Positions 1 to 64,000 of a stretch of 64,000 nucleotides of DNA are shown here, one piece after another. A program made the translations under genes and the position numbers. Numbering within the stretch: position 1 is the stretch's first letter; each line of letters opens with the position of its first letter. The stretch comes from Ignavibacteriota bacterium (GTDB lineage Bacteria > Bacteroidota > Ignavibacteria > Kapaibacteriales > UBA2268). A model generated the notes under the pieces. That model was not told the origin of the DNA. It worked only from the letters and a program-made list of their open reading frames with translations, and did not search any database. The DNA lies in contig JAHBUQ010000001.1 of NCBI GenBank assembly GCA_019637995.1, positions 372,001 to 436,000 on the forward strand, given 5' to 3'.

Positions 1-437
1 TTGATAATTTTGTAACAAGCGAAGAGTCAATTGAAAAATGCAAAGAGCATATCAAAGTTGTTATGAGTGAATCAATTGAATTTATCAAAAAATACGGGTA
101 TGATATTGTTGTTGGAACATCTGGCACAATTCAGGCATTGGGTAGAATTGCCCTTAGTATTTCAGGAGAGAAACCACAGAATATGTTAAATAATATTTCT
201 ATAAGCGAAAAACAGCTCAATAATATATTCAATATTATTGAGAATAACCATAAACCAGAATCCAGAGCAGAAATTTCAGGAATAGACACATCGAGAGCAG
301 ATATTATTACTGCCGGTGCTTTGATTTTAAGAAATTTAATTGATGAACTTAGATTCCCTGAAATTTTTCTATCATCTTATGCAATGCGGGAAGGGATTAT
401 TATTCAAACAAGCATTGATAATATAAACAATAATTAA
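1..437 (+). CDS. Ppx/GppA-type phosphatase, C-terminal part
   Basis: The reading frame is open from the left edge, so the gene starts outside the window and only about 145 C-terminal residues are present. The motif GTSGTIQAL is typical of the second half of the Ppx/GppA fold (sugar kinase/HSP70/actin superfamily), where glycine-rich turns bind phosphate. The family hydrolyses polyphosphate or pppGpp in the cytoplasm; which of these applies cannot be told from this fragment. The ending, with ILRNLIDEL followed by a REGII segment, also fits the family. Purine nucleoside phosphorylase follows after 17 bp on the same strand, so the two are probably co-transcribed. Confidence 0.82.
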   Translation, partial: DNFVTSEESIEKCKEHIKVVMSESIEFIKKYGYDIVVGTSGTIQALGRIALSISGEKPQNMLNNISISEKQLNNIFNIIENNHKPESRAEISGIDTSRADIITAGALILRNLIDELRFPEIFLSSYAMREGIIIQTSIDNINNN

Positions 438-454
438 CATTAAGGATAAAATTT

Positions 455-1276
455 ATGACAGAAATAAGAAAAAGAGTATTTACAGCAGCTGAATACATTA
501 AAAAAATAGAATCTGAGCCGGTTGAAATTGGTATAATTCTTGGAACAGGTTTGGGACATCTTGCTGATGCAATTGAAGTTTCAAACTCAATAGATTACAG
601 AAATATACCGGAATTTCCAGTTTCTACTGTTGAAAGCCATGCCGGCAAACTTTTATTTGGTAATGTCGGTGGTAAAAGAGTGGTTGCTCTCCAAGGGAGA
701 TTCCACCTTTATGAAGGCTACACAGCAAGCGAGATTGCTTTGCCAATAAGAGTAATGCGGGAGCTTGGTGTAAAAACACTGCTTATATCCAATGCTTGCG
801 GTAGTTTGAATCCTTACATCAGAACAGGCGACCTTATGATAATTGATGACCATATAAATTTAATGGGAGATAATCCTTTAATCGGAGAGTATGACCCGTA
901 TTTTGGTCCTCGATTCGTAGATTTAAGTGAACCTTACAGCCAGAGAATTATCAAAATGGCTGAGTCCATAGCACTTGATTTGAATGTTAAAGTTACAAAG
1001 GGTGTTTATTCGGCGATGAGTGGTCCAAGCTTAGAAACTCGTGCTGAATATCGTATGCTTAGAATTATGGGAGCTGATGTAATCGGGATGAGTACAATAC
1101 CTGAATGCATTACAGCCCGTCAGATGGGAATCGAAGTTTTCGGTGTTTCGATTATTACTGATGAATGTTATCCGGACGCATTGAAGCCGACTTCAGAAGC
1201 TGAAATTGTACATGCTGCAAATACAGCTACTCCCAAATTAAGCAAATTATTCACCGAAGTAATAAGAAGTCTGTAA
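455..1276 (+). CDS. Purine nucleoside phosphorylase (trimeric, PNP-I family)
   Basis: A 273-residue cytoplasmic enzyme that splits purine nucleosides with phosphate in purine salvage. Family motifs run in order: ILGTGLGHL (phosphate-binding loop), ESHAGKL, QGRFHLYEGY, SNACGSLN, GPSLETRAEYR and MGADVIGMSTIPE. The length is normal for the trimeric family. At the base-recognition position, where mammalian 6-oxopurine-specific enzymes have Asn in an ITN motif, this protein has ITD; Asp at this site is found in adenine-accepting relatives, so strict guanosine/inosine specificity should not be assumed. The stop codon shares one base with the next start (TAATG), which indicates translational coupling. 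Confidence 0.93.
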   Translation: MTEIRKRVFTAAEYIKKIESEPVEIGIILGTGLGHLADAIEVSNSIDYRNIPEFPVSTVESHAGKLLFGNVGGKRVVALQGRFHLYEGYTASEIALPIRVMRELGVKTLLISNACGSLNPYIRTGDLMIIDDHINLMGDNPLIGEYDPYFGPRFVDLSEPYSQRIIKMAESIALDLNVKVTKGVYSAMSGPSLETRAEYRMLRIMGADVIGMSTIPECITARQMGIEVFGVSIITDECYPDALKPTSEAEIVHAANTATPKLSKLFTEVIRSL

Positions 1277-1560
1277 TGAATCTTGTTTACTACGAAATAG
1301 TCGAAGATTGCATTGAAGCAAAGAATGTCTATGATGCCTATTTGAGTATCAAACTTGACGACACATTAATCAGTCATTTGGCTATTCTGGGTAAACTTGT
1401 ATTTTTTAAAGATTTTGAAAAGCCATATTTCAGAGTTATTTCAAGAGGTAAATTTACAATCAAAGGTATTGAAAATGATGATAAATTCAGAATTTTACTG
1501 CCTGATGATGCAGGAATTGAATCTCTTGAACTAATTAAATCGCATATAAATAGTTTTTAA
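1276..1560 (+). CDS. Small conserved-looking protein of unknown function
   Basis: A 94-residue soluble protein without signal peptide or membrane segment, which I do not recognise. Its start overlaps the stop of purine nucleoside phosphorylase by one base (TAATG), and lipB starts 19 bp after its stop, so it is an internal member of an operon and very likely real. The sequence alternates hydrophobic and charged residues as in a small alpha/beta domain (for example LAILGKLVFFKDF near residues 36-48). It has no cysteine pair or obvious catalytic motif. The coupling suggests production in fixed ratio with the phosphorylase, but nothing else ties it to purine metabolism. Confidence 0.75.
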   Translation: MNLVYYEIVEDCIEAKNVYDAYLSIKLDDTLISHLAILGKLVFFKDFEKPYFRVISRGKFTIKGIENDDKFRILLPDDAGIESLELIKSHINSF

Positions 1561-1579
1561 ACACTAATTAATCAAAAAT

Positions 1580-2218
1580 ATGTTCGAAATTCAGGATTGG
1601 GGATTAATAGAATATAATGAAGCGTGGGATAAGCAAAAAGAAATTGCTTCAGATATTCAGAAGAAAAGAAACCGTAATGTATTGGTATTTTGTGAGCATC
1701 CAACTGTTATTACAATCGGAAGAGCAGGTGGCAGTGAGAATATACTTATGTCACGCGATTTTCTGAAGAGTCTAGGAGTTAGCACTGTCGAAATAGACAG
1801 AGGCGGAGACGTTACAATGCATAACCCTAAACAACTTGTCGGGTATCCGATTTTCAATTTATCCTCTCTTAAAGAAGATTTGCACTGGTTTCTGCGTGAA
1901 ATAGAAAATTCACTGATTGATATTATCTCTCATTGGGGCTTGACAGGTGAGAGGGTAGAAGGTTTGACGGGTGTTTGGATTGAAAGGAAGCGCAAGATAG
2001 CTGCAATTGGCTTACACTGTTCAAGATGGGTTACATCTCATGGCTTTGCTTTAAATGTTGCAAATAATTTGATGGAATTTTCGTATATAGTTCCGTGTGG
2101 CATAACTGACAAGGCAGTCACCTCAATAAGTCAGGAGCTTGGCACAGATATTGATATCGAAGAAGTGAAGCATGTGAGTGCAAAGGTCTTTGAAAAGCGA
2201 TTTTTTGAAAAAAATTAA
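1580..2218 (+). CDS. lipB: Octanoyl-[acyl carrier protein]:protein octanoyltransferase LipB
   Basis: A 212-residue cytoplasmic enzyme that moves octanoyl from acyl carrier protein to lipoyl domains, the first step of lipoic acid synthesis. The biotin/lipoate ligase fold is marked by EHPTVITIGR, RGGDVTMHNPKQLVGYP, the active-site lysine in RKIAAIG and the active-site cysteine in PCGI. The substrate loop usually reads T-Y-H-G-P-G-Q; here it reads TMHNPKQ, a mild deviation. The length is normal. It ends a short operon with the phosphorylase gene. No lipA lies beside it in this window. Confidence 0.93.
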   Translation: MFEIQDWGLIEYNEAWDKQKEIASDIQKKRNRNVLVFCEHPTVITIGRAGGSENILMSRDFLKSLGVSTVEIDRGGDVTMHNPKQLVGYPIFNLSSLKEDLHWFLREIENSLIDIISHWGLTGERVEGLTGVWIERKRKIAAIGLHCSRWVTSHGFALNVANNLMEFSYIVPCGITDKAVTSISQELGTDIDIEEVKHVSAKVFEKRFFEKN

Positions 2219-2237
2219 GATAAAGTAAATTTTTTTC

Positions 2238-2268
2238 TTGCACATTTCAAAAAATCTTAGTACATTTG
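2238..2268 (+). promoter_or_regulatory. Putative promoter for tRNA-Gly
   Basis: CTTG ends at 2240 and TACATTTG lies at 2261-2268, separated by 20 bp. This matches the Bacteroidetes primary-sigma pattern (TTG near -33, TAnnTTTG near -7). The tRNA starts 37 bp after the -7 element, leaving a short 5' leader for RNase P. The match is by eye only. Confidence 0.6.
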
Positions 2269-2305
2269 AATCCCTGACAAATTACAAAATGAAATTTGTT
2301 ATTAA

Positions 2306-2378
2306 GCGAAAGTAGCTCAGTTGGTAGAGCACAACCTTGCCAAGGTTGGGGTCGCGAGTTCGAGTCTCGTCTTTCGCT
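2306..2378 (+). tRNA. tRNA-Gly (anticodon GCC)
   Basis: A full cloverleaf can be drawn. The acceptor stem GCGAAAG/CTTTCGC pairs without mismatch, the D arm has GCTC/GAGC, the anticodon stem CAACC/GGTTG encloses loop TTGCCAA with anticodon GCC at 2339-2341, and the T arm GCGAG/CTCGT has loop TTCGAGT. The discriminator base is T at 2378. The 3' CCA is not encoded, so it must be added by the nucleotidyltransferase. A promoter lies upstream and a terminator follows, so this is a single-gene transcription unit. Confidence 0.97.
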
Positions 2379-2413
2379 CGACAAGTCAAATTGTCACTTC
2401 CTCTTTATGCTGC

Positions 2414-2455
2414 ATGCCTTGCTGTCATCCCCCCGATGGTAAGGCATTTTTTTTT
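2414..2455 (+). terminator. Rho-independent terminator after tRNA-Gly
   Basis: An outer stem ATGCCTT (2414-2420) pairs with AAGGCAT (2441-2447), an inner stem CATC/GATG closes a C-rich loop, and eight T residues follow. It separates the tRNA from the LytR_C gene. Confidence 0.85.
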
Positions 2456-2533
2456 GTTAAAAATGAAAACATTTTAGGCATACTTTTTGATAATGGTATA
2501 GTAATTAGTTTTATTATTATTCAGCATAAAGAT

Positions 2534-2989
2534 ATGAAATTTAAATTCGATCAGAAGCACCTTAACTATCTTATAATTGGCTTATTGACAATTTTAGTTA
2601 CAGTAATGACTACTTCGTTTGTTCTAAGGATAGCTGTTGCTCCACCTGTTTCGGCATCAATTGATAAAACAATAGCAAAAAGCACAGCTCAGGAAGTAAT
2701 ACAACTTAATATTCTTAATGCTTGCGGAGCGCCGGGCTTGGCATCTAAAGCCAAAGACTATCTCAGAGCCAGAGGATTTGATGTTGTTGAAATTGGAAAC
2801 AGCGATGAAATACTAAGCAAAACTGTAATTATTGACAGACTGGGAGATATTCAATCAGCACGTCAGCTTGCTTATGCATTAGGTGTTAGGGATTCTATGA
2901 TTACTGCAAGAATTGACTCGAATTTATTTTTGAGAGCAACTGTAATGATTGGAAGTGACTACAACAGCTTAAAGCCATTTTCAGAATAA
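2534..2989 (+). CDS. Membrane-anchored LytR C-terminal-domain protein
   Basis: A 151-residue protein with one N-terminal membrane helix (about residues 10-32) followed by an extracytoplasmic domain resembling the LytR_cpsA_psr C-terminal domain: VIQLNILNACGAPGLASKAKDYL, shown here in part as LNILNACGAPGLA, then RARGFDVVEIGN. The same domain follows the phosphotransferase domain in LCP cell-wall proteins; here it stands alone, so a binding or envelope role is more likely than catalysis. The frame is open further upstream into the tRNA, but ATG 2534 puts the membrane helix at the N-terminus and avoids the tRNA and its terminator, so it is the better start. Confidence 0.78.
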   Translation: MKFKFDQKHLNYLIIGLLTILVTVMTTSFVLRIAVAPPVSASIDKTIAKSTAQEVIQLNILNACGAPGLASKAKDYLRARGFDVVEIGNSDEILSKTVIIDRLGDIQSARQLAYALGVRDSMITARIDSNLFLRATVMIGSDYNSLKPFSE

Positions 2990-2995
2990 AAAAAA

Positions 2996-3026
2996 GGGCT
3001 GCCATTTAGCAGCCCACGTTTTTTTT
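2996..3026. terminator. Bidirectional terminator between convergent genes
   Basis: A perfect 7-bp stem GGGCTGC (2996-3002)/GCAGCCC (3009-3015) with loop CATTTA is flanked by an A run on the left and a T run on the right. It can therefore end both the LytR_C gene from the left and the hibernation-factor gene from the right. Confidence 0.9.
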
Positions 3027-3040
3027 AGTTTGTTGATAAA

Positions 3041-3355
3041 TTATTCTACTTCTATTATATCTTTAGTTCTGTTACTTAGATGTTTGGTTTTATATTTTCG
3101 AATTTGCCTCACAATTTTTTCGGAAGCACCATGAAGACTTTTATGGAAATCATCTGAATCATCCTTTGCAACAAGTGTTGTACCCTGCATGTGCATTGTT
3201 ATTTCTACCGTCTTATGAGCTTCATTGATAAATTCGATATTGGTAGAAATTATACCTTCCGTATACTTTCCAAATCCGGATGCAACCTGTAGCGCATCTT
3301 CATGCAGCTTAGGATGAGAAGAATTTGTGTGTCTGAATGTTATCTGGGTTTTCAT
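3041..3355 (-). CDS. Ribosome hibernation-promoting factor, short HPF/RaiA type
   Basis: A 104-residue protein of the sigma-54 modulation / S30AE family. These bind the 30S decoding site and silence ribosomes in slow or stopped growth. The expected order is visible: an early beta strand MKTQITFRHTNSS, a helix with HPKLHEDALQVASGF, a strand pair around ISTNIEFINEAHKTVEITMHM, then a basic helix HGASEKIVRQIRKYKTKH that contacts rRNA. It lacks the C-terminal dimerisation domain of long HPF, so it is a short form that would need a partner for 100S dimers. The gene stands alone between a terminator and a gap of about 115 bp. Confidence 0.87.
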   Translation of the reverse strand: MKTQITFRHTNSSHPKLHEDALQVASGFGKYTEGIISTNIEFINEAHKTVEITMHMQGTTLVAKDDSDDFHKSLHGASEKIVRQIRKYKTKHLSNRTKDIIEVE

Positions 3356-3470
3356 AATAACCTCAACTATTAATGATTAAAAAATCAGTGTATGTGTATC
3401 CCAAAAAGGGATTTATTTTCAAAGAACTATAAATTAAACACGAAGTGTAAAATAATTTCTTTTAATTACT

Positions 3471-4253
3471 TTACGTCGTCTTGTTAAAGTTGAAAGTAAC
3501 AGCAATTGATATTACTATATATCCGGGTATTACATTATAATTTTCAGTAAGCCTGGGCTCAGCAGGAACGAACTGCCGTCTGACTTTTGAAAAAATATCA
3601 GAACTACCGAATGCATAATTATAAGATGCTTCAATTACTAAACTTCCAAGAAAAGTTTCTTCCGATTGCTTGTCAAAACCAAGTTCTAAACCTGAATAAA
3701 TTTTGAAAAAAGGAAAAATATCGGTATCATTGTAATTGGTTCCTCCTTCCCTTCTATCAAGTGGAATTCCACTTCTTATGCTTTCTGTCCATTCCATATT
3801 TCGCATTAAAAAGCCTAAACCACCTCCAATGAAAGTTCGAAACTGCGACACGAATGGCATATATTCTATTGTGCCAATCACAGGTATATCAGTAATGTTT
3901 ATTGTTTGTGCTATTCCTCTGTATCCTGAATTATCTCCCACTTCTATATATTGTTCATAAGAATCCTTCAAATTAGAGTTTAGGATAAAAGTTTGAATAC
4001 CCAAACGATAATGCTCAATCCTGAACTTCGTTCCGGCACCTATTAATGGCAGAAGAGTAAAATCACGCTTATTACCGCCGAATTCATTGTTGTAAACAGA
4101 GAAAAACCCACCCGAGCCAGAGCTGAATGGCATACCCATTGAGACAAAAATAAGTGATTTGAAACTCTTCTTACTCGTTTCAAATCCTGTTTGCGAATTA
4201 CTGCAGACAGTAATCAAAATTGTCAAAATGAATATTGATGTTATGTTTTTCAT
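3471..4253 (-). CDS. Putative outer-membrane beta-barrel protein, unknown function
   Basis: 260 residues beginning with a signal peptide (MKNITSIFILTILITVCSNS). The rest is rich in Gly, aromatic residues and short alternating strands, and ends in a strand-like segment (YIVISIAVTFNFNKT). Segments such as FRTFIGGGLGFLMRN and LGSLVIEASYNYAFG look like neighbouring transmembrane strands of an 8-12 stranded barrel, as in OmpW or general porin-like families. I do not recognise a specific family. The cysteine near residue 17 could be a lipobox, but it lacks the usual L-x-(A/S)-(G/A)-C pattern. The gene is not tightly linked to either neighbour. Confidence 0.7.
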   Translation of the reverse strand: MKNITSIFILTILITVCSNSQTGFETSKKSFKSLIFVSMGMPFSSGSGGFFSVYNNEFGGNKRDFTLLPLIGAGTKFRIEHYRLGIQTFILNSNLKDSYEQYIEVGDNSGYRGIAQTINITDIPVIGTIEYMPFVSQFRTFIGGGLGFLMRNMEWTESIRSGIPLDRREGGTNYNDTDIFPFFKIYSGLELGFDKQSEETFLGSLVIEASYNYAFGSSDIFSKVRRQFVPAEPRLTENYNVIPGYIVISIAVTFNFNKTT

Positions 4254-4351
4254 ACAATCTAAATATAAGAATATTTTTAATATTGTGCAAATAAAATGTT
4301 AAATTAATATTAAATAAGTTGAAAAATATCGAATAAAATAGAAATATACTG

Positions 4352-5080
4352 CTATTTTGTGCAAGGACATATCAATTTACGTGTTTCTTCATCAATTGAA
4401 ATATCATCAAATTTTTTAAAATTTCTAACCATTTTCTTAACATTATCATAGCCCTTATTTACTCCATCAGTATTGTCCATCCAATAATTGTATGCTTCCT
4501 CATTTGAAAAATTGCAAAATTGCATCAGTGTTGCAGCCGATACATAGCCTGACTGATGCCAACCATTCCAGCAATGAAGATATAATGGTCCTAAATCCGG
4601 ATTGTCAATTACTTCCTTAACCATGAGCAGAATTACTTTCAAATCCTTTCTGTCATTACCGGAATTCTGATGATAGTATAGTGTGTCTCCTGTTTCAGGA
4701 TTAACTTGTATTTTATCGGCAGTTGCAAAATTTTTGGAATAAAGATACACAGCATTTGAAAAACCGTGCATACACAAATGATTTAAACCATCAGGAGGTA
4801 ATGGATTGTGGTTATCACGTTTATCAGTTTTGTGGTAAAAATTATTGCTGCCTCCACGATATGCAATGCCATATAGTATTGTTCGCATATTTCTGGTGCC
4901 GTAGAGTGATTCGAAACCATTGCCGAAATTATCTGTAATCTTTTCGCTTAAACAATCAACTTTATAAAGGTTTTTAAAATAATTTACTTTTTCTTGTAGC
5001 GATTTGAACTCAGCTGATATTGAAATTTGCGACAATAATATTGTTATTATAAACACTCTTAATATATGTTTCAAATGCAT
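4352..5080 (-). CDS. Secreted protein-tyrosine/dual-specificity phosphatase-like protein with altered P-loop
   Basis: About 242 residues with a signal peptide (hydrophobic segment after HLKHILR), so it is periplasmic or outside the cell. The segment PLYLHCWNGWHQSGYVSAA near residues 165-183 has the position and form of the phosphatase P-loop H-C-x5-R-(S/T), but the catalytic Arg is Gln (C-W-N-G-W-H-Q-S-G). The rest, with a helix LMQFCNFSNEEAYNYWMD, fits the fold. Loss of Arg suggests weak or absent phosphatase activity, possibly a binding role. Start: an AAGG motif is best spaced for ATG 5080; ATG 5083 and TTG 5086 are alternatives. The divergent neighbour is the large fusion gene at 5228. 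Confidence 0.6.
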   Translation of the reverse strand: MHLKHILRVFIITILLSQISISAEFKSLQEKVNYFKNLYKVDCLSEKITDNFGNGFESLYGTRNMRTILYGIAYRGGSNNFYHKTDKRDNHNPLPPDGLNHLCMHGFSNAVYLYSKNFATADKIQVNPETGDTLYYHQNSGNDRKDLKVILLMVKEVIDNPDLGPLYLHCWNGWHQSGYVSAATLMQFCNFSNEEAYNYWMDNTDGVNKGYDNVKKMVRNFKKFDDISIDEETRKLICPCTK

Positions 5081-5227
5081 CATCAACCTTAAAATTTAAA
5101 TTAAAAAAAAAAATGACGTTACATTTCTGATTTGATTTCATAATTTCAATTAAAAATATATTTAAAATAATTATGCCTTATAAACTTTTTAAATAAATTG
5201 TAATTATCCATATATTTATTTTTCATA

Positions 5228-8200
5228 ATGACTACAAAGATGAGTAAGTTGAAACATACTGTAAATTCAGACTTAATTGAAAGAACTAAAGAATTAAATT
5301 GCCTTTATCGGGTAGAGGATTTATTTAGTCAAACCCACCTCACGTTAGAAGAATTGATGAATTCTTTGTTATTGATAATTCCAACAGGCTTCAGATTTCC
5401 TGAAACAATTCAGATAAGAATCAAGTTTTTTGATAAGATTTATCACAGTACAAAATTCAAAGAAAGTAATTTCAAAATCGAAAATATTATCAAAGCGTTC
5501 GATGAGTCTTTCGGAAAAATTGAAGTCTTTTCAAGTGAAAGCGATATCCCATCAAGCCAAAATCCATTTCTTCAGGAAGAGACGCAACTACTTACAACAA
5601 TTTCAGACAGAGTAGGACATTTCGCTATTTATCTTAAAGTCAGAGGCTTATTTCATGAGCTTAAAGAATTAAATGATGAGCTTACCGAATCACATAAACC
5701 TGAATGGCTGGTTATTCTTGATATGCTCAAGAAAACTGACCAAAATTTATATTCTATTTTATCTCGCAAAATGCTTAATCATCTTTTTTGTAAAGGTGTT
5801 AGAGAATCAACTGATTTGTTCAAAAAGTTAGGTTCGAATATAGACTATGATACTACTGTTTCCACTGAAATTAACAGACCAAGCAAGAAAACAGTTCTGA
5901 TGCAGTCATTCAAGTTTGGTCATGAAATTTTCAAATTAGCTTCAAGATATTTCAGCGATGAAGACATAATACAAAAAATTCAGAAATGGATTCACGAAGA
6001 GAAATCTCATATTCTGATTAAGTTGCTTGCTAATCAGAATTCATCACTGACTGACCTTGCCGATGCTATAAGAAGGTATCACAGTATTAACCCGGGAGGA
6101 GAAATCGGTGCTACACCTACCAGACACGGTATAGTTGTGGCATTGATTAGAAGATTTCTGACTGAACAACTCGAATTTATTGATATTGCTAAGAATTACT
6201 TTTGGGAAGAAGATTTCTATTATTTATTGCAAAAATTGATCTTTCCAGCAGAAAGTCATGGTAAAATTGGTGGCAAAGGAGCGGGTCTTCTTCTTGCAAG
6301 AAAAATAATTGAAAAATCAAATAAATTTTCTGATGCTCTCAGGTCAGTGAGATTCCCGAAAACATGGTATATTACATCAGACGGATTAACTAATTTCATG
6401 TATTATAATAATATGGAAGATGTTTTAGACCAGAAGTATAAGGATATTGATGAAATACGTCAGGAGTATCCACATATAATTCAAGCATTTAAAAACTCCA
6501 ATTTTTCACCTGAAATAATGAATGGTTTAAGCCGGGCTCTTGATGATTTTGGCGATAATCCAATAATAGTACGTAGCTCATCATTGCTTGAAGACAGACT
6601 TGGATCAGCTTTTGCAGGAAAATACAAGAGCCTGTTCCTTGCAAATCAAGGTCCAAAGCAACAGAGAATGGAAGAACTTCTTGACGCAATATCTGAAGTT
6701 TATGCTTCTACATTTGGTCCTGACCCTATTGGATACAGAACTGAAAAGGGTCTGCTTGATTATAATGAAGAAATGGCTATTCTAATTCAGGAGGTTGTCG
6801 GTGTCAAAAAAGGTAAATATTTCTTTCCGGCATTCTCCGGAGTTGCATTCAGTAATAATGAATTTCGCTGGTCACCAAGGATTGAGCGTGAAGATGGATT
6901 AATCCGTATGGTTCCTGGTTTAGGTACTCGTGCTGTGGATAGAATTGGTGATGATTTTCCAATGTTGCTTGCTCCGGGAAAACCAAATTTAAGAGTAAAT
7001 CAAACATTTCAGGAAATTGTAGGATATGCTCCGAAATTTATTGATGTAATGAATTTAAATACAAATACATTTGAAACAATTTCTGTTGATGATTTAATAC
7101 GTGAAATCGGTAATGATTATCCTATGCTAAATGAAATATTTTCTATAGTAGATGGAAGAAATATAAAAAGACCAATTGGACTTGGTATAGATACAAGACA
7201 GCACGATATTATTGCAACATTCGATAATTTAATCAACGGCAAAAAATATATCGAACAAATTTATTATATGATGGTTGAACTTAAAGATAAACTCGATACT
7301 CCGGTTGACATTGAATTTGCATGTGATGGTAAGAATATTTATTTATTGCAATGCCGTCCCCAATCTTCATCCGGTGAATCTGTATCGGCGATAATACCAA
7401 CTGATGTACCTCAGGAAAAAGTACTCTTTACAGCTAATAAATTTGTTTCAAACGGTAAAGTTCCCGATATAGCATTTATAGTATATGTTGACCCGCTCAA
7501 ATATTCAAAATTGGAGAAACACGAAGACTTGCTTGCTGTAGGGCTTGCTGTTGGTAAACTCAATAAAATGTTACCCAAGAAGAATTTTATACTTATGGGT
7601 CCCGGAAGATGGGGAAGCCGTGATGAAATAAAGCTCGGTGTAAAAGTCACTTATTCTGATATACATAACTGTGCAGTTCTTATCGAAATTGCTAAACAAC
7701 AAGAAAATTATACTCCTGAACTTTCTTTCGGCACTCATTTCTTTCAGGATTTGGTAGAGGCCGGAATAAGATATTTACCTCTTTATCCTGACAATGAAAA
7801 CCAGGAATTTAATTGGGAGTTCTTCAACTCAAAAGAAAATACTTTGACAAGATTTTTACCGGAATTTGAACATATAGCCGACGTACTGAAAGTAATAAAT
7901 GTCCGCGAGAGCACAGCAGGAAGCGTAGCACGAGTATTACTGAATGCGGATATGGGTGTAGCGATGTGTTTGCTTGCTGATTCTTCTATTTCTCAAAGTT
8001 ATACGGCAAATACTGAGCTTGTGCAGAAAAGTGACAGTTATTATGATGAGCCGCTTCAATGGAGAAAACGTATGGCAGAAAGTTTAGCACTCAAAATGGA
8101 TGCTGCGAGATTTGGAGTTAAGGGGGTTTATCTTTTCGGAACTGTGTTTAACGAAACTGCGAGCGCAAATTCCGATATTGACCTTCTTGTTCATTTTGAA

Positions 8201-8410
8201 GGAAGCGAAGATCAACGCAGGGAACTTAATACTTGGTTTGAGGGATGGAATCATTGCCTGAGTCAAATTAATTACAATCGCTCAGGCTATTATATTGAAA
8301 AATTTCTTGATATAACTTATATTTCGGAAAAAGATTTCAAGGACCAAAAATATTATGTGGACTTGATGGATTCAGCTAATCATTCTTCAAGAAAATTAAG
8401 TATGGGTTGA
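5228..8410 (+). CDS. GAF-like / pyruvate-phosphate-dikinase ATP-grasp / nucleotidyltransferase fusion protein
   Basis: 1060 residues, cytoplasmic. Residues about 20-160 resemble the GAF-like sensor domain found in some histidine kinases (LNCLYRVEDLF, then FLQEETQLL). Residues about 345-720 are the PEP/pyruvate-binding ATP-grasp domain: GGKGAGLLLA, IIVRSSSLLEDRLGSAFAGK, MAILIQEVVG, PVDIEFACDGKNIYLLQCRPQ. About 720-940 contain the FILMGPGRWGSRDE module often attached to these proteins. Near residues 967-985 lies a minimal nucleotidyltransferase-type motif, LFGTVFNETASANSDIDLLV (G-T in place of G-S, then D-x-D). The phosphohistidine swivel and PEP-forming barrel of true PEP synthase are missing, so it is not a normal PEP synthase; a regulatory phospho- or nucleotidyl-transfer role is an inference. 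Confidence 0.75.
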   Translation: MTTKMSKLKHTVNSDLIERTKELNCLYRVEDLFSQTHLTLEELMNSLLLIIPTGFRFPETIQIRIKFFDKIYHSTKFKESNFKIENIIKAFDESFGKIEVFSSESDIPSSQNPFLQEETQLLTTISDRVGHFAIYLKVRGLFHELKELNDELTESHKPEWLVILDMLKKTDQNLYSILSRKMLNHLFCKGVRESTDLFKKLGSNIDYDTTVSTEINRPSKKTVLMQSFKFGHEIFKLASRYFSDEDIIQKIQKWIHEEKSHILIKLLANQNSSLTDLADAIRRYHSINPGGEIGATPTRHGIVVALIRRFLTEQLEFIDIAKNYFWEEDFYYLLQKLIFPAESHGKIGGKGAGLLLARKIIEKSNKFSDALRSVRFPKTWYITSDGLTNFMYYNNMEDVLDQKYKDIDEIRQEYPHIIQAFKNSNFSPEIMNGLSRALDDFGDNPIIVRSSSLLEDRLGSAFAGKYKSLFLANQGPKQQRMEELLDAISEVYASTFGPDPIGYRTEKGLLDYNEEMAILIQEVVGVKKGKYFFPAFSGVAFSNNEFRWSPRIEREDGLIRMVPGLGTRAVDRIGDDFPMLLAPGKPNLRVNQTFQEIVGYAPKFIDVMNLNTNTFETISVDDLIREIGNDYPMLNEIFSIVDGRNIKRPIGLGIDTRQHDIIATFDNLINGKKYIEQIYYMMVELKDKLDTPVDIEFACDGKNIYLLQCRPQSSSGESVSAIIPTDVPQEKVLFTANKFVSNGKVPDIAFIVYVDPLKYSKLEKHEDLLAVGLAVGKLNKMLPKKNFILMGPGRWGSRDEIKLGVKVTYSDIHNCAVLIEIAKQQENYTPELSFGTHFFQDLVEAGIRYLPLYPDNENQEFNWEFFNSKENTLTRFLPEFEHIADVLKVINVRESTAGSVARVLLNADMGVAMCLLADSSISQSYTANTELVQKSDSYYDEPLQWRKRMAESLALKMDAARFGVKGVYLFGTVFNETASANSDIDLLVHFEGSEDQRRELNTWFEGWNHCLSQINYNRSGYYIEKFLDITYISEKDFKDQKYYVDLMDSANHSSRKLSMG

Positions 8411-8494
8411 TGAAAAATATCTGATTATCATTATTGTTCCTCAATTTACAACAGAATTCAACTAATATTGTTAGCTCATATACGAAATCTAATA

Positions 8495-8536
8495 AAAAAA
8501 AGCCCCTTAGGAATCATAAAGGGCTTTGCATTTTTA
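8495..8536. terminator. Bidirectional terminator between convergent genes
   Basis: Stem AAAGCCC (8499-8505) / GGGCTTT (8521-8527) has a further TTA/TAA pairing inside, an A run before it and a T-rich tail (GCATTTTT) after it. It lies between the fusion gene (plus) and gyrA (minus) and can serve both. Confidence 0.82.
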
Positions 8537-8553
8537 ATAACAATCAAATGAAT

Positions 8554-11055
8554 TTATAACAAAGGTTCCTGACCGTTTGCATCAGTATGATCGAAATCAA
8601 TTTCCTCACCGGTAATTTCATCATCATCACGATTTACTGTAGTAATGTCAGCAATTTTATCGCCTTCATCCAGTCTGATAAGTCTTACACCTTGAGTATT
8701 TCTACCAATTGTACGAATATTTTTGATGCTTTGACGGATAAGAATACCATTTACAGTCATAACCACTAAATCCTCGCTGTCATTAGCAGGCAGAAGCCCA
8801 ATTACTTTTCCGGTTTTAGAGGTAAGATTCATCGAAATAACACCTTTGGCGCCGCGTTTTGTTAGTCTGAAATCTTCGTGCTTGGTTCGTTTTCCATAAC
8901 CTTTGTCACTTACAACCAGCACTTGTGTATCAGCACGCTTGATAACAATCATTGAAATTACATAGTCGTCTTTTGATAATGAAATTCCTCTCACACCAGC
9001 GGCGGTTCTGCCCATACCTCTGACATCACTTTCTCTGAATCTGCAGGCAAGACCTTCTCGTGTACCGATGATAACATCGCAATTTCCATCTGTGATTTGT
9101 GCTGAAATCAGTTTATCCCCTTCATCAAGATTAATTGCAATTATTCCTGTCTGCCTTACATGGGCGAATGCTGAAAGCCCCGTTTTCTTGATTGTTCCGC
9201 TTTTTGTACACATCATAGCGAATTCATTATCCGTAAATTCTTTAACAGGCATTAATGCAGTTACTTTTTCATCAGGCAATTTTCCGATTACATTAGCAAC
9301 AGACCTGCCTTTTGAATTTCTGCTTCCTTCCGGTATGTCGTAAACCTTGATTCTATATACTCTTCCGGCATCAGTAAAGAATAAAATATATTGATGAGTA
9401 GATGCCTGATAGATAAATTCAATAAAGTCATCGTCATAAGTGGCTGTACCGCTCGAGCCTCTGCCGCCTTTGTTTTGGCGACGGTAATTAACCAGTGCTG
9501 TTCGCTTGATATACCCATTATGAGACATTGTTACGATTACCTCTTCATTAGCTATCATATCCTCAATAGAAAATTCACGGGAATCCATAACAATTTCAGT
9601 TCTTCTTTCATCACCGAATTTATTTTTCAGCTCAAGAAGTTCTTCTTTGATTATTTCCATTTGAAGATTATGATTATCTAAAATTGATTTGAGTTTTTCA
9701 ATTAATTGAAGTATTTCGCGATATTCTTTTTGAATTTTCTCTCTTTCAAGACCGGTCAATCTTTGAAGTCTCATTTCGAGAATCGCTTTTGACTGAATTT
9801 CCGATAGTCCGAAGTTTTCCTGAAGTGCAATAGATGCAGTATTCGGGTCACGCGAATCTCTGATAGTTTTGATTACAGCATCAAGATTATCAAGAGCAAT
9901 TATAAAACCTTCCAAAATGTGAGCACGTTTCTCGGCTTGGTCAAGTTCAAACTTGGTTCTTTTTACAACAATTTCATTTCTGAATTTGATGAAATAATGC
10001 ATCATTTGTTTAAGTGTCAGCACTTTTGGTCTGCCATTAACAAGTGACAGCATATTCGAGCCGAAAGTAACCTGCAATTGAGAATGTTTAAATAAATTGT
10101 TAAGTACAACATCAGCATTAGCATCACGCTTGAGGTCAATAACGATTCTCATTCCGTTCCTATCAGATTCATCATTAAGACCTGAAATATCTTCAATTAC
10201 CTTACTGCGAACAAGGTCTGCAATCTTTTCAATCAGATTGGCTTTATTTACTTGATATGGTAGCTCTGCTACAATTAATGACTGTCTGGATTTGGCTTTA
10301 TTCTCTTCAATGAAGACTTTCGCTCTTACTGTAATTTTTCCGCGTCCGGTGAGATATGAATCTCTAACACCATTATAACCGTAAATAATACCGCCCGTCG
10401 GGAAATCAGGAGCAGGAATAATTTTCATTATTTCTTCATCGGTTAAATCTGGATTCTCAATTAAAGCCATCAAACCATTTATAATTTCTGTTAAATTGTG
10501 TGGAGGAATATTTGTTGCCATGCCAACAGCAATCCCGCTTGCGCCGTTAACAAGTAAAGTTGGAAGTACAGTTGGAAGTACTGTTGGTTCTTTTAACGAT
10601 TCATCAAAATTATTCTGAAATTCAACAGTATTTTTATCAATATCTCTTAAAGTCTGAGTTGCTATTTGTGCAAGTCTTGTTTCTGTGTAACGCATTGCAG
10701 CAGGTGGGTCGCCGTCAACTGAGCCGTAGTTACCCTGACCATCAACAAGTGGATAACGCATACTCCAATTCTGAGCAAGTCTAACCATTGCTTCATAAAC
10801 TGAGCTGTCTCCATGAGGGTGATACTTGCCAAGCACTTCACCAACAAGACGTGCTGACTTTTTGTAAGGACGGTTGGGTGCGAGACCTAATTCCTGCATC
10901 GCAAATAATATTCGTCTGTGAACAGGCTTAAGACCATCACGTACATCCGGTAAGGCACGCGATACTATTACTGACATTGAGTAATCCAGATACGAATTAC
11001 GCATTTCATCTTCGAGAAGGGTCTCGACTATGTTACCTTTATCAAGCAGTGACAT
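8554..11055 (-). CDS. gyrA: DNA gyrase subunit A
   Basis: 833 residues from ATG 11055; upstream in-frame codons to 11118 add 21 residues unlike any GyrA N-terminus and overlap the promoter, so they are excluded. The breakage-reunion domain shows [35 protein letters not shown] and the catalytic Tyr in [10 protein letters not shown] (about residue 122). The C-terminal DNA-wrapping pinwheel begins with a GyrA box, QNKGGRG, near residue 525, which separates gyrase from ParC. The quinolone-resistance region has Ser at the E. coli Ser83 position and Glu at the Asp87 position, a pattern also seen in wild-type enzymes. The C-terminus is acidic ([10 protein letters not shown]). gyrB is not in the window. 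Confidence 0.96.
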
Positions 11056-11095
11056 AAATTTATCTTTATTTAGAAAGTGAGTTATAACAAACTTA

Positions 11096-11127
11096 CAAAA
11101 ATACGAAAAAATAAGCATTTAAGCAAG
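11096..11127 (-). promoter_or_regulatory. Putative gyrA promoter
   Basis: On the minus strand CTTG (11127-11124) is followed after 20 bp by TATTTTTG (11103-11096), matching TTG - 20 bp - TAnnTTTG. The -7 element lies about 40 bp before the gyrA ATG. A second TAnnTTTG match, TAAGTTTG, sits at 11095-11088. Confidence 0.5.
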
Positions 11128-11531
11128 AAATATCAAGCTTTCTAATGCTTTTGTAGTATTCATGATTGAAAATTTCAGATTGCCTCTCAAACTACTTATA
11201 TTCACAAATACTAATAATTTATTCATTTTGCATACTTCTGCCATAGTCTGAAATATCAGTGAAACATAACTGATTATTATTCAATAGATTAATCGAAAAT
11301 TTTCTTCTTCGTCAGGAGCATCTGAATTTATATTATTTAGTGTTGCAAAACACGAAAATTTAATTTATTGCTCTGAATAAATCTGATATGGAGTGGGTGA
11401 TGTTTTTGTAAATTAATATTGCCACATACAATTTAAAATAATTCGAAAATCAAAACTTTTTTTCTAAAATTAATTAACACTTAATCAATTTTTATTATTT
11501 TAGAATCATTATTAAATTACATTTTATAAAT
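11128..11531. other. Intergenic region between gyrA and phosphodiesterase gene
   Basis: About 400 bp between divergent genes. I see no open frame with coding character, no strong hairpin and no tRNA. It holds the upstream part of the gyrA control region and presumably a promoter for the gene at 11532, although no clear TAnnTTTG lies close to that start. Confidence 0.5.
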
Positions 11532-12743
11532 ATGAAAAAATTTACTTTGATCTTGTGTTTGGCTTTTATTTCTATATTTGGTTTTACTAAATCAGAAGAT
11601 AATAAGCAAATTGTCATTTTAGTTTCGCTTGACGGTTTTCGTTGGGATTATCTCGATAGGGGCAAAAGTCCAAAACTTAGCGAAATTGCATCTGATGGAG
11701 TACGAGCTTCCTCGCTTCAACCTCAATTCCCAACAATGACATTCCCGAATCATTATTCTATAATTACCGGGCTTGTTCCTGAAAACCATGGTATAATTGC
11801 AAATTATTTCAATAATCTATATGATACGACATTTTTCTCACTCAAACAACCTTATGTTACTAACTCAATTTGGTATATGGGTGAAGCTTTTTGGGAGACA
11901 GCCAGACGTAATGGTATCATAACAGCATCATATTTCTGGCCCGGCTCAGAAATTGAACTGGACTACAGAAGACCAAATTACTACCACATCTATGATCACA
12001 ACAGACCTTATGAAGAAAGAGTAAATGGTGTACTGGATTGGCTCTCATTGCCGGATTCCTTAATGCCGAGATTTGTCACTCTTTATTTTGATGAGACTGA
12101 TTCTAAAGCCCATCGTCACGGAACCGATTCACCAATGCTAAATGACGGAATAGTTAGAGTTGACAAAATTGTGGCTATGCTCGATAGTGGTATTACTTCT
12201 TTGGGACTTAAAGAACGTGTAAATTTAATTATCTTATCCGACCATGGTATGGCTGATATGGCGGAAGATAGAATAATTGCCATTGATGAAATTTTACATG
12301 ATAAAACAGATATAAGCATTACCGCATTGAGTACACTCGCATTCATCAATCCACCTAAAGATAAAATCAATAGTGTATATCAGAAGCTAAAGAAATCTGA
12401 AAAAGGATATAAAGTATATTTGAAGAAAGACATACCAAAGCGACTAAGATACAGTAAACATCCATTTATTTCTGAGATAATGATGTTTGCTGAACATGGA
12501 TGGCTGATAGGTGACACAAGGAAATGGAGCGATAAATATATTGCAACTCATGGATATGACAACAAGCATCCGGAAATGCACGGGATTTTTATTGCCCGAG
12601 GTCCGGCATTTAAAAATAATTATAAAAGCGGTACTTTAAACAATATTGATATATATCCGTTACTTTGTAAATTATTTGATATTTATCCGGCTGGTAACAT
12701 TGATGGTGATATTTTAAATATCATTCATTTACTAAATGAGTAA
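11532..12743 (+). CDS. Secreted alkaline-phosphatase-superfamily phosphodiesterase (ENPP type)
   Basis: 403 residues with a signal peptide (MKKFTLILCLAFISIFGFTKS), so periplasmic or surface-located. It belongs to the type I phosphodiesterase/nucleotide pyrophosphatase family. Expected zinc ligands and nucleophile are present in order: Asp in LVSLDGFRWDY, the nucleophilic Thr in FPTMTFPNHYS, Asp and His in DETDSKAHRHG, Asp-His in LSDHGMAD, and His in HPEMHGIFIARGP. Typical substrates are nucleotide pyrophosphates, phosphodiesters or phospholipid head groups; which applies is not visible. It is followed after about 60 bp by the repeat protein gene on the same strand. Confidence 0.9.
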   Translation: MKKFTLILCLAFISIFGFTKSEDNKQIVILVSLDGFRWDYLDRGKSPKLSEIASDGVRASSLQPQFPTMTFPNHYSIITGLVPENHGIIANYFNNLYDTTFFSLKQPYVTNSIWYMGEAFWETARRNGIITASYFWPGSEIELDYRRPNYYHIYDHNRPYEERVNGVLDWLSLPDSLMPRFVTLYFDETDSKAHRHGTDSPMLNDGIVRVDKIVAMLDSGITSLGLKERVNLIILSDHGMADMAEDRIIAIDEILHDKTDISITALSTLAFINPPKDKINSVYQKLKKSEKGYKVYLKKDIPKRLRYSKHPFISEIMMFAEHGWLIGDTRKWSDKYIATHGYDNKHPEMHGIFIARGPAFKNNYKSGTLNNIDIYPLLCKLFDIYPAGNIDGDILNIIHLLNE

Positions 12744-12801
12744 ATATGGCATAAATTATGATAATGAAAAATTGATTTATTGAATTGATTTCGGAACAGG
12801 T

Positions 12802-15558
12802 TTGAAAAATATTTTAGTACTTTTTTTATTAATTATTTCTGTGAATTTGTACTCACAGAATTTATTTTATAACTCTGAAAAGTTTAATAATTTATACAAC
12901 AACCTGCTGACTACTCACGAATTGAGCGTCAGAGATATATTTATTCCCGAATCTTATAAACAAGAAATCAAGTATGAACTATTATTATATAAAGATTTAT
13001 TGAAATATCCGCCAAGTTCAAACTTACTTACTGAGAAATTGGCTCTAAATTTGAAAAATAATTCTCTAAATAAAGAAAATTTAGCTGACATTTGTAGCAA
13101 AATTTCAGTTAAGCCATTTCAAATGATTGAATATGATGATTTTCTTGCTAATGATTTTATCAATAAGATGTTGGGTATTAATCTTGACAGTACATTTTCG
13201 TTTCCTGCTTCACTTATTATCAAACAATATTTGATTCCAATTCTTAAAGTATATAAAAGTTTGGAGAATGATTTTATTCTAAGTAATAAACCGGAAGTAA
13301 GATTTCTTAAAAAATATGCAGATTCTTTGCTTTTTGTTGAGAAAACAGAAATTCATAATCCTTATCAATACCATCATTTTCAGAAAAATAACACCGAAAT
13401 TGCTCGCAATTTTTTCAATTATTCCGATGGTTTTAAACAAAGCAATGTAATTAATTATGGCTATTCGTTATATTCACATTTTGATAAAGTAAATCAAATT
13501 ACTCTTGATAACATTGATGATTTGAAATCACAGGTTAAAACGGTTATCGTAGAAACCAATCTTGGTAAAATTGCGATAGGAGGTACCGGTGATGATTCTT
13601 ATTCAGGCAATTTCTTACTTATAATTGACCTTGGTGGAAATGATACTTACAATATTGAATCTGTCAGTAAAGAGCTTCTTTCGCTAAGTCCTGTACACGT
13701 TATTATTGATTTAAGCGGTGATGATAATTATAAAGCAGGTGATTTTTCTCTTGGATGCGGTTATTTTGGTATAAATATTTTGATGGACTTAGCCGGTAAA
13801 GATAAATATAACGCCGGAAATTATTCTTTAGGTGCTGCAATTTTTGGTTTTGGTATTTTGCATGACTTTGATGGTGATGATTTATATGTTGGTAAGAATT
13901 TTACTCAAGGTGCTGCATTTTTTGGCTTCGGATTTCTGTTGGATGATAAAGGTAAAGATGAATTCAGAGCTGGAAGCTTTTCTCAGGGCTTTGCTACCAC
14001 AGCCGGATTCGGAATTTTGATTGACAAATTTGGCGATGATAAATATACTTCTAACTCTTTTATGAAAAAATCTGCTATTGAGTCAAATAATTCGGTCTCA
14101 TTTTCTCAAGGTGCTTCCCTTGGTTATGAAGCCTTAGCGGCAGGTGGAATTGGACTCCTTATCGATTTATCCGGCAATGATAAATATATTGCTGATTCAT
14201 ATTCTCAGGCAGTTGCGATTAATTATGGGATTGCAGGATTGTATGACTTTGAGGGTAATGATGAATATAATTGCCGCGATTTTGGTCAGTCTTTTGCAGC
14301 TAACTTTTCAATGAGTAATTTTTATGATTATATCGGGAATGATAAGTATTCATCAGGTATTTCAACTTTAGCAAGCTCATATAGTTATTCATATAGTAGC
14401 CTTTTCGATATTTCAGGAGATGATTCTTTTTTCAATTCAGAAAAAGTATTTGTTAAACAAAACCCTGCAATTTCTTTATTCATAAAAACTTCAGGAAAAG
14501 CAAATTACAAAGGGTATTGCTCGCTAAATAAAGATCGGAAATTTTCATTTAATACTCAAAATTCATCTTATAATTTAGTTATTAATGATATAAATAATTT
14601 AGTCAATGATGATTTAGAACATCCTTCAGAAGATTATTCCAATTTATCATTTAAGCTATTCAATTTGCCTCTTATGAATATCGAATTTAAAAATTCTGAG
14701 AAAAACTTTCTTTTGCCATCAAGTATTGACAGTTTGGCTGTGATAGCTATTTCTCCACTTGAAAATTTCAAAAAATTTGCTTCTTCAGCAAAAGACAGTC
14801 TTGCAAAATATAGTATTTCAGATATGATAGCAATTGAAAATGTAATTGATTTAAGCGACAAACACAATTTATCAGTTTATGAGTTCATTATTAATAAAAT
14901 TATATCACGAAAAGAAAAAAATGACTTTTCTGAACTGACAAAGCTAATTAATACAGAAAATCAATATACATTTGGAGTATATTCCAGAGTAATGACCCGA
15001 CACTACCCTGAAGAGTCAAAACTATATATTACACTCAGATTCACAGATAAAAATCCACAGATTAGAGAAGCCGCAATAACTTCATTAGGAAGAATAAATA
15101 ATATTGCTGTTGCTGAGAATATTTCCGGATACTTAAACGACAGAGATATTTCAGTGCGTTGTGCAGCAGCCATAACATTGGGTATGATGAAGCAACCCGG
15201 ATACCTGGAAGCATTAAATCAATCATTTGAAGATGGATTATTCGCCATAAGAGATGCCGCTTATAAGGGTATTGTATCAAATCTGTCACCTGATTTCTTA
15301 TTTGTCGAAAGTTTGTTAAGCGATAAAATCAGTTCTGCAATGAAAACAAAACTCATTCCACTGATTTTGAAAGCCGACTTAAATGATAAGGAGTTCAGAG
15401 AATTTCTTAAATTGTTTAAATCTCAGGATAGTAGCATTAAAGCTATATTTTACTCTGAATTATCTAACAATAATTCAAAACAATGGACGAAAAGACATAA
15501 GCAAATTATTAAAAATGAAAAAGACAACGAATTAATAAAATTATTAAAACATGAATAA
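12802..15558 (+). CDS. Secreted tandem-repeat (D-x-x-G-N/D-D-x-Y) protein with C-terminal HEAT repeats
   Basis: 918 residues starting at TTG with GGAACAGG a few bases upstream; a signal peptide follows (KNILVLFLLIISVNLYSQ). Residues about 250-545 hold a run of units of about 22-33 residues of the form G-F-G-I-L-x-D-x-x-G-x-D-x-Y-x-A-x-x-x-S-Q-G-A, for example IDLSGNDKYIADSYSQA. The first unit, IGGTGDDSYSG, recalls RTX nonapeptides, so a calcium-binding beta-solenoid is plausible but not shown. Residues about 740-870 are HEAT-like helical pairs (REAAITSLGRI, VRCAAAITLGMM). I do not know this architecture. It overlaps gmk by 8 bp, so an envelope protein is tied to housekeeping genes. Confidence 0.78.
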   Translation: MKNILVLFLLIISVNLYSQNLFYNSEKFNNLYNNLLTTHELSVRDIFIPESYKQEIKYELLLYKDLLKYPPSSNLLTEKLALNLKNNSLNKENLADICSKISVKPFQMIEYDDFLANDFINKMLGINLDSTFSFPASLIIKQYLIPILKVYKSLENDFILSNKPEVRFLKKYADSLLFVEKTEIHNPYQYHHFQKNNTEIARNFFNYSDGFKQSNVINYGYSLYSHFDKVNQITLDNIDDLKSQVKTVIVETNLGKIAIGGTGDDSYSGNFLLIIDLGGNDTYNIESVSKELLSLSPVHVIIDLSGDDNYKAGDFSLGCGYFGINILMDLAGKDKYNAGNYSLGAAIFGFGILHDFDGDDLYVGKNFTQGAAFFGFGFLLDDKGKDEFRAGSFSQGFATTAGFGILIDKFGDDKYTSNSFMKKSAIESNNSVSFSQGASLGYEALAAGGIGLLIDLSGNDKYIADSYSQAVAINYGIAGLYDFEGNDEYNCRDFGQSFAANFSMSNFYDYIGNDKYSSGISTLASSYSYSYSSLFDISGDDSFFNSEKVFVKQNPAISLFIKTSGKANYKGYCSLNKDRKFSFNTQNSSYNLVINDINNLVNDDLEHPSEDYSNLSFKLFNLPLMNIEFKNSEKNFLLPSSIDSLAVIAISPLENFKKFASSAKDSLAKYSISDMIAIENVIDLSDKHNLSVYEFIINKIISRKEKNDFSELTKLINTENQYTFGVYSRVMTRHYPEESKLYITLRFTDKNPQIREAAITSLGRINNIAVAENISGYLNDRDISVRCAAAITLGMMKQPGYLEALNQSFEDGLFAIRDAAYKGIVSNLSPDFLFVESLLSDKISSAMKTKLIPLILKADLNDKEFREFLKLFKSQDSSIKAIFYSELSNNNSKQWTKRHKQIIKNEKDNELIKLLKHE

Positions 15559-16129
15559 AAAAAGACTTTTAGTTTTGTCATCACCAAGCGGTGGGGGAAA
15601 GTCCACCATCGCAAAAGAATTAATGAATACATACTCAAATTTGAGATTTTCTGTTTCTGCAACCACCCGAAAACCAAGAGCAGGTGAGCAAAATGGTGTG
15701 CAGTATTACTTCCTTGGTAAAGAGGAATTTGAAACTAAAATCAATAAAAATCAATTTGTGGAATATGAAGAAATTTTTGGGAATTATTATGGCACTTTGA
15801 AATCAGAAATTGATAAAGCATTTTTTGATTCTGAATGCCTGATTTTTGACGTAGATGTCAAAGGGGCAATGTCAGTCAAACAAAATTATCCTGAAGATGC
15901 ACTTTTGCTTTTCATAATTCCACCCGATATTGATACTTTGGAAAAAAGACTGCGCAGTCGCAGCACCGAAACTGAGGAGCAGATCCGACTAAGACTAAGT
16001 AGAGCAGAGCTGGAGTTGGCGTATCAAGATAAGTTTGATCACATAATTGTAAATGACGAATTGGATAAAGCAATAAAAGAAACAGTTGAATTTATCGGAG
16101 AGAAAATGGAGGTTAGGATAGATGAGTGA
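15551..16129 (+). CDS. gmk: Guanylate kinase
   Basis: 192 residues, normal length. It phosphorylates GMP to GDP in the cytoplasm. The Walker A motif is SSPSGGGKST near the N-terminus, followed by SVSATTRKPRAGEQNGVQYYF (GMP-binding loop, given here in part as TTRKPRAGE), YGTLKSEID, a DVDVKGAMSVK segment and the lid RLRSRSTETEEQI. The start overlaps the upstream repeat protein by 8 bp and the end overlaps the methyltransferase gene by 8 bp, so translation of the three genes is probably coupled. Confidence 0.95.
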   Translation: MNKKRLLVLSSPSGGGKSTIAKELMNTYSNLRFSVSATTRKPRAGEQNGVQYYFLGKEEFETKINKNQFVEYEEIFGNYYGTLKSEIDKAFFDSECLIFDVDVKGAMSVKQNYPEDALLLFIIPPDIDTLEKRLRSRSTETEEQIRLRLSRAELELAYQDKFDHIIVNDELDKAIKETVEFIGEKMEVRIDE

Positions 16130-16811
16130 GCAAGTTCGTGATATGTTTTCTGATATTTCAGCAGAGTACGATTTACTTAATGATGTGCTTTCTTTTGGTC
16201 GTCACCGCTGTTGGAAAAATAAATTCGTAAAAAATATCAAATTACCAAATGATGGTAAGCATCTTGATGTTGCAACCGGAACAGGTGATATTGCTGAATT
16301 AGTTGTAAAAAAATATGGAATGAAAACCGAAATAATCGGAGTTGATTTTTCTGAAAGTATGATTATTAAAGCACGATTCAGGAAAAATTCCAAATATGTA
16401 AATTTGGATTTTCAAACAGGAGATGCAACAGATTTAAAATACCCTGATAATTATTTCGATTCTGTTTCGATTTCTTTTGGAATAAGAAATATTCCGAGTC
16501 TTGTAAAAGCTATCGAAGAAATGGGGAGAGTCATAAAGCCAGGAGGCTTACTTGCAATAATGGAATTTGGTACACCATCGCAGCCTTTCAACATTATATA
16601 TAAATTTTATTCGAAATATTTAATTCCTAATATCGGAAAAATAATGACAGGAAACGATTTTGCATATAAATACCTTCCGGAAACAATCAAAAAGTTTCCT
16701 TATGGAGAAGAATTTAAAAAAATCGTTATCTCGACAAATATCTTCAGCGATATTAAAGTAAGTAAAATGGATTTTGGAGCTGTGTTTGCATATTACTGCA
16801 CTAAAAAGTAG
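16122..16811 (+). CDS. menG: Demethylmenaquinone methyltransferase (UbiE/MenG)
   Basis: 229 residues. It is a class I SAM-dependent methyltransferase that adds the final methyl group in menaquinone synthesis. Motif I is LDVATGTGDIAELV, followed by GVDFSESMIIKAR (motif II), FDSVSISFGIRNIPSL (the family signature around FGIRN) and RVIKPGGLLAIMEFG. The N-terminal DMFSDISAEYDLLNDVLSFG also matches the family. The N-terminus overlaps gmk by 8 bp. The presence of this gene implies a quinone-based respiratory chain; ubiquinone is unlikely in this lineage, so menG is the better symbol. Confidence 0.93.
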   Translation: MSEQVRDMFSDISAEYDLLNDVLSFGRHRCWKNKFVKNIKLPNDGKHLDVATGTGDIAELVVKKYGMKTEIIGVDFSESMIIKARFRKNSKYVNLDFQTGDATDLKYPDNYFDSVSISFGIRNIPSLVKAIEEMGRVIKPGGLLAIMEFGTPSQPFNIIYKFYSKYLIPNIGKIMTGNDFAYKYLPETIKKFPYGEEFKKIVISTNIFSDIKVSKMDFGAVFAYYCTKK

Positions 16812-16993
16812 TTTCTTTGCAAAATTATTTGTTTTCCGATATTCGGCAAATTGCATGAATTTGAAGAATCAAGATTATAGCTTCAATTCATTGCACAGAA
16901 AAATCATCACATGGCAGACTTTACTTTTTATAAAAGTATTTACTTTTATAATCAAGAAGATTTTAATAGTGAAATATATAATAAATACTTCTT

Positions 16994-19900
16994 CTAAAAC
17001 GCTAAATTCTGTGAAAGCCATTTCTTTGCTTCGTCGTAAGAAATTCCTTTACGCTCTGCATAATTTTCAAGTTGGTCGCGTGTTATTTTCCCGACTGCAA
17101 AATACTTGCTGTCTTTGTGTGAGAAATACATTCCACTGACCGAAGCGCCCGGGTGCATCATACAGCTTTCCGTAAGAGTAATACCTGAATTTTCTTCGGC
17201 GTTAAGCAGGGACATGATTTTCTTATTTTCAGTATGGTCCGGAAGTGACGGATAGCCGGAAGCCGGACGAATACCAGTGTATTTCTCGGCTAAAATATCA
17301 TCTATAGCAAGCTTTTCATCCGAAGCAAAACCCCATATTTCCTTCCTGACTTTTTCATGCAGAAGCTCTGCAAATGCTTCTGCCAATCGGTCCGAAATTA
17401 TTTTAATCATTATTGATTTGTAATCATCATGCTCAGATTCATATTTTGCAACAAGCTCATCTGTTCCGATTCCCGCAGTGCAGGTAAATAATCCAAGATA
17501 ATCAATTTTACCACTTTCAAGAGGAGCTATATAATCGGCAAGAGATAAATCACCGACATTTCCGCGGCTTACCTGCTGCCTTAACAAGTTGAATTTTTCA
17601 ATTACGCCATTGCGATTTTCATCAGAGTAAATTTCAATATCATCATAGTTTACGGTATTTGCCGGAAATATTCCTAAGGAAGCATTTGCTGTAAGCAGAT
17701 TATTTTCAATTACTTCATCAAGCATTGAATTTGCATCGTCAAATAATTTACGTGCCTCTTCTCCTTTTTCGGGGTTATCGAAAATCTGCGGGTAGCGTCC
17801 TTTAATTTCCCAGGTAACAAAGAATTGCGTCCAATTGATATATTTCCTGATTTCTTCAAGAGGATATTGATTGTAAACAATCACGCCTGTTTTATTTGGT
17901 TTGGGAATTTCGTAATTCGTCCAATCTGTTTTCAGACGGTTTTTAACTGCTTCATCGTAACTTAAAAGTGTTTTATCTTCTAATGATTTATAGTGATTAA
18001 TCCTTATTTGCTCGTATTCCTTTTCAATATTTTTTGCAAATTCATCTCTTGAATTTTTATTCAAAAGATTTGAAACAACCGGCACGCTTTTACTTGCATC
18101 AAGCACGTGAATAACCGGTTGCGAGTAATTTGGTGCAATTTTCACGGCAGTATGAACACGTGATGTAGTAGCTCCACCGATTAAAAGCGGTTGAGTAAAA
18201 CCTGCACGTTCAAGCTCTTTTGCAATATGAACCATTTCATCGAGCGATGGGGTTATGAGTCCGCTAAGACCAAACACATCAACATTATGCTCTTTTGCAG
18301 CGGCGAGAATTTTTTCAGGTGGAACCATCACGCCTAAGTCAATCACCTCATAATTATTACATGCAAGTACGACTGCGACAATATTTTTGCCAATATCATG
18401 CACATCACCTTTTACAGTAGCAAGCAGTACTTTCCCCGCGGATTGCCGTTCTCCTTTTTTCAACTGTGCCTCAATATAAGGAATCAAATGAGCAACAGAT
18501 TTTTTCATAACTCTTGCACTTTTTACTACTTGCGGCAGGAACATCTTGCCTGAACCAAAAAGCTCCCCAACTACATCCATACCTGCCATCAAAGGTCCTT
18601 CGATAACTTCAAGCGGATTCTCAACTTTCAGGCGTGCTTCTTCAGTATCCTCAATTATAAATTCAACTATACCCTTTATCAAAGAATGTTTTAATCTTTC
18701 TTCGACAGGAAGAAGTCGCCAAGCATCCTGCTTTTCAACTTTCTTAGTGTCGCCTTGTTTTACTTTTTCGGCATAATCAACAAGTCGTTCAGTAGCATCG
18801 GCTCTTCTGTTTAGCAGCACATCTTCAACAAGTTCAAGCAATTCCTTGTCAATATCTGCATAAACTGCGAGCTGCCCCGCATTTACTATACCCATATCCA
18901 TACCGGCATTTACTGCATGATACAAAAATGCAGAGTGCATAGCTTCACGGACAATATTATTCCCTCTGAATGAAAATGAAATATTGCTCACGCCACCGCT
19001 AACTTTTGAATAAGGTAAATTTTCCTTAATCCATTTTGTAGTTTTAATAAAATCAACCGCATAATTATTATGCTCTTCAATACCCGTTGCAACTGTAAGA
19101 ATATTTGGGTCGAAAATAATATCATAAGGAGCAAAACCAACCTCTTCTGTAAGGATATTATATGCTCTTTGGGCAATTTCAATTCGTCTTTCAAAAGTAT
19201 CTGCCTGCCCTTTTTCATCAAAAGCCATGACAATGACAGCAGCGCCGTAATCAAGAATTTTTGCGGCGTGTTCTTTGAAAACTTCCTCGCCTTCTTTGAG
19301 AGAAACAGAATTTACAATTCCCTTACCCTGAAGACACTTCAGCCCTGCTTCAATAACAGTCCACTTAGATGAGTCAATCATTACTGGAACTTTAGAAATT
19401 TCCGGTTCTGATGCAATCAGATTAAGAAATTTTGTCATCGCAGCTTCTGAATCAAGCATTCCTTCGTCCATATTCACATCAAGCACCTGGGCGCCATTTT
19501 CTACCTGCTGAAGTGCTACGGCGAGCGCATCCTCATACTTGTCATTTTCAATCAGCTTACGGAACTGAGCGGAGCCGGTTACATTCGTTCTTTCCCCAAC
19601 ATTGATGAAATTTGAGTTTTCAAATACCACCATCGGCTCAAGACCACTTAATTTCAGATATTTAGTTGCCTGCGGAATTTTTCGCGGCTCTCTGCCTTTT
19701 ACAGTTTCCTTAATGGCGCGGATATGCTCAGGTGTTGTTCCACAGCAGCCACCGACAACATTTATGAAACCTTCATCAAGATATCCTTCAAGCACTTTTG
19801 CCATAGAATCAGCCGTTTCATCATACCCGCCAAATGCATTCGGAAGACCTGCATTTGGATACAAACTTGTGTAGCAATCAGAAGTTTCAGATAATTCAGA

Positions 19901-20689
19901 TATATAGGGTCGCATCTGTTCTGAACCAAGGGCGCAGTTCAAACCGACTGATAATAAATTTGGCGTATGAGATATTGAAATCCAGAATGCTTTGGTCGTT
20001 TGTCCTGATAACGTCCGGCCACTCTGGTCAACAATTGTACCTGAAATCATCACAGGAAGATATATTCCTGAATCTCTGAAATAGCGGGCAGTAGCATAGA
20101 TAGCACTTTTTGCATTAAGAGTATCAAATATAGTTTCGATTAGAATTATATCAGAGCCACCTTCTACTAATCCTTTTACCTGCTCATAGTATGCCGTTGC
20201 CATTTTATCAAACGAAGTAGCACGAAATCCGGGATTATTAACGTCCGGCGAAAGTGATAAAGTCTGATTTGTAGGTCCGATTGCACCTGCTACAAATCTT
20301 ACTTCTCCCGGGTTTTCATTCATAAAATCAACTGCTGCTTTTTTAGCAAGCCGAGCAGACTCAAAATTTAGCTCATATACAATTTTTTGTAAGCCGTAAT
20401 CACCCTGTGCAATTGATGTACCGCTGAAAGTATTTGTTTCGATAATATCGGCACCTGCTTCAAGGTACTGCTTATGAATATCATAAATAATATCCGGCTG
20501 AGTAATGCTTAAAAGGTCATTGTTTCCCTTTAAATCACGTCCGCAGTCCTTGAATCTCTCCCCGCGGAAATCTGCTTCTTCAAGTTTGTGCCGTTGAATC
20601 ATGGTTCCCATAGCACCATCGAGAACTAAAATTCTATTTTGTAATATACCTGAAATGAATTTGTATTGATTGCCTTGTATCTTTCTCAT
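16994..20689 (-). CDS. metH: Cobalamin-dependent methionine synthase
   Basis: 1231 residues, full length. It transfers the methyl group of methyltetrahydrofolate to homocysteine through B12. Modules in order: homocysteine domain with [13 protein letters not shown] and zinc cysteines in GLNCALGS (about 248) and [10 protein letters not shown] (about 313); folate domain from about 360 ([13 protein letters not shown]); cap and B12 domain with DVHDIGKN (His is the lower cobalt ligand, about 763) and [14 protein letters not shown]-binding reactivation domain with [14 protein letters not shown] (about 1150). No module is missing. I looked for a cobalamin or SAM riboswitch in the 240 bp upstream and saw none. 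It stands alone and convergent to menG. Confidence 0.96.
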
Positions 20690-20930
20690 ATTTTTAAATT
20701 AAATCTGGAATAAGTAAGTATAATTAAAGTTTGAAGTTAATATAGCGAAAATATTTTAATTTTCAAACTTATTTCTATTTGGAATAGTGTTTTTTATTTT
20801 AAGCATTTGATATATAAAGTATACAAAATTCACTATTTAAATCTTAACACAATCTTAACATAAAGCTAATTATAAAATAACACTTAAATGTTATTTTTAC
20901 ATAATGTCAAACTTAAATTTTCAATAATCA

Positions 20931-23840
20931 ATGGTTACAGCTAAAAAGTCAATATTTTTACTTTTTGTTTTTTTTATTAATTATTCTGCTTTTTCTGTTG
21001 ATATAACAGGAAGCATTAAGTCAAAACATTCCAAACAGCCGCTTGTTGGCGCCACCGTTAGGGTGGATGGGACAAGTTCCGGTGCAAAAGCCGGCTTAAA
21101 TGGTTCATACCGAATAAAAAATATCAAACCCGGAGAATATACATTAAAAGTAACTTATGTCGGTTACGAACAATCATCACAAAAAATATCTATAAATGAC
21201 AAGGATTTAGTTAAAATTGACTTCGAACTTGAGGAAAAAAGTGTAGAAGGTGATGAAATATTTGTTTTTGCAGACAAAGATATTTCATCAGAAGAAGGAG
21301 CAAGAGCCAGCGAAAAAATGAATATCGGTGTATCGAATATTATGACATCAAGTGTAATAAGTGTTTCACCGGATATAACAGTTTCAACTTTAATCCAGAA
21401 GATGCCCGGTGTATCTATTGAGGAAGAGGGTTCAAATGAAGGTTCTTATGCTATTATCCGTGGTATGGATAAGCGATATAACAATACTTTGGTTAATGGT
21501 ATCAAAATCCCGTCACCTGATGCGAGAAACAGATTTGTACCGCTTGACATATTTCCTTCAGACTTAATCGGGCGACTCGAAGTATTCAAATCAGTTACTC
21601 CTGATATGGAAGCTGATGCAATTGGCGGAACAGTAAATCTTGTGATGAAAAATGCTCCCAATGATTTTCTTGTTCAGGCAAATGCAGCAGTGGGCTATAA
21701 TGATTTGTTTTTAGACAGGGATTATCTTTGGTTTAACACAAGTGTTCAAAGAAGACGTTCACCCGGAAGAATTACAGAATGGAATGATAATTTAAGCAAG
21801 CAGGAAAAATATGATATTGTAAATAAGTATTTTCCGCTTGAAGCATCTGTATTTGAAAATAGAACAGCGTTGCCAAATGCAATTGCGGGCTTTACTATAG
21901 GTGACAGATTTGGTGAAAATAAGCAGTTTGGAGCAATTTTAGCGTTAAGTTATCAGAGTATCACTCGTGGACAGAATTCATCTTCAACCAATATTGACCC
22001 TGAGCGTGAATCAGGATTGACAACGCTCGATAATGTTTACGTACGTGAAAACTCTATTCATGATACAAGAATTGGTATTCATAATAAATTAGATTACAAT
22101 TTTAATCCTAACCACAGAATAAGTCTTTATAACGCATTTATGCACTTATCACAAAATGAAGCATGGTACTTAATTGATTCAAGTTATTTCCGGCTTTCAT
22201 TTGTACGTACTGTTGATTATGAATTATTCTCACAGCAAATTGACCAGAATATTTATAACTCGACTATACGTGGTGACCATAATTTCGGAAAAAATCATGT
22301 TTTTGACTGGTCTTTATCTTATGCTTTAGCGACGAGAAATCAGCCCGACAGAGCAACAATGCGACTAAACAGAAAAGATGTCAATGATTTGAATATCCAT
22401 GGTGATATTCGTGTTGATTATGATTATCAGTACGTTCGTGAATTTACTTACAACTCTGACCAGGATATTAATTTTATTACAAACCTCAAACAATTATCTT
22501 TTATTTCCTTAGGAAGTTCAGAACTTCGGTTGGAAAATAAAATCGGTACATTAATAAGATTCAAAAACCGTGAAAATTTCTACGACCAATATACATTCAG
22601 ACCATATCTGAATAATTCACTGAATGAATATCCTGGAAATCAGGAATATGTGTATGAAGGTGATGTTAGAAATGGCGATTTACGTAATACATATTTCCGG
22701 CTTTTCAATCCAAACGGCTCAACCGGAAGCACAAATGAATATACTATTAATGAATTGGTTGGTGCAGCATTTTTGCAAAGCAAAGGAAGAATTGGTGATT
22801 TTGAAATAACTGCCGGTGTAAGAGCAGAATATACAGATATTGAATTTGAAACTGCTGCATATCGTGGTCCTCAATCGCCTGCAAATACAAAAGGTTCGCA
22901 GGATTATTTGAATATCTTACCTGGTGTTTTTATCAAATATATGCCAAACCGGAAGACAAACTGGAGATTGAGCTATAATCAGGCGCTTACCCGCCCAAGT
23001 TTTTATGAATTTGTTCCGGCTATTGAAATCAACTCCGACGGCGAAAAATTTCAGGGTAATCCAAATGTTAAGAATACAGTTGCAGACAATTTCGATTTAA
23101 GATATGAATATTATCCTTCGGCTTTAGATAAAATATTTGTTGGTGTTTTTTATAAGCACTTAACAAATCCTATTGAGCGAGCATACATCGGAAGCGGAAC
23201 TTTTACTTTTGAGAATTTTGATGAAGCAAATAACTATGGTCTTGAAATTGAATTTACCAAATATATAAGTCAAATCGGATTCAGAATTAATTATTCTTAT
23301 ACAAGTTCACAAATTGAATCACAAAAGAGATTTTTCTTCAGATTAACCGAAGAAAACATGTATCTTGTTGATATGGATATATCAGGAAGATTAAGACAAG
23401 ACTTAGATGCAGGCACTGTCAATGTTGGAGATTTAACAAATATCATCAGGAATGAAACAAGACCACTTCAGGGGCAGACAGACCACCTTTTCAACTTCTC
23501 AATTTTGTATAAGAATCAGGAGCTTGGAATTGATGCACAGGTGGACTTGAATTATCAGGGAGAAAGAATTGTGTTTGTTGCACCTGAATATAAACTTGAC
23601 TGGTGGCAAAGACCTCAGATTAATTTAGACTTTTCGGCAGAGAAAAAATTTGGTAGTTTTACACTATATTTCAAGTCAAGGAACTTATTAGATACACCGA
23701 GAGAATTTTATGTAAAAAGACCGCTCGTGGACCTTGGTGTACAAATGCCATTCCAAGATAATCCGAGAGAAGAGACATTTGCAAGAAGAAATTTGTTTGG
23801 CAGAAATATGCAAATTGGAATTAAATACTTGTTCAATTAA
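20931..23840 (+). CDS. TonB-dependent outer-membrane receptor
   Basis: 969 residues with a signal peptide (hydrophobic segment IFLLFVFFINYSAFS). Residues about 24-110 form a carboxypeptidase-regulatory-like beta domain (GSIKSKHSKQPLVGATVRV, then LKVTYVGYEQS). The plug follows at about 130-245 (MPGVSIEEEG, YAIIRGMDKRYNNTLVNG, GGTVNLVMK), then a 22-strand barrel ending in the aromatic C-terminal strand MQIGIKYLFN. The family imports iron chelates, vitamins, glycans or other large nutrients with TonB energy. The next gene, 16 bp on, codes for a beta-helix lipoprotein, which may be its surface partner in the way SusD serves SusC, though the sequences differ. The substrate is unknown. Confidence 0.93.
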   Translation: MVTAKKSIFLLFVFFINYSAFSVDITGSIKSKHSKQPLVGATVRVDGTSSGAKAGLNGSYRIKNIKPGEYTLKVTYVGYEQSSQKISINDKDLVKIDFELEEKSVEGDEIFVFADKDISSEEGARASEKMNIGVSNIMTSSVISVSPDITVSTLIQKMPGVSIEEEGSNEGSYAIIRGMDKRYNNTLVNGIKIPSPDARNRFVPLDIFPSDLIGRLEVFKSVTPDMEADAIGGTVNLVMKNAPNDFLVQANAAVGYNDLFLDRDYLWFNTSVQRRRSPGRITEWNDNLSKQEKYDIVNKYFPLEASVFENRTALPNAIAGFTIGDRFGENKQFGAILALSYQSITRGQNSSSTNIDPERESGLTTLDNVYVRENSIHDTRIGIHNKLDYNFNPNHRISLYNAFMHLSQNEAWYLIDSSYFRLSFVRTVDYELFSQQIDQNIYNSTIRGDHNFGKNHVFDWSLSYALATRNQPDRATMRLNRKDVNDLNIHGDIRVDYDYQYVREFTYNSDQDINFITNLKQLSFISLGSSELRLENKIGTLIRFKNRENFYDQYTFRPYLNNSLNEYPGNQEYVYEGDVRNGDLRNTYFRLFNPNGSTGSTNEYTINELVGAAFLQSKGRIGDFEITAGVRAEYTDIEFETAAYRGPQSPANTKGSQDYLNILPGVFIKYMPNRKTNWRLSYNQALTRPSFYEFVPAIEINSDGEKFQGNPNVKNTVADNFDLRYEYYPSALDKIFVGVFYKHLTNPIERAYIGSGTFTFENFDEANNYGLEIEFTKYISQIGFRINYSYTSSQIESQKRFFFRLTEENMYLVDMDISGRLRQDLDAGTVNVGDLTNIIRNETRPLQGQTDHLFNFSILYKNQELGIDAQVDLNYQGERIVFVAPEYKLDWWQRPQINLDFSAEKKFGSFTLYFKSRNLLDTPREFYVKRPLVDLGVQMPFQDNPREETFARRNLFGRNMQIGIKYLFN

Positions 23841-23856
23841 TAATATGGAGATAACT

Positions 23857-25146
23857 ATGAAGTTATCAAGAATACTAATGCTTTTAGCATTTACTTTAGT
23901 TGTATCATTCATTTCTTGTAGCGAAGACAGCAAGAATACCACTGGTCCGGACAATAAAGCACCTGAAAATTTAGGCGGCAATATTGAGGGCGTACTTAAG
24001 GAAGGTACATATATTGTAACTGATAATCTGATTGTTCCAATCGGAAAAACACTTACAATCGAACCAGGTGTAAAACTCATTTTTGATGGAGATGGTATCC
24101 AAGGTTCAAGCCCGGAAATCGCTGTTTTTGGACAGTTGATTGCAGAAGGAACACCACAGAAAAGAATTATAATGACAGTTGACGATGCAAAGAAAGGTAT
24201 TGACAATTTTGCACGCGGTTACTGGGGTGGCATTCAATGCTATCAGACTTGCAACAGATTAGTATTGAGATATTGCGATATCGAATACACAGGCGGTCCT
24301 GCAGGCGAGCTTATCAATCCGGACTATGTGTTAAGAAATCCGGGTAGTACTCGTTACACACTTATGAATGACAATCAAGACGGCGATTATATAGTAGAAC
24401 ATTGCCATTTCTTTGGTATTGCTGATGACTTATGGCGCCCACTTGGTGGCAGAATTTCTTTCTGCTACAATTTAGTTGAGTTCCAAGGCGAAACAGGTGG
24501 TGACTGTATTAATGCAAAAGGCGGTACAGTTGGTATTCTTGCTTACAACTTAGTTATCGGTAGTGCTACAAACGGTCTTAAAACCGGTAACGGCGGCGAC
24601 AAAACTATCCAGACTAACATTGATATTTACAATAATACAGTTGTTACTTCCGGCTACAGAAGAGCACAAGCCGGACGTGGTGGCTCAATCAACGTTGAGG
24701 AAGGTGCAAGAGGTCAGATTTACAACAACTTAATGGTAAATTGCCGTTTCGGACCAAGAATGGTTGATGGTTTTGATGCTGTTAATACAGTTTATGGTTA
24801 TAACTATAATTTTGCTTCATTCCAGAGTTTAATTGATGAAATTTACCCTACTGCCGGTGTAACTGTTCCTCAGTCAACTGACATCAACAGTGCAACTCCG
24901 GGCGATAAAGACCCGATGTTTGTTAATTATACTGTTGATTACACTGAAGCACAGTTAAGAGAAGGTATCCTTGCTAAATTGAATGTTCTTGGTAACCAGA
25001 ACTTCAGATTAAAAGCGGGTTCACCGGCTTTAGGCAAAGGATTCACCGGCTTTACTCCTGTTCGTGCTCCAAATGGTACTACTGCACCTGCTCCAAGCAG
25101 TGATATAGGTTGCTACCCTGCATCAGGAAACGGTAATAAATTCTAA
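23857..25146 (+). CDS. Beta-helix surface lipoprotein paired with the TonB receptor
   Basis: 429 residues from ATG 23857, chosen because GGAG lies 6 bp upstream and a lipoprotein signal begins there (MLLAFTLVVSFISCSEDS, Cys about residue 21). A longer frame from 23734 would overlap the receptor gene. After a linker, ADNLIVPIGKTLTIEPG-like text (here DNLIVPIGKTLTIEPG) begins a right-handed parallel beta-helix, with rungs such as NRLVLRYCDIEYTGG and NIDIYNNTVVTSGYRR. Four or more cysteines lie in the helix region. No catalytic residue set of a polysaccharide lyase stands out, so a binding role is at least as likely. It is transcribed with the receptor and followed by a hairpin. Confidence 0.83.
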   Translation: MKLSRILMLLAFTLVVSFISCSEDSKNTTGPDNKAPENLGGNIEGVLKEGTYIVTDNLIVPIGKTLTIEPGVKLIFDGDGIQGSSPEIAVFGQLIAEGTPQKRIIMTVDDAKKGIDNFARGYWGGIQCYQTCNRLVLRYCDIEYTGGPAGELINPDYVLRNPGSTRYTLMNDNQDGDYIVEHCHFFGIADDLWRPLGGRISFCYNLVEFQGETGGDCINAKGGTVGILAYNLVIGSATNGLKTGNGGDKTIQTNIDIYNNTVVTSGYRRAQAGRGGSINVEEGARGQIYNNLMVNCRFGPRMVDGFDAVNTVYGYNYNFASFQSLIDEIYPTAGVTVPQSTDINSATPGDKDPMFVNYTVDYTEAQLREGILAKLNVLGNQNFRLKAGSPALGKGFTGFTPVRAPNGTTAPAPSSDIGCYPASGNGNKF

Positions 25147-25163
25147 TTTCTTTTTTTTGTAAT

Positions 25164-25200
25164 AAAGACTCTGCCCTTAAAAGCAGAGTCTTTCTATTTA
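25164..25200 (+). terminator. Terminator after receptor/lipoprotein pair
   Basis: A perfect 11-bp stem AAAGACTCTGC (25164-25174) / GCAGAGTCTTT (25183-25193) is followed by a short T-rich tail (CTATTTA). The tail is weak, so some read-through into the gene at 25210 is possible. Confidence 0.75.
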
Positions 25201-25209
25201 ATATCAATT

Positions 25210-26160
25210 ATGATTTTAAAATATTTTCTCATAATTATTGTAGCAATATTAATTATCATGCTCTTCATCAAGTGTGATGATTCTCCATTTGATGTACCTG
25301 AAGAAAAGTTTGAAATAAAAATTGCAGAAAATTGTACGGGCATAAATAATGTTCTATTTCATACAGGCGAGCCGTTAAATCTGATTCAATCTCCTCCTCT
25401 TGATGAAATATCAGGCATGGCAGCAAGTATTAATAACCCGGGTTATTATTGGGTACATAATGACAGCGGCAGCCCTCCGAATTTATTTCTACTTGATTCA
25501 AATGGAAATTTAGTTGCAACTTATAGAGTTACAAGTGGTAATAGGGACTGGGAAGATATCGCTTGTGTAAAAAATCCTTTCGATGGTAAATCCTATATCT
25601 ATATTGGAGATATTGGTGACAATAATGCTATAAGAGCAAATATTAAGATTATAGAAATTGAGGAACCAAAAATCCAAAATTTTGATACTTCAATAATTAC
25701 TGATTTACAACATAAACGTAACATATTTTTTAAATATCCTGATGGAGCAAAAGACGCCGAGTCACTGCTAATTGATCCTATTTCGATGGATTTGTTTGTA
25801 ATCAGCAAACGAGAAGGTTTTTCAAGAGTATTCAGCTCCAAGTATCCATTTATTGATGATTTTAACGAATTGGAGCATATCGCTACATTACCCTTTAACA
25901 CTGCAACCGGAGCGGATATAAGTTCCGACGGAAAAGAAATCTTAGTCAGAAATTATATAAGAGTATATTATTGGCAGAGAAATGGGAGAGAACATCTGAA
26001 ATACACTTTTCAGCAAAATCCGCAATGCCTTCCCTTGATTTCAGAGCCGAAGGGTGAATCAATTTGCTTTGCTTATAACAACTCCGGATACTATACGGTA
26101 AGTGAAGTACAAGGATATGAGCGATTAAATGTTACAATGAATTATTATAAAAGAAAATAG
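25210..26160 (+). CDS. Beta-propeller-like lipoprotein, phytase/esterase-like family
   Basis: 316 residues. A very hydrophobic N-terminus ends in MLFIKCDDS, which could be a lipoprotein cleavage site. Motifs DEISGMAASINNPGYYWVHN, DWEDIA, YIYIGDIGDN and GAKDAESLL match a family of secreted beta-propellers related to esterase-like phytases and SdiA-regulated proteins, in which acidic clusters bind calcium. The sequence fits a five- or six-bladed propeller. Enzyme activity is not proven for most members. It lies 63 bp after the beta-helix lipoprotein gene with a hairpin between, so it may be read at a lower level with the TonB pair. Confidence 0.75.
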   Translation: MILKYFLIIIVAILIIMLFIKCDDSPFDVPEEKFEIKIAENCTGINNVLFHTGEPLNLIQSPPLDEISGMAASINNPGYYWVHNDSGSPPNLFLLDSNGNLVATYRVTSGNRDWEDIACVKNPFDGKSYIYIGDIGDNNAIRANIKIIEIEEPKIQNFDTSIITDLQHKRNIFFKYPDGAKDAESLLIDPISMDLFVISKREGFSRVFSSKYPFIDDFNELEHIATLPFNTATGADISSDGKEILVRNYIRVYYWQRNGREHLKYTFQQNPQCLPLISEPKGESICFAYNNSGYYTVSEVQGYERLNVTMNYYKRK

Positions 26161-26195
26161 TTAAATGATTATTTTTATTTATTTTGCTTTTAACA

Positions 26196-26318
26196 TTATT
26201 TTGTTGTTTGTTTTATCTGATTTTGATTCATCCAAACCATACCATCTTTAGCAAGCAGTGAAACTGAAGCTTTGCCATCAGGAGAGTTATAAATTATCAT
26301 ATCTTGCTTATTATTCAT
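26196..26318 (-). pseudogene. Truncated N-terminus of a RhuM-like protein
   Basis: From ATG 26318 the minus strand codes for 40 residues and then stops. DMIIYNSPDGKASVSLLAKD followed by GMVWMNQNQI is the pattern of the N-terminal DNA-binding-like domain of RhuM-family proteins, in which a motif like W-x-x-Q-x-Q-(I/M)-A-E-L-F is expected. The match breaks off just after NQNQI, where the helix should continue. It is best read as the decayed remnant of an accessory gene. Functional expression of this stub is unlikely. Confidence 0.55.
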
Positions 26319-26466
26319 ATATTTATTGCTCAGTTTTAAGATATATTACTAATTTAATTTTAGTTCATTTCAGAATATCAAAAATAACGATAATTCAGGC
26401 ATTTTCAAAGTGAAATTTAATAAATAAATGGAACAAATTAAGGAACTACTTAGGTTAATTCAATAG

Positions 26467-26582
26467 CCCCGTCATTCATGGCGGGGAGTTTGATTATTTA
26501 ATAACGGTAGGGCTTTAGCCAAAATTCTCGGCGATTACACATTCGGCTAAAGCCACAGAACAACGACAAAATCAAACTCCCC
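26467..26582. repeat. Nested inverted-repeat element
   Basis: CCCCG (26467-26471) pairs with CGGGG (26482-26486) as a small hairpin. Then GGGGAGTTTGAT (26483-26494) pairs with ATCAAACTCCCC (26571-26582), and inside it GGCTTTAGCC (26511-26520) pairs with GGCTAAAGCC (26545-26554). A related CCCCG...CGGGGAGT hairpin occurs at 33599-33627. The structure looks like a small non-coding mobile or REP-like element. The rest of the 26161-26658 interval holds the RhuM remnant and a terminator. Confidence 0.75.
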
Positions 26583-26590
26583 ACTGAAAC

Positions 26591-26625
26591 AAAACCCTCG
26601 CAAAATAAACATTTGCAAGGGCTTA
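26591..26625 (-). terminator. Terminator of the anti-sigma/T9SS gene
   Basis: Read on the minus strand, CCCTTGCAAA and TTTGCGAGGG pair (26621-26612 with 26604-26595; one C-A mismatch) and are followed by TTTTG. It lies about 35 bp after the stop of the gene ending at 26659. Confidence 0.7.
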
Positions 26626-26658
26626 TATCAATTACCCGATAAAATTATTAATAATCAA

Positions 26659-28977
26659 TTACTTCACTTTCACAAATTTCTCGTTTACAACATTTCCCTT
26701 ATCGTCGCTTATACTTATGAAATATATACCTTGTGAAATATTTCCAACATTAAAGTTTAATGAATTAATATAAGTTGAATAACTCTTACTTTCACTCAAA
26801 GTAGAAATAAATTTACCTTCATGACTGTAAAGTTCGAATCTCAGATTACAGTTTCTTTTCGGTGCGAAGGATATGTTAATATTATCGCCACTAAGAGGGT
26901 TTGGATAAATATTCAGTGATTCAAGCAAATTATTACTTAGTTTACAAACTCCAAGATATGATATTTCTCCTTTGAGTGCTTTGCAGGCATCATCGGGAGA
27001 GAGTGAGCCGTCTTCCACCCTTGAAATTATTTCAAGCTCGTTTAGAATAGGTGTGCGGTATCTTTCAGGAAGAAGCTCTGCAAATTCCTTGCTCACATAA
27101 AACCAGATGTCAACATCATATCGAATTGTATCATCACCGTTATATTCTTCCCAATGGAAGTTAACTGGTAACAAATTATGAATTAAAGGTTTGTATTTTC
27201 CCAATGAATCTTTCGTTAGTATTTTATCAACATCTATATAATCATCATTTGTGGTGTCTGAAAGTAGAAAAGGTGATTGAGAAATTTGAGTCATTGTTAC
27301 TTGATTTGAAATTATTCCGTTCAAGCTCATAACTGATTGATAAATAACACCTAAAGCAGCTTTTTCTGACCATATAGTATAATCCCATCCTGAATAACGA
27401 ACAGGTTTTACTCTAATCCCTTTGGTATTTTCATCTGAGTTATACATGATTGAAGAAGCAGTTGATTTGAGTAACAAATGCTGTTTTGTTGTATCATAAC
27501 CAAAAACTTCATTTATCATTTTCAAACCTCCAGGTGGAACATTATCAATATTAATATATTCTTCCATAGAGCATGATATTGTATCACCCTTTTTAAATAT
27601 TCCTATTTTTTCCGCTTCTTCAAATGATAAAGTTAGTTTTTCGATACCTGCGATTTGTTTGATTTCTTTAACTTCGGGTTTTGATAATAGTTGAGGTTGA
27701 CTAAAATTACAAGGTTCTTTGATTTCAGCAACTGCATCAACAAATTGCTTATGAATCAAGCCTTGGTCAATATTACTTAATAAATTCTCAAATGATTTAT
27801 TATGACTTGAACGCTTATATCTATCAGGCAGAAGGTTGATGAAATTTTCAGTAGCAAGATAAGTTACTATAATGTAATTAGTTCTTTCTTCAGTATTTAC
27901 CCTTAGAAATACCGGAACTCCAGCATTAATATTAGGATTTTTAGTTTTATCGTAATATATCTTTATTGAACTTACTTTTCCATCAGGACCAAGAATTTTT
28001 CTTAAATCAGATTGTAGTTTGCCTGTATATACGTAATTATTTATAATATCTTTCAATATTTTGTTTGAGCCGAAGCTATTTATAACACTTGTTCCAAAAC
28101 TTGTTGTCGAATAAGTTGTCCCTGTACTATCGCCTCGATGCATTCTTAGACATTCAGGAAAAATTCCTGGTGATAATGACATATCCCAATCAGGATTCTT
28201 TAGATATGAAAGTTGAAATTTATTTGAATCATTTACCAAATGTAACATTCTGACAATACCTTTGTCTGGATACATATATTTTGGTATGTCCTTGAATTGA
28301 TTTAGGTTATAACTTGGATATATGGATTCAGTAAGGAACAAATATCCACAATCTACTTTTCTTATATTAATTCTTTCGAGTTCATCATCAGATAACACAA
28401 GGACATCAATAGAGTCAAGCTCATCTTTTGGTAAATCTTTTTTATAGTAGTGAATTGTTATATTGCCATTAACATTTTTTGCAATATTGGTATCAATTGG
28501 GTCAATTCCTAAATGCTTATTAAGTTTTTCTCTTTCTTCAGAAGTGAGATTCTTTTGCATCTTTTCTATAGAATTGAATCCGTTTCTGTTTGTGTTGTTT
28601 GGTTCGTCATTCTTCTCCGAATTTTCAATTTGTTTTCTCGGGCTTTTCGGAGTATCATTTGAAGCAATGTTCTTTACCTGATTTTGCTCTGAAATATTAA
28701 TCTTTGATTCTGGCGCAACTTGAATTGAGTTAAAATTTGAAAGAACCTCATTATTAGAAACTATGTCTGTAGTATTCTGTATCATCATCAGACTTACAAA
28801 AACGATTAGGATACTTGAAAATATACTCATCACAACTACTCCTCTTTTATTAAAAATGTTTGTTTTCTTTTGTTTATCAATATTAGTCAAAGTTTTCCTG
28901 ATTTCGCTGTCGTTAAACGGAAACTCAGGGAGGTTGGTCTTTGAAATATCATCGAATAATCTATCTAAATCCTTCAT
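26659..28977 (-). CDS. Anti-sigma-like membrane protein with internal duplication and T9SS sorting domain
   Basis: 772 residues. The N-terminus is cytoplasmic and polar (MKDLDRLFDDISKTNLPEF); one membrane helix follows (about residues 47-66, VVVMSIFSSILIVFVSLMMI), then a long outside part. Two regions repeat: SDDELERINI (about 199) parallels SFEEAEKIGI (about 447), and FINLLPDRYK (about 377) parallels FAELLPERYR (about 634), each followed by a Gly- and Cys-containing helix. The last 80 residues are a type IX secretion (type A) domain: LNIYPNPLSGDNINI, then GIYFISISDDKG. The gene overlaps its ECF sigma partner by 4 bp (ATGA). An uncleaved anchor plus a secretion domain is topologically odd, as discussed in the findings. 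Confidence 0.82.
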   Translation of the reverse strand: MKDLDRLFDDISKTNLPEFPFNDSEIRKTLTNIDKQKKTNIFNKRGVVVMSIFSSILIVFVSLMMIQNTTDIVSNNEVLSNFNSIQVAPESKINISEQNQVKNIASNDTPKSPRKQIENSEKNDEPNNTNRNGFNSIEKMQKNLTSEEREKLNKHLGIDPIDTNIAKNVNGNITIHYYKKDLPKDELDSIDVLVLSDDELERINIRKVDCGYLFLTESIYPSYNLNQFKDIPKYMYPDKGIVRMLHLVNDSNKFQLSYLKNPDWDMSLSPGIFPECLRMHRGDSTGTTYSTTSFGTSVINSFGSNKILKDIINNYVYTGKLQSDLRKILGPDGKVSSIKIYYDKTKNPNINAGVPVFLRVNTEERTNYIIVTYLATENFINLLPDRYKRSSHNKSFENLLSNIDQGLIHKQFVDAVAEIKEPCNFSQPQLLSKPEVKEIKQIAGIEKLTLSFEEAEKIGIFKKGDTISCSMEEYINIDNVPPGGLKMINEVFGYDTTKQHLLLKSTASSIMYNSDENTKGIRVKPVRYSGWDYTIWSEKAALGVIYQSVMSLNGIISNQVTMTQISQSPFLLSDTTNDDYIDVDKILTKDSLGKYKPLIHNLLPVNFHWEEYNGDDTIRYDVDIWFYVSKEFAELLPERYRTPILNELEIISRVEDGSLSPDDACKALKGEISYLGVCKLSNNLLESLNIYPNPLSGDNINISFAPKRNCNLRFELYSHEGKFISTLSESKSYSTYINSLNFNVGNISQGIYFISISDDKGNVVNEKFVKVK

Positions 28978-29507
28978 AATGCCCTCTTAGGATTATTATT
29001 TACATAAGTTTTGATTTCTGTACTCAGCAGTACTTTTAGTTGTTCTTTTCCCCTGTAAAGCCGCTGTTTAAGTGTTTCAAGTTTCACATTTTGAATTTCC
29101 GAGGCGATATTTTGAGGATAACCCAGAATATTACACAACACAATTGCTTCTTTCTGCTCCTTTGGTAATTTTTCCATTGCTTCATAGAGAAGTTTAATTT
29201 CATATATTCTGTCGGGTGTCAGTTCACGGGATTCGAGCAAATCATAATATTTTTCTGAAGTAAGTTCAGTCATTTTCTGTTTTGCTGCTCTGCTGTAATT
29301 AAGTCGTGATGCAATTGAAAACATCCATGATAGAAACGCCCCGTAATTTCTTAATTTATCAAATTCTCTGTAAGCAGATTCAATTGTGTCCTGAAGTAAA
29401 TCCTTTGCATCGTCGTAAGTCGGCGTTACCGATAGGCAAAACCTCCAGAGGTTCTTCTTCAGCGGTTCAAAGAGTTCTAAAAATTTGTCTTGTTTATTTC
29501 GCATCAT
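28974..29507 (-). CDS. ECF-type RNA polymerase sigma factor
   Basis: 177 residues. Region 2 is visible as DDAKDLLQDTIESAYREFDKL (shown in part: LLQDTIESAYREF) with FLSWMFSIASRL, and region 4 as LPKEQKEAIVLCNILGYPQNIASEI followed by a helix LKQRLYRGKEQLK that would contact the -35 element. The lengths and the missing region 3 are those of ECF sigma factors. It is translationally coupled (ATGA) to the membrane protein downstream, which is the usual arrangement of a sigma factor and its anti-sigma. Which genes it drives cannot be told; autoregulation is common. ATG 29504 is an equally good start. Confidence 0.9.
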   Translation of the reverse strand: MMRNKQDKFLELFEPLKKNLWRFCLSVTPTYDDAKDLLQDTIESAYREFDKLRNYGAFLSWMFSIASRLNYSRAAKQKMTELTSEKYYDLLESRELTPDRIYEIKLLYEAMEKLPKEQKEAIVLCNILGYPQNIASEIQNVKLETLKQRLYRGKEQLKVLLSTEIKTYVNNNPKRAL

Positions 29508-29577
29508 ACTTTCAATTTGTTTTACGAACAGTAAGAGCAGTGAAACTTAAAAAAGATGACAAAGATAATTAAAAATA

Positions 29578-29608
29578 TTTGATTTAGATATTTTTTATTG
29601 TATTTTTG
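29578..29608 (+). promoter_or_regulatory. Putative promoter for the small gene at 29670
   Basis: TTTG (29578-29581), 19 bp, then TATTTTTG (29601-29608), matching the Bacteroidetes TTTG - 19 bp - TAnnTTTG consensus exactly. It lies about 60 bp before ATG 29670 and is the strongest reason to think that small gene is expressed. Confidence 0.55.
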
Positions 29609-29669
29609 AATTAGAATTTAATGTGATTTCGATTATAGGTTTTAAAACTTACTAATGTGATGAGCAACC

Positions 29670-29852
29670 ATGAGTTTACACAACGACATCAACGACCTTG
29701 TTCGGGCTGAACTTAAATATCGTCAATCTTTGCAGGATTCAACCGCAGTTACTTATGCTTCGGTTTTTGTCAAAAATGGTAAAGCCGTATTGAAAGATGT
29801 ATTAATTAATGGTGTATCAATCCGGAGGATTGTGGAAGAGGAAATGAAGTAA
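29670..29852 (+). CDS. Small protein of unknown function (60 aa)
   Basis: 60 residues, soluble and charged, ending in SIRRIVEEEMK. I do not recognise it. A near-consensus promoter lies about 60 bp upstream; the ribosome-binding site is weak (GATGAG). It sits between the ECF sigma factor and a YD-repeat-like fragment in a stretch with other gene remnants, so it could be a small accessory protein (phage- or toxin-associated) or the intact start of a decayed gene. Confidence 0.5.
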   Translation: MSLHNDINDLVRAELKYRQSLQDSTAVTYASVFVKNGKAVLKDVLINGVSIRRIVEEEMK

Positions 29853-29872
29853 GGTCAAGATGATAATTGTTA

Positions 29873-30121
29873 ATGATTAATATTGGCAAATTAGTAAATG
29901 TTAAAAAAACCTATTTGATTTCTCTTAAATCCTACAATTACAATAATGCAGGACGATTAGTGGAATATACCAAGAGCAATATTTCCGGATTTGGTTCAAG
30001 TTGCAATCAAAATATATTACCAAATGAGGCATTCAATGCAGACAAATGGACATTGGGCTATATGTATAATCATGACGGAGTGCGTGAGCAGATGCGTTTT
30101 TTCAAATTGAAAATTGGTTAA
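29873..30121 (+). pseudogene. YD/RHS-repeat-like fragment
   Basis: About 82 residues from ATG 29873. The middle reads YNYNNAGRLVEYTKS and later WTLGYMYNHDGVREQMRF. These resemble YD (RHS) repeats of the form Y-x-Y-D-x-x-G-R-L and Y-x-Y-x-x-D-G. Only two units are present, no signal peptide precedes them and the frame stops soon after, whereas real RHS proteins have dozens. It is best read as a remnant of a surface or toxin-delivery protein gene. Confidence 0.42.
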
Positions 30122-30496
30122 AAATGTCAAAAAGATAGTTAAAAATGTTAATAAGATTTCTTATTATGAAATTATTTCATATTATTATAATTTTTCAATT
30201 GTTTAAAATAAAAAAGTATCGTTTAGTTTTCATAATTTAATGTATTCTTAAAAAATATAAGGTTTTTGATTATATGGCTACGATTAATATAATAGCCACA
30301 ATAATTAACTTTTTGAATAAATTTATATAATTACAATTTAAAAATAAATTTTGGAAATTGCATTTTTGTGAAATGCTATAAATAATTAATTCGCTATATT
30401 TTCAATATATTTAATTTTTTATTCGTACAATGAACCCAAATATTTACAAACATTGCAATAGAAATTAAACTATTCACAATTCATTTACGCTTTAAT
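30122..30496. other. AT-rich intergenic region before glyA
   Basis: About 370 bp of very AT-rich sequence. I see no coding frame. A short TGGCTA/TAGCCA inverted repeat lies at 30275-30298 with no T run. The region may hold decayed sequence continuing from the YD-repeat fragment, but nothing can be named. Confidence 0.45.
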
Positions 30497-30527
30497 TTTG
30501 CAGTCAGAATTATTTACATTACTTTTG
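30497..30527 (+). promoter_or_regulatory. Putative glyA promoter
   Basis: TTTG (30497-30500), 19 bp, TACTTTTG (30520-30527): a full match to the Bacteroidetes -33/-7 pattern. It lies about 60 bp upstream of the glyA ATG, leaving a leader of about 55 nt. Confidence 0.6.
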
Positions 30528-30588
30528 TAATATTGGATTAATCCATATTTAACGAAAGTTTTTGAGAATTAAAAATTAGGTTATTATT

Positions 30589-31884
30589 ATGTACGAAATA
30601 GTTAAAGCAAATGACCCGGAACTTTATGACGTTCTGATGAAAGAGAATGCCCGCCAGCACGAGAAAATCGAACTTATTGCAAGTGAGAATTTCACTTCTG
30701 ATGCAGTTATGCAGGCGCAGGGTTCTGTCTTGACAAACAAATATGCTGAAGGTTACCCGGGCAAACGCTACTACGGCGGTTGTGAGTGGGTGGATGTTGC
30801 TGAAGATATCGCCCGCGACAGACTAAAAAAACTATTTGGAGCTGAATATGTGAACGTTCAGCCACATAGCGGTTCAAATGCCAATCTTGCTGTGTATTTC
30901 ACTTTCATCAAGCCGGGTGATACTGTGATGGGGCTTAGTCTTGCTCACGGCGGACATCTTACTCACGGCTCACCTGTGAATTTCTCCGGTCGTTTGTATA
31001 ATTTTATTCCTTACGAACTGGACCCTGAAACCGGAATTATTGACTATGATAAAGCCGCAGAACTTGCTAAACAGCACAAACCAAAACTGATTACAGTAGG
31101 TGCATCTGCTTATTCTCGTGATATTGATTTTGCAAAATTCCGTCAGATTGCTGATTCTGTAGGTGCATTTTTATTTGCTGATATTGCACATCCTGCCGGA
31201 CTGATTGCGAAAGGTAAACTCACAAATCCACTGCCATACTGCGACATAGTTGCATCAACAACTCATAAAACGCTACGTGGACCTCGCGGCGGTATCATAA
31301 TGACACACAAAGATTACGAAAATCCATTCGGCTTGGTGGCACCAAAATCAGGACGCGTGAAGAAAATAAGCGAAGTGCTTGATTCAATGGTTATGCCGGG
31401 CGTTCAGGGTGGTCCGCTTATGCACGTAATTGCTGCAAAAGCTGTTGCTTTCGGCGAATGTTTGTCGGATGAGTTCGACCGTTATACAACTCAGGTTATC
31501 AAAAATGCAAAAGCATTTGCACAAGCTATGAGCGACAAAGGTTATAACCTTGTTAGTGGTGGCACCGACAACCACCTTATGCTTATAGACCTACGCAACA
31601 AAGGTGTTACCGGAAAGCAGGCAGAAAATGCATTAGATGAATCGGGCATCACGTGTAACAAAAATGCAGTACCAAACGACAATCAATCGCCACTTGTTAC
31701 ATCGGGCATTCGTCTTGGCACTCCTGCAATGACTTCACGCGGTTTCCGTGAGGATGATTTCCTTTATGTAGCCGAGTTGATTGACCGCGTCATCACAAAC
31801 ATTGACAACAAAGCCCTACACGCAGAAATCACCGAAGAAGTAAAACGCTACACAGCTAAATTCCCTCTGCACCAGAAGATGTGA
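30589..31884 (+). CDS. glyA: Serine hydroxymethyltransferase
   Basis: 431 residues, PLP-dependent. It converts serine and tetrahydrofolate to glycine and 5,10-methylene-THF and feeds the one-carbon pool used by MetH in this window. Motifs: [66 protein letters not shown] and the PLP lysine in [13 protein letters not shown] (about residue 229). The length and spacing are normal. Codon use looks less AT-biased than the neighbouring accessory genes, as expected of a highly expressed core gene. It stands alone between its promoter and a terminator. Confidence 0.97.
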
Positions 31885-31897
31885 GAAAAATAAATTT

Positions 31898-31931
31898 GTA
31901 GGGATGAGATTATTCTTGTCCCTACTTTTAT
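31898..31931 (+). terminator. Terminator after glyA
   Basis: GTAGGGA (31898-31904) pairs with TCCCTAC (31919-31925), with G-T pairs extending the stem inward, and TTTTAT follows. It lies 13 bp after the glyA stop and separates glyA from the AAA/TOPRIM-like pair. Confidence 0.75.
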
Positions 31932-31989
31932 ATCCAACTAAATCCACTCTAAAATCGTTATAATGTATATAATTTTTCAGGTGCTGTAA

Positions 31990-33063
31990 ATGAGTGAACA
32001 TTTTTTTAGTAAGGTTGAGATTAAGAATTTCAAATCAATAGAATACATTGAATTTGAATGTAAAAGAATCAATGTATTTATCGGCAAACCTAATGTCGGT
32101 AAGTCATGTATTATTGAGGCACTATCCTTGCTTGCAAACCCGGATTTATTATTTCAGCAAGATTTAAAATCTGTGATTAATTTTGAGGATAATTCTAATT
32201 TATTTCACAATAATATAAACAGAAATAATATTAGCATTAGAACTGATAATTCAATCGCTTTAATGAATTATGACAAAAATTATAACTTTCTAAAATCAAA
32301 TAATAAACTATTATTAGAGCCATCAAATCATTATTTATTTGATGATTTTAAGAGTATTAATGAAATATTTAATCAATTTAAACAGAAGTATGGTAATCCT
32401 GATTTAGTTTTATTAAATCCTTACAACTCAGACATTCATTATTATCAAATAACAGAGCATTTGAATGATTTTTCTGGCTTTACAAAACCATACAAATTTA
32501 AGGCAAATATAAACTATTTAAGCAAAGATAATTTAAGTTTGTTAATTCCTAATGGGAATAATCTGTTTTGGATTTTATCACAATATGAAGATTTACAAAA
32601 TGAATTTGCTGAAATCCTTGGTGAATACAATTTAGATTTAGTCTATGACCCAAGTAAAAATCTATATTTCAGCCAGAAAAAATTGCAGAAATATAACGTA
32701 TCACAAATCCCATTCTCAATGTTAGCTGATACAATACAGAGGATTATTTTTTATTCAGCAGCAATCGAATCAAACAACAATTCAATTTTATTATTTGAAG
32801 AACCTGAGGTAAATTCTTTTCCACCATATATACAAGAGCTTTCGAATAAAATTCTATTGAGCAAAACAAACCAATTTTTTATAACAACTCACAGCCCTTA
32901 CTTACTTACAACTTTACTTGAAAGTTCAACTAATGAAGTTATACTAAATATTGTGGGTTACAAGGATGGTAAAACAACAATTTATCAAACAAGTTCCGAT
33001 GAAATTAGCGAGCTGTTGAGTTATGACTCCGATATCTTTTTAAATATTGACAGATACATCTGA
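31990..33063 (+). CDS. AAA/ABC-type ATPase (OLD/RecF-like), first gene of a two-gene module
   Basis: 357 residues, cytoplasmic. Walker A is GKPNVGKSC near residue 33 after a typical start KVEIKNFKSIEYIEFE. The C-terminal part carries FSMLADTIQRIIFYSAAI (signature-like helix), Walker B in ILLFEEPEVNSFPPYI and the switch His in FITTHSPYLLTTLL. These are marks of the AAA_15/AAA_21 group seen in OLD nucleases and in defence systems such as PARIS and Gabija. The long nuclease C-terminus of OLD is absent; the next gene may supply it. AGGTG precedes ATG 31990 at good spacing. One base separates its stop from the next start. Confidence 0.85.
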   Translation: MSEHFFSKVEIKNFKSIEYIEFECKRINVFIGKPNVGKSCIIEALSLLANPDLLFQQDLKSVINFEDNSNLFHNNINRNNISIRTDNSIALMNYDKNYNFLKSNNKLLLEPSNHYLFDDFKSINEIFNQFKQKYGNPDLVLLNPYNSDIHYYQITEHLNDFSGFTKPYKFKANINYLSKDNLSLLIPNGNNLFWILSQYEDLQNEFAEILGEYNLDLVYDPSKNLYFSQKKLQKYNVSQIPFSMLADTIQRIIFYSAAIESNNNSILLFEEPEVNSFPPYIQELSNKILLSKTNQFFITTHSPYLLTTLLESSTNEVILNIVGYKDGKTTIYQTSSDEISELLSYDSDIFLNIDRYI

Positions 33064-33064
33064 A

Positions 33065-33580
33065 ATGAAAAATTTTCCGATTTTTATTGAGGGTTATCTT
33101 GATGAGTCCATCATAAATCAAACTGTGGATTTAATTGCAAAACAAAGCAAATACCAAATTACGCGAAAAGACTTTTTCATTGACAGAGCGAAAGGTATTA
33201 ATGCTGTTCTTAATAGAGTTATCAAAATTGATAAATCTTGTATTGGAATTATTGATGACGACAAAGTAAAATCAAATATTATTGATAAATTCCAGCATTG
33301 TGGTTCTTTGGGAAATTTGAATTTCTACTATTCAGGAAATCATAATACTCACAAGTTTGTAATTGTTTTTGTACCTGCAAGCGAAAAGTGGATTATTGAT
33401 TCTGCAAATACAATTGGAATAGACAACACTACGACAACTTTAAAAGAATTTACAAAATTCAGTAAATCACATATAATGATTGAAGAAATTCAAAACATTG
33501 TTAAGAAGGTTATCTTTGGTGAGGCGAGGAATGCAGTCATTTTTAGAAGAATAATTTTTGGAATTATCAAAAGGTATTAA
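33065..33580 (+). CDS. TOPRIM-like partner of the AAA ATPase
   Basis: 171 residues from ATG 33065 (TTG 33047 is an alternative that overlaps the ATPase). The N-terminal FPIFIEGYLDESIINQTVDL resembles the first TOPRIM strand with its catalytic Glu, and CIGIIDDDKVKS resembles the D-x-D strand. Later KFVIVFVPASEKWIIDSAN is a conserved-looking segment. A TOPRIM-like nuclease encoded next to an AAA_15-type ATPase is the plan of several phage-defence systems. At 171 residues this protein is much shorter than known partners such as AriB, so membership in a known system is uncertain. The C-terminus (RRIIFGIIKRY) is basic. Confidence 0.6.
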   Translation: MKNFPIFIEGYLDESIINQTVDLIAKQSKYQITRKDFFIDRAKGINAVLNRVIKIDKSCIGIIDDDKVKSNIIDKFQHCGSLGNLNFYYSGNHNTHKFVIVFVPASEKWIIDSANTIGIDNTTTTLKEFTKFSKSHIMIEEIQNIVKKVIFGEARNAVIFRRIIFGIIKRY

Positions 33581-33598
33581 TTTTTCTTAGGAATATCT

Positions 33599-33627
33599 AC
33601 TCCCCGCTTCGGAATGAGGCGGGGAGT
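33599..33627. repeat. Inverted-repeat hairpin related to the element at 26467
   Basis: ACTCCCCGC (33599-33607) pairs perfectly with GCGGGGAGT (33619-33627), loop TTCGGAATGAG. It shares CCCCG...CGGGGAGT with the element at 26467-26494. It lies 18 bp after the TOPRIM-like gene and could act as a terminator stem, although no T run follows directly. Confidence 0.7.
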
Positions 33628-33689
33628 GGGTTAATAATATTAATCATAATATTTCGTTTTAAATCATATAATAATTATTAGGTGACGTT

Positions 33690-33914
33690 ATGGAAAATTT
33701 TATTATTGAAAATAACAAAGATGAGTTAATATTCAAACTGAAAAAATCTGACTTTGACAGTAATTTTATTCTCTCATTAATAAAGAACTTAGAAACTGAA
33801 AGTCTGGCTCAAAGATCCGGTTTTGATGAATCAATATTATCAATAGCTGAAGAAATCAAATCTAATTGGTGGAAGCAGAATCGAGATGAATATATGAAGG
33901 ATGTTTCTATTTGA
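33690..33914 (+). CDS. Antitoxin-like protein of a PIN-domain toxin-antitoxin pair
   Basis: 74 residues, acidic and mostly helical, with AGGTGA 5 bp before the ATG. The ending WWKQNRDEYMKD is the kind of C-terminal tail that antitoxins use to wrap the toxin. The stop overlaps the start of a PIN-domain gene by 4 bp (TTGA). I do not see a clear ribbon-helix-helix or AbrB motif, so the DNA-binding class is not assigned; identification rests on size and position. Confidence 0.65.
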   Translation: MENFIIENNKDELIFKLKKSDFDSNFILSLIKNLETESLAQRSGFDESILSIAEEIKSNWWKQNRDEYMKDVSI

Positions 33915-34329
33915 AGAGCAAATCATCAATAGTTGATACTAATATCATCTTTTCAGCTCTAATACCCCTATTGAGTCTAAAATTAGAAGTTGTCTCATTG
34001 ACTCAAATTACCAATTTTATTGTCCAAATTATGTGATTTATGAAATTTATGCTCATAAAGAAAAGATGATTAAAAATTCCAAACTTTCAGCTACTGATTT
34101 TTATATTCTAATGAGTAGAATCATTGATTTCATAAGATTTATTCCTTCAAGTTTGGTTTCTTATGAAAATAAAAAAAAGGCTTTTGAACTTTGTTTTGAT
34201 ATTGATGAAAATGATGTTCCATTTATTGCATTATCATTAGAACTTGATATTCCATTATGGACAGGAGATAATAAATTGATTTCAGGTCTTAAAGAAAAAG
34301 GTTTTAACAATTTTTTTGAGCTCAAATGA
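33911..34329 (+). pseudogene. PIN-domain toxin with a -1 frameshift
   Basis: From TTG 33911 one frame reads SIVDTNIIFSALIP, the start of a PIN ribonuclease with its first acidic residue. The match then jumps by -1 at a run of four C (33965-33968) to a frame reading ESKIRSCLIDSNYQFYCPNY and then VIYEIYAHKEK, with the other acidic residues in DENDVPFIAL and WTGDNKLI. One extra C would restore a protein of about 139 residues. So the toxin is disabled, or it is read by frameshifting, or the base is an assembly error. The second part alone spans 34033-34329. Confidence 0.75.
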
Positions 34330-34397
34330 GAATTGAATATTATCCCGAAACTGATACACTTTATATTGATATTAATGATACTGAAAAGAAATTTTGA
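34326..34397 (+). pseudogene. DUF2283-like stub
   Basis: A 23-residue frame starts inside the PIN gene stop (ATGA overlap) and reads RIEYYPETDTLYIDINDTE before a stop. This is the start of a DUF2283 domain, which is normally about 50-80 residues, so it is truncated. DUF2283 genes often stand next to toxin-antitoxin genes. The following 130 bp hold no continuation that I can see. Confidence 0.55.
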
Positions 34398-34527
34398 ATA
34401 TTAAGAGAAACCAATATTCATTTAAAGTCGCAGAGTGAGTAATTGTCAGCTACCAACCACCCCATCCCAAAACCTCAGTTTTAGAAGAAAATAATCCAAT
34501 TTTTTTATTAAACCTTAATTAAAGCGT

Positions 34528-34881
34528 TTAATCAAGTTTTTTTCCGGGATATCTTTTTATATATTCTGTTTCGCTTTGCATTTTAAGGCTTGTACCTTCC
34601 TTAATCATTTTATTTCCTTCCTGGATTTTTGCTTCGGATTGGTTAAGAAGTTTTTCAGCTTCTTCTTTCATCTTAATTGCTTTTTGCTTGTCTTTCTCAC
34701 CATCAGAAACAAGCTTTTCACCATTAGTTATCATTTTATCTCCATCTTCCCACATATCTGCAAGGTCAAGTTTGAGATTTGCTCCATCTCGCATCTTGTC
34801 TGCTGCTGTAGGTTTTGAAGTTGAACATGATACAAATAATACGAACGATATTAATACTAATATTTTTGATTGAAAATTCAT
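34528..34881 (-). CDS. Coiled-coil lipoprotein, unknown function
   Basis: 117 residues with a lipoprotein signal (ILVLISFVLFVSCSTSK; Cys about 19). The mature part is one long amphipathic helix of repeating charged heptads rich in K, E and M (LVSDGEKDKQKAIKMKEEAEKL in part), ending in RYPGKKLD. The size and composition recall Lpp-like or YgdR-like helical lipoproteins that link or space the outer membrane and wall. No partner gene lies next to it. Confidence 0.72.
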   Translation of the reverse strand: MNFQSKILVLISFVLFVSCSTSKPTAADKMRDGANLKLDLADMWEDGDKMITNGEKLVSDGEKDKQKAIKMKEEAEKLLNQSEAKIQEGNKMIKEGTSLKMQSETEYIKRYPGKKLD

Positions 34882-34988
34882 TTTAAGAGACCTTATATTA
34901 TTAACTATTATTTATTAACGCATCAAAGGATGTTATATTATTACAATAACATTTCAATCTTAAGGAAATTTTGTTATTTTTGCAAATT

Positions 34989-36167
34989 ATGAAAAATACA
35001 ATATCAGAACAAACAAAAAAATTTATAAGAGATAACTTTGAAAATGAGCCCTATCAACTTTTATTGAATAAGGTACATATTCCAGATATTGATATTGCAT
35101 TTGCAGTAAATGAAATTCAATGTCGAAAGAAATTATCTCACAAAATGTCTGATTGGGCTGATAATTATGATTTAATTATGCCTCAGCCTAAGAATATCGA
35201 ACAATCATCAGGTTTCTTGGCAGCAAAATATAAATCTAATCTTTTTAAGTATGAAAAATCGCTTGATTTGACAGCAGGCTTTGGTGTGGATTCATATTTT
35301 ATTTCCTCTAATTCAAAAAGTCATATTTGTGTAGAATCAGATTTATCTTTACTGAATATTCTTGTTCATAATTTTGAGGCTCTTTCAGTTCAAAATACTC
35401 AGTTTATAAATATTTTTGCCGAAGATTTCTTAACAAGTAATATATTAAAATTCGACTATGTTTATATTGACCCTGACAGGCGCGATAAAGCAGGAGAGAG
35501 GAAATTCAGTATTAATGAATGGCAGCCTGATATATTGAAAATTTTCCCGGAATTGAAAGGAATAACTAAATTTTTGCATATCAAGCTTTCACCAATGATG
35601 GACTTAACTGCAGTAATGAAGTTGTTTCCGGAATTATCAAAAATTTATGTAATTTCAGTCAATAATGAATGTAAAGAACTTTTGATTGAATTTGATTTTA
35701 CTGCATTAAATCTTTCTAAACAAATTGTAGCTGTCGAATTAAGTGATAGCCCTTTCGAGCATATTTTTAATTTTAATGATAAAATTGACATAAAGACCGA
35801 GTATCCGAAGAAATACATATATGACTCACACCCTGCAATTTTAAAGTCAGGATTTAGTGATTTTTATGCAGGTAAATTTGGTTTGTCAAAGATTGGAGTG
35901 AATACTCATATTTATACTTCTAATGATTTGATTGAGGGATATGCCGGCAAAGTATATCAAATCATCGGACTGACAAAGCCTGACCGAAAAGAAATCATGA
36001 AATTTTTACCCGATATGAAAGCTATTGTAATCAGAAAGAATTTCCCTCTTAAAGTAGCTGAAATCAGAAAAAAATATGGTATAACTGAAGGAGAAGAATA
36101 TACCATATTTGCTGTAAAACTTAGTGATAACAAGAACAAGTTTCTTGTAAGTAAGAGAATAAATTAA
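34989..36167 (+). CDS. Class I SAM-dependent methyltransferase with THUMP-like C-terminal domain
   Basis: 392 residues from ATG 34989; the frame continues six codons upstream without signals. SAM motif I is SLDLTAGFGVDSYF (about 84-97); VYIDPDRRDKAGERK is the catalytic-loop equivalent. The C-terminal 90 residues (DRKEIMKFLPDMKAIVIRKNF, in part IMKFLPDMKAIVI) match the ferredoxin-like THUMP-like domain of the PG_1098 family, found across Bacteroidota. Such proteins are thought to methylate RNA, but the target is unknown. A TAnnTTTG motif at 34975-34982 lies so close to the ATG that a near-leaderless message is possible. The stop abuts the stop of the convergent PAS kinase gene. Confidence 0.82.
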   Translation: MKNTISEQTKKFIRDNFENEPYQLLLNKVHIPDIDIAFAVNEIQCRKKLSHKMSDWADNYDLIMPQPKNIEQSSGFLAAKYKSNLFKYEKSLDLTAGFGVDSYFISSNSKSHICVESDLSLLNILVHNFEALSVQNTQFINIFAEDFLTSNILKFDYVYIDPDRRDKAGERKFSINEWQPDILKIFPELKGITKFLHIKLSPMMDLTAVMKLFPELSKIYVISVNNECKELLIEFDFTALNLSKQIVAVELSDSPFEHIFNFNDKIDIKTEYPKKYIYDSHPAILKSGFSDFYAGKFGLSKIGVNTHIYTSNDLIEGYAGKVYQIIGLTKPDRKEIMKFLPDMKAIVIRKNFPLKVAEIRKKYGITEGEEYTIFAVKLSDNKNKFLVSKRIN

Positions 36168-37325
36168 CTACTTAAATGAAATATCTGCATATTTCGGAAA
36201 AAATACTGAAAATATTGAGCCACTTCCTTTTGTGCTTGATACGCTAATAAACCCATTGAGCTTGTCAACCAGCCTTTTTGCTGTTGACAGACCAAGTCCA
36301 AGCCCTTCATAATGTCGGTCGTGTCCTTCGCTGATTTGTCGGAAAGGTTCGAAAATTGTATCAAATTTAGAGTCACTTATACCAATCCCTGAATCTTCGA
36401 CTGATATTTCAATGAATTCTTTGTCGTTAATTTTTGTTCCAATTATATTTACACAAATATTACCTTCATCAGTAAATTTAATAGCATTGTCTATTAATTG
36501 ATAAAGAATTTGATAAAGGCAATTTTCATCAGTAACAAGACCTTTTACAGAGATATCAATATTAATATCAAATTCAATTTTCTTGATTTCAATAATTGGC
36601 TGAAAAGTATTTTTCAAATTATTCAGAATTTCATATAAATCAACATCAATATTTTCAATTTGAAGTTGATTACTTTCAATAGCTGCTAATGTTACAACTG
36701 AATTCAAAGCCGCATTTAATCTTTGGGCTGAGTGATATATGTCATTAAGCATATCAGATTCATCATCCGAATGTGCATTTTTTGATAATATTTTTGTAAA
36801 ACCTAAAATACCATTTAAGGGAGTTATAAATTCATGACCAACTAAACCAAGTATATTTGAAGTAAATTGTCTGGCTATAGAATTTCTTTCTTTCTCAATT
36901 AGAAGCTCATTTTGTAATTTTAATTCTTCAGATATTTTCTTGCTGATACCATAAATTCCTCTAAATATCCCGTATTCATCATAGATAATATTTCCTTTAA
37001 CCTCGACCAGAACAATTTCACCCGATTTTGAGATATACTCAATCTGAATATTATCAAAAGCTCCGTCCTGTAATTTTGTAGTTGAAACAAGTTCATAAAT
37101 TCTATTAAGCTTATCTATTGTGGTTTCTGTGTATTTTTGTTCTTTGGAAAGCAGTATAAATTCCTCTTTTGTATAACCTGTGATACTCTCTATTGCAGGA
37201 CTTATAAAAACCAGCCTGAAACTTTGGTCAATAATCCAGAAAATATCATTAGAATTATTAAACACAAATTCAATAAATTCAAGATTTACAATATTGTTAA
37301 TTAACTTACTTGTCATTTTATTCAT
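36168..37325 (-). CDS. PAS-domain sensor histidine kinase (soluble)
   Basis: 385 residues without membrane helix. A PAS domain fills residues about 12-130 (DIFWIIDQSFRLVFISPAIESITGY in part; then YDEYGIFRGIYGISKK as PAC). The H box is LGLVGHEFITPLNGILGF with phospho-His near 162. The N box is CLYQILYQLIDNAIKFT, and the ATP lid has EDSGIGISDSKFDTIFEPF and GLGLGLSTAKRLVDKL. It is the last gene of a three-gene signalling set; the upstream kinase gene ends 18 bp away. No response regulator is encoded nearby. Confidence 0.9.
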   Translation of the reverse strand: MNKMTSKLINNIVNLEFIEFVFNNSNDIFWIIDQSFRLVFISPAIESITGYTKEEFILLSKEQKYTETTIDKLNRIYELVSTTKLQDGAFDNIQIEYISKSGEIVLVEVKGNIIYDEYGIFRGIYGISKKISEELKLQNELLIEKERNSIARQFTSNILGLVGHEFITPLNGILGFTKILSKNAHSDDESDMLNDIYHSAQRLNAALNSVVTLAAIESNQLQIENIDVDLYEILNNLKNTFQPIIEIKKIEFDINIDISVKGLVTDENCLYQILYQLIDNAIKFTDEGNICVNIIGTKINDKEFIEISVEDSGIGISDSKFDTIFEPFRQISEGHDRHYEGLGLGLSTAKRLVDKLNGFISVSSTKGSGSIFSVFFPKYADISFK

Positions 37326-37343
37326 AATTATTAGATTCCTTTC

Positions 37344-39089
37344 TTACTTAAATGCTATGGGAATAGTAAAGTGAAAAGCGCTGCCTTCACCTAATTTACT
37401 ATCTACCCAAATTTCCCCGGAATGTTTTTCAACAAACTCTTTACATATTATTAACCCTAAACCTGTTCCACTTTCCTGATTTGTTCCAACAGTTGAAACA
37501 CTACCTTCAAGTTTAAACAGACCTGAGATTAGTTCCTTCGATATACCCACACCATCATCAATAATTGATATCCTGCAATAATCACCAATTTGCTTTGTTC
37601 TGACAATTACATTTCCATTTTCTTTTGTAAATTTAATAGCATTTGTAATCAGATTTCTTAGAATTGTGTTAAGCATATTTGGGTCAGCATATACATCAAT
37701 ATCACTTTCAATTTCACCTGATAAATTGATAGACTTACTAACTGCAGCAGCATTCAAAAGCTCTAAATTATGTTGCAAGATCTGTGTAAGTTCAAGATTC
37801 ATAGGGTGATACTGTATCAAACCCCGCTGAGTTCTTGACCATAGAAGCAAGTTCTCCAATAATTCAAATAGTCTCTTGGCAGTATTGTTGACTCCATCTA
37901 AGAATTCCTTGATTTCTTCACGGCTCAGGTCTTGAAATGTCTTGACCAGGAAGGCTGATACACCCATAAAAGCACTGATTGGATTTTTTAAATCATGAGC
38001 AATGATTGAAAAGAATTTGTCTCTGGTTGCATTAATTTCCTTTAGTTCAGAATATTGCTCATTAAGCTTGTTTTGCTGATTTACAATTGTATCATTTGCT
38101 TTAGCAATTTTTTCGGTCATAATATTAAAAAATCTTGCAACCTCACCAATTTCATCATTCGATTCTATTTTGACTTTGTAGCTTAAATCCCCATCAGCGA
38201 CTTTAATTGTTGCATCTTTTAAATGGATTAAAGGTTTTGTGATACTTCTTGCTATTAAAACCGACAAAATTATGCTTACAAAAATTGAAATTGCAAAAAT
38301 CGGGACTAGTGACATCACAAAATTATCTATTACTTCGCTTTCACTTATTACAAGATTAGTTATCAGTTTTTCAATATCATTTTCTATTAGACTCATCTGC
38401 TGCTCTAATTCGGATAGCTTTTCAAAAATTATTACAAATTCAGCAAATGATTTATCATAATCCTTTGCCAAACTTATAAACTCAACTTTATTGCTTTTAG
38501 TCATTTTTGACTTTTCCACTTCTTCAACAAACCTGTTTATTAAATGATGCACCTGGTCAGCATATTCTTCTCTGCCCCTCATTATATAGTCTTTTTCCCT
38601 TCTGCGCGCCTGCAAAAGAAAGAAAAGAAGCCGGTCATCATTATTATTTCTCAGGAATTCTTCGAGTTTATGGATTTTATCTCTGAATTTCCCTTCAATA
38701 CCAGTATCCTCACTCAGACCGAATTCCCTGAATAAAACATCATATTCTTTAATTAAATCTTTATAAAATTTCTTTAGACTGTCAAGTGAAAATAACTCAT
38801 CAATACTCGATAGCTCTTTTGAAATACTATCATAAATTTCCAGATTAACATTAATCTGACTAATATTATTATTGTAAATCTCAATAAAGTCGGAATCACG
38901 CCTTAAGAGCAATTCTAACCTCATATTTTTACAATTATTTAATGTTTTCTCAAGGTCAAGTAGATTTTGCTTTTTATCATTCAACCGAAAAGAGTATAAT
39001 GATAAGAAAACTATCAGTAGCAGGAAAATTTCGATCATACTACTGAATATTATCATTTTGCCGAACATAGAAATTTTTAGTTTCAACAT
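37344..39089 (-). CDS. Membrane sensor histidine kinase with helical sensor domain and HAMP
   Basis: About 581 residues from ATG 39089 (GTG 39098 is an alternative). Membrane helices near residues 12-33 and 265-287 flank a periplasmic helical bundle of about 230 residues containing GIEGKFRDKIHKLEEFL and ARRREKDYIMRGREEY, a motif seen in bundle-type sensors of chemoreceptors. HAMP follows (SITKPLIHLKDATIKVADGD), then FFSIIAHDLKNPISAFMG (phospho-His near 364) and a HATPase domain (NLITNAIKFTKENG, DDGVGISKELI, GTGLGLIICKEF). Its sensor is a paralogue of that in the upstream gene at 39133. The signal is unknown. Confidence 0.9.
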   Translation of the reverse strand: MLKLKISMFGKMIIFSSMIEIFLLLIVFLSLYSFRLNDKKQNLLDLEKTLNNCKNMRLELLLRRDSDFIEIYNNNISQINVNLEIYDSISKELSSIDELFSLDSLKKFYKDLIKEYDVLFREFGLSEDTGIEGKFRDKIHKLEEFLRNNNDDRLLFFLLQARRREKDYIMRGREEYADQVHHLINRFVEEVEKSKMTKSNKVEFISLAKDYDKSFAEFVIIFEKLSELEQQMSLIENDIEKLITNLVISESEVIDNFVMSLVPIFAISIFVSIILSVLIARSITKPLIHLKDATIKVADGDLSYKVKIESNDEIGEVARFFNIMTEKIAKANDTIVNQQNKLNEQYSELKEINATRDKFFSIIAHDLKNPISAFMGVSAFLVKTFQDLSREEIKEFLDGVNNTAKRLFELLENLLLWSRTQRGLIQYHPMNLELTQILQHNLELLNAAAVSKSINLSGEIESDIDVYADPNMLNTILRNLITNAIKFTKENGNVIVRTKQIGDYCRISIIDDGVGISKELISGLFKLEGSVSTVGTNQESGTGLGLIICKEFVEKHSGEIWVDSKLGEGSAFHFTIPIAFK

Positions 39090-39132
39090 AATTTTCACTT
39101 ATAGTTAGTAAATTTCGAAATTGTTTAAATAT

Positions 39133-40074
39133 TTATCTGTTGCTTAATACTTTCATATTTTCTAATGCATCATCTAAATTGCCTTCAGCCAATTGATTAA
39201 GTATGATAATGGCTTGCTTAATCGGTTTAACAATTTGTTTTGATGTAACATAAGAGTAAATAACTGTTAATATAATTGAAACACCAATAACAGAAAATAT
39301 TAATATTTTGTAATTGATAATATTTTGTGATTCTTCAATAATGATGGTATTCAATTTCTCGCTCAATATTATTTCATTTGTTGTAATTGATTTATTTAAT
39401 TGAGTAATTTTATCTCTTGTATCAGCAAAAAGTAAAAAATATTCTAAATATAGCTCTAATAAATTATTTAAATCATTTTTATTGTTGTCACCAATATTAG
39501 ACTCCTTGATAACAATTTGCATCGTTGAAATAAGTTCCTGAACTTTGTCAACATACTCGGATCTACCTCTAATTATAAAATCTTTTTCTCTTCTTCTTAA
39601 TTGCAGTTGAAGGATTTGGAGGTCTTTATGATTGATACTTTTAAGATAGGTTTCCAAATTATGCACACTTTCTCTGAACTTACCTTCAATTCCTGAAGTT
39701 TCATCTAATCCAATTTCAACCAAAAAATTTGAATACAAATCAATATTATTGAAATATTCCGGAATTAAGATATTTAAGCTTCCAAAATCATTATTTTGTG
39801 AAGCCTTTTCAAAGGTAGCCATAAAGTTTTGTTTTTCATGTTTAATCTTAAGTTCATTCTCTAAGAATATAGCTTTGTAAGAATCATCTTTTTGCGAATT
39901 TAACTCAATTCTCAATTTTGAAATATGAATAAATATTTCATTAAGAAATCTCAAATTCCCCTGATACTCATAAAGGCTATATACTACATTAGCAAGAAAT
40001 ACAGTAAACAGCATCACAGAAATTATGATGCTGTTTAAAAGCAATATTTTTCTAAATAATGATAGTTTTGACAT
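39133..40074 (-). CDS. Kinase-less membrane sensor paralogous to the next gene's sensor domain
   Basis: 313 residues: a membrane helix near 10-32, a periplasmic helical bundle with GIEGKFRESVHNLETYL and LRRREKDFIIRGRSEY, a second helix near 255-278, then a short HAMP-like tail (QIVKPIKQAIIILNQLAEGN) and a stop. The sensor aligns by eye with the kinase downstream, but no transmitter domain follows. It may be a truncated duplicate or a working accessory that mixes with the kinase in heterodimers. It starts 20 bp after the NeuB-like gene, so it is probably part of the sugar operon transcript. Confidence 0.78.
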   Translation of the reverse strand: MSKLSLFRKILLLNSIIISVMLFTVFLANVVYSLYEYQGNLRFLNEIFIHISKLRIELNSQKDDSYKAIFLENELKIKHEKQNFMATFEKASQNNDFGSLNILIPEYFNNIDLYSNFLVEIGLDETSGIEGKFRESVHNLETYLKSINHKDLQILQLQLRRREKDFIIRGRSEYVDKVQELISTMQIVIKESNIGDNNKNDLNNLLELYLEYFLLFADTRDKITQLNKSITTNEIILSEKLNTIIIEESQNIINYKILIFSVIGVSIILTVIYSYVTSKQIVKPIKQAIIILNQLAEGNLDDALENMKVLSNR

Positions 40075-40094
40075 TTTAGAATAAATATAATTTA

Positions 40095-40970
40095 CTACAA
40101 AACTCTTCTTAATTTAGCTCTTACCGGAAGTTCACTATCATAAACCCTTTTTACTCCATCGCCAATAGATGACTCAATGTCACGGATATTGCTGACAAGC
40201 CTAATGAAACCACCAATCTCAACTGAAGCAGCCTGATCTGTACCCCACATAGCTCTATCGAGTGTAATATGACGCTCCACAAAGTTAGCTCCCAGTGTTA
40301 CAGCTGCAAAAGTTGGTGCTAAGCCTACTTCATGCCCGGAATAACCAATCGGAATTTCATTAAATGAATCTTTGTAAGTTTGGATGCATTTTAAATTCAA
40401 CTCCTCAATTTTGCATGGATATGTGGATGTTGAATGAGCCATCATCAGATTGTACTTTCCAATAACTTCCAATGCATTATTGATTTCATCAATTGATGAC
40501 ATACCTGTAGAAATCATAAGTGGTCTTCCGGTTGAGCGGAATTTCTTAAGAAGTTCATGGTCAGTCAAAGATGCTGATGGTGCTTTATAAAATGGCAAGT
40601 TGAATTCTTCCATAAAATCAACTGAAGGCTCATCCCAGCAGGAAACAGTCCATTGAATTTTACTTTTAGCACAAAATTCATCAATTTCAGCATATTCATT
40701 TATTCCGAATTCCACCTTATACCGATAATCAATATATGTCATTCTTCCCCAAGGTGTATCACGCTCTAAATTCCACTGATCTTTTGGAACACATAATTCA
40801 GGTGTTCTTTTTTGAAATTTAACACAGTCAGCTCCGGCTGCAACTGCACCGGAAATAATTTTTTTGGCAATTTCAACAGAGCCGTTATGATTAATACCAA
40901 TTTCTGCTATTATGAATGTAGGTTGTCCGTCACCAATTATTCTATCGCCTACTTTTACACTTCTTGACAT
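40095..40970 (-). CDS. NeuB-like nonulosonate synthase without SAF domain
   Basis: 291 residues. TIM-barrel motifs of sialic-acid synthases are clear: FIIAEIGINHNGS, CVKFQKRTPE, APSASLTDHELL, RPLMISTGMSS, AHSTSTYPC, IGYSGHEVG and VERHITLDRAMWGTDQ. The family condenses phosphoenolpyruvate with a hexosamine-type sugar to give a nine-carbon acidic sugar. The C-terminal antifreeze-like SAF domain (about 60 residues) that reaches into the partner's active site is missing; the protein stops just after the barrel. Upstream neighbours are SDR, aminotransferase and transketolase rather than the usual UDP-GlcNAc epimerase, so the sugar substrate may differ from ManNAc. Confidence 0.88.
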   Translation of the reverse strand: MSRSVKVGDRIIGDGQPTFIIAEIGINHNGSVEIAKKIISGAVAAGADCVKFQKRTPELCVPKDQWNLERDTPWGRMTYIDYRYKVEFGINEYAEIDEFCAKSKIQWTVSCWDEPSVDFMEEFNLPFYKAPSASLTDHELLKKFRSTGRPLMISTGMSSIDEINNALEVIGKYNLMMAHSTSTYPCKIEELNLKCIQTYKDSFNEIPIGYSGHEVGLAPTFAAVTLGANFVERHITLDRAMWGTDQAASVEIGGFIRLVSNIRDIESSIGDGVKRVYDSELPVRAKLRRVL

Positions 40971-41006
40971 TTGAATTCTCCAATTTTTTAATTTTAAAAT
41001 AGTTTA

Positions 41007-41819
41007 TTACCAAGTTGTCCAGCCGCCATCAGCGACAAGATTGTGTCCGTTTACATATTTAGATGAATCTGATGCAAGATAAATCAAAGCCCCGGAATAA
41101 TCATCAGGTTTTGACATTCTCCCGGCAGGAGTCATCGAAGAATATTTTTTAATAAAGTCTTCAGATTGATTATTTTCAACACCGCCCGGAGATAAACAAT
41201 TAACTCTAATACCACTGGTTCCCCAATAAGAAGCAAGGAATTTAGTCAGCATTATTACAGCTCCTTTGGAGCTTGGATAAGCACATGATTTGTAAAATTT
41301 TTGCCTGCCTTCGGAATCAATATACAAATTTTGATTCGGTGCTGTGATGCCATAAGTAGAAGCAATATTTATAATTGAACCACTGCCGTTTTTTGCCATA
41401 ATGCTTCCAAAAATCTGACAACAAAGGAATGTTCCCGTTACATTTACATCCATAACTTTGCGGAACAATTCAAGCGGATAATTCTCGAATTTTGAATCTT
41501 CGAGTGCGTTGATTGGATTTTCAACCATATCGTTGATTGCTGCATTATTGACAAGAATGTCAATTTTTCCGAACCTGTTTATAATTTCATCCTTTGCTGC
41601 AATCAAGTTGCTTTTGGATGTAATATCACATTCAATCGCAAGAGATTCATTTGGCAGTTCAAATGCAATATCCTGACAGTCATCTTTGTTTAAATCCAAA
41701 AGGACAACTTTGGCTCCAGCATCAGATAATACTTTTGAATAATTTCTTCCCAATAAACCGCTGGCACCGGTTACAATAGCAACCTTACTTTCGAGTGAGA
41801 AAATTTTGTATGCTGACAT
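41007..41819 (-). CDS. Short-chain dehydrogenase/reductase
   Basis: 270 residues, classical SDR. The NAD(P) loop is VTGASGLLGRNYS near residue 17; LVNNAAIND and the catalytic Ser-Tyr-Lys set follow (INIASTYG, then CAYPSSKGAVIML). CLSPGGV and the ending LVADGGWTTW also fit the family. It starts directly at the stop of the aminotransferase gene (no gap), and the NeuB-like gene follows 36 bp on. In this setting it probably oxidises or reduces a hydroxyl on the sugar intermediate used by the aminotransferase or the NeuB-like enzyme. Confidence 0.9.
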   Translation of the reverse strand: MSAYKIFSLESKVAIVTGASGLLGRNYSKVLSDAGAKVVLLDLNKDDCQDIAFELPNESLAIECDITSKSNLIAAKDEIINRFGKIDILVNNAAINDMVENPINALEDSKFENYPLELFRKVMDVNVTGTFLCCQIFGSIMAKNGSGSIINIASTYGITAPNQNLYIDSEGRQKFYKSCAYPSSKGAVIMLTKFLASYWGTSGIRVNCLSPGGVENNQSEDFIKKYSSMTPAGRMSKPDDYSGALIYLASDSSKYVNGHNLVADGGWTTW

Positions 41820-43154
41820 CTAGAAATTCCTTGGCTTAGTGTTAAAATTTCCAACTTTTCTAAACACAGGTTTGAGCATTTCACCCTTCAAATACGACTC
41901 GGGATTTCCGCTGTCAACAGCTTCTTTTAATAAACCAAGACAGTGTTTATAGGCTTGTAAAGTATAATCAATATCTATCTGAGAATGACTGAAACTCATA
42001 TTATGAAATCCTCCCCAAAGTATTCCGCATTTTATCAACTCTTGCTGAAGTATAGATTTGAGGAGCAATCCATTATGGTCAGGATGATTGAATACCATCA
42101 TACTACGAAAATTGTATCCTTTTGCGAAAGTATAATCCATCGAAAGTTTTTTAGCAATTTCATTATAACCGTCTTTTAGCAACTGCCCCTTTTCATTCAA
42201 ATATGAAATTACATTTTTATCTTTGATTTCATTTATTGTGGCAATAACTGCAGCTAATGAAAGCGCTTCGCCACCAAAAGTTGTATAAAAAAATACATCA
42301 TTTTCAAATAAATTCATAATTTCAGATTTGCCGGAAATTATCGAAACAGGCATTCCGTTTGCAACAGCTTTTGAGAAAACTGCCAAATCTGCATTGATTC
42401 CGAAATATTCCTGAGCTCCGCCTAACGCCATTCTGAAGCCTGTCCACATCTCATCAAAAATCAGTACGATTCCTTTTTCAGTACAGATTTCCCTTAGTTT
42501 GTGCAAGAATTCATTTTGTGGCTCATCGAAAGTGACCGGTTCGAGAATTACAGCAGCAGTGTCCGAATCAATTGCAGCGAGAAGTGATTCAATATCGTTG
42601 TAATTGAAAGTATAAGTCAACTCTTTGGTAACTTCAGGAATGCCAATATTTTTGTCGGTTACAGCTATATACCAATCATGCCAGCCGTGATATCCACAAC
42701 AAAGAACAGTGCTTTTTCCGGTGTATGCTCTCGCAGCTCTGATTGCCGCACTTGTAACATCAGCACCCGATTTGCTGAACCTGACTTTTTCTGCATTAGG
42801 TATTACTTCGCTAATAAGTTCAGCAGCTTCTATCTCAAGATAATGAGGGAGAGAAAAAGTAATACCCGATTCGAGTTGCTTTTTGATTGCTTCATCTACA
42901 GCAGGATATGAATATCCGAGCGAGAGGGGACCTACAGCCATTGTAAAATCGAGATACTCATTGCCATCAACATCAATAATTTTCGAACCAATTGCTGATT
43001 TTGCAAATATTGGAGCAATCCCTTTTACATATTGAGAGGTTCCCTTCGCAAGAGTCTGAGTTTGTGAAGGAATAAGTTCCTGTGATTTCCCGAATAATCT
43101 TAAAGATTCCGAAATATCAGGATAATTATCATTAAATTTAATTGTATTTGTCAT
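41820..43154 (-). CDS. PLP-dependent class III aminotransferase (glutamate-1-semialdehyde mutase-like)
   Basis: 444 residues. Motifs: AVGPLSLGYSYPAVDEAI, VRFSKSGADVTSAAIRAARA, CGYHGWHDWY, VLIFDEMWTGFRMALGG and the PLP lysine in LAVFSKAVANGMPVSI. It resembles HemL, but genuine HemL genes sit with haem genes, and here the gene is locked into a sugar operon between transketolase and SDR, so it more likely aminates a keto-sugar. Such HemL-like aminotransferases occur in other surface-polysaccharide clusters. The stop is contiguous with the SDR start, and the transketolase stop lies 17 bp before its ATG. Confidence 0.87.
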   Translation of the reverse strand: MTNTIKFNDNYPDISESLRLFGKSQELIPSQTQTLAKGTSQYVKGIAPIFAKSAIGSKIIDVDGNEYLDFTMAVGPLSLGYSYPAVDEAIKKQLESGITFSLPHYLEIEAAELISEVIPNAEKVRFSKSGADVTSAAIRAARAYTGKSTVLCCGYHGWHDWYIAVTDKNIGIPEVTKELTYTFNYNDIESLLAAIDSDTAAVILEPVTFDEPQNEFLHKLREICTEKGIVLIFDEMWTGFRMALGGAQEYFGINADLAVFSKAVANGMPVSIISGKSEIMNLFENDVFFYTTFGGEALSLAAVIATINEIKDKNVISYLNEKGQLLKDGYNEIAKKLSMDYTFAKGYNFRSMMVFNHPDHNGLLLKSILQQELIKCGILWGGFHNMSFSHSQIDIDYTLQAYKHCLGLLKEAVDSGNPESYLKGEMLKPVFRKVGNFNTKPRNF

Positions 43155-43171
43155 ATTATTTTCCTTTTCTA

Positions 43172-45130
43172 TTATTGGGGCGCTTCAACACTGTAAATAT
43201 GATTGCTTTCTGTTTTATCAATAGTTTTTGATGTAATTCTTTCGCATAGTGAGTGTGAATCAAGTCTGTGATATTTTAATACTTCATGTGGAACACCACA
43301 AGCAGGGTAATCATCAAGTCCTATTTTTTCAAATCTATCGAATTTGATTCCATTTCTTACTAATTCGTAAAGGATTCTATCGCCTAAACCACCAAAGTTA
43401 GAATGGTCTTCGAGAACAAAAATATCATTAATACCTGAGCATACTTCAATAAGCCAATTGCTTTCAATTTTGTTAAGCCATGGCATATTCACAACTTTTA
43501 AAGAAAAACCATTTTGTGATAATATTTCCTGAGCACTAAGAATTTCATGAAGGATCACAGGACCATAAGCAAATACTAATGCATCATTTCCACTTGTCAA
43601 AACTGTTCCTTCGCCGAATTTAAAAGAGTAGTTTTCAGGAAGTTCAATTTTACGTGGAGATGGACCTATCACCATTCTCAAAGCGACATTTTCAGTTGCG
43701 TCGTTGACAGCATACCTTACTGCCAATCTCATTTCTAGCGAGTTGCAGGGCTGTATAACAGTCATATTCGGAATTGCACCAAGAAGGCTGATATCTCTTA
43801 CACTTTGGTGCGATTTGCCGGGTCCGGCAGGTATCATCCCTGCAAAGTGTGTGGCATAAATTATTTTTGTATGCTCGCAGGCATTGTTGTAAATTTGCTC
43901 GTTTGCTCTTGATGTCAAAAATGATGCAAAAGAACTGACAACAGGTATCAGACCACAGCGAGCCAAACCACCTGCCATAGAAACCATATCCTGCTCAGCA
44001 ATACCATTTTCAATAAATCTTTCAGGATATTTAAATTCAAATTTTCTCAATTTACAATCAGCCGATAGATCAGCATCCATTACAACTAAGTCTGACCTTT
44101 CATCGGCAAGATTGCATAATTCATCTCCGAAAGCATCTGTTATATATTCTCTGTAAGATAGGGGAGATTGCTTGTTAAATTCCTCATAGAAGGAAAATTT
44201 TATATCACCTAATCCAAGGCTTTGAGAAGTTTTATTAATTCGGCTTTTCAGCTCATTAACACCCGTTTCAAAATGCTCGTCGTCAGGAGCTCCCGAATGC
44301 CATTTGTAGAGCAATTCTCCATGCTCATCTTTGTTTCCCGATTCAAGGAATGATATGCCTGCACCTTTTACAGTATCAGCTATTATTAGCTTAGGTTTAT
44401 CAGTTATCAATTTACTTGACCGTATAGCATTCTGAATTTCATCAAAATTATTTCCATTGATTCTCTGAACATTCCACCCAAATGCAAGTCCTTTTGCTGA
44501 TAAATCCTCAATATTATTAATCGAGTCAACAAGTCTGTCAGTTTGAAACTTATTTCTATCAACAATTACTGTGATATTTGTGATTTTTTGATGTGAAGTT
44601 GATTGCATAGATTCGTAAATCTGTCCTTCCTGAAATTCGCCATCCCCTGTGAGCACAAATACTCTGCCTTCTGAACCGGAATATTTTTTTGCCCAGGCAA
44701 AACCTTTGCCTTTGGAAATTCCCATTCCAAGAGAGCCTGTATTAGATTCGATACCTTTTGTTTTTAAATCAGGATGTCCGTCCGGTCCGTCAATTCTTCG
44801 AAGACTCATAAGTTGTTTTTCATCAATAAATCCAAGTGCATAAAAAACAGCATAAAGTCCCGGTACATCGTGACCTTTTGATGAGAAGTAAATATCTCTA
44901 TCAGGTGATTCCGTGCCGAGTTCTAAAATATTTAGCTCGTTCAGGTATAAATATACTACAATATCCATAGCACTGAAACTTGAACCAAGATGACCCGAAC
45001 CTGCTTTTTTTACAGATACAAAGCAGTTGTAGCGACACATTGCCGCAAATAGTTCCGACTTTTGTTTTTGGGAAAGATTGGAATTTAATACTTTATCAAA
45101 TTCTGTTTTTTTAATTATATCAAATTGCAT
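43172..45130 (-). CDS. Transketolase-like enzyme of the sugar operon
   Basis: 652 residues in one chain. TPP-binding half: GSGHLGSSFSAMDIVVYLY, SSKGHDVPGLYAVFYALG, and GDGEFQEGQIYESM near residue 163 with the metal-binding Asp. Pyrimidine half: catalytic Glu in ENGIAEQDMVSMAGGLAR near 377, then VVSSFASFLTSRANEQI, and a C-terminal transketolase domain (FVLEDHSNFGGLGDRI). Being inside a surface-sugar operon, it probably acts on a dedicated substrate, moving a two-carbon unit to build or shorten the sugar skeleton, rather than serving the pentose phosphate pathway. A housekeeping copy should exist elsewhere. Confidence 0.9.
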   Translation of the reverse strand: MQFDIIKKTEFDKVLNSNLSQKQKSELFAAMCRYNCFVSVKKAGSGHLGSSFSAMDIVVYLYLNELNILELGTESPDRDIYFSSKGHDVPGLYAVFYALGFIDEKQLMSLRRIDGPDGHPDLKTKGIESNTGSLGMGISKGKGFAWAKKYSGSEGRVFVLTGDGEFQEGQIYESMQSTSHQKITNITVIVDRNKFQTDRLVDSINNIEDLSAKGLAFGWNVQRINGNNFDEIQNAIRSSKLITDKPKLIIADTVKGAGISFLESGNKDEHGELLYKWHSGAPDDEHFETGVNELKSRINKTSQSLGLGDIKFSFYEEFNKQSPLSYREYITDAFGDELCNLADERSDLVVMDADLSADCKLRKFEFKYPERFIENGIAEQDMVSMAGGLARCGLIPVVSSFASFLTSRANEQIYNNACEHTKIIYATHFAGMIPAGPGKSHQSVRDISLLGAIPNMTVIQPCNSLEMRLAVRYAVNDATENVALRMVIGPSPRKIELPENYSFKFGEGTVLTSGNDALVFAYGPVILHEILSAQEILSQNGFSLKVVNMPWLNKIESNWLIEVCSGINDIFVLEDHSNFGGLGDRILYELVRNGIKFDRFEKIGLDDYPACGVPHEVLKYHRLDSHSLCERITSKTIDKTESNHIYSVEAPQ

Positions 45131-45144
45131 TGTTAGTTATCCCG

Positions 45145-45912
45145 TTATTTTGTTTGTGAATATATTGAATTGTACCAAAATTTTCCATTATGAATTTTGT
45201 TAAATTCCTTTAGTTCTGGTTTGCGGTTGAGTAATTCGAGAATATCATTTAGATTAAAATATTCATTTTGAATTGACAATTCCTCATAAATTGCTTTTAT
45301 AAAATCAAAATCCTCCGGATAATCAACTGTCAACCTTATTTCTTTAGAATAATCAAGACCGTTCTCCCATTCAATATTGGCAATCCTGAAAATATTCGAA
45401 TTTTCCAATATATAAGGTGTTGTATGTTCTCTCTGGTGAGGAGATTTTGCTTCTATCCACATTCTTTCAAGTGCCTGAAATGACATAATTTCAACATCAT
45501 TTCCATCGGGATGAGTCGGGGGATGAAGATTGCTGACATAATCATAATTTGGATGATTATTCATATAAAAGCCAACAACCTTATCTATTATCTCAGGGTC
45601 AATAAGTGGACAGTCTGATGGAATTTTAATCACGGCATCAGCATGCATCAACTTAGCTACTTGGTAGTGTCTGTCAAGAAGGTCATTTTCATCACCTCGA
45701 AAACATTTCAGTGATAATTCAGCAGACAAATTTTCGATTAGGTCATCGTTAGGATTTGTAGTAGTCGCTATAACAAAATCAGTTAAGTATTTAGATTTTA
45801 AAATTCTGCGTGCTTCAATTTCAAGCAGAGTTCTATTTGAAATCTCCTTTAAAACTTTTAAAGGAAATCTTGTTGACCCACAACGCGCCTGCATAACTGC
45901 AAGAATTATCAT
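45145..45912 (-). CDS. SpsF/NeuA-type cytidylyltransferase
   Basis: 255 residues with the nucleotide-binding start MIILAVMQARCGSTRFPLKV, then GDENDLLDRHYQVAK, KIPSDCPLIDPEIID (metal-binding Asp) and a later REHTTPYI. This is the SpsF-like branch of CMP-sugar synthases, which activates the acidic sugar made by the NeuB-like enzyme as its CMP derivative. Its start overlaps the stop of the upstream glycosyltransferase-like gene by 4 bp (ATGA), and the transketolase starts 14 bp after its stop. Substrate specificity cannot be read from the sequence. Confidence 0.85.
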   Translation of the reverse strand: MIILAVMQARCGSTRFPLKVLKEISNRTLLEIEARRILKSKYLTDFVIATTTNPNDDLIENLSAELSLKCFRGDENDLLDRHYQVAKLMHADAVIKIPSDCPLIDPEIIDKVVGFYMNNHPNYDYVSNLHPPTHPDGNDVEIMSFQALERMWIEAKSPHQREHTTPYILENSNIFRIANIEWENGLDYSKEIRLTVDYPEDFDFIKAIYEELSIQNEYFNLNDILELLNRKPELKEFNKIHNGKFWYNSIYSQTK

Positions 45913-46991
45913 ACCACACTTGCAACTAAATTTACAAAAGCATTTCTTATTGGCTTAAGTGGCTGAAATTTTAGTAAATTTGCTTTTTTTCTTTTTACTT
46001 TATTGCCTATTAATATCCTGCATTCATTAGCAATATTTACAGCTGAACTTCCACCATTCTGAAGGGGAGAAAGGCTTATTAATTCATCAATATCAATCTC
46101 TGATAATACTTCCTTGCCGAGTGCAATACCGGTATAAACAACTGTGGAATACTTCGTTATAAGTACATCACAATTTGCTATCATCTCATGAATATTTCCG
46201 CTTGAGTAAACAATTGCATCAGGTGCAAGTCTTTTAATTTCCCGGGTCGCACGCTCTACTTTTTCATTAGGATGAAGTTTGAAAATCAGCTGCCTTCCAT
46301 CTGCTATTTTTATAGCATTTTTGATAAACTTACTTCTGTTTTCATATTTGAATGTTTCTCTTGCATCACTTGTAGCTACTAATACAAAGTTTCGATGCGG
46401 GAAGTTATTTTGAGTATAACTTTTGCAATTATCGTAGTTTGGTATTCCTGTCACTCTTATCTTTTCTGCTCTGACACCTTTTTTGATAAATTTTGCTTTA
46501 TATCCTTCAGAGGCTACACAAAAAATATCATATTCATCGGAAAGTCCCATAACTGATGTAGATGCCAAGTATTGAGGGAATTTGAAATATTTAACAAGTA
46601 AATATCTTAAATCTTCCGGGTCAGTCATACCTTCCTGTACGTGGACTATTTTTGTATTTTTTATATTTCTTGGAATTATTAGATCTGTGCATGTAACAAC
46701 TAAATCATAATCATTCGCTTTACCGTAGTAATCAATTTTGAGATTATTGTCCTGAAAATACTTTACAGTTGATTGTTTTATTGGTCCGCTAAGCGGTACA
46801 AAATTCAATAAATCTTTTTTTGCAAGAAAGTCAAGTAACCCATCTGCATACATGTGTGTGAAATAACAATCCATCTCAGATAATTCTCGGGAAATTGCAT
46901 GTAGCATTGTAGTTGTATTCATCGTGCCACATATAAAAAGAACTTTTTTATTCTTAATTATAATATTATTGTGAATATTGTACTCAATCAT
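45909..46991 (-). CDS. GT-B type transferase (CDP-glycerol/sialyl transferase-like)
   Basis: 360 residues. The C-terminal half shows the donor-site pattern of CDP-glycerol glycerophosphotransferase-like GT-B enzymes: FKLHPNEKVERATR, then SSGNIHEMIANCDVLITKYSTV and YTGIALGKEVLSE. The N-terminal half (LFICGTMNTTTMLHAISRE) would bind the acceptor. As first gene of the operon with a CMP-sugar pathway behind it, it probably transfers that sugar or phospho-sugar to a surface glycan; a UDP-GlcNAc 2-epimerase-like role is a weaker alternative. On the minus strand a TACATTTG motif lies at 47031-47024, about 33 bp before the ATG, and may be the operon promoter. Confidence 0.72.
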   Translation of the reverse strand: MIEYNIHNNIIIKNKKVLFICGTMNTTTMLHAISRELSEMDCYFTHMYADGLLDFLAKKDLLNFVPLSGPIKQSTVKYFQDNNLKIDYYGKANDYDLVVTCTDLIIPRNIKNTKIVHVQEGMTDPEDLRYLLVKYFKFPQYLASTSVMGLSDEYDIFCVASEGYKAKFIKKGVRAEKIRVTGIPNYDNCKSYTQNNFPHRNFVLVATSDARETFKYENRSKFIKNAIKIADGRQLIFKLHPNEKVERATREIKRLAPDAIVYSSGNIHEMIANCDVLITKYSTVVYTGIALGKEVLSEIDIDELISLSPLQNGGSSAVNIANECRILIGNKVKRKKANLLKFQPLKPIRNAFVNLVASVV

Positions 46992-47199
46992 TTTTGCTCC
47001 ACTATATGACTACAAATAAAATACAAATGTAATGTTTTGGTGTGAAGATTAAATAAACTATAAGTTAATAGATGCAAGTATTTTATATTTTTAAATTATG
47101 TTCCTAATTATTAATTATATTAAACATTTAGATGATGTTTGTCATAACAAATATTTAATTCTAAACAAATATATTAACATAATATTCAGATTAAGATTG

Positions 47200-47661
47200 T
47201 TAATATCTCATTTCGACATTAATTGTAATGTCATTATTGTCAAGAATAAAACTGCACTCATCAAAATTTGGAAGTCGCATAAATAGTTTTACATTATTTG
47301 AAATTCCCCAACCCTCAGTAGGAAGTCCAAGGATATTTGTGTCCATCTTTTCATTTGCATTCTCATCATGATGCACCGAAAAGCAATATGTATCATAAGG
47401 TAAATCATTAAATGACAGCCGGCAAATACCATCCTTAATTTCTATGACTTGCCTTTTGTAGCACTGTAATGTTTTCTTAGGAAAAAAATCTTTTCTTTCA
47501 CTATTATATAAATGTACTCTCACGAAGCCTGAGTCACTTTTTATGCCACTAACAACAATATTCAGATTACTTGATTTATTCTTTTTTGGAGATTCATTGT
47601 CATCTCCAATCAATGGTGAAAAAAAAAGTAAAAGCAAAGCAAAAATATATTCAATTCTCAT
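47200..47661 (-). CDS. DUF2141 secreted protein
   Basis: 153 residues with a signal peptide (YIFALLLLFFSPLIG). The mature part carries the DUF2141 pattern: LNIVVSGIKSDSGFVRVHLYN, then LPYDTYCFSVHHDENANEKMD and LGLPTEGWGISNN. The family is exported and beta-rich, of unknown function, and widespread in Bacteroidota and Proteobacteria. The acidic D-E-N-x-N-x-x-M-D stretch looks like a calcium site. The stop and start of this gene and the upstream metallophosphoesterase are 1 bp apart, so they form an operon. Confidence 0.85.
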   Translation of the reverse strand: MRIEYIFALLLLFFSPLIGDDNESPKKNKSSNLNIVVSGIKSDSGFVRVHLYNSERKDFFPKKTLQCYKRQVIEIKDGICRLSFNDLPYDTYCFSVHHDENANEKMDTNILGLPTEGWGISNNVKLFMRLPNFDECSFILDNNDITINVEMRY

Positions 47662-47662
47662 A

Positions 47663-48724
47663 TTAAGCCAGAAGTTTAATTCTTAAAAAAATATTTTCCA
47701 AACTATCTCTTTTCAATATTGCTTTATGGAACGAGGTTGTACCCATACGCTTGCTTACAACTCCGTCATAATCCAAGTATCTTCGGCTTCTTCTTTCGTC
47801 AAACCAGTAAACAAGAGAAATTTTGCCTTTATTGATTTCAATACCTGTAGCTCCACGCTTTCCGATTACGCTTCCAGAATTAAATAAGCATGGCACCATA
47901 AGTTTATTGTTATATATGCTATTACGCTGATTTGATTTGCGTTTTTCATCATACAGCTTATCAAGCTCGGTTTTATGGGCTTTTATCGTTTTTACCAAAT
48001 TATCTCTGTTTCCATTCTTGTTTGCATGGAGTTCTGTCAAAAGAAGCTCGATTTTCATTTTCAGAGAATCAATTTTTGAATGAGATTCAAAAAGTGGTCT
48101 GTGAGTGTGACCAATTATTGATATAACTTTTTTTTCTGCTGAGAAATTATAAGCAATCTTTTCAGTAGTCAATTTTGATTCATCATCAATTGGTAAAGTC
48201 ATATTTTTGTAACCAATAGGATTTAAAATATATCTGCCAAACATACTTGAAAGCCTGAAATAATCCTCGAAGAAATTTGTAGTCTGGTGGCCGTGATATA
48301 CAAAAATTGTATTGCCATTATACTCAAGTCTTACTCCTTCAAAAAGGTTTAAACTATGCTCATCAAAAAAGTGCCTGTGTAAAGCAAAGTCATGATTACC
48401 AAATATCTTTATTAATCTGTCTTTTGACCTGAATTCGTTGAAAATATTAAAAACATCACCCCATGCATGAGTTATTTGCGACATTTTGAATTTATAAAGC
48501 TCTTCAATATCGCCGTTAAGTATTAGTTTGTAATTTCTTGGCAAATAATGACGGGTTAATATTTGCTTAAATAATTCTGAGTTTTGCTTGAAATCATCCT
48601 GATACCCACCGTTTCCGAGATGGACATCGCTGAATATTACATATTTATCTTCATCTGTAATAGAAATTTGTGGACAGCTTTCATAAAGCGTGTTTAATTT
48701 TTGAAATATAGTCTCTTTCTTCAT
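47663..48724 (-). CDS. Calcineurin-like metallophosphoesterase
   Basis: 353 residues, no signal peptide. The five metal-binding blocks are present: FSDVHLGNGGYQDDF, LNGDIEELYKF, KIFGNHDFALHRHFF, VYHGHQTTNFF and IIGHTHRPLFES. A helical, charged insert follows (about residues 215-250). The family includes UDP-diacylglucosamine hydrolases, nucleases and phosphodiesterases; this one is longer than LpxH and a true LpxH-like gene lies at 54927, so the substrate is open. It is transcribed with the DUF2141 gene and away from the DUF6029-like gene. Confidence 0.87.
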   Translation of the reverse strand: MKKETIFQKLNTLYESCPQISITDEDKYVIFSDVHLGNGGYQDDFKQNSELFKQILTRHYLPRNYKLILNGDIEELYKFKMSQITHAWGDVFNIFNEFRSKDRLIKIFGNHDFALHRHFFDEHSLNLFEGVRLEYNGNTIFVYHGHQTTNFFEDYFRLSSMFGRYILNPIGYKNMTLPIDDESKLTTEKIAYNFSAEKKVISIIGHTHRPLFESHSKIDSLKMKIELLLTELHANKNGNRDNLVKTIKAHKTELDKLYDEKRKSNQRNSIYNNKLMVPCLFNSGSVIGKRGATGIEINKGKISLVYWFDERRSRRYLDYDGVVSKRMGTTSFHKAILKRDSLENIFLRIKLLA

Positions 48725-48902
48725 TAATCATTTTGCAATTGTAAATTAAGAATTTACAAACTTATAACAATAGCTTGAATATTGAATAAAGATTTAATTA
48801 ATCATAAGTTAAGAAAAAAAGTGTAATAATATATCTTTGCTATTGTAAATTATTAAAAAAGTGTTATTTTTAAATTTTAAAAATTTACTTATTGAACGAT
48901 TT

Positions 48903-50558
48903 ATGATTATTAAATATTGTCTCTTAAGTTTGTGTATATTACTAAGTGCACAAATATTGAAATCGCAAGGATTTGATGCCGGTTCAATATCCGGAAATGT
49001 GCAAATTGAGGCACAGTCTTATACACCTGACTCACTTATGGGAGCACCTGTCGTAGATGAAAAAATTCTATCTAATGCTTTTGTAAATTTAATTTACAGA
49101 AATCAAGGTGTGGAAATTGGTTTTCGATACGAAAATTATCTTAACCCAATTTTAGGATTTGATGCCAGATTAAAAGGTCAGGGTGTCCCTTACCGTTACA
49201 TAACATATCGTGAAGATAAGTTCGAAATTACAGGTGGTGACTTCTATGAGCAATTCGGCAGCGGTTTGATTCTTCGTGCATATCAGGAAGTTGCTCTCGG
49301 CATTGATAACGCAATTGACGGATTCAGATTCAAGCTCCGTCCGGTTGATGGAGTTGAATTTACAGGTCTTATTGGGCAAAATCGTGTATTTTGGGCTAAG
49401 GGAGAAGGAATAATACGTGGTGGCAATTTGAATATCGAATTAAATGATTTGTTTCCTGAACTTATGCCTGAAAATTACAGATTCACTCTCGGCGGAAGTG
49501 TTGTGAGCAAATATCAACCTGATAGAGATATATTTCTAAAAATGCCTGAAAATGTACTTGCATACTCAGCTCGAGCCGGTGTGATTTCTAATGATTTTGC
49601 CATTGATGCTGAATATGCCTATAAATACAATGACCCCAATGCAACAAACAGACAAAAATATAATATTGGTCAGGGACTTATTGTAAAAAGCTCGTTTTAT
49701 GGTGACGGAATAGGTGTTGCTCTCAATGCTCACTGGATTGATAATATGGATATGAGAAGTGACCGTAATGCCAGAGCTCAGGAATTATTCCTCAATTTCA
49801 TTCCCCCTCTGACAAAGCAACATGCTTATGCTCTAACATCACTTTATCCATTAGCAACTCAATTTAATAATGAAGCTGGGATTCAGCTCGAAGTTACTTA
49901 TCAGATACCTCGAGGTTCTGCTATTGGTGGCAAATATGGCACTATGTTGACTTTTAATTATTCTGATGTTTTTACGATTGACACAAACAATATTGATGAA
50001 TTTACTTATAATTCGAAATTTCTTGGAATTGGTAATAAAAGATATTTTAGAGATATAAATCTTGAAATTTCAAGGAAATGGTCGAATAAGTTTAAAACAG
50101 ATGCAACTTTACTCAATATTATTTATGACAGAGATGTAATGGAAAATGAGGGTGCACCTCTTTACGGTTCAGTATTTCAAAATGTAATTGTAATGGATGC
50201 TCAATATATGTTCGATAATGGTCATTCGTTAAGAGGAGAATTTCAACATTCATGGTCAGTTCAGGATTCTGCAATAATAGAGCCTGAAAATATGAATGGA
50301 AACTGGGCTCATCTTTTAGTTGAATATACTATTGCACCAAGCTGGTATTTTACTGTTTACGACCAGTTTAACTACGGTAATGATGACCCTGACAGACGGA
50401 TACACTATATAAACGGTTCAATCGCCTATTTAACAGGTACAACGAGACTTCAGGTTGGATTTGGTAAACAAAGAGGCGGTATTATCTGTGTAGGAGGTAT
50501 TTGTCGTGCAGTACCAGCCTCAAATGGTGTGTTTTTGTCACTGACGTCAACATTTTGA
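48903..50558 (+). CDS. DUF6029-like outer-membrane beta-barrel protein
   Basis: 551 residues from ATG 48903, which gives a good signal peptide (IIKYCLLSLCILLSAQILKS); 14 codons upstream are also open. The mature part is full of alternating strands with aromatic girdles (FVNLIYRNQGVEIGFRYENY in part, FEITGGDFYEQFGSGLILR) and ends in a barrel-closing FLSLTSTF. G-D-F-Y-E-Q-F-G-S-G is typical of the DUF6029 family of Bacteroidota. Function unknown. A TATCTTTG motif at 48832-48839 may be its -7 element. It is followed after 20 bp by the Omp28-like gene. Confidence 0.75.
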   Translation: MIIKYCLLSLCILLSAQILKSQGFDAGSISGNVQIEAQSYTPDSLMGAPVVDEKILSNAFVNLIYRNQGVEIGFRYENYLNPILGFDARLKGQGVPYRYITYREDKFEITGGDFYEQFGSGLILRAYQEVALGIDNAIDGFRFKLRPVDGVEFTGLIGQNRVFWAKGEGIIRGGNLNIELNDLFPELMPENYRFTLGGSVVSKYQPDRDIFLKMPENVLAYSARAGVISNDFAIDAEYAYKYNDPNATNRQKYNIGQGLIVKSSFYGDGIGVALNAHWIDNMDMRSDRNARAQELFLNFIPPLTKQHAYALTSLYPLATQFNNEAGIQLEVTYQIPRGSAIGGKYGTMLTFNYSDVFTIDTNNIDEFTYNSKFLGIGNKRYFRDINLEISRKWSNKFKTDATLLNIIYDRDVMENEGAPLYGSVFQNVIVMDAQYMFDNGHSLRGEFQHSWSVQDSAIIEPENMNGNWAHLLVEYTIAPSWYFTVYDQFNYGNDDPDRRIHYINGSIAYLTGTTRLQVGFGKQRGGIICVGGICRAVPASNGVFLSLTSTF

Positions 50559-50578
50559 CAAATTAAGGAGAATTATTT

Positions 50579-51415
50579 ATGAATAAGATAAATTTTATAT
50601 TTGCATTTTTTATCGCTTTTGCGATCATCGGATGTGATATTGTCGAGCCACCATATAGAAAAGGGGGCGACATCACTCCTGTTGACACAACAAAGAAGAA
50701 AGTATTGCTGGAAGATTTTACTGGTTTTCGCTGTGGAAATTGTCCAGAGGCAACTCATGTTGCTGAGATGATAGCTAATCAATATCCCGGAAGAGTTATA
50801 GTGATTGCTTTACATGCAGGTCCGCTTGCTGTACCAACTCCAATCAGACGCTATGATTTTCGCACTCAGGAGACAAATGAACTGGCTACTTTTTATGGTT
50901 TGATAGCCACACCTTATGGGTTAGTTAATCGCAGACAGTATGTTGGTCAGAATTTACTGGCACCAACGGCTTGGGGCGGATATGTTCAGGAACAGTTAAA
51001 TGTTGACGCTGATTTAAAAATGTATTTAGAAACTGATTTTAATGAGAGTACACGTGAGATTTCACTTCAGGTTCAGCTTGAATATTTAAGGCAGGGCAAT
51101 GTCAATCATAATCTTGCTGTTTACATACTTGAAGATAGTGTAGTTCAATATCAGCAGGATGACCGCCAACCTGCGATTCATATATCGGATTATGTACATA
51201 ATCACGTAATGAGGGGTTCATTTACCGGAACTTGGGGACTTCCTGTTTCGGATGTTGCTGTATCGGCAGGCTCCAAACTTACAGTTCCCTTTAAATACAC
51301 CATATCATCTGAAAGGGACTGGCGACCTTCAAAACTTAGTCTTGTGGCTTTTGTACATGACAATACTACTAAAGAAGTTATCCAGGTAGAGCAAATTAAG
51401 CTTTTTAAAGAATAA
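50579..51415 (+). CDS. Omp28-related thioredoxin-like lipoprotein
   Basis: 278 residues with a lipoprotein signal (FIFAFFIAFAIIGCDIVEP; Cys about 19) and AAGGAG at the right distance from ATG 50579. VLLEDFTGFRCGNCPEATHV is the thioredoxin-like C-x-x-C segment of the Omp28 family, which in Porphyromonas is a surface protein. The cysteines may be redox active or structural. A C-terminal beta domain (LAVYILEDSVVQYQ, LSLVAFVHDNTTKEVIQ) is also typical. It is in an operon with the DUF6029-like gene, a pairing which suggests a joint surface complex; this is inference. The stop lies 2 bp from the convergent glycerophosphodiesterase stop. Confidence 0.87.
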   Translation: MNKINFIFAFFIAFAIIGCDIVEPPYRKGGDITPVDTTKKKVLLEDFTGFRCGNCPEATHVAEMIANQYPGRVIVIALHAGPLAVPTPIRRYDFRTQETNELATFYGLIATPYGLVNRRQYVGQNLLAPTAWGGYVQEQLNVDADLKMYLETDFNESTREISLQVQLEYLRQGNVNHNLAVYILEDSVVQYQQDDRQPAIHISDYVHNHVMRGSFTGTWGLPVSDVAVSAGSKLTVPFKYTISSERDWRPSKLSLVAFVHDNTTKEVIQVEQIKLFKE

Positions 51416-51417
51416 AA

Positions 51418-52176
51418 TTACTTCTTATCCAATAGTTTTAATATTATATCCGGGTAGTTGGTTGCAATTGCCCGGATATTATGTTTTAAGACCTTGTTTA
51501 GAGTTGCTTCATCATTTACAGTATATACGCCTGTAAAAATATTATACCGTGTAACATCATCGTCCATCTCATCTGAAAGTTCGTTAACTGAGCAAATAAA
51601 TGCCTCACAACCTGTATCATTTTGTATTTGAGATGGCAATCTGTTATCTCCGGGAATCTTAATTGCAGCTGTATAAATTGAGCTGTTAATTAATTTGATT
51701 TTTTTTAAAGCATCATGACTGAAAGAGCCAAAAATAGTATTCATCTGATAATTATTATTGAGAATCATATTTATTAGTTTTTCAACATTTTGATTGAACT
51801 TATTACCTGTATTGACCTTTATTTCAATCATCAGGTAGCATCGTCCTTTCAATAATTTAACCACATCCTCCAGAAGTGGGATATGCACCGAATCATAATT
51901 ACTGGCTGAGGATTTACCAATTTTAAGATTTTTAATTTCATCATATTTAATTTCCGAGATCCTTTTATCAAAACCAGGTGGACAAAAATCATGGTAAACC
52001 ACAGGAATATTATCTTCAGTAAACTGAATATCTAGTTCAACAATACTAACACCTGATTCTGCGGCATCATTGAAAGCGGCGAGGGTATTTTCCGTAATTG
52101 TTCCGGAAGACCCTCTGTGAGCTGCTACCATCAGCGATTTAGTCTGTTCGTATTCGTATAAAGATAGCATTGTCAT
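51418..52176 (-). CDS. Glycerophosphodiester phosphodiesterase
   Basis: 252 residues without signal peptide, so probably cytoplasmic. The GDPD barrel is marked by VAAHRGSSGTITENTLAAF (His-Arg and Glu), IVELDIQFTEDNIPVVYHD (Glu-x-Asp and second His) and YLMIEIKVN. The first 13 residues before VAAHRG are a longer lead than usual, but the ATG at 52176 is the best start. It releases glycerol-3-phosphate from phospholipid head groups. It stands alone, divergent from the CBS gene. Confidence 0.92.
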   Translation of the reverse strand: MTMLSLYEYEQTKSLMVAAHRGSSGTITENTLAAFNDAAESGVSIVELDIQFTEDNIPVVYHDFCPPGFDKRISEIKYDEIKNLKIGKSSASNYDSVHIPLLEDVVKLLKGRCYLMIEIKVNTGNKFNQNVEKLINMILNNNYQMNTIFGSFSHDALKKIKLINSSIYTAAIKIPGDNRLPSQIQNDTGCEAFICSVNELSDEMDDDVTRYNIFTGVYTVNDEATLNKVLKHNIRAIATNYPDIILKLLDKK

Positions 52177-52325
52177 TCTTCAAAAATTATAAACTAAAAA
52201 ATATGCAAATATTTTCAAATAAAAAATATATATAATTGTAACGAATTAAATAAGATATTTGTGTTTAATAAAAAAAAGTGTTATTTTGTATTTAGTTTTT
52301 TTGCGATTTTTCAAAGAGGTTTAAC

Positions 52326-52769
52326 ATGCCTAATAAAGCGAAAGTTTCTGAAATAATGACCACAAATGTGTTCACTGTAAGTATTGATGACACAGTCCGG
52401 GATGCCGAACTCATAATGAAAAATGAGAAAGTCAGACATATACCTGTTCTTGAGGGAACAAAAATTGTTGGTATGATATGTGATGATAGAATCAGGGAGT
52501 ACTCTTTAAGAAAAATTTATGACAGCGATCAGAATTTTGGAGAGGAAGCATTCAATAAAATTACCGACTTCGAGAAAATCATGAATGAAGTAACTCATGT
52601 AATTTATCCTGAAGACAGTGTTGCTAAAGCTGTAAAAATATTTGCTAAGCATAAAGTTAACTGCCTGCCGGTTGTGGACTGGGAGATGAATCTGGTAGGA
52701 TTGATTACCAATACTGATTTGCTTCTATATTTCCACCAATTTCTTGAAGAATTAGAAAGCGTTCCTTAG
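52326..52769 (+). CDS. CBS-domain pair protein
   Basis: 147 residues made of two CBS domains (about 8-60 and 85-140): VSEIMTTNVFTVSIDDTVRDAE, HIPVLEGTKIVGMICDD, then MNEVTHVIYPEDSVAKAVKIF in part and CLPVVDWEMNLVGLITNTDLL. Such Bateman modules bind adenosine nucleotides and switch partner proteins. No partner enzyme is fused or adjacent, so the target is unknown. AAAGAGG lies upstream of the ATG at good spacing. It is a single-gene unit between divergent and convergent neighbours. Confidence 0.92.
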   Translation: MPNKAKVSEIMTTNVFTVSIDDTVRDAELIMKNEKVRHIPVLEGTKIVGMICDDRIREYSLRKIYDSDQNFGEEAFNKITDFEKIMNEVTHVIYPEDSVAKAVKIFAKHKVNCLPVVDWEMNLVGLITNTDLLLYFHQFLEELESVP

Positions 52770-52846
52770 TAGCTGGTTTTTTGAATGCTATTGATTAAAT
52801 TTCGATTAATTAATAGAAAAGATATTTTTAATATGATAAATTAATT

Positions 52847-54916
52847 TTATAATTCAGCTAATTCCTCACTTAATTTATAATAATTGAGCGAGTTACTTAG
52901 TTTTAATGCTGCTCTGAGATATTCAGCCGATTTATCGGGGGTAGAATTTTTTGTATTGATTGCAATATTTGCAAGTGTAAGCAATCTTAGCTCTTGTGGC
53001 AATTCATTTGATAAATTTGCGGTTTTATCCAAATAGTAAAATACCTTTGGCATATTTCCTGTTTGTGAGAAGTATCCTGCAATAGTATTATAGGCAAGGC
53101 ATTCCGATTGTACATTTTTGCTTATCTTGAGCATTTCATTGATTGAAAAAACCAAATCTTCAGCATTTTTCAGGTCTCGTACTTCACCTAAACATTTTAA
53201 TTTAAGACAATTTAGTTGAATTCTCTCGCTTGAATTGAGTTCATTATCCAATTTGCTTAAGACATAATCAGTCTTATCAATCGCTGATTCAAATTTATTA
53301 GACAGAATATCTGAAGTAATTGATTTTACATAAAGTTTAAAATCAAGCAGCGAGTCATCGAAAGCGCTATCATTACCGGCATTATTGGAATCTGATACAG
53401 ATGTTTCAACTTGTTCGGCATTAGAATAATTTCCTAACATTTGCATAAACTCAAGATTGTTCAGGTTATCGGTTTCATTATCAGTTTCAAATTCTCTGAA
53501 CTGCTGAAATGCATTTTTCAAAGTATCAGGATTTCCATACTTTTGAGCATTTTTAGCTGATTCGAGAAGCATAGATTTGGCAGTTTCTCTATCGCCGGAT
53601 TCGATGCTGTGAGCCGCTAAATATGGAGCGATATCTACTTTCAACGATTCGTTGTCAGTTTGTTCGTATCTTGTCTTCAGAAATGCCGCTATTTGCCCAT
53701 GTAGGGCTGTGTATTCCTCATACTCGAGAGAATTTTCAAAGTAAGTATGATAAAATGCCTGAGAAAATTTGAAAACTGTAGTTTTTATGCCATAGCGATG
53801 CTCTGGTCCTATACTTTTAATAATACCGGTTTTAGTTTGTAATGATTTTAACTTTTTGATAGCTGTCAATACATCAGTATTCATAAGCTGTGAAACTACA
53901 ACAGCGGTAAATTCCCGACCTTCAGAACTGCAAATGGCAAGAATATTTCTTTCTTCATCTGATAAAGTATCCAAATGCTGAGTAAAAACAGACTGCACTG
54001 TTGATGGAAGAAATTCATTACCTTTGAAATTCATCACTAAATTACCGGAATCATCAAATGGCGGGTATTTCTGGAAGTACTTCAAATATTCGGCGGCTAC
54101 ACCCGGCACTCCGTAAGAATGTTCAAAAATCCATTCTTCAAATTCATCTATATGCTTATAATTTTTAAAATATGATGCAGCAAGTTCGCTGATTTGAGCC
54201 TTTGAAAAGGAGTCGAGTTCTATTGAGGATACAGTCTTTCTATCCTTGTAATTCATAATGAAGGACATCAGCGGCATACCGTGCATTTCGAGTGTGCTGC
54301 GTTTATAGGCAAGAACCAAAACAATTGGAATATCAGCAAGGTTTTCTGCAAGCAGAGAAATCAGTTCAACAGATTGAGAGTCCGCCCAGTGCATATCATC
54401 CATAAAAAAAATAAATGGGAATTTATCGGCAAATGACTGTAAGGTGTCGTAATAATCAGCAGTTGCAGTACTAACTTTTTTCGCTTTCTCTGATGATTTC
54501 TCATTTTTGAACTGTCTCCAGTCACGACCGATTTCTTTCACAGCATAGAACACAGTATCAATCAGTGGAATCGAAGCAAGCAGAGTAAGCCCGACATTCT
54601 TGGCAAATCTTTTCTCAGGAGTTATATCATTTTTTTCTAGTAAATGCTCAATTGCTTTGGAAAATGGGTAGAGGGGCTGTAAATTGCCGACATTGAACTT
54701 GCCAATTGGTGATTGACCTTCAGCAAATACGGACCTAATGCCACTTGAGCCGGTTTTGTAAATATTATGATAATGATTTAATAAATATGTTTTACCAAAT
54801 CCTGCCTCACCACTTATTATAATTATACTTCCGTTGCCGGATTTAGCATTATTTATGGCTTCATTTAAAATATTACCAAAATATTCATTACCAATCAAAA
54901 CATTTTCTTCTGCCAT
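52847..54916 (-). CDS. STAND-like AAA ATPase with C-terminal TPR-type helices
   Basis: 689 residues from ATG 54916, chosen because AAAGG lies 7 bp upstream; TTG 54940 would overlap lpxH. Walker A is IIIISGEAGFGKTYLL near residue 33 and Walker B FPFIFFMDDMHWADSQS near 170, followed by SYGVPGVAAEYLKYF and winged-helix-like segments near 310-370. This is the AAA_16/MalT/BREX-free STAND plan. From about 420 it is helical with TPR-like pairs (CLAYNTIAGYFSQTGNMPKVF in part). No effector domain, cyclase or DNA-binding head is attached, unlike most relatives, so it may signal by protein contact. It is transcribed after lpxH. Confidence 0.8.
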   Translation of the reverse strand: MAEENVLIGNEYFGNILNEAINNAKSGNGSIIIISGEAGFGKTYLLNHYHNIYKTGSSGIRSVFAEGQSPIGKFNVGNLQPLYPFSKAIEHLLEKNDITPEKRFAKNVGLTLLASIPLIDTVFYAVKEIGRDWRQFKNEKSSEKAKKVSTATADYYDTLQSFADKFPFIFFMDDMHWADSQSVELISLLAENLADIPIVLVLAYKRSTLEMHGMPLMSFIMNYKDRKTVSSIELDSFSKAQISELAASYFKNYKHIDEFEEWIFEHSYGVPGVAAEYLKYFQKYPPFDDSGNLVMNFKGNEFLPSTVQSVFTQHLDTLSDEERNILAICSSEGREFTAVVVSQLMNTDVLTAIKKLKSLQTKTGIIKSIGPEHRYGIKTTVFKFSQAFYHTYFENSLEYEEYTALHGQIAAFLKTRYEQTDNESLKVDIAPYLAAHSIESGDRETAKSMLLESAKNAQKYGNPDTLKNAFQQFREFETDNETDNLNNLEFMQMLGNYSNAEQVETSVSDSNNAGNDSAFDDSLLDFKLYVKSITSDILSNKFESAIDKTDYVLSKLDNELNSSERIQLNCLKLKCLGEVRDLKNAEDLVFSINEMLKISKNVQSECLAYNTIAGYFSQTGNMPKVFYYLDKTANLSNELPQELRLLTLANIAINTKNSTPDKSAEYLRAALKLSNSLNYYKLSEELAEL

Positions 54917-54926
54917 GATTTGCCTT

Positions 54927-55664
54927 TTATTGATTTCCAATAACTAAATTCCGAACAAGTATGTGTTTTATTTCATTTCCATCGAAAGAGACTATTTTGG
55001 GCTCTTTAATCCACTCACCGATATTTATGTATTTGCCTGATTTATAATCCTGAATTGATGCCAAATGTCTGTGTCCCATTATAACATAATCAAATCCTTC
55101 ATCAATTTTACTTTTTGCAAATTCAAATAGTGCGTCACCTTCTGAATAGTGCTTCTTCTGCGTATATTTCCGGCTTTCTTTTGAACTGCCTGAAGCCAAG
55201 CCAATTCCAGTATTTGGGTGTAGTTTCATATACAACTTCAAAGAAAGTGGGTTTCTCATCACTTTTTTTAGAAGCAAATATCCTTTGTCTGACGGGTCTT
55301 TGCCATCGCCGTGAGAGATGTAGAAGCGTTTGCCGTAATGCTCACGCTCTATATCGCCACTGTGAACCGGTATATTAAGCTCTTTTTCGAAGAAATCGAG
55401 ATGACCAAAATCATGATTTCCCATCAAATATTCAATTTCGCAATGATTTTTCTTTAAGTCATAAAAAGCTGAAAGAATCCTGAAGAATTTCTTCGGGATT
55501 ACAGTCTTATAATCAAACCAGTAATCGAATATATCTCCTACAAGATAAATTTTTTCAGCATTCTGCTTGATATTTCGGAGCATTGCAAGAAATAATTCTT
55601 GCATTTCAAGCTCTATATTATCGTCATAAACACCTAAATGAACATCAGAAATAAAATAAATCAT
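54927..55664 (-). CDS. LpxH-like UDP-2,3-diacylglucosamine hydrolase
   Basis: 245 residues. Metallophosphoesterase blocks specific to the LpxH type are visible: YFISDVHLGVYD, YLVGDIFDYWFDYK, IEYLMGNHDFGH, RFYISHGDGKDPSD and YVIMGHRHLAS. LpxH splits UDP-diacylglucosamine to lipid X at the inner face of the membrane in lipid A synthesis, supporting a Gram-negative envelope. The spacer SKESRKYTQKKHYSEGDALF fits the lipid-binding cap. It is the first gene of a unit with the STAND-like gene 10 bp on. A paralogue without this cap lies at 47663. Confidence 0.85.
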   Translation of the reverse strand: MIYFISDVHLGVYDDNIELEMQELFLAMLRNIKQNAEKIYLVGDIFDYWFDYKTVIPKKFFRILSAFYDLKKNHCEIEYLMGNHDFGHLDFFEKELNIPVHSGDIEREHYGKRFYISHGDGKDPSDKGYLLLKKVMRNPLSLKLYMKLHPNTGIGLASGSSKESRKYTQKKHYSEGDALFEFAKSKIDEGFDYVIMGHRHLASIQDYKSGKYINIGEWIKEPKIVSFDGNEIKHILVRNLVIGNQ

Positions 55665-55759
55665 TAATTGAAACCGATATATAAAAAACTTTTTAAATAA
55701 TTGCTTTTGCCTTTTTTTTAAAAATATCTAATAATTGTCAATAATTAAAACTTTTTATT

Positions 55760-56398
55760 ATGAATAAATTTTCTGAATACCTAAAAGTACGATTAAAAAA
55801 TGATTTACCTGCAAAAATTTCTCATATAAAAATGACGCCGAAAATATTTCAGCGAAGTTTCAGGTCATTAGACGCTGCAGAAAATGCAAGAAAAAGTGCA
55901 GTAATGATAATTATGACAAACAATTCCGAGCCGGACATTCTTTTCACGCTAAGGAGCAGTAACATGCGTAGTCATAAGGGGCAAATAAGCTTCCCGGGTG
56001 GCAGGCTTGATGAAGGCGAATCACCGCTCGATGCTGCAAAAAGAGAAACTCACGAAGAAATCGGTCTCAATCCCGGGCTCCTTGATGTTGCAGGTAGTCT
56101 AAGTCCACTTTTTGTGCCGCCTTCAAATAATTTAATTATACCTTATGTAGGGTTTCTTGATAATTATCCCAACTTCAAACTCAGCATTGATGAAGTTGAA
56201 GAAACATTCTCTGTGAATATCAGGCATTTTACAGACTCGCAAAACTTAAAAATTACGAAAGAAATTCTTGAAGGTTATGAGGTTGATATCCCTTTTTGGG
56301 ATGTTGGGAAGAAAACCCGTCTTTGGGGTGCAACTTCAATGATACTTCAGGAGTTGATTGATATATACAATGATTGGACAAACGCAAATCAGGTGTAA
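55760..56398 (+). CDS. NUDIX hydrolase, CoA pyrophosphatase type
   Basis: 212 residues. HKGQISFPGGRLDEGESPLD with the following AAKRETHEEIGL forms the NUDIX box (G-x5-E-x7-R-E-x2-E-E-x-G), and the lead SHKGQISFPGG marks the CoA pyrophosphatase (NudL/UPF0035) group that cuts CoA and its esters to acyl-phosphopantetheine and 3',5'-ADP. A further signature, LSPLFVPPSNNLIIPYVGF in part, also fits. It overlaps the convergent mfd gene by 10 bp at their 3' ends. Specificity for CoA is from family knowledge. Confidence 0.88.
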   Translation: MNKFSEYLKVRLKNDLPAKISHIKMTPKIFQRSFRSLDAAENARKSAVMIIMTNNSEPDILFTLRSSNMRSHKGQISFPGGRLDEGESPLDAAKRETHEEIGLNPGLLDVAGSLSPLFVPPSNNLIIPYVGFLDNYPNFKLSIDEVEETFSVNIRHFTDSQNLKITKEILEGYEVDIPFWDVGKKTRLWGATSMILQELIDIYNDWTNANQV

Positions 56399-59300
56399 GA
56401 AAGCTCTGTAATTTTCTTGATTTTCCAGATGTATTCAAGTGTTTCATCTCTTTTCCTGAGCGGAATTTCAAGAAAGACTTTTTCTTTTGCTTGTCTTAAA
56501 CTGACTCCTTCTGTCTGGTTGAGGTAATCCACAATATGAGGGAATACTTCATCATAATATTCTTTGAAATCAGAAGGAGGAAATTCGCAAACCAGTTTAT
56601 TATGCTTAATTATCAATCTTGTAAATCCGGTAGTGAGAGCCGCAATTCTTAACCTCACAGCAAAAACCAGATTCTTTGCTGGCTTTGGCATTTTGCCGAA
56701 CTTATCCTCAATTTCATTTACAATATCTTCCAGTTCAGATGTATTTTTTAGTGAGTACAATTTTTTGTAATACATAAATCTATCTGTATCGCCTTTGATA
56801 TAATCAGGTGGGAAGAGAGCATCTTCATCTGTTTCGATGGCAATTTCCTCGTTGAGATATTTTGGTTTATCATCAATTGGACTTTCACCGAAAATATCTG
56901 AAAATTCAGAAACTTTGAGCTCATTAACAGCTTCGTCTAATACTTTTTGGTAGAGTTCAAAACCTATATCAATAATAAAACCGCTTTGCTCTGCACCAAG
57001 AAGATTACCTGCTCCGCGAATCTCCAAATCACGCATCGAAAGCTTAAATCCACTTCCAAGCTCTGTAAATTCTTCTATTGCCTGAAGCCTTTGGATTGAC
57101 TTTTGCTGTAATTTGTGAGCAGGTGGAGCAAGAAGGTAGCAATATGCCTGTACATTTGACCTGCCGACACGTCCACGTAACTGATAAAGTTCAGCTAACC
57201 CGAAATTCTGGGCACGATTGATTATCATTGTATTTGCATTAGGAATATCTATGCCTGACTCAATAATTTTCGTAGCAACAAGAATGTCATATTTACCTTC
57301 GATAAACTCCTCCATTATTTCTTCCAAATCACTTGGCTTCATCTGTCCGTGTCCGACAGCTATATTCAGGTGTGGTAAATATGCTTTAATATCAGTGGCA
57401 ATTTTTTGAATATCCTCAATTTTATCACTTACAAAAAATACTTGTCCGCCCCGCTCAATTTCAGTATTGATTGCCTGAATTATTATATCTTTATCCCATT
57501 CGATTATTTCGGTAATCACGGGAATTCTGTTTCTCGGGGGAGTTTCGATTAAACTCAAATCACGTGCACCCATAAGCGAGAAATTCAGGGTACGTGGTAT
57601 TGGAGTTGCAGTAAGAGTAAGTGTGTCAACATTTGCTCTGAGCTGCCTTAGTTTCTCTTTGTGACCAACGCCAAAGCGGTGCTCTTCATCAACAACAAGT
57701 AGTCCTAAATTTTTAAATTCAATATCTTTGCTTAAAATTCTGTGAGTACCAATCAAAATATCAATTTTTCCTTGCTTTATCTTTTCGGTAATTTCGATTT
57801 GGTCTTTTCTTTTTCGGAATCTGGAAATTACATCAACATTAACAGGATATTTACTCAACCTGTCTTTGAATGACATAAAATGCTGCTGAGCAAGAATAGT
57901 CGTTGGAACCAGCACTGCTGCTTGCTTGCCGGATTGAACTGCTTTAAATGCTGCCCTAATTGCGACTTCAGTCTTTCCGAAACCGACATCACCACAGATT
58001 AACCTATCCATCGGTGAAGTACTTTCCATATCTGATTTTACATCTTCAGTAGCTGTAGCCTGATCCGGTGTATCCTCATATATAAATGATGCCTCAAATT
58101 CACTCTGCCAGGTTGTGTCAGGAGGAAAAGCGTATCCTTTTTGAGCTTTACGCTCTGCATAAAGTTTAATTAAATCGCGTGCAATATCTTTAAGGCGTTT
58201 CTTAGTGCGTGCTTTTCTGCGAAGCCAGTCGGTGGAACCCAACTTAGACAGTATAGGTGCAGCGCCATCTTGTGCTGAATACTTGCTTAATTTCCCTATA
58301 TAATTCAAATGAACATATAGCATATCGCCGTCTGCAAACCTGACCCGTGCACAGTCCTGCATAGAATCGCCAATTTTTATTGTCTGGAATCCATCAAATA
58401 TACCGATACCTTTATCTTCGTGGACTACATAATCACCTATTCTAAGCTCCTGCAGTTCTTTGAGAGTCAGACTCTTGCTTTTTCCGGAACGCTTGGAATC
58501 ATAAATCCTGTGACGCTCAAAAACTTCATGCTCGGTGAAGTATGCCGCTTTTAATTCATCTGAAATGAAACCTTTTGAAAGTGATTCGCTATCCCAATTT
58601 ACTACTTTGTCAAGTATTTCATCATTTAAAACAAAATTTGTATTATCTTCTGACTCACTTATATCTGCTACTGTGGATTTTATAAGCTGCTTAAATCTGT
58701 CAAGATGTATCTTGCCTTCACAAGAAAGAAATATTTTGAAATTTTCAAGTGATAATCTATTTATCTCATTTGCCAGAATCTTCACAGCTCCGTTGAATGA
58801 AGGTTGATTTACTGAATTAATCCCTGATTTTGAACTACCAACAGGATTTAGTATTAATGATTTTACATTCTTGCCACTAATATTCTCAAGAATTTCGCTT
58901 GGGTTAACATTATCATCAAAAAATAAAATTGTGTCTGAATCAATATAATCATAAGCTGTTTTGTCATCTTCGAGGCTATCTGAATCTATAAACATACTGT
59001 CAAGGAATTCAACAGAGTCAAATTCTCGGATACTTCGTTGGGATAGAACTTCAAATTCCCGGATTGAATCAATGTCATTACCCCAAAATTCTATTCTGAG
59101 CGGATTTGTCCAGCCAATAGGGTAGAGGTCAATAATGCCGCCTCTTACAGCAATTTGTCCTTGCCCACTGATATAATCCATTCTTTCGAAACCATTTAAA
59201 ACCAGACTTTTAATAAAAGAATCATAATCTGTATTATCACCTTTTGAAATTTTTCTGTAATGTCCTTCAATTTTTTGGTTTGATGGTATTTTATGATAGA

Positions 59301-59682
59301 ACATTTCAGGTTGACAAATCAAAATATTTGAATCATTTCTGCTGAATGAGATAAGACCTTCGATTAAGCTGTCGAGCATACTGCCTGTATTGCTGACTTT
59401 GCTTCTCAGGCTTGCCTGAGGCTCTTTAATTAGGTTAAGATTGCCGGTAAAACCGTATAGTTTAATATCATGAAATACATCATCAAGTCTTGAAATATTA
59501 TTCGATATAAAGATAGTATTACCTGCCAAATCTTCACTAATTGACAATATAAGCAAAGAAATCAATGAGCCGGCAGAGTTTTTTAAATGAACTTCATTTT
59601 CTGTGCTGATTTGAGATAGCAAACTCTTGTAAGAATCATTTTTTTTAATTAGCTTTAGAATTGTACCGAGATTTTTATTCAT
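56389..59682 (-). CDS. mfd: Transcription-repair coupling factor Mfd
   Basis: 1097 residues. UvrB-homology part: GGIIDLYPIGWTNPLRIEFW. RNA-polymerase interaction domain near 414: LRIGDYVVHEDKGIGIFDGF. Translocase motifs: ICGDVGFGKTEVAIRAA (Walker A near 566), LLVVDEEHRFGVGHKEK, LTATPIPRTLNFSLMG, ATKIIESGIDIPNANTMI and YQLRGRVGRSNVQAYCYLL. The C-terminal TRCF domain closes the protein. Mfd releases polymerase stalled at lesions and recruits UvrA. The length is near the lower end of the family but no module is missing. It is followed upstream by hflX in the same direction (22 bp gap). Confidence 0.96.
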   Translation of the reverse strand: MNKNLGTILKLIKKNDSYKSLLSQISTENEVHLKNSAGSLISLLILSISEDLAGNTIFISNNISRLDDVFHDIKLYGFTGNLNLIKEPQASLRSKVSNTGSMLDSLIEGLISFSRNDSNILICQPEMFYHKIPSNQKIEGHYRKISKGDNTDYDSFIKSLVLNGFERMDYISGQGQIAVRGGIIDLYPIGWTNPLRIEFWGNDIDSIREFEVLSQRSIREFDSVEFLDSMFIDSDSLEDDKTAYDYIDSDTILFFDDNVNPSEILENISGKNVKSLILNPVGSSKSGINSVNQPSFNGAVKILANEINRLSLENFKIFLSCEGKIHLDRFKQLIKSTVADISESEDNTNFVLNDEILDKVVNWDSESLSKGFISDELKAAYFTEHEVFERHRIYDSKRSGKSKSLTLKELQELRIGDYVVHEDKGIGIFDGFQTIKIGDSMQDCARVRFADGDMLYVHLNYIGKLSKYSAQDGAAPILSKLGSTDWLRRKARTKKRLKDIARDLIKLYAERKAQKGYAFPPDTTWQSEFEASFIYEDTPDQATATEDVKSDMESTSPMDRLICGDVGFGKTEVAIRAAFKAVQSGKQAAVLVPTTILAQQHFMSFKDRLSKYPVNVDVISRFRKRKDQIEITEKIKQGKIDILIGTHRILSKDIEFKNLGLLVVDEEHRFGVGHKEKLRQLRANVDTLTLTATPIPRTLNFSLMGARDLSLIETPPRNRIPVITEIIEWDKDIIIQAINTEIERGGQVFFVSDKIEDIQKIATDIKAYLPHLNIAVGHGQMKPSDLEEIMEEFIEGKYDILVATKIIESGIDIPNANTMIINRAQNFGLAELYQLRGRVGRSNVQAYCYLLAPPAHKLQQKSIQRLQAIEEFTELGSGFKLSMRDLEIRGAGNLLGAEQSGFIIDIGFELYQKVLDEAVNELKVSEFSDIFGESPIDDKPKYLNEEIAIETDEDALFPPDYIKGDTDRFMYYKKLYSLKNTSELEDIVNEIEDKFGKMPKPAKNLVFAVRLRIAALTTGFTRLIIKHNKLVCEFPPSDFKEYYDEVFPHIVDYLNQTEGVSLRQAKEKVFLEIPLRKRDETLEYIWKIKKITELSYT

Positions 59683-59704
59683 AGAAATTAAATCAAATTA
59701 ACTA

Positions 59705-61042
59705 TTATTTATTGATGAACAAACCAAATTTATTATTGAAATATTCAGCATCTTCCGGTTTTACTCTGACTTTGAAAGTGATACCTTCATCAGTGTCAAT
59801 ACGCTCAGTAATTTCAGCGCATTTATACAGAAGTGCTATCATTTCCATACGGTCATAGGGAAGTCTGAACTCGACTTCTTTGCTGTGCTCATTATAAACA
59901 TCCTGCATTTTATCGAGCAAAGCAGTGATATTCATGTTCTTCTTGGCTGAAATAAATATTGAATTTTCATATTCATTTTTTATTGAATTCAATCCGATAT
60001 ATTCATCCATTAAATCAACTTTGTTAAGAACCAGCATCGTCGGTTTCTCGAAAATTTTCAGAGAATCAAGTGTGGCTTCAACAACTTTAATCTGGTCGCG
60101 AAAATATGGATGCGAAACGTCAACGACATGAATTATGACATCTGCTTCAGCAGCTTCAGCAAGTGTGCTTCTGAATGATGCAACAAGATGCGTCGGGAGT
60201 TTTCTGATGAATCCTACAGTATCGGATATCAACGCTTCCATACCCGCAGGCAGAAGAAATTGGCGGACAGTTGTATCAAGAGTAGCAAATAATTTATCTT
60301 CAACATAAACTTCTGCTTGAGTAAGTACATTCATCAGTGTAGATTTACCTGCATTTGTATATCCAACAAGTGCAAACCTTGGAAATTTAGACCTGTTACG
60401 ACGCTGAATTTCTTTATTTCTTGAAATATCGTCCAGCTTGTCCTTCAGCATTTGAATTCTTTGCTTTACCATTCTCCTGTCGGTTTCAATCTGAGTTTCA
60501 CCCGGACCTTTAGTGCCGATACCACCAAATTGCTTTGACAAGTGAGTCCACATTCTCGTGAGTCTGGGCATCATATACTGGAGCTGAGCTAACTCTACCT
60601 GAGTTTTGGCTTCATTTGTTCTTGCATGATTTGCAAATATATCAAGAATAATTCCGCTTCGGTCAATAACTTTTATTTCAAAAATTTTCTCGAGATTTCT
60701 GAGCTGTACAGGAGATAAATCTTCATCAAATATTGCAAGATTAATTGAGTTTTCTTTTACGAATTCTTTAATTTCCTCAGCTTTTCCGGAGCCTATCATT
60801 GTTACGACTGAAGGTTTGGCAAGCTCCTGTACAAATCGTTCAATAATCTCAGCTCCGGCAGTTTCTGCAAGGAATTCGAGCTCATTAAGATGCTCGTTAG
60901 TAATCTCGCGGTCAGAACCTTTTTTTACAACTGAAACAACAATTGCTCTTTCTCTTAAAATGGTATTGTCTATCAAATTTATCCAAAAAACAGTGAATAT
61001 ATTTCCAATTTTTAAATGACGATTTAACTGTATATTTAGCAT
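59705..61042 (-). CDS. hflX: Ribosome-associated GTPase HflX
   Basis: 445 residues from ATG 61042. The first 22 residues are unlike HflX; a TTG at 60976 preceded by GGA would start at a more typical position, so the N-terminus is uncertain. The HflX domain has KAEEIKEFVKENSINLAIFD and GGIGTKGPGETQIETDRRM. GTPase motifs: ALVGYTNAGKSTLMNVL (G1), DTVGFIRKLPTHLVASF (G3), LVLNKVDLMD (G4) and FISAKKNMN (G5). HflX splits stalled 70S ribosomes under stress. It is probably transcribed with mfd. Confidence 0.94.
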   Translation of the reverse strand: MLNIQLNRHLKIGNIFTVFWINLIDNTILRERAIVVSVVKKGSDREITNEHLNELEFLAETAGAEIIERFVQELAKPSVVTMIGSGKAEEIKEFVKENSINLAIFDEDLSPVQLRNLEKIFEIKVIDRSGIILDIFANHARTNEAKTQVELAQLQYMMPRLTRMWTHLSKQFGGIGTKGPGETQIETDRRMVKQRIQMLKDKLDDISRNKEIQRRNRSKFPRFALVGYTNAGKSTLMNVLTQAEVYVEDKLFATLDTTVRQFLLPAGMEALISDTVGFIRKLPTHLVASFRSTLAEAAEADVIIHVVDVSHPYFRDQIKVVEATLDSLKIFEKPTMLVLNKVDLMDEYIGLNSIKNEYENSIFISAKKNMNITALLDKMQDVYNEHSKEVEFRLPYDRMEMIALLYKCAEITERIDTDEGITFKVRVKPEDAEYFNNKFGLFINK

Positions 61043-61088
61043 TGAAAAAAATAAACTAAATAAATTACAATTATTTGTGAAAAAATCG

Positions 61089-61118
61089 TTTGTATATGAA
61101 AAAATTTTATTATATTTG
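61089..61118 (+). promoter_or_regulatory. Putative promoter for the small gene at 61150
   Basis: TTTG (61089-61092), 18 bp, TATATTTG (61111-61118), a good match to the Bacteroidetes -33/-7 pattern. The ATG is 32 bp downstream. Confidence 0.55.
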
Positions 61119-61149
61119 TTTTATTGTATAAGTGTATGAGGAAAATAAG

Positions 61150-61410
61150 ATGCAAATAGAAGGCTTAAATTATCAGTCTCCTGAATTCACAAGACCTGTG
61201 GAGCCGGTGAATAATACTGAAGAGCTTGAAAAACAGAATCCGAATATTCAGCAGAATATTCAGGAACAGGTAGTTAGAGATGCTACTCAGACTCCAACAA
61301 CTCCAACAGCACAGAATACTCAGGTACTTGCTACGGTACAGGGTGCTGCGACTCTTCAGTCAACTGCACAGCAACAGATCAGACAAGGATTTCTTGATAT
61401 TAAAATATAG
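61150..61410 (+). CDS. Small Gln/Thr-rich protein, unknown function
   Basis: 86 residues from ATG 61150 with AGGAAA upstream; GTG 61132 would add six residues but lacks its own site. It is rich in Q, N and T (ATQTPTTPTAQNTQVLATVQ), with no signal peptide or membrane helix, and is probably disordered except for a C-terminal amphipathic helix (AAATLQSTAQQQIRQGFLDI-like, here STAQQQIRQGFLDIKI). It has its own promoter and a strong terminator, so it is a real transcription unit. I do not recognise it; small proteins of this kind occur near flagellar or surface-assembly genes, but none lies here. Confidence 0.6.
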   Translation: MQIEGLNYQSPEFTRPVEPVNNTEELEKQNPNIQQNIQEQVVRDATQTPTTPTAQNTQVLATVQGAATLQSTAQQQIRQGFLDIKI

Positions 61411-61437
61411 TAAATTTGACAATTTTGAAACTAAAGA

Positions 61438-61478
61438 AAAACGCAGAGAAGTTCATTGAACTTCTCTGCGTTTTTTTT
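61438..61478. terminator. Strong bidirectional terminator
   Basis: CGCAGAGAAGTTC (61442-61454) pairs perfectly with GAACTTCTCTGCG (61458-61470) around a 3-nt loop, extended by flanking A-T pairs, with A residues before and eight T residues after. It ends the small gene from the left and the DUF6141-like gene from the right, whose stop lies in the T run. Confidence 0.95.
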
Positions 61479-61983
61479 ACATCTTCAATTTTCCGATGGA
61501 ATTTAAAATTTCTGCCAATTCTGTTGGTTTATTTGTTCCTATCAGCAATTTTTTATTATCATTGAACACCAGTTGCAAACCTTGATTTCCGGATGTATTA
61601 AACGCTCTGTTTTGCTGAAAGCCGCGCAAACCCCAACCGCCATATTCTACAATTGGTCTGTATTCACGGACATAAGATTTGCTGATTATATTCCATGGAT
61701 AAAATTTGAACTCAAGGTGAAATGGGAAAAGCCTGACGTAGATACCGCTTTTTTCAATTCTCGTATCCAGTTTTACAACAGCAATTAATAATGTAAACAG
61801 AAATGTAACTGATGTAATAATAATCAGCCCGACATCGCTTGCAGGGTTATTGCCAACAGGATTACCATAATATAGCTGCTGAATCAAAGCCCATACGGAG
61901 AAAGCATTTAATCCTATTATAAAAGCCCAAATCCATATTTGTGTAAATCTCTGCTTTTCTGTGTATATTATTTCGCTGCTCAT
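61477..61983 (-). CDS. Two-helix membrane protein, DUF6141-like
   Basis: 168 residues from ATG 61983, chosen for GGAG 8 bp upstream; the frame is open 13 codons further. Two membrane helices (about 16-38, IWIWAFIIGLNAFSVWALIQ, and about 54-76) are followed by a cytoplasmic PH-like beta domain: TRIEKSGIYVRLFPFHLEF, then PWNIISKSYVREYRP and LQLVFNDNKKLLIGTNKPTEL. The pattern matches small membrane proteins with a bPH-type domain of unknown function (DUF6141 is the closest I can name, with limited certainty). It stands alone between a terminator and the recG region. Confidence 0.68.
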   Translation of the reverse strand: MSSEIIYTEKQRFTQIWIWAFIIGLNAFSVWALIQQLYYGNPVGNNPASDVGLIIITSVTFLFTLLIAVVKLDTRIEKSGIYVRLFPFHLEFKFYPWNIISKSYVREYRPIVEYGGWGLRGFQQNRAFNTSGNQGLQLVFNDNKKLLIGTNKPTELAEILNSIGKLKM

Positions 61984-62162
61984 ATTATTCTCCGATTTAT
62001 CAATATTAAATAATCTCACCACATTTACAATTACGAAATGGAATTTAAAAATGTTTCAAAATAATGCTGATTATTAAAAAAAATCATAATTACTTGATTT
62101 ACAGCATTTAATTTATTATTTTTATATTAATGAAAGTTGTTATTAACTAAAAATACTAAAAA

Positions 62163-64000
62163 TTGTCGGATAATCAAGAAAATAATTCTTACGAGCAAGA
62201 CCAGCAATTCCTTGAAAGACTGCAGTTTATCAAGGGTGTTGGTCCGAAAAGGGCTGCGGCGTTAGTTAAAGAAGGTCTTAAGACATCTTATGACCTGCTT
62301 ACATATTTTCCAAGGGCATATATTGACAGAAGCGGTGCAAACTCTATTAAGCAGGCATCATTCTTTTTATTCAAACAAAATGAATTAGAAAGTTCTCAGA
62401 CAATATCTGATTTTTCACTCTCGCCTGAAATAACTATCATTGGTCGAATTATATCAATTCACGAAAGAGCATTCGGTAAAAGCAGGAAAATGTTGAAGAT
62501 TGTCCTATCTGATGGTAGTGGAGTTGCAGCAAGTATCATTTTCTGGAATAGAATTCAATCCTTCAAAAATTTTTACAAAGAAGGAATGATACTCGCTGTC
62601 AGCGGAAAACCTCAACAAGACAAATTCAATTCAATTTCATTTACTCATCCGGAAATTGATGTCATTGATGCTGAAGAAGAAGATATTTACAAATCCGGTG
62701 GAATTATTCCCAAATACCGCATAAGCGAAAATATGGCAAGTGCTGCTATTGCACTGAAAACAATGCGTGTAATAATGAGAAATATAATTAATGAAGATTT
62801 GAAATTTGTTACTGAAAATCTTCCTAATGAAATTTTGAGTAATTACGGACTTCCTGACATTAGAGAAACTATTAAAAACTTACATTTTCCCGAATCAAAA
62901 GAAAAACTTGAAAGTGCCAGATTTCGAGTGAAATTTGAAGAAATATTTTATTTTCTGCTTAGAATAGAACTTGGGAGATTGAACATAAAAATTACCGAAC
63001 AAGGAATTGTTATAAACCCAAAGAGTAAACTGGCTCGACAATTATATGATTCACTTGGTTTTGAACTTACATCTGACCAAAAGAAATTTTTGAGGGATGT
63101 TGCTGAGGATATGTCAGGTGGAAAGCCTATGAACCGCCTTTTGCAGGGTGACGTTGGTTCAGGAAAAACAATCGTGGCTTTGCTTTCTATCCTGATGGTT
63201 GTTGATAGTGGATATCAGTGCTGCTTTATGGCTCCTACCGAAATATTAGCGGAACAGCATTTCAAAACAATATCAAAATATTTAGAGCCATTTGGTGTTG
63301 AAGTTGCTCAGCTTGTTGGCGGGCAAAAAACCAGAGTCAGAAATTATACTTTGGAAAAGATCATGAGTGGCTCAGCCAGTGTAATTGTAGGAACTCATGC
63401 TTTATTCCAAAGTGAGATTGAATATAACAAATTAGGTTTGATTGTAATTGATGAGCAACATAGATTTGGCGTAGAACAAAGAGCAGATTTGATTAAACTT
63501 AGCCAAAAATCTCATGGAGGTCAGAGGATAGTCCCGCACGTTCTGGTTATGAGTGCTACACCAATACCGAGAACTCTTACAATGACGGTTTACGGTGATT
63601 TAGATGTCTCAATAATCAAAACAATGCCTAAAAATCGTAAACCAATACTGACAAAAGTAATATTCGACAGTCAGCTGGAGGAGGTTTTTACTTTCCTTCG
63701 TAATGAAATTACAAAAGGCAGGCAAGGCTTTGTAGTTTATCCTCTTGTTGAAAAATCGGATAAAATTGAGTTCAAGGCTGCTACAGAGCATTTTGAACAC
63801 TTAAGAACAGAAATTTTTCCTGATTTGAAACTTGGACTTCTGCATGGTCAGATGTTCTGGTACGAAAAAGATGAGGCAATGCAATCTTTCCTTGCTAAAG
63901 AGTATGACATTTTGGTAGCCACGACTGTCATAGAAGTCGGAATTGATATTCCCAATGCTTCAGTTATGGTAATAGAAGACGCAGAAAGATTCGGGCTCTC
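62163..64000 (+). CDS. recG: ATP-dependent DNA helicase RecG, N-terminal part (runs off window)
   Basis: About 612 residues are present; the last 80-100 lie beyond the right edge. An in-frame stop at 62157 rules out an earlier start, so TTG 62163 is the likely start codon. The wedge/OB domain shows FIKGVGPKRAAALVKEG (helix-hairpin-helix-like) and an OB segment around 62430-62660. Helicase motifs: LLQGDVGSGKTIVALL (Walker A), FMAPTEILAEQHF, VIDEQHRFGVEQR (DEQH), MSATPIPRTLTMTVYG, TTVIEVGIDIPNASVM. RecG remodels stalled replication forks. Together with mfd it gives two SF2 translocases of the same subfamily in this window. Confidence 0.95.
   Translation, partial: MSDNQENNSYEQDQQFLERLQFIKGVGPKRAAALVKEGLKTSYDLLTYFPRAYIDRSGANSIKQASFFLFKQNELESSQTISDFSLSPEITIIGRIISIHERAFGKSRKMLKIVLSDGSGVAASIIFWNRIQSFKNFYKEGMILAVSGKPQQDKFNSISFTHPEIDVIDAEEEDIYKSGGIIPKYRISENMASAAIALKTMRVIMRNIINEDLKFVTENLPNEILSNYGLPDIRETIKNLHFPESKEKLESARFRVKFEEIFYFLLRIELGRLNIKITEQGIVINPKSKLARQLYDSLGFELTSDQKKFLRDVAEDMSGGKPMNRLLQGDVGSGKTIVALLSILMVVDSGYQCCFMAPTEILAEQHFKTISKYLEPFGVEVAQLVGGQKTRVRNYTLEKIMSGSASVIVGTHALFQSEIEYNKLGLIVIDEQHRFGVEQRADLIKLSQKSHGGQRIVPHVLVMSATPIPRTLTMTVYGDLDVSIIKTMPKNRKPILTKVIFDSQLEEVFTFLRNEITKGRQGFVVYPLVEKSDKIEFKAATEHFEHLRTEIFPDLKLGLLHGQMFWYEKDEAMQSFLAKEYDILVATTVIEVGIDIPNASVMVIEDAERFGL

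Follow-up and report, generated by a model that had tools for sequence, protein, structure and literature searches.

A conserved ATPase and TOPRIM-like gene pair from an Ignavibacteriota bacterium as a candidate split module of the PARIS/AbiL type

In the PARIS system, a hexamer of the ATPase AriA sequesters AriB, and a phage protein releases AriB as a tRNA-cutting dimer (PMC12409363). ATPase and TOPRIM are encoded by separate adjacent genes in PARIS, which a review of OLD proteins ranks as split class 4 (PMC10568477). AbiLii is the toxic effector of the abortive-infection system AbiL, and validated toxin-antitoxin pairs, one of them of the RloB type, consist of a TOPRIM_OLD toxin and an AAA protein that neutralizes it (PMC10440598). 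The AbiL/RloA-RloB systems (AbiLi plus AbiLii; RloB, PF13707) consist of an ABC ATPase gene followed by a TOPRIM-like gene of ~200 aa. Similar arrangements are found in HEC-01 (PADLOC “Hma-embedded candidate”), with an ATPase (HEC-01A, profiles of 363 to 464 aa) and a partner of ~200 aa (HEC-01B), and in pairs, identified in this analysis, in which an AAA ATPase of 357 to 451 aa directly precedes a DUF4276 (PF14103) TOPRIM-like protein of 185 to 238 aa. In Gabija GajA and class 1 OLD proteins, the ATPase is of the same type but the TOPRIM is fused to it within one protein of 500 to 640 aa.

We analyzed a gene pair of this general plan in a 64,000-nucleotide stretch (here, the window) of an Ignavibacteriota genome (GCA_019637995.1, contig JAHBUQ010000001.1). 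As the first-pass annotation had described, an ATPase gene encoding 357 residues ends one base before a gene encoding 171 residues; both reading frames are intact, and the motifs quoted for them (GKPNVGKS, ILLFEEPE, ITTHSPY, FIEGYLDE, and GIIDDDK) are all present. The features of the locus are as follows.

31898..31925, forward strand: glyA terminator, with a stem of 12 bp and a T-rich tail after it; a boundary outside the module.
31990..33063, forward strand: ATPase gene, 357 aa, TGA stop, intact; OLD/RecF-like ABC ATPase, putative sensor or repressor subunit.
32083..32106, forward strand: Walker A GKPNVGKS, residues 32 to 39; G32, P34, G37, and K38 invariant in 16 sequences.
32725..32742, forward strand: ADTIQR, residues 246 to 251, at the ABC-signature position, which usually reads S-[DE]-G.
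32785..32808, forward strand: Walker B ILLFEEPE, residues 266 to 273; E271 and P272 invariant in 16 sequences.
32881..32901, forward strand: His-switch region ITTHSPY, residues 298 to 304; T300 and H301 invariant in 16 sequences.
33065..33580, forward strand: small TOPRIM-like gene, 171 aa, intact; putative nuclease effector.
33089..33103, forward strand: TOPRIM-type motif 1 EGYLD, residues 9 to 13, after strand 1; E9 and D13 invariant in 17 sequences.
33245..33265, forward strand: TOPRIM-type DxD motif GIIDDDK, residues 61 to 67, where strand 3 ends; invariant D64 and near-invariant D66.
33374..33391, forward strand: P-x-x-E-x-W motif PASEKW, residues 104 to 109, from the alignment; resembles RloB NPxFExW.
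33595..33631, forward strand: hairpin with a 16-bp stem and 5-base loop and no T run, directly 3′ of the small gene.

The ATG of the small gene at 33065 lies one base 3′ of the ATPase stop; a program-made list of reading frames starts the gene at TTG 33047, and alignment with relatives favors the ATG. Since glyA has its own terminator upstream, directly after which the pair was correctly placed by the first-pass annotation, the two genes form a separate unit. The downstream hairpin is a possible transcript end for the pair (region 33580 to 33660: folding energy, −30.7 kcal/mol; z, −5.9). The hairpin repeats that had been noted were not recovered; this hairpin occurs only once in the window, and a repeat search over positions 29500 to 35000 returned short, mostly AT-rich matches. 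G+C content is 26.6 and 28.7% in the two genes, versus 33.9% in the window and 44.6% in glyA, an AT richness that is compatible with acquired DNA but is no proof of acquisition. Positions 33690 to 34329 hold an antitoxin-like reading frame of 74 aa and then a frameshifted PIN_2 toxin gene, whose N-terminal (VDTNIIFSAL) and C-terminal parts occupy different frames, so the toxin-antitoxin pair reported earlier is real but broken. By eye, this broken module is the only other defense gene set in the window, the remainder of which looks housekeeping, and the proposed “defense hotspot” shrinks to ~2.4 kb at most.

The ATPase has a Walker A motif, a Walker B motif with a catalytic glutamate, an H-switch, and an AAA_15/AAA_21 domain (Pfam AAA_15, 2.1e-15; AAA_21, 7.7e-9; both above the curated cutoffs) and is thus an OLD-type ABC ATPase. 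In a tree that included the ATPases partnering RloB and DUF4276, built by a quick method with a short search, the window ATPase and 15 relatives formed one group (SH-aLRT, 99), and the RloB-partner and DUF4276-partner ATPases formed groups of their own (SH-aLRT, 100 and 96). The canonical ABC signature S-[DE]-G is missing from the window ATPase. At this position, 13 of the 16 ATPases carry [AS]D[TS]x[QKR]R, and the other 3, all archaeal, are the only ones to keep the SEG (as SEGLRR); the RloB- and DUF4276-partner ATPases carry SDG or SEG. The altered signature suggests that ATP may be bound in a multimer and its hydrolysis altered.

Clear relatives of the ATPase, at 31 to 37% identity, occur in 5 of 246 other genomes of the phylum; a sixth genome yielded a weak match and is kept apart from these. 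Further relatives came from GTDB contigs and from samples of Bacteroidota, Pseudomonadota, Spirochaetota, and one archaeal phylum. All were reached via ATPase queries, as direct searches with the small protein were fruitless: with its sequence as the query, GTDB contigs, plasmids, and phages yielded no relatives, and 247 genomes yielded only chance-level matches. The adjacent pair is present at 16 loci besides the window, in Bacteroidota, Pseudomonadota, Spirochaetota, and Thermoplasmatota, and because adjacency recurs in three bacterial phyla and in archaea, the pairing is far beyond chance. Homologues living mainly apart from each other is not what we observed: 14 of the 15 complete ATPase relatives, bacterial and archaeal, have an intact adjacent partner of 150 to 197 aa with the same motif pattern. 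At the 15th (L040/L094), the small gene is a broken remnant (VVIIVECNLDEFLIKLIVQE, then a stop). At two more loci (L038 and L039), the partner also lies directly downstream and the ATPase is cut by the contig end. A profile of the first six small proteins recovered the partner in four independent genomes (E, 1e-15 to 6e-26), and a 17-sequence profile run against 148 genomes matched only ATPase-bearing genomes, with one exception (G091). In that genome, the small protein is present as a C-terminal remnant interrupted by a stop (L107, 8399 to 8626); it lacks the ATPase and adjoins XRE-type regulators and, by eye, an apparent Abi-like protein.

A mirror-tree comparison over 15 matched pairs gave a correlation of r = 0.76 between the distances in one protein and those in the other (0 of 5,000 permutations). 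This value includes shared descent and supports joint inheritance of the two genes, not contact as such. The pair is therefore a real conserved two-gene unit, and its patchy spread and remnants mark it as an accessory element. The window pair itself had no close relative among the matches. The 72,556 plasmid records yielded a single degraded ATPase fragment, a decayed family ATPase without an intact partner on a Parabacteroides distasonis plasmid (L016, NZ_OY725749.1, ~6001 to 6519). One scan of viral contigs returned nothing, and another returned only a different ATPase. The viral contig IMGVR_UViG_3300046694_000460 (L021, 1289 to 3222) carries an OLD-type ATPase of 411 aa and, after it, a protein of 231 aa that contains EGITD and DTD motifs; lying beside phage tail-like genes, the two make up a different, phage-borne split ATPase-TOPRIM-like pair.

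Most relatives of the pair stand alone among housekeeping genes (miaB, mnmE, metH, and metG, named by eye), outside defense islands, and the order metG-pair-epimerase is conserved in two genomes. Two spirochaete pairs lie inside type I restriction cassettes, in the orders hsdM, pair, ietA, ietS, hsdS (L091) and pair, hsdS, Ppl, AbiLi, AbiLii (L092). The cassette genes were recognized by PADLOC (E values, 8.5e-27 to 1.7e-142), except the L092 hsdS, which was identified by its likeness to the scanned L091 gene. A DUF262-type gene (PDC-M55C) and HipA lie within a few genes of another pair (L088). In Methylocucumis oryzae (L017), the pair sits between glyQ and a glyS whose reading frame appears shortened at the N terminus. 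It adjoins a HEC-01-like pair, a second ATPase fragment and small gene resembling HEC-01A and HEC-01B (7858 to 8983), directly before the family pair. The number of such defense neighbors is small and is a raw count. In a genome of the window's own genus (G196), 2.1 kb right after glyA reads N (L105, 10102 to 12240), so the lack of the pair there is not certain and an empty-site comparison fails; beyond the N run lie a ParE-like toxin and then a DNA methylase fragment.

To the observed pair, with its conservation, co-variation, and spread, its catalytic-type residues, and the restriction-cassette placement of its relatives, we add a model of function taken from PARIS (PMC12409363, PMC10568477). 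A sensor or lock joined to a TOPRIM nuclease is proposed because gene order, sizes, motif set, and context fit PARIS and the AAA-TOPRIM plan. We think it fairly likely that the pair is an accessory two-subunit immune module, in which an ATPase lock or sensor and a TOPRIM nuclease would bring about growth arrest upon infection; the nuclease activity, its target, its inhibition, and its trigger are what we infer. The OLD-type ATPase would bind the small protein and hold it inactive until a phage cue changed the shape of the ATPase and freed its partner. The freed protein would act as a metal-dependent TOPRIM nuclease (E9, D13, D64, and D66), cutting nucleic acid; by analogy with AriB, its target would most likely be RNA (tRNA or another kind), with DNA as a possibility. 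Such an attack would halt the cell before the phage multiplied.

The cassettes with IetAS, Ppl, and AbiL are in line with the defense role suggested by the first-pass annotation, and they also bear on two other explanations. The pair could be a toxin-antitoxin-like stabilizer of mobile DNA, in which the ATPase neutralizes a TOPRIM toxin without dedicated phage sensing. The validated toxin-antitoxin pairs of AAA-neutralized TOPRIM_OLD toxins (PMC10440598) are a precedent, the window pair adjoins a PIN toxin-antitoxin module, and its relatives are scattered single insertions with a remnant on a Parabacteroides plasmid. Against this, relatives occur within type I restriction cassettes and a search of so many plasmid records gave just one degraded fragment, and we consider a stabilizer unlikely. 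Less probable again is a RecF/OLD-like pair for DNA repair or chromosome maintenance, with a housekeeping role similar to that of the archaeal OLD protein Cran1. Cran1 is an example of an essential OLD protein (PMC12796447), the conserved metG-pair-epimerase order suggests stable inheritance in those two genomes, and the ATPase matches the RecF-type NCBIfam model TIGR00611 (5.7e-8, far below its cutoff); the very patchy distribution in the phylum, the broken remnants, and the restriction-cassette neighbors all count against such a role.

The small protein matched no family in Pfam, NCBIfam, or PADLOC, and a PDB sequence search with small-protein profiles gave no match. In the TOPRIM pattern, strand 1 is followed by EGxxD, such as the EGYMD of DnaG, and strand 3 by DxD. 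In the alignment of 17 sequences (the window protein and 16 homologous adjacent genes), glutamate follows strand 1 and DxD follows strand 3 (E9, D13, D64, and D66). AlphaFold models were confident for the window protein (pLDDT, 87.8) and a spirochaete member (pLDDT, 94.1), with the element order strand-helix-strand-helix-strand and the acidic residues at strand ends; in the window model, E9 directly follows strand 4-8 and D64 closes strand 59-64. With hhalign, the family scored 22 to 27.5 against RloB and DUF4276 sets built within this analysis, versus ≤18.3 across 60 column shuffles per target. RloB and DUF4276 scored 28.7 and 15.9 against each other, a strength similar to that of the small-protein family against each. 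In these alignments, the DxD falls on the RloB and DUF4276 DxD, and the P-x-x-E-x-W region lies opposite the RloB FExW and is matched to the DUF4276 motif as well.

Foldseek with the small-protein models found nothing at E ≤ 0.001 in the PDB or BFVD, and the basis of the TOPRIM assignment is therefore the motifs, the order of the elements, and weak profile scores. The OLD TOPRIM 6nk8 was at rank 5 (E, 0.16). Matches to lumazine synthase, peptidyl-tRNA hydrolase, and SAH hydrolase were rejected (E ≥ 0.03, low TM-scores), as were weak Pfam matches to DUF7759, Spc7, EC042_2821, and others, which were single-sequence noise. Taken together, motifs, models, and weak profiles indicate that the small protein is very probably, if not provably, TOPRIM-like, in agreement with the first-pass annotation. 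That it is some other Rossmann-like metal-binding protein, of different activity and no TOPRIM nuclease, fits the lack of a significant match to any solved TOPRIM structure and of a passing Pfam family but is improbable given two findings: EGxxD and DxD stand where strands 1 and 3 end, and the RloB and DUF4276 alignments keep the same register and outscore the shuffled controls.

With the small protein taken as TOPRIM-like, the pair can be set against the described systems. Small size had been regarded as its distinguishing mark, a point that is not borne out: the shortest DUF4276-partner ATPase has 357 aa and the shortest DUF4276 partner 185 aa, and AbiL/RloAB, the DUF4276 pairs, and HEC-01 share both plan and similar size. 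AbiL/RloB shares with the family its occurrence in type I restriction cassettes and the E...DxD...P-x-x-E-x-W layout. Its ATPase clade is separate, however (SH-aLRT, 100 versus 99), and the window proteins are somewhat shorter than the RloB pairs found here (ATPase, 416 to 477 aa; partner, 189 to 245 aa). The window small protein had no RloB/AbiLii match, and one relative matched AbiLii at E = 0.0097. HEC-01A matches the window ATPase over nearly its full length (2.3e-15), and the best HEC-01B match was 0.032, in 1 of the 17 small proteins. For DUF4276, the best E value was 0.059 (2 of 17), with ATPase clades again separate (96 versus 99). These single-member matches, with DUF3226 at 0.026, are weak and stand alongside unrelated noise of similar size. 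None of the 17 small proteins matched AriB (DUF4435), and the match of the window ATPase to AriA is at a level similar to that of the general AAA_15 domain. GajA is the best PADLOC match of the ATPase (1.9e-17); membership in Gabija was rejected since no UvrD-like GajB helicase gene lies next to the pair.

By its partner protein, the pair thus belongs with none of AbiL, PARIS, HEC-01, the DUF4276 pairs, or Gabija, yet it probably has the same working plan. Its place outside the described systems, proposed in the first-pass annotation, stands, with no AbiLii, AriB, or HEC-01B model convincingly matched by the small protein or its relatives. We found no paper naming this family in a literature search whose coverage included only a minority of subscription journals. 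We conclude that the pair represents a new family of split ATPase-TOPRIM modules, similar to PARIS and AbiL and as yet without a name, with a putative role and mechanism in defense; it would be a further split OLD type beyond class 4. A more far-reaching interpretation, possible but tentative, is an unnamed split-OLD branch across bacteria and archaea. Its bacterial ATPases would have lost the canonical signature glycine ([AS]-D-[TS] for S-[DE]-G) and would serve as an ATP-holding lock rather than a hydrolyzing motor, paired with a nuclease family unrecognized by the defense catalogues searched.

The small proteins make up a compact putative effector family that is missed by Pfam, NCBIfam, and PADLOC and is therefore currently overlooked in defense surveys. 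The family extends the split ATPase-TOPRIM plan of PARIS and AbiL to a group common to bacteria and archaea, and its small proteins and short operon make it an easily testable module, in which the altered ABC signature offers a clean handle on whether such sensors need ATP hydrolysis.
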